A DNA stretch of 11,387 bases from Aquimarina sp. (GTDB lineage: Bacteria; Bacteroidota; Bacteroidia; Flavobacteriales; Flavobacteriaceae), in contig WTKB01000191.1 in assembly GCA_011524575.1 (NCBI GenBank), forward strand, positions 1-11,387, given 5' to 3'. Positions 1 to 11,387 of the stretch are shown in pieces. The position numbers and the translations under genes were made by a program. The stretch's first letter is position 1; each line of letters begins with the position of its first letter. The notes beneath the pieces are model-generated. The model was given only the letters and a program-made list of their open reading frames with translations. It had not been told where the DNA came from and made no database searches.

Positions 1-18
1 CCAAGTTCTTAAAATTTT

Positions 19-54
19 GAATTACAGGAAGTAGTGCCTTTAAACAAGCTCTAA
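19..54 (+). repeat. Right-end fragment (copy A) of the GAGC-ended miniature element
   Basis: Positions 19-36 repeat the core of the complete copies at 6207-6254 and 8035-8081 (read on their opposite strand), and 37-51 match their 15-bp terminal repeat, ending GCTC followed by TAA (52-54). The matching left inverted repeat is missing; the sequence before position 19 is unrelated to it. The core matches the complete copies base for base, so this fragment belongs to the same subfamily. It is either a one-ended remnant or the right end of a larger element whose left end lies outside the window. Confidence 0.75.
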
Positions 55-128
55 GAGCACTACTTTATAACATTCAACAATAGTAAACTTTTGAATTACA
101 GTTTGTATTGCATTTAAACATGCTCTAA
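55..128 (+). repeat. Diverged fragment (copy B) of the same repeat family
   Basis: Positions 93-125 align with the 33 bases of copy A at 19-51, with six differences, and again end GCTC followed by TAA. The 8 bases before it (CTTTTGAA region, 89-96) are shared with the copy at the right end of the window. GAGC at 55-58 directly follows copy A's TAA, so 55-125 could be a 71-bp element bounded by GAGC/GCTC and flanked by TAA on both sides. Beyond the first five bases its two ends are not clearly inverted repeats, so that reading is tentative. Confidence 0.6.
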
Positions 129-215
129 AGGTAACTAATACCTATTAATATAACGCAAACAAAATACACTTGTAACGTCTTTTTTGAGAATTTACTACCA
201 ATTCATCTAATAAAC

Positions 216-1193
216 TCATCCATAAATTTTAAACGTAATACCCCAATTAGAAAGATGTAATTTGATGTGTTTTAGACCATCAATCAAATAACTAGGACAC
301 CTCAACAATACTTTTTGAATACTATTTAAATGTTTTTTATCCAACCCTTGAAGGATTTCTTTTTTTAATTGATCTTCACAAGAACTTTTAAGTTCCAAAA
401 GCATAGCAAAACGGTTTTGATCGAGATAATATTTTAAATCCGTATTTAGTACTTCCTCTTCTTTATAAAACTCTAAAAATGCACGATAGGTTAATACATC
501 TTTCTTTCTAGCAGATAGACTATCAGAAAGCTGTGTGCGATAAGCAATGGTCTGTAACGACACATAAACTAAAGGATATTGTAAAGCTAGACGTATCCAT
601 AAATCGGTATCTTGAAAGTTTTTAAGTACAATTCTAAAGTTACCTATTTTAGAGAATACTTCCCTTTTTACTGCCACACTACCTGTATGTACCAAATGCT
701 GCATTTTACTCCAAGAAGCTAAAGGATTTGTATGAACTTCAATAGGTATTTGTATTTTAGGTGTGAGATCTGTAAAAATTAAGTCGGTATCCGAACCTAT
801 AAAAGAAGTATAGGCTGTTGCAAAAAAAGATTCATTTGGATACTGGAGCATGGCTGTTTGTAAAACTTCTAAATGCGTTGTTGCCCATAAATCGTCTGCA
901 TCTAAAAACAGTACATACTGTCCCTTAGCTACTTCAATACCTCTATTTCTAGAAAAAGAAACCCCCCTATTTTGATCATTTTGTAAAACCTGTACTTTAT
1001 ATTGGAATGATAAATTTTGTAATTGTGTGTTTAAAAGTTTTAATCCTTTATCCGTTGAGACATCGTCTATGATAATCAATTCAAAATCCTGACAAGTTTG
1101 AGTACTTATATAACTAAGCGTGTCTAAAATATAGGCTTCTTTGTTATAAAGCGGTACTACAATAGAAAAAAAAGGGGTAGTCTTTATACTCAT
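216..1193 (-). CDS. Family 2 glycosyltransferase (GT-A fold)
   Basis: This 325-residue protein probably transfers a sugar from a nucleotide-sugar donor to a surface glycan or lipid-linked intermediate at the cytoplasmic face of the membrane. The N-terminus has the GT2 start (FSIVVPLYNKE, about 9-19), then DDVSTD at 43-48, and the metal- and nucleotide-binding LDADD at 97-101. The DTDLWIRLA stretch at 195-203 sits where the family has its catalytic base. The region after about 230 is variable and gives no acceptor hint. No transmembrane segment is evident. I start at the ATG at 1193 rather than the in-frame TTG two codons earlier. It lies 30 bp downstream of menB on the same strand and has no promoter of its own that I can see, so cotranscription is likely, though a functional link to menaquinone is not implied. 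The substrate cannot be predicted. Confidence 0.9.
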   Translation of the reverse strand: MSIKTTPFFSIVVPLYNKEAYILDTLSYISTQTCQDFELIIIDDVSTDKGLKLLNTQLQNLSFQYKVQVLQNDQNRGVSFSRNRGIEVAKGQYVLFLDADDLWATTHLEVLQTAMLQYPNESFFATAYTSFIGSDTDLIFTDLTPKIQIPIEVHTNPLASWSKMQHLVHTGSVAVKREVFSKIGNFRIVLKNFQDTDLWIRLALQYPLVYVSLQTIAYRTQLSDSLSARKKDVLTYRAFLEFYKEEEVLNTDLKYYLDQNRFAMLLELKSSCEDQLKKEILQGLDKKHLNSIQKVLLRCPSYLIDGLKHIKLHLSNWGITFKIYG

Positions 1194-1194
1194 A

Positions 1195-1224
1195 TACAAT
1201 TATTTACAATTAGTTACAATTAAT
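1195..1224. repeat. Three tandem 10-bp units between menB and the glycosyltransferase gene
   Basis: The gap consists of TACAATTATT, TACAATTAGT and TACAATTAAT in direct succession, differing only in their last two bases. They fill the space from the menB stop codon to just before the glycosyltransferase start and so set the spacing between the genes. The origin is probably simple slippage. Confidence 0.7.
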
Positions 1225-2066
1225 TATGGCAACCACTTTTTGTCAAAATTAGGTTGTCGTTTTTCTAAGAAAGCATCTCTACCCTCTTTAGCTTCATCGG
1301 TCATATAAGCCAATCGGGTAGCTTCACCAGCAAAAACTTGTTGTCCTACCATTCCATCATCAGTGAGGTTCATGGCATACTTAAGCATTTTTATAGAAGT
1401 TGGTGATTTAGCTAAAATTTCTTGCGCCCATTGATACGCCGTGTTTTCAAGCTCATCATGATCTATTACTGCATTGACCATTCCCATTTCATAGGCCTCT
1501 TGAGCAGAATAATTACGTCCTAAAAAGAAAATTTCTCTCGCTTTTTTTTGACCGACCATTTTGGCTAAGTATGCAGATCCATACCCGCCATCAAAACTCG
1601 TCACATCAGCATCTGTTTGTTTAAAAATAGCATGTTGTTTACTAGCAAGAGTAAGATCACAAACGACATGCAGACTATGTCCTCCTCCTACTGCCCAACC
1701 ATTTACAACACAAATAACTGCTTTAGGCATAAAACGAATAAGACGTTGTACTTCCAAGATATTTAGGCGATGGTAACCATCTTGACCTACATAACCTTGA
1801 TGTCCACGAGTTTTTTGATCGCCACCACTACAAAAGCTATATACTCCATCTTTTGAGGAAGGCCCTTCGGAGGAAAGAAGTACCACACCAATAGAAGTAT
1901 CTTCTTGTGCATCTGAAAAAGCTATTAAGAGTTCTTTAGTAGTTAAGGGCCTAAAAGCATTACGCACCTCTACACGATTAAAAGCAATACGAGCTACACC
2001 GTTGGATTTTTTATAGGTAATATCTTCAAATTCAATAGCCGTTTTCCAAACAATATCTTGTGACAT
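1224..2066 (-). CDS. menB: 1,4-dihydroxy-2-naphthoyl-CoA synthase (menaquinone biosynthesis)
   Basis: MenB cyclises o-succinylbenzoyl-CoA to 1,4-dihydroxy-2-naphthoyl-CoA in the cytoplasm, a step of menaquinone synthesis. The 280-residue protein has the crotonase fold with oxyanion-hole segments CSGGDQ (79-84) and GWAVGGGH (123-130), the catalytic TSFDGGYGSAY region (156-166; S157, D159), and the C-terminal Tyr (Y254) contributed to the neighbouring active site. The sequence QTD at 150-152 puts Asp where E. coli MenB has Gly156. In this family that marks the class whose own carboxylate replaces the bound bicarbonate (established for MenB; assignment here is by my alignment). The frame stays open to 2135, but I choose ATG 2066: a good promoter places transcription start near 2088, inside the longer version, and the extra 23 residues do not resemble the family. 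The glycosyltransferase gene follows at 30 bp. Confidence 0.96.
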   Translation of the reverse strand: MSQDIVWKTAIEFEDITYKKSNGVARIAFNRVEVRNAFRPLTTKELLIAFSDAQEDTSIGVVLLSSEGPSSKDGVYSFCSGGDQKTRGHQGYVGQDGYHRLNILEVQRLIRFMPKAVICVVNGWAVGGGHSLHVVCDLTLASKQHAIFKQTDADVTSFDGGYGSAYLAKMVGQKKAREIFFLGRNYSAQEAYEMGMVNAVIDHDELENTAYQWAQEILAKSPTSIKMLKYAMNLTDDGMVGQQVFAGEATRLAYMTDEAKEGRDAFLEKRQPNFDKKWLP

Positions 2067-2090
2067 AAATAAAGGGGATTTGTTGTAAAT

Positions 2091-2113
2091 ATTCCAAAGG
2101 TACATTTTGGAAT
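2091..2113. promoter_or_regulatory. 8-bp inverted repeat over the menB -7 box (possible operator)
   Basis: ATTCCAAA (2091-2098) and TTTGGAAT (2106-2113) are perfect inverted arms separated by 7 bp. The dyad covers the -7 element of the menB promoter, so a bound dimeric repressor would occlude it. No regulator gene lies beside it. It could be chance in AT-rich DNA, though the arms contain GG/CC pairs. Confidence 0.4.
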
Positions 2114-2127
2114 GTAGTCTCCCAAAA
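2095..2127 (-). promoter_or_regulatory. menB promoter (Bacteroidota -33/-7 type)
   Basis: On the minus strand TACCTTTG (2102-2095) matches the flavobacterial -7 consensus TAnnTTTG exactly. It is preceded after 20 bp by TTG within TTTTG (2127-2123), the -33 element. Transcription would begin near 2088, about 20 bases before the ATG at 2066, which decides the menB start. Confidence 0.65.
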
Positions 2128-2248
2128 TAGTGCACTAAAAAATAAATTCATTTTTTAACACGACATTATCTATTCAATTTGGTATTATTCTTAGATTTCA
2201 ATTAACTTTACGTTTCAAAATTTTAAACTAATATTAAAATCCATTATT

Positions 2249-2707
2249 TTGGAAGATAAAAAAGCTCAAAAGCTAATTGGTAAAATCCTACAAGACTTAA
2301 ACCAAAATGGCATTATTATCAATACCTTAACTGACGATCTTAAAGAACTTCGTGAATTTGCTCGAAAAGAGCAAAACCCCCTTCTTGTTAAATTATTACG
2401 ACTTACCTACGAACACATTGGGGCTTATGAAACTTTCCATATTGAAATTCCTAAAGACGAACCTATAGAAGATGAGGAAAAAGAAGAGGAAGGAGTAGAA
2501 ATCACTTCTAAAGAAACCTCAGAAAATTCCGAAGAAAATATAACGGATAATCAAGAAGACACTACTGATGCCCTAATAGAGGAAGACGAAATCCCACATG
2601 ATCCCGTAGAAAGTCTGTTATACATGATCTCATTATTTAAAGATCCGAGCAATCGAATTAATGTACAGGATTTAAAAACCTACAGAACAGCGTTATTAGA
2701 ATTCTAA
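2249..2707 (+). CDS. Acidic hypothetical protein of 152 residues, TTG start
   Basis: I do not recognise a named family; it looks like a conserved flavobacterial hypothetical. An N-terminal part (1-65) is predicted helical and of mixed charge. It is followed by a highly acidic, low-complexity stretch (about 68-118, dominated by Glu/Asp with Ser/Thr) and a short C-terminal hydrophobic and helical part (119-152) containing LLYMISLF. There is no signal peptide or clear membrane segment, so it is probably cytoplasmic. The start is TTG at 2249: there is no in-frame ATG or GTG between the upstream stop at 2192-2194 and the conserved-looking KLIGKILQDL, and the next Met is residue 126. It diverges from menB across a 182-bp gap and ends just before a strong hairpin. 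The coding assignment is supported by the long open frame and biased composition, not by homology I can name. Confidence 0.75.
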   Translation: MEDKKAQKLIGKILQDLNQNGIIINTLTDDLKELREFARKEQNPLLVKLLRLTYEHIGAYETFHIEIPKDEPIEDEEKEEEGVEITSKETSENSEENITDNQEDTTDALIEEDEIPHDPVESLLYMISLFKDPSNRINVQDLKTYRTALLEF

Positions 2708-2722
2708 GAGTTTATTAAAAAT

Positions 2723-2751
2723 AAAACCACTTCTGAATCAGAAGTGGTTTT
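2723..2751. terminator. Bidirectional intrinsic terminator between convergent genes
   Basis: The arms AAAACCACTTCTGA and TCAGAAGTGGTTTT are perfect 14-base inverted repeats around a single base at 2737, giving a stem of about 12 bp once a loop is allowed. The flanking A-run and T-run give a U-tract on either strand. It lies between the 2249-2707 gene and the end of the thiolase gene and can serve both. Confidence 0.9.
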
Positions 2752-2777
2752 ATACTACCTATTGCACATTGGTATAA

Positions 2778-3971
2778 TTATTCTTGTGCCTTTTTTATAA
2801 TTAATGCAGAAGCTCCCCCTCCTCCATTACAAACTGCAGCGGCTCCGTAAGTTTTATTCTCGTTAATTAAAGCATGAACAAGTGTGGTTAAAATTCGAGC
2901 TCCAGAACATCCCAATGGATGCCCTAAAGCAACTGCACCTCCATAAATATTCAATTTTTCACTAGGAATATTTAATACCTTTTGATTTGCAATGCCTACT
3001 ACAGAAAATGCTTCGTTTATTTCAAAAAGATCTATTTGATCTAAGGCATACCCTGCTCTTTTAAGGGCTAAAGGGAGTGCTTTTGCAGGAGCAGTTGTAA
3101 ACTGTTCAGGAACTTTAGCAGCATCGGAAAAACCTTCTATATATGCCAAAGGTGTTACTCCTAAAGCCTTTAATTTCTCTTCTGACATTAAAAGTAATGC
3201 ACTGGCCCCATCGTTTAAAGTAGAGGCATTTGCCGCAGTTACCGTACCCTCAGAACCAAATGCTGGGGAAAGTTTTGGAATTTTATCAAAACTAACTCGT
3301 GTATATTCTTCATCGGTATCTACAATAGTGACACCTTTACGAGAAGGAACTGAAATAGGTACAACTTCATTAGAAAACTTCCCTTCTTCCCAAGCTTTTT
3401 GAGCTTTTTGGTACGAATTTACAGCAAAAATATCTTGTTGTTCTCTAGAAATGGAATAATCTACAGCACACTGATCAGCAAACACTCCCATACTCTTAGC
3501 ACTATACGCATCTGTAAGTCCATCGTGTAACAGGCCATCAATTAATTTTTGATCACCAAACTTGGTAGGAGTTCTTTGGTAACTATAATGGGGTACTAAA
3601 CTCATATTCTCCATACCACCAGCTACGACTATTTCACTTTGACCTGTAAGAATACTTTGAGCAGCAAGCATTACAGCTTTTAAGCCACTGGCGCATACTT
3701 TGTTTACTGTTGTAGCAATAGTATCCTCTGGAAGCCCTGCAATCATAGCTGCTTGCCGTGCTGGAGATTGACCCACACCAGCTTGAAGTACATTACCCAT
3801 ATAAACTTCATCAACACTACTTAAAGGTAAATTTGTTTCCTTTAGTAATGAAGAAATTACAGAAGCTGCTAATTTTGGAGCAGCAATAGTACTTAAACTT
3901 CCTAAGAAACTTCCAATAGGTGTTCTTTTAGCAGCAACAATAGCAACTCTAGTATTTGAAATAGTACTCAT
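2778..3971 (-). CDS. Acetyl-CoA C-acyltransferase (thiolase)
   Basis: Thiolases catalyse the reversible condensation of two acyl-CoA molecules to 3-ketoacyl-CoA and CoA. At 397 residues this has the usual length of biosynthetic, acetoacetyl-CoA-type thiolases. The nucleophile is Cys93 in NKVCASGL. NEAF (319-322), His351 in GHPLGCSGARI, and the second catalytic Cys381 in CNGGGGAS complete the active site, so the enzyme looks intact. The N-terminus (VAIVAAKRTPIGSF) is also typical. Whether it serves beta-oxidation or acetoacetyl-CoA synthesis cannot be settled: no FadB-like or HMG-CoA partner is in the window. It starts 14 bp after era on the same strand and has no visible promoter of its own, so it is probably cotranscribed with era. 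Confidence 0.95.
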   Translation of the reverse strand: MSTISNTRVAIVAAKRTPIGSFLGSLSTIAAPKLAASVISSLLKETNLPLSSVDEVYMGNVLQAGVGQSPARQAAMIAGLPEDTIATTVNKVCASGLKAVMLAAQSILTGQSEIVVAGGMENMSLVPHYSYQRTPTKFGDQKLIDGLLHDGLTDAYSAKSMGVFADQCAVDYSISREQQDIFAVNSYQKAQKAWEEGKFSNEVVPISVPSRKGVTIVDTDEEYTRVSFDKIPKLSPAFGSEGTVTAANASTLNDGASALLLMSEEKLKALGVTPLAYIEGFSDAAKVPEQFTTAPAKALPLALKRAGYALDQIDLFEINEAFSVVGIANQKVLNIPSEKLNIYGGAVALGHPLGCSGARILTTLVHALINENKTYGAAAVCNGGGGASALIIKKAQE

Positions 3972-3985
3972 AAAAATATTTTTAA

Positions 3986-4870
3986 TTATGGTTGATACCC
4001 AAAACGCCTTAGTTCTGTAGATTTACTACGCCAATTTTTATTGATTTTCACAAAGAGTTCTATAAAAATCTTTTTTTGAAAAAACTTCTCTAAATCTTTA
4101 CGAGCTTCCATACCTACTCTTTTAATAGATGCTCCCTTATGACCTATAATAATCCCTTTTTGAGAAGCACGCTCTACCAAAATAGTAGATTTAATTTTAA
4201 TAATATCGTCTGATTCTATAAAAGAATCCGTAACAACTTCTACAGCATAAGGAATTTCCTTTTTGTAATGTAATAATATTTTCTCTCTAAGTTTTTCATT
4301 TACAAAAAAACGTTCTGGCTTATCCGTAATCTGATCTTTTGGGTAAAAAGCAGGACCCTCTGGTAACAGCTCTAAAATACGATCCAATACATTGGGAACA
4401 TTAAAACCTGTTAATGCTGAAATCCCATAAACTTCGGCATTAGGAACAAGGTTTTTCCAATAAGACACCTGTTCTTCTAAAGTTTCTTGATTACTCGTAT
4501 CAATTTTATTAAGAAGTAATAAAACAGGTATTTTACTTGAATTTATTTTTTTAAAGAAATTTTCATCTTTAAGACCTTTTTCCCCTATTTCTACTAAATA
4601 AATCATGACATCAGCATCTTCAAAAGCAGATTTCACAAAACCCATCATCGCATTCTGAAGCTCGTACGCAGGTTTAATAATTCCTGGTGTATCCGAGAAA
4701 ACTACTTGAAATTCTTCTCCGCTTACAATTCCCAAAATACGATGCCTTGTAGTTTGAGCCTTAGCCGTTATTATAGATAACTTTTCACCAACTAAAGCAT
4801 TCATAAGGGTTGACTTCCCCACATTAGGGTTACCTATAATATTAACAAATCCAGACTTGTGCGTACTCAT
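3986..4870 (-). CDS. era: GTPase Era, 30S ribosome assembly factor
   Basis: Era is a GTP-binding protein that associates with 16S rRNA during 30S subunit maturation. The 294-residue product has every G motif: P-loop GNPNVGKS (13-20), switch I around QTTRHRILGI (39-48), DTPG (60-63), NKID (121-124) and SAL (151-153). These are followed by the C-terminal KH RNA-binding domain with GHKGASIK (243-250). Its length is normal for Era. The ATG at 4870 is the natural start, placing the P-loop ten or so residues from the N-terminus. It is the first gene of a probable two-gene operon with the thiolase and has a matching -7 box 35 bp upstream. No truncation or odd residues were seen. Confidence 0.97.
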   Translation of the reverse strand: MSTHKSGFVNIIGNPNVGKSTLMNALVGEKLSIITAKAQTTRHRILGIVSGEEFQVVFSDTPGIIKPAYELQNAMMGFVKSAFEDADVMIYLVEIGEKGLKDENFFKKINSSKIPVLLLLNKIDTSNQETLEEQVSYWKNLVPNAEVYGISALTGFNVPNVLDRILELLPEGPAFYPKDQITDKPERFFVNEKLREKILLHYKKEIPYAVEVVTDSFIESDDIIKIKSTILVERASQKGIIIGHKGASIKRVGMEARKDLEKFFQKKIFIELFVKINKNWRSKSTELRRFGYQP

Positions 4871-4904
4871 AGAACTATTTTAATTATAAAAATAAAAGAA
4901 TTTA

Positions 4905-4934
4905 CAAAGTTATACCAATTATACCTTACTCCAT
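4905..4934 (-). promoter_or_regulatory. Putative era-thiolase promoter
   Basis: On the minus strand TAACTTTG (4912-4905) is an exact TAnnTTTG -7 match. A weak -33 candidate, ATG rather than TTG, lies 19 bp upstream (4934-4932). The predicted start near 4898 gives a leader of about 28 bases. Confidence 0.5.
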
Positions 4935-5114
4935 GTAAAATAGCATAGATAAAATTATAACATTCATAATAATGATATGGATATGAATTGGTCTTTAAAA
5001 TTACTTTAAAATAAATTGGTATTATTTTTTTTATAACTCATGAAATATACGAAACAACACTATACACTTGATTTATAGACACATAAAACACATTAATCAG
5101 AATAAATTATTTTT

Positions 5115-5130
5115 TGGCACACTCTTTGAA
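5115..5130 (+). promoter_or_regulatory. Sigma54-like -24/-12 promoter element
   Basis: TGGCAC (5115-5120) and TTGAA (5126-5130) match the RpoN pattern TGGCAC-N5-TTGCA with the correct 10-bp spacing between the -24 GG (5116-5117) and the -12 dinucleotide (5128-5129). The -12 dinucleotide is GA rather than GC. No TAnnTTTG box lies at a comparable place. Transcription would start near 5141, about 50 bases before the ATG. Confidence 0.5.
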
Positions 5131-5191
5131 AAATAATTAACAACAACAATCAAATATAAATTTACAAATAACCTTCTAATACCTAATAATT

Positions 5192-6154
5192 ATGAAAAAG
5201 ATGCTTTCCTTAGTCATAGGACTTTGTACTAGTGTACTCACTATGGCAAATTCAACCACAACAGTAACACTTAATCATCATCATCATAAAACAGTTCAAA
5301 ATACGCCCATAACTTTTATAGAAGCAGGTATTGAGTTTGCTATATTTAATGATGGACAATTTGATTTTAATGTACTCGATCCAATTTATGGTGCTCATAT
5401 AAACACCCGATATATCGATTTTAGTTTTAACACAGGACATGACTATGACACCTATGTACAATATGACCGTTATGGAGCAGTGATACAAATTGAAAACACA
5501 CCTATAAACTACGATTATTACGGAAGAGTAAGACGCATTGGTAATATTTACCTCGATTATAATAATCGTTTTGGACTGGTTAGCCGTGTTGGAAACCTAT
5601 TCTTAGATTATAATAGAACAGGAGTTCTTATTAGTCATCGTGGATTTATTAATCGTTTTAATCGAGACCGAATAGTAAAACGTAGATGTAATGCATACAG
5701 AGCTCCAAGAGCAAATTGTCGTATTGTTGCACAAACACCATACCGTAGAGATTTCACACCAAGACGTTGCAACTATGACAGCTACCGTAGAAACTACGTA
5801 AACAGAACTAGAAATCGTAATGGCTACTACAACAAGCAACGCGGGTCAAGACATGACTTTAACTCAAGACCTAATTACAGAATCGCTCCAAGGGTAACCA
5901 ATGCACCTAATAGAAATTTAAGAAGTATGAAAAACCATACGGAAATTCGTGATCGTAAAGTTGGTAGTACGGTAAGGACAACTACTAAAACGGTAAGAAA
6001 TAACCCTAGAAATTCAGGTAAAAGCACTACTCGAGTGACTCAAAAAACAGTAATTAAAAAAACACCTAAAGTAACCCCAAGAACATCCCCGAGAACAACT
6101 CATCGAGATGCTGTTGTAGTTACAAATACCCAACGAACTTTTAGAACTCGATAA
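5192..6154 (+). CDS. Secreted basic protein with 16-17-residue repeats, unknown function
   Basis: I cannot name the family; proteins of this look occur as hypotheticals in flavobacteria. The N-terminus is a Sec signal peptide (KK at 2-3, hydrophobic core 5-18, likely cleavage after Ala19). A four-His run (29-32) follows early in the mature part. Residues 91-157 contain four consecutive degenerate repeats of 16-17 residues, best seen as xxYGRVRRIGNIYLDY (about 108-123) and NRFGLVSRVGNLFLDY (125-140), probably short beta units. From about 158 the chain is strongly basic (Arg/Lys, Asn, Thr, almost no acidic residues) and has three Cys (166, 176, 193). There is no T9SS sorting domain, so it is probably periplasmic or exported by another route. 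The basic tail could bind DNA, polyanionic polysaccharide or the envelope (inference). Its upstream region has a sigma54-like element, and a strong hairpin follows its stop codon. Confidence 0.85.
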   Translation: MKKMLSLVIGLCTSVLTMANSTTTVTLNHHHHKTVQNTPITFIEAGIEFAIFNDGQFDFNVLDPIYGAHINTRYIDFSFNTGHDYDTYVQYDRYGAVIQIENTPINYDYYGRVRRIGNIYLDYNNRFGLVSRVGNLFLDYNRTGVLISHRGFINRFNRDRIVKRRCNAYRAPRANCRIVAQTPYRRDFTPRRCNYDSYRRNYVNRTRNRNGYYNKQRGSRHDFNSRPNYRIAPRVTNAPNRNLRSMKNHTEIRDRKVGSTVRTTTKTVRNNPRNSGKSTTRVTQKTVIKKTPKVTPRTSPRTTHRDAVVVTNTQRTFRTR

Positions 6155-6162
6155 TTATACCA

Positions 6163-6198
6163 ATTAGGGCTATACTATTTTAATAGTATAGCCCTAAT
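6163..6198. terminator. Strong hairpin terminator after the secreted-protein gene
   Basis: ATTAGGGCTATACTATT (6163-6179) and its exact 17-base complement (6182-6198) enclose TT, leaving a stem of about 15 bp after loop opening. It begins 9 bp after the stop codon. The T-run after the stem is short and interrupted, so it may act as a terminator or as a 3'-end stabilising structure. Confidence 0.75.
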
Positions 6199-6203
6199 CT
6201 AAT

Positions 6204-6257
6204 TAAGAGCTTGTTTAAAGGCACTACTTCCTGTAATTCCCTTTAAACAAGCTCTAA
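6204..6257. mobile_element. Complete 48-bp miniature inverted-repeat element (copy D) with TAA flanks
   Basis: The terminal inverted repeats are GAGCTTGTTTAAAGG (6207-6221) and its perfect complement (6240-6254), around an 18-base core (6222-6239). The element is flanked by TAA on both sides (6204-6206 and 6255-6257), a 3-bp TNA direct repeat typical of target duplication by IS1031-group (IS5 family) transposases. It carries no coding capacity. It sits between convergent genes and the hairpin may add to termination. Mobility is inferred from the repeats, flanks and multiple copies. Confidence 0.75.
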
Positions 6258-6261
6258 AACT

Positions 6262-6283
6262 ATTGATAGGATAATCTATCAAT
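6262..6283. terminator. Hairpin downstream of trxB
   Basis: ATTGATAG (6262-6269) and CTATCAAT (6276-6283) form an 8-bp stem with a 6-base loop, 14 bp beyond the trxB stop codon. There is no clear U-tract on the trxB strand, so it is a weak terminator candidate. Confidence 0.5.
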
Positions 6284-6297
6284 GATAACACTGAGTA

Positions 6298-7248
6298 TTA
6301 ACCTTCTAATTCTGCTAAATAACGCTCGGCATCCATTGCTGCCATACAACCCGAACCTGCTGCTGTAATAGCTTGACGGTAATTTTTGTCCTGAACATCT
6401 CCAGAGGCAAATACACCTGGAATATTTGTAAAGGTAGTACCTGGTTTTGTTAAGATATACCCTGTTTCATCTAGTTCAATCTGATCTTTGAAAATGTCTG
6501 TATTAGGTTTGTGTCCAATAGCTATAAAAAGCCCTGTGATCGAAATATCATGAGTTTCTTTAGTTTGATTATTAATAATCTTCAAACCTTCTACTACTTG
6601 ATCCCCAAGAACCTCTTCTACCTCCGAATTGTAAAGTACCGTTAAATTCTCGGTTTTTTCTACACGATGTTGCATGGCTTTTGAGGCACGCATATAATCT
6701 TTACGTACAAGCATCGTTACACTTTTACAAATATTTGCTAAATATGTAGCCTCCTCTGCTGCAGTATCTCCTGCACCAACTACAGCTACATCTTGGTTTT
6801 TATAAAAAAACCCATCACAGACCGCACAAGCAGAAACTCCACCCCCTCTTAGTCGTTGTTCACTTTCTAAACCAAGATATTTTGCTGTTGCTCCCGTAGA
6901 AATAATTACGGTTTCTGCTTCAATTTGCTTGGAGTCATCTACTGTAATTTGATGAATACCTCCTTTTTCTTTTGCAAAATCTACGGCAGTCACCCTACCT
7001 ATACGTACTTCTGTACCAAAACGCTCGGCTTGTTTTTGTAAGTCGATCATCATTGTAGGACCATCAATACCATTAGGATACCCTGGAAAATTATCTACCT
7101 CTGTAGTAGTGGTAAGCTGACCCCCAGGTTCCATTCCTGTATAAACAACAGGGTTTAGATCTGCTCTAGAAGCATAAATTGCAGCAGTATAACCTGCTGG
7201 CCCCGAACCTATAATCAAACATTTGATGCGCTCTTTATTTTCTGACAT
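6298..7248 (-). CDS. trxB: Thioredoxin-disulfide reductase
   Basis: TrxB transfers electrons from NADPH through FAD and a redox-active disulfide to thioredoxin in the cytoplasm. The 316-residue protein has the FAD dinucleotide motif GSGPAGYTAA (14-23), the active-site pair CAVC (Cys141 and Cys144) followed by DG, and a second dinucleotide motif GAGDTAAEEA (158-167). VRKDYMRAS (181-189) lies in the place of the NADPH 2'-phosphate-binding segment, and the C-terminal FAD motif is FASGDVQD (280-287). In E. coli the 2'-phosphate segment begins HRRD; here the first two residues are Val-Arg, so NADPH preference is likely but not proven. The frame extends to 7356, overlapping the divergent ung gene, but ATG 7248 gives the normal family length and lies downstream of a TAnnTTTG box, so I use it. 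Confidence 0.96.
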   Translation of the reverse strand: MSENKERIKCLIIGSGPAGYTAAIYASRADLNPVVYTGMEPGGQLTTTTEVDNFPGYPNGIDGPTMMIDLQKQAERFGTEVRIGRVTAVDFAKEKGGIHQITVDDSKQIEAETVIISTGATAKYLGLESEQRLRGGGVSACAVCDGFFYKNQDVAVVGAGDTAAEEATYLANICKSVTMLVRKDYMRASKAMQHRVEKTENLTVLYNSEVEEVLGDQVVEGLKIINNQTKETHDISITGLFIAIGHKPNTDIFKDQIELDETGYILTKPGTTFTNIPGVFASGDVQDKNYRQAITAAGSGCMAAMDAERYLAELEG

Positions 7249-7274
7249 AATTCTTTGGATTTGTAATTTAAAAT

Positions 7275-7288
7275 AAACACGAGTGTTT
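7275..7288. promoter_or_regulatory. 14-bp palindrome in the trxB leader
   Basis: AAACAC (7275-7280) and GTGTTT (7283-7288) are perfect inverted arms around two bases. The dyad lies just downstream of the predicted trxB transcription start and 27 bp before its ATG. It could be an operator, but no bound factor is identifiable. Confidence 0.3.
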
Positions 7289-7301
7289 TGATTTATAATT
7301 A

Positions 7302-7331
7302 CAAATTTACTGCTTATTATTGTGAGATAAA
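7302..7331 (-). promoter_or_regulatory. Putative trxB promoter
   Basis: On the minus strand TAAATTTG (7309-7302) matches the TAnnTTTG -7 consensus. A T-run (7331-7329) stands 19 bp upstream where the -33 TTG should be. The predicted start near 7296 supports ATG 7248 and rules out the longer 7356 reading from this promoter. Confidence 0.5.
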
Positions 7332-7346
7332 AAAGCACTTTAACCC

Positions 7347-8024
7347 ATGAACACACAACTTCCTTCTTCTTGGAAATCTTTACTTAATGAAGAACTAAAA
7401 GCTACTTACTTTGAAAAACTTAGTCAGTTTGTTGAAGATAATTACCAACAAAATACTTGTTTTCCTCCAAAAGAACTCCTCTTTGAAGCTTTTAAATTAT
7501 GTCCGTTAGAAGATGTAAAAGTAATACTTCTTGGTCAAGACCCTTACCACAAAAAAGGACTAGCAAACGGACTTAGCTTTTCCGTAAATCGTGAAGTGGC
7601 TATACCAGCATCACTAAGAAATATTTACAAAGAGCTCAATACCGATATTGGCTTTAAAAATGGTATTCCATTACATGGAGATTTATCGTATTGGGCAAAA
7701 CAAGGAGTATTACTTTTAAATACATGCCTTACTGTAGAAATGAAAAAAGCAGGTTCTCATAAAAAACAAGGTTGGGAAACTTTTACCGATGCTGTAATTG
7801 AAAAACTTTCACAACAAAAAAAAGGACTTGTATTTCTATTATGGGGAAATTTCGCCAAAGAAAAAAAACATCTTATTGATGATTCGAAACACTGTATATT
7901 AATGAGTGGTCATCCTTCCTTTGCAGCAGTACACAAAAAATGGTTTGGTAATAAACATTTTAGTAGTTGTAATACCTTTTTAAAAGATCAAAATAAAACC
8001 CCTATAGATTGGACAGGACTATAA
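7347..8024 (+). CDS. ung: Uracil-DNA glycosylase, family 1
   Basis: Ung removes uracil from DNA as the first step of base-excision repair. The 225 residues match the family length. The water-activating motif GQDPYH is at 63-68 (catalytic Asp65), followed by GLSFSV. LLLNTCLTV (122-130), the SHKKQGWETFTD segment (137-148) and WGNFA (166-170) are also family hallmarks. The second catalytic motif reads GHPSFAAVHKKWFGNKHF (188-205): the catalytic His189 is kept, but the usual HPSPLSA is HPSFAAV, with Ala where E. coli has the DNA-intercalating Leu191. The gene begins 98 bp from the divergent trxB start. It ends 7 bp before the left flank of a miniature element. I am sure of the family; activity strength is open. 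Confidence 0.96.
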   Translation: MNTQLPSSWKSLLNEELKATYFEKLSQFVEDNYQQNTCFPPKELLFEAFKLCPLEDVKVILLGQDPYHKKGLANGLSFSVNREVAIPASLRNIYKELNTDIGFKNGIPLHGDLSYWAKQGVLLLNTCLTVEMKKAGSHKKQGWETFTDAVIEKLSQQKKGLVFLLWGNFAKEKKHLIDDSKHCILMSGHPSFAAVHKKWFGNKHFSSCNTFLKDQNKTPIDWTGL

Positions 8025-8031
8025 TACCTGC

Positions 8032-8084
8032 TTAGAGCTTGTTTAAAGGCACTACTTCCTGTAATCCCTTTAAACAAGCTCTTA
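8032..8084. mobile_element. Complete 47-bp miniature inverted-repeat element (copy E) with TTA flanks
   Basis: The same 15-bp inverted ends as copy D, GAGCTTGTTTAAAGG (8035-8049) and its perfect complement (8067-8081), enclose a 17-base core that differs from copy D's only by one missing T. It is flanked by TTA on both sides (8032-8034 and 8082-8084), again a TNA direct repeat but a different one from copy D, which argues for an independent insertion rather than duplication of the region. It has no coding capacity and lies between convergent genes. Confidence 0.75.
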
Positions 8085-8097
8085 TCTATGATAATTA

Positions 8098-8124
8098 CTG
8101 TAAAATACACCAATTATTTTACAG
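8098..8124. terminator. Hairpin terminator downstream of the PL6 lyase gene
   Basis: CTGTAAAATA (8098-8107) and TATTTTACAG (8115-8124) form a perfect 10-bp stem with a 7-base loop between the convergent ung and lyase genes. There is no strong U-tract on either side. Confidence 0.6.
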
Positions 8125-8146
8125 AAAATTCATGGATTAACGAGTA

Positions 8147-10927
8147 TTACTTAGCAATAAGTATTTTTTGGACTTCTACTATCGAATCATTTGACAGTTC
8201 TAAAAAATAAATACCATTTGACAAATCAAGTAGATCGATGATTTGATTATTAGAGGTTATATTAACTTGTTTAACGATAAGCCCTGAAATAGAGTAAAAG
8301 GAAGCAGTTTCATAAATAACTGAATCATTACTAATCGTAATATTTTCAGTAATTGGATTCGGATATACCAAAAGACCTTCTTGACTTGTTGGAATCTCAA
8401 CATCATCTATATTTTCTTCATTAAAGATTTCTGACTCAGACTCGGTCTCACTCTCGGTCATAGTCTCTTCAGTTGTTTCTGTTGTTGTCTCTTCCTCTGA
8501 TTCTGACTCAGACTCGCTTTCAGTCATGGTCTCTTCGGTTGTTTCTGTTGTTGTCTCTTCCTCTGATTCTGACTCAGACTCGCTCTCAGTCATAGTCTCT
8601 TCAGTTGTTGTTTCATTTTCCTCTTGTCCATCTGTTATGTTAACAAGTTCACCATAAAACTCTATTTCTCCAATAGCACTCCAAACACTACTAAAAGAAA
8701 CTCCTGAATTCGAAGTCCTACCAAATCCAACTACTTTGATATATCTTGCATCAGTAGATAATAAATACTCATTAAAATTTGTGGTTCCTGTTTCTGTGAA
8801 AATATAATCTGATGACGAAACAGGTAATACCTTTTCAAAATCGGTATCAGAAGTACCTTCTTGAGAAACAAATACCTGAAAAACGAAAGAATCAGATTTA
8901 TTTGTGGTTGAAAACCGAATTAAATCTAAGTGATGAATACTTCCCAAATCGTATATAATAAACTCTCCATCACCTTCAAGATCATCTGCTGCCCATACGG
9001 TACTTGGGTCTTTATCCAGGGTATTTGTTGCATAATTAAATTTGTTTACATCATTTACCTCTTCTTTAGAATACTGAAAAACACGAGTATTATCATTAGT
9101 AGCTCCCATATTAATTAAGGAATATCTATCTGTAATTTCTGGTGGTGCTTGAATAATATTTAAAACACTTACTAAATCTCCATTTTGTTGTGTAAAAGTC
9201 AACAAGCCAGATCTTGAAGTAGTATCGGTATTTTCTGTAACTGAAATTGTTAGAGTAGCATTACCAGAACCCGATGTAGTAGCTAAGTTTATCCAATTAT
9301 TGTCCGAGCTCACAGACCAATCAATATTTGAATTTACAGTAGTTGTCACAGATTGCATCTCATAAGTAAGTGCTGAAATAGAACTAACGGTTAACTTATC
9401 TATTGGCTCGATAATAATAACATTATCACAACTGGAACCGCTGATATAATTAGCTTCAAAATCCAAAAAACAGGCACCTACTCCATTCCCTACTTTATCA
9501 TCGGTAATTGGGGCATTGGAAAGTGAAGCTCCATAACCTAATTTATTGTGGGTATATATCTCTCCATTAGAAGTCACTGAAATAGTTTCAGTATTAAAAC
9601 CAAGAACTGTTTCTCCTAAACCTGACGCTCCATCATAAATATTATCTACAAAAGTAAGCCCTGTTCCAATATCGCTGTAATCACCACTAATTACATTTGT
9701 TATATTTTCATGACCTGATTCAAAATAAATAATATTTTTAGATACCGTTCCAAAAACATTTTTTGCACCATCTCTACTTCCATTAAAATAAATAGGAGAA
9801 TCTGTATTTACAAATGTATTATTAGAAAAAGTAATATCCTTAACATCTTGATAATCATTTGATACACTTGTAGCATTACAATCTTGTACGGAAGAGGTAT
9901 TACCACCCACAAAAGTAAGCCCATTATTCCATGCAGAAAACTGAGTAATTGCCTTACAATCTTGAATATAGTTGTTGGTAATCGTGTGTTTACTATCTGC
10001 AATACGAATACCACCTGTACCCTCTATGTTTTCTCCTAAAAAATAATTTCCATCTACAGTAGCATTTGCTCCGTGCCGCATCACTAGAGAACCTCTACAC
10101 CTTCTGAAAGTATTGTTATAATACGAATTATTACTACTTTTATTGGTAATAATTTCATTTTCACCATCGGCTTGCACAAAATAATTCCCACTTATAATAG
10201 CTGCAGAATTTACATTTTGATATTCACTTGTACCAATTCTAATGGTTTCTGCATCGCCTGAATTAGACAAAGAAGCATTCATTTTTTCATAATTATAAAA
10301 ATAATTATTTGAGATAATATGTCCCACTTCTTCACAGCGTGTATTGGCAGCTCCTTCATCTGGAGAAGCGTTATATTCATATTCTGCTAAAACTAAAGCC
10401 CCCGCAGTATTTTTGTTCATAAAAGTACAATTTAAAACACTGTTATGATTACCATATAACACAATCCACCTATGTTTGATAATAGCACCAGCAGCGGCAG
10501 CAGCGGCAGCATCCGCTGATTCGGCAGTTAATCCATTAATGGCACAGTTTTGAATGGTACAATTTGTTGCATAATTACTTCCATTTCTAAACTGAATGAA
10601 ATTACTTGCTCCATATCCTCCATTCCAATAAAAACCATCTACAATTAAATAAGACCCAGAAATATCCATTTGAAGACCTCCAGTAAACTGAACACCACCT
10701 GGGGTTTCTGAAGTAAAAGTAATAGGAGCATCAATAGTACCTGTTCCTGAAAAATGAATTCTTTCATCTGAAGAATACGTACCATTTTTTAAAATAACGG
10801 TATCTCCAGCAGATAAATTTTCTATCGTCTCAATTTGACTAGGATCAGTAATATTATACGTGGTCTGTGATTGCACCAAAGACACCAACATAAAAAACGT
10901 AACGAAAATATAGTTTTTTACAGCCAT
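8147..10927 (-). CDS. Secreted PL6-family polysaccharide lyase (alginate or chondroitinase-B type) with T9SS domain
   Basis: This 926-residue enzyme is predicted to cleave uronate-containing polysaccharide by beta-elimination outside the cell. Domains in order: signal peptide (1-20, cleavage before Gln21); a right-handed beta-helix PL6 catalytic domain (about 22-440); a BACON domain (about 511-593, with DWSVSSDNNWI and a TFTQ strand); an F5/8-type C discoidin-like domain (about 600-762), probably glycan-binding; an acidic Ser/Glu/Thr linker of 22-residue repeats (772-833); and a C-terminal T9SS sorting domain (852-926, YPNP start, SGLIV, LSNGIYFLEL). The catalytic pair is Lys263 (TNKSS) and Arg284 (MRHG), spaced exactly as Lys250 and Arg271 of Pedobacter chondroitinase B. 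Glu256 and Glu258 match that enzyme's calcium ligands. An unusual poly-Ala run (140-146) interrupts the helix. Alginate is the likelier substrate in a marine setting, but dermatan sulfate cannot be excluded. No SusC/D genes adjoin it. Confidence 0.93.
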   Translation of the reverse strand: MAVKNYIFVTFFMLVSLVQSQTTYNITDPSQIETIENLSAGDTVILKNGTYSSDERIHFSGTGTIDAPITFTSETPGGVQFTGGLQMDISGSYLIVDGFYWNGGYGASNFIQFRNGSNYATNCTIQNCAINGLTAESADAAAAAAAGAIIKHRWIVLYGNHNSVLNCTFMNKNTAGALVLAEYEYNASPDEGAANTRCEEVGHIISNNYFYNYEKMNASLSNSGDAETIRIGTSEYQNVNSAAIISGNYFVQADGENEIITNKSSNNSYYNNTFRRCRGSLVMRHGANATVDGNYFLGENIEGTGGIRIADSKHTITNNYIQDCKAITQFSAWNNGLTFVGGNTSSVQDCNATSVSNDYQDVKDITFSNNTFVNTDSPIYFNGSRDGAKNVFGTVSKNIIYFESGHENITNVISGDYSDIGTGLTFVDNIYDGASGLGETVLGFNTETISVTSNGEIYTHNKLGYGASLSNAPITDDKVGNGVGACFLDFEANYISGSSCDNVIIIEPIDKLTVSSISALTYEMQSVTTTVNSNIDWSVSSDNNWINLATTSGSGNATLTISVTENTDTTSRSGLLTFTQQNGDLVSVLNIIQAPPEITDRYSLINMGATNDNTRVFQYSKEEVNDVNKFNYATNTLDKDPSTVWAADDLEGDGEFIIYDLGSIHHLDLIRFSTTNKSDSFVFQVFVSQEGTSDTDFEKVLPVSSSDYIFTETGTTNFNEYLLSTDARYIKVVGFGRTSNSGVSFSSVWSAIGEIEFYGELVNITDGQEENETTTEETMTESESESESEEETTTETTEETMTESESESESEEETTTETTEETMTESETESESEIFNEENIDDVEIPTSQEGLLVYPNPITENITISNDSVIYETASFYSISGLIVKQVNITSNNQIIDLLDLSNGIYFLELSNDSIVEVQKILIAK
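8429..8614. repeat. 66-bp tandem repeat encoding the acidic linker of the lyase
   Basis: A 66-bp unit recurs about 2.8 times in frame (for example the CAGTCAT landmark at 8521 and 8587, with CGGTCAT at 8455), giving three 19-22-residue blocks of the form ETTTETTEETMTESESESES plus EE. The units differ by a few substitutions, and the first protein block lacks three residues. It links the F5/8-type domain to the sorting domain and is expected to be flexible and variable in copy number. Confidence 0.9.
10490..10510 (-). repeat. GC-rich alanine-codon microsatellite in the PL6 domain
   Basis: Seven consecutive Ala codons (residues 140-146), arranged as GCT GCC GCT twice plus GCT, stand out as GC-rich in an AT-rich gene. 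They lie in a loop just before the KHRWIVLYG strand. The 9-bp periodicity points to slippage expansion. Confidence 0.8.
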
Positions 10928-10997
10928 GAGTTTTAAAATTTATATTGAAAAAACAACAGATACTTATTTAAAATAATACTATAAAATACAAAAAAAA

Positions 10998-11354
10998 TTA
11001 ATACGCTAAAGTTTTATAAAATGATGTTTTAGCAAAATCAATAAGTTGCTTATCGCCTTTACTATCTCCATAAATGATTAAATCTTCTGGGCGTATGTTT
11101 GGGTATACTTCTAATAATCTGCGTAATTTCTCCTGACCTTTACAATTGACAGAACTAAATCTTCCAGTTAATTTCCCTTGATCATCTATTTCAATAGAAG
11201 TTGCTAAAACTATCTCAATATTATTTTCTTTCGCCCATGGTTTTATCCAATTTTCAATGGAAGCACTTATAATAAGTACCTCTGCCCCTTGGTCTAAATA
11301 ATATTGAATGGTAGCCGTAGCTTGCTTCTTTTTGATCTTATTTATGCTATGCAC
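10998..11354 (-). pseudogene. HAD-family phosphatase (phosphoserine phosphatase-like), N-terminal half missing
   Basis: The 118 residues readable from a GTG at 11354 correspond to the C-terminal half of a HAD-IB (PSP-like) hydrolase. They include motif II in LIISASIENW (28-37; Ser30), the motif III lysine in NCKGQEK (70-76), and motif IV GDSKGD (96-101) with Asp97 and Asp101. Motif I (DxDGT), which holds the nucleophilic Asp, and the cap region are absent; family members are roughly 190-210 residues. Upstream the frame reads five more plausible residues and then hits a TAA at 11369-11367, inside a copy of the window's repeat family. So the gene is broken at or just before the repeat, unless the window end is an assembly artefact. 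Without motif I it cannot be catalytic. The lyase gene follows 70 bp downstream. Confidence 0.7.
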
Positions 11355-11387
11355 AAAACTTTTGAATTACAATTTGTATTCCCTTTA
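11355..11387 (+). repeat. Fragment (copy C) of the dispersed element, cut by the window end
   Basis: From AAAACTTTTGAATTACA (11355-11371) onward the sequence matches the fragment at 85-119, including TTTGTATT in the core, and it ends in CCCTTTA, the start of the terminal repeat. The rest of the terminal repeat would lie beyond the window. It directly abuts the truncated HAD gene, and its first bases overlap the last in-frame codons of that gene. Confidence 0.7.

Follow-up and report, generated by a model that had tools for sequence, protein, structure and literature searches.

What are the two hairpin sequences, 48 and 47 bp long, that each lie between convergent genes in this stretch of Aquimarina DNA: transcription terminators, or mobile elements that happened to land there? 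The window, by which we mean the whole 11,387-nucleotide stretch analysed, is contig C81 of a metagenome-assembled genome (MAG; 2.09 Mb in 373 contigs, 89.31% complete) referred to below as G000, its congeners being numbered likewise. An initial annotation had described two independently inserted elements with duplicated TNA targets. Both copies are present as it placed them, with perfect inverted 15-bp ends (GAGCTTGTTTAAAGG / CCTTTAAACAAGCTC) and their own TAA/TAA and TTA/TTA flanks (Table 1). We conclude that the hairpins are very probably ultra-short MITEs that shrank from a 154/155-bp element with IS5-type ends, were inserted at TNA sites and are likely mobile themselves. The window holds three partial copies in addition to the two complete ones, and both termini of the contig fall inside elements of the same family. 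A repeat of another kind is also present: three 66-bp tandem repeats (8430-8627) encode acidic and threonine-rich repeats of a long protein (8147-10927).

Table 1. Elements of the MITE family and their flanking trinucleotides in the window.
Feature	Position	Strand	Basis
Left target duplication TAA, copy 1	6204..6206	.	Read from sequence
Copy 1, 48-bp short element, left-arm core, perfect 15-bp ends	6207..6254	+	
Right target duplication TAA, copy 1	6255..6257	.	
Left target duplication TTA, copy 2	8032..8034	.	
Copy 2, 47-bp short element, left-arm core, perfect 15-bp ends	8035..8081	+	
Right target duplication TTA, copy 2	8082..8084	.	
Left arm of long element, cut off by contig start	1..51	-	
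TAA common to partial element 1-51 and derivative 55-125	52..54	.	
Damaged derivative of 71 bp; retains right arm and right end, left end mostly gone	55..125	+	
TAA 3' of the 71-bp derivative	126..128	.	
Part of right arm at contig end; outermost bases missing, no left arm upstream	11356..11387	+	

The ends of these elements recur throughout the MAG: GAGCNTGTTTAAANG occurs 98 times in forward and 99 times in reverse orientation in the 2.09-Mb assembly, and its reversed control 0 and 0 times. Searched as inverted pairs, in the way that the initial annotation had proposed, the short gapped pattern gave 23 sites in G000, a single one in G024 and none in the remaining 54 of 56 genomes (control 0). 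With looser ends and 66 genomes of the genus, the counts were 28 in G000, one each in G024, G010 and G066 and zero in the other 62, the reversed control again being 0; the single sites of G010 and G066 have different cores. A long pattern, accepted between 141 and 171 bp and with a reversed control of 0, was found at 62 sites in G000, 74 in G010 and 8 in G024, at one site each in G060, G020, G027, G014 and G085, and at none in the remaining 58 of the 66 genomes; the G085 match appears unrelated and lacks a duplication. The family at work is a MITE present in many copies across this MAG: it is short, has no coding capacity, bears terminal inverted repeats, is dispersed in many copies and is flanked by target site duplications. 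At 2.09 Mb (89% complete), G000 falls well below the 3-7 Mb of most congeners, and for this reason its MITE load may accompany genome reduction. Carriage by phages is without support from viral contigs, in which the short pattern matched 0 stretches.

Flanking trinucleotides bear directly on how the copies arrived. Within the extracted loci of G000, which are the scope of these counts, identical 3-bp flanks surround 26 of 33 short copies and 32 of 45 long copies, against means of 13.7 and 18.4 when right flanks were permuted among copies (0/20000 shuffles as high in either class). Three items, of 29 bp, 50 bp (at locus L202) and 69 bp, had been removed from the short class beforehand; the 69-bp item is still included in the counts of core variants and gene context. 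Every identical pair in G000 is a TNA (TAA, TTA, TGA or TCA). The independent insertions with TNA duplications proposed from the two window copies are supported. Flanks are not identical in 7 of the 33 short and 13 of the 45 long copies; the mismatch is then most often confined to the middle base, as expected from recombination between copies or from mutation. The same signature extends to congeners, with identical TNA flanks in 25 of the 26 copies examined among the 74 sites of G010, in five of seven examined in G024, and at the single long copies of G060, G020 and G027, though not of G014.

This signature also bears on a different class of mobile palindrome. REP/REPIN-like sequences mobilised by a Y1 (RAYT) transposase would likewise be short, intergenic hairpins of high copy number. 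Y1 elements, however, are not known to make a target duplication, and the 3-bp TNA duplications, together with ends common to DDE-type IS5 elements, contradict such an origin and leave it a negligible probability.

The long form offers a parent for the short one. It is typically 154 bp (153-157 bp in G000, 155 bp in most copies elsewhere) and forms a quasi-palindrome whose left arm resembles the reversed right arm over its whole length. The short form lacks most of this parent's interior: short copies combine 29-33 bp from one end with 17-22 bp from the other, both ends being intact. With a typed composite of the parent sequence as the reference, the deletion junctions fall into three kinds, with 2-4 bp of overlap. 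Most short copies carry a left-arm core and several a right-arm core. Thirty of the 33 are 47 or 48 bp long, which bears out the very small size first noted for the window copies, the others measuring 51, 62 and 62 bp; the common layout is two 15-bp ends with 17-18 bp in between. Singletons or pairs of other lengths (75, 82 and 100 bp) have TNA flanks as well. One copy seems to have inserted into another at L088 (contig C100 of G000, 665-849), where an 82-bp derivative bounded by TAA on each side comes immediately after a truncated long element; L208 contains the second derivative of 82 bp.

Empty sites were sought in relatives, in line with the initial annotation. For a 155-bp relative an exact one was found. 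The 155-bp copies of G020 and G027 are 98.8% identical over 165 bp and lie in otherwise dissimilar loci. When the flanks of the G020 copy were joined, five species matched almost the full 800 bases at 89-92% identity: G001, a sister species, has an uninterrupted junction containing one TTA, and in G030, G027, G088 and G002 the element is absent from the site, where small indels occur. No exact empty site was obtained for the short copies, at which relatives align only in coding DNA or in overly diverged spacers. A trxB/ung query matched 65 of 66 genomes, and none of the matches listed outside G000 covers the window copies. The atpA-atpG spacers of 11 relatives contain no element by eye and are too diverged to reveal an exact site, 18 of the 29 relative loci having been dropped as unparsed by a simple gene finder; around the 52-bp copy of G024, alignments of relatives stop about 60 bp before the element.

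Which transposase could have moved such elements? A candidate type was provided by Pontibacter sp. E15-1, where an 878-bp IS has GAGCATGTTTAAATTT ends and TAA flanks, and where the same locus contains a 46-bp hairpin with the same ends and non-identical flanks (TTA/TTG). The protein of this IS scores above the cut-offs of DUF4096 (PF13340), DDE_Tnp_1 (PF01609) and the NCBIfam model NF033580 ('IS5 family transposase'). Homologues with 67-69% identity occur within the genus, as nine copies in G003 and, in G010, as one intact copy besides other matches that are partial or broken; G015 has a weak match, and the remaining 63 of 66 genomes, including the 89%-complete G000, have no transposase of the Pontibacter type. 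The G003 and G010 elements, whose transposase type is assigned through this Pontibacter relative, are 884 bp long and have a single transposase ORF and GAG(C/T)ATGTTTAAA ends. Identical TNA flanks surround the intact G010 copy and all nine G003 copies, two of which agree with each other in the few bases flanking them on either side and may not be independent. The link that the initial annotation had drawn to IS5-family ends with TNA duplications is supported by these elements; an IS with the same ends, for which it had proposed to look, exists in these two congeners, and none was found in the MAG itself.

The distribution of MITE and IS is uneven. An intact IS of this end type coexists with numerous long MITEs in G010 alone; in G003 the IS occurs with no MITE, and in G024 the reverse holds. 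MITE and IS have only about the terminal 13-15 bp in common, no similarity having been noticed beyond the ends. These points count against the overall interpretation, as do the copies that lack identical flanks and the missing transposase of G000. The latter may be truly absent, or it may have dropped out of the short-read bin as a collapsed repeat. The only DDE transposase gene that a PF01609 search detected in this MAG has an internal stop and is classified at the Pfam level; it was rejected as the partner, since no pair of MITE ends with equal flanks encloses it. We infer mobilisation in trans in G000 by a transposase of the IS5 type. The most probable course would begin with a 154/155-bp quasi-palindromic MITE with IS5-family (IS1031-type) ends spreading through several Aquimarina species; in G000, internal deletions between short direct matches would have reduced it to 47-48 bp with both ends retained; and a transposase would pair the two ends and insert the element at a TNA, duplicating it.

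With the family, its TNA duplications, the deletion relationship, the empty site of the 155-bp relative and the congener IS with matching ends established, the issue becomes whether the 47-48 bp form transposes itself or arises in place each time. Were only the 154-bp element mobile, each short copy would stem from loss of the interior in situ through microhomology slippage within the palindrome and would have inherited its duplication from the larger insertion. Several features accord with this: the three kinds of junction with their 2-4 bp overlaps, the occurrence of both left-arm and right-arm cores, the further lengths (51, 62, 75, 82 and 100 bp) indicating that deletions recur, and the likeness of short and long copies in their duplications and flanks. 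The concentration of 30 of the 33 short copies in a single 47-48 bp class speaks against it, even if repeated microhomology loss could also produce few length classes, and even though the search for an exact empty site of a short copy gave none. So does a TTCGTG core found in three short copies at three loci (duplications TAA, TTA and TAA) and absent from all 45 long copies, which suggests that the short form itself has moved. A third counter-argument comes from a Bacteroides MAG, where four near-identical 49-50 bp hairpins are flanked by TTA, TAA, TGA and TTA duplications. On balance we consider deletion in place unlikely as the general origin of the short copies, and transposition of the 47-48 bp form itself probable; the hairpins may be among the shortest DNA elements that are still mobile.

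Similar hairpins are found well beyond the genus. In GTDB contigs, a collection that may omit records close to the genome of the window, the short pattern (hairpins of 40-59 bp with the same ends) occurs in 68 stretches, one of them from G024; counted by record prefix these represent 52 genomes, with 4 not titled Bacteroidota. Identical 3-bp flanks surround 34 of the 68, TNA in 33 cases, against 19.1 expected by shuffling (0/20000 as high). The four Bacteroides hairpins described above, from uncultured Bacteroides sp. SI.B2 bin 82 (L090, L101, L107 and L149), form another apparent family of tiny MITEs. Records titled uncultured Ruminococcus sp. RUG10904 (L110, L129, L130, L135 and L138) contain five hairpins of 43 bp whose cores are related and whose ends are GAGCCTGTTTAAA; two of the five have identical TTA flanks. 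A broader proposal, that the 47-48 bp form is a replicating transposon near the minimal DDE substrate and that IS5/IS1031-type MITEs of Bacteroidota repeatedly shrink to about this length, seems to us an evenly balanced bet.

The position of both window copies between convergent genes had led the initial annotation to suggest a portable terminator. In favour of terminators selected in this position, whether portable or fixed, the copies are predicted to fold into stable RNA hairpins on either strand: for copy 1 the energies are -24.6 and -27 kcal/mol on its two strands, and for copy 2 -24.8 kcal/mol on the plus strand. Neither copy, however, is followed by a T-tract on either strand, and a terminator scan flagged neither, which is weak evidence given that it allowed loops of 3-8 bases only. 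Each of the two intergenic spaces contains another hairpin besides (-22.7 and -9.5 kcal/mol, likewise unflagged). The stronger of these (6163-6200, -22.7 kcal/mol) stops four bases short of the left TAA of copy 1, and may be the true end signal of the gene at 5192-6154, with no T-tract after it.

Gene context across the MAG agrees poorly with a terminator role. Using mechanical ORFs and 34 short items (one being the 69-bp artefact), both neighbours could be assigned for 23 copies: 16 lie between co-directional genes, including a copy between genes read from their translations as atpA and atpG, only 6 between convergent and 1 between divergent ones. Eight further items have no neighbour within their locus and three overlap an ORF. 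The trxB-region loci of 29 relatives, too, speak against such a role: they show no element near the gene, save one isolated half-site. The context is more in keeping with insertions tolerated at a distance from promoters than with terminators under selection, and the suggested terminator role, which we hold to be very unlikely, finds no support.

The long element retains its length and arm symmetry across species despite sequence divergence, a pattern suggestive of selection or correction at the level of a hairpin form. We aligned 19 long copies from seven genomes and paired each position with its mirror. Mirror-paired cells amounted to 61.5%, against 55.6 after shuffling, and cells altered on both sides to 100 against 52.4; the covariation score was 0.181 against 0.094 (0/500 shuffles as high for all three), and slid versions reached at most 0.115. 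Two other measures gave no excess: 25 pairs were altered on both sides, against 23.7 shuffled (184/500 as high), and further pair types numbered 43 against 51.6 (499/500 as high). RNAalifold predicted 30 pairs in the long form, 10 of them with changes on both sides. Relatedness of copies, symmetric end recognition, arm-to-arm correction and a selected hairpin could each contribute to such covariation. Since it exceeds controls on some measures and not on others, and since symmetric end binding or arm-to-arm correction can yield it, no RNA function is claimed for the 155-bp form. An Rfam search of the window with E-values up to 1 returned only mir-753 (6200-6261, 28.5 bits), taken as a chance hairpin match, its score being far under the gathering threshold of 62. 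Elsewhere, a Flavo-1 RNA (RF01705, 51.2 bits, gathering 42) lies at L177 1700-1806 in G010, 45 bp beyond a 155-bp element.

If the 48-bp form does transpose, it sets an approximate lower size bound for a DNA transposon and provides a natural minimal substrate on which to study end pairing by an IS5-type transposase. Our interpretation would also suggest a transposon origin, as remnants, for some terminator-like intergenic hairpins of Bacteroidota, and a contribution of such repeats to breaks in short-read assemblies.

Among described systems, the closest is the IS1031 group of the IS5 family, which has GAG ends too and for which PMC12016507 gives a TNA target preference and a 3-bp duplication, and PMC2516522 a single ORF and three-base sites. 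The congener IS is of about 880 bp with one transposase ORF, whereas the window elements are gene-free and 47-48 bp long; in its ends, TNA duplication and transposase family it resembles the IS1031 group. Cyanobacteria have small dispersed repeats that are reportedly very small and mobile as well (Elhai et al. 2008, cited in PMC3116915); their ends are not known to be supplied by a named IS family, whereas the Aquimarina ends match IS5-type elements. In the titles and abstract openings of the matches listed, no IS5/IS1031-type MITE was mentioned for Aquimarina or other Flavobacteriaceae. Prokaryotic MITEs, as outlined in PMC10969869, show the same inverted repeats, target duplications, lack of genes and dispersed, mostly intergenic copies; the type II pattern, in which ends alone are common to MITE and IS, fits the present family. 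The usual MITE size is given there as 50-500 bp, and Coxiella QMITE1, with a lower end of 39 bp, is described as having variable, partly eroded copies (PMC10969869), whereas 30 of the 33 Aquimarina short copies form one class of 47-48 bp with intact ends. Cardinium MITECca01 is likewise a Bacteroidota MITE defined by IS-shared ends, but is about 240 bp long, belongs with the IS982 family and has its parental IS in the same genome (PMC9769881). The Aquimarina elements are of a known kind, with a size that lies at or under the customary minimum for MITEs; similar hairpins occur across the Bacteroidota.
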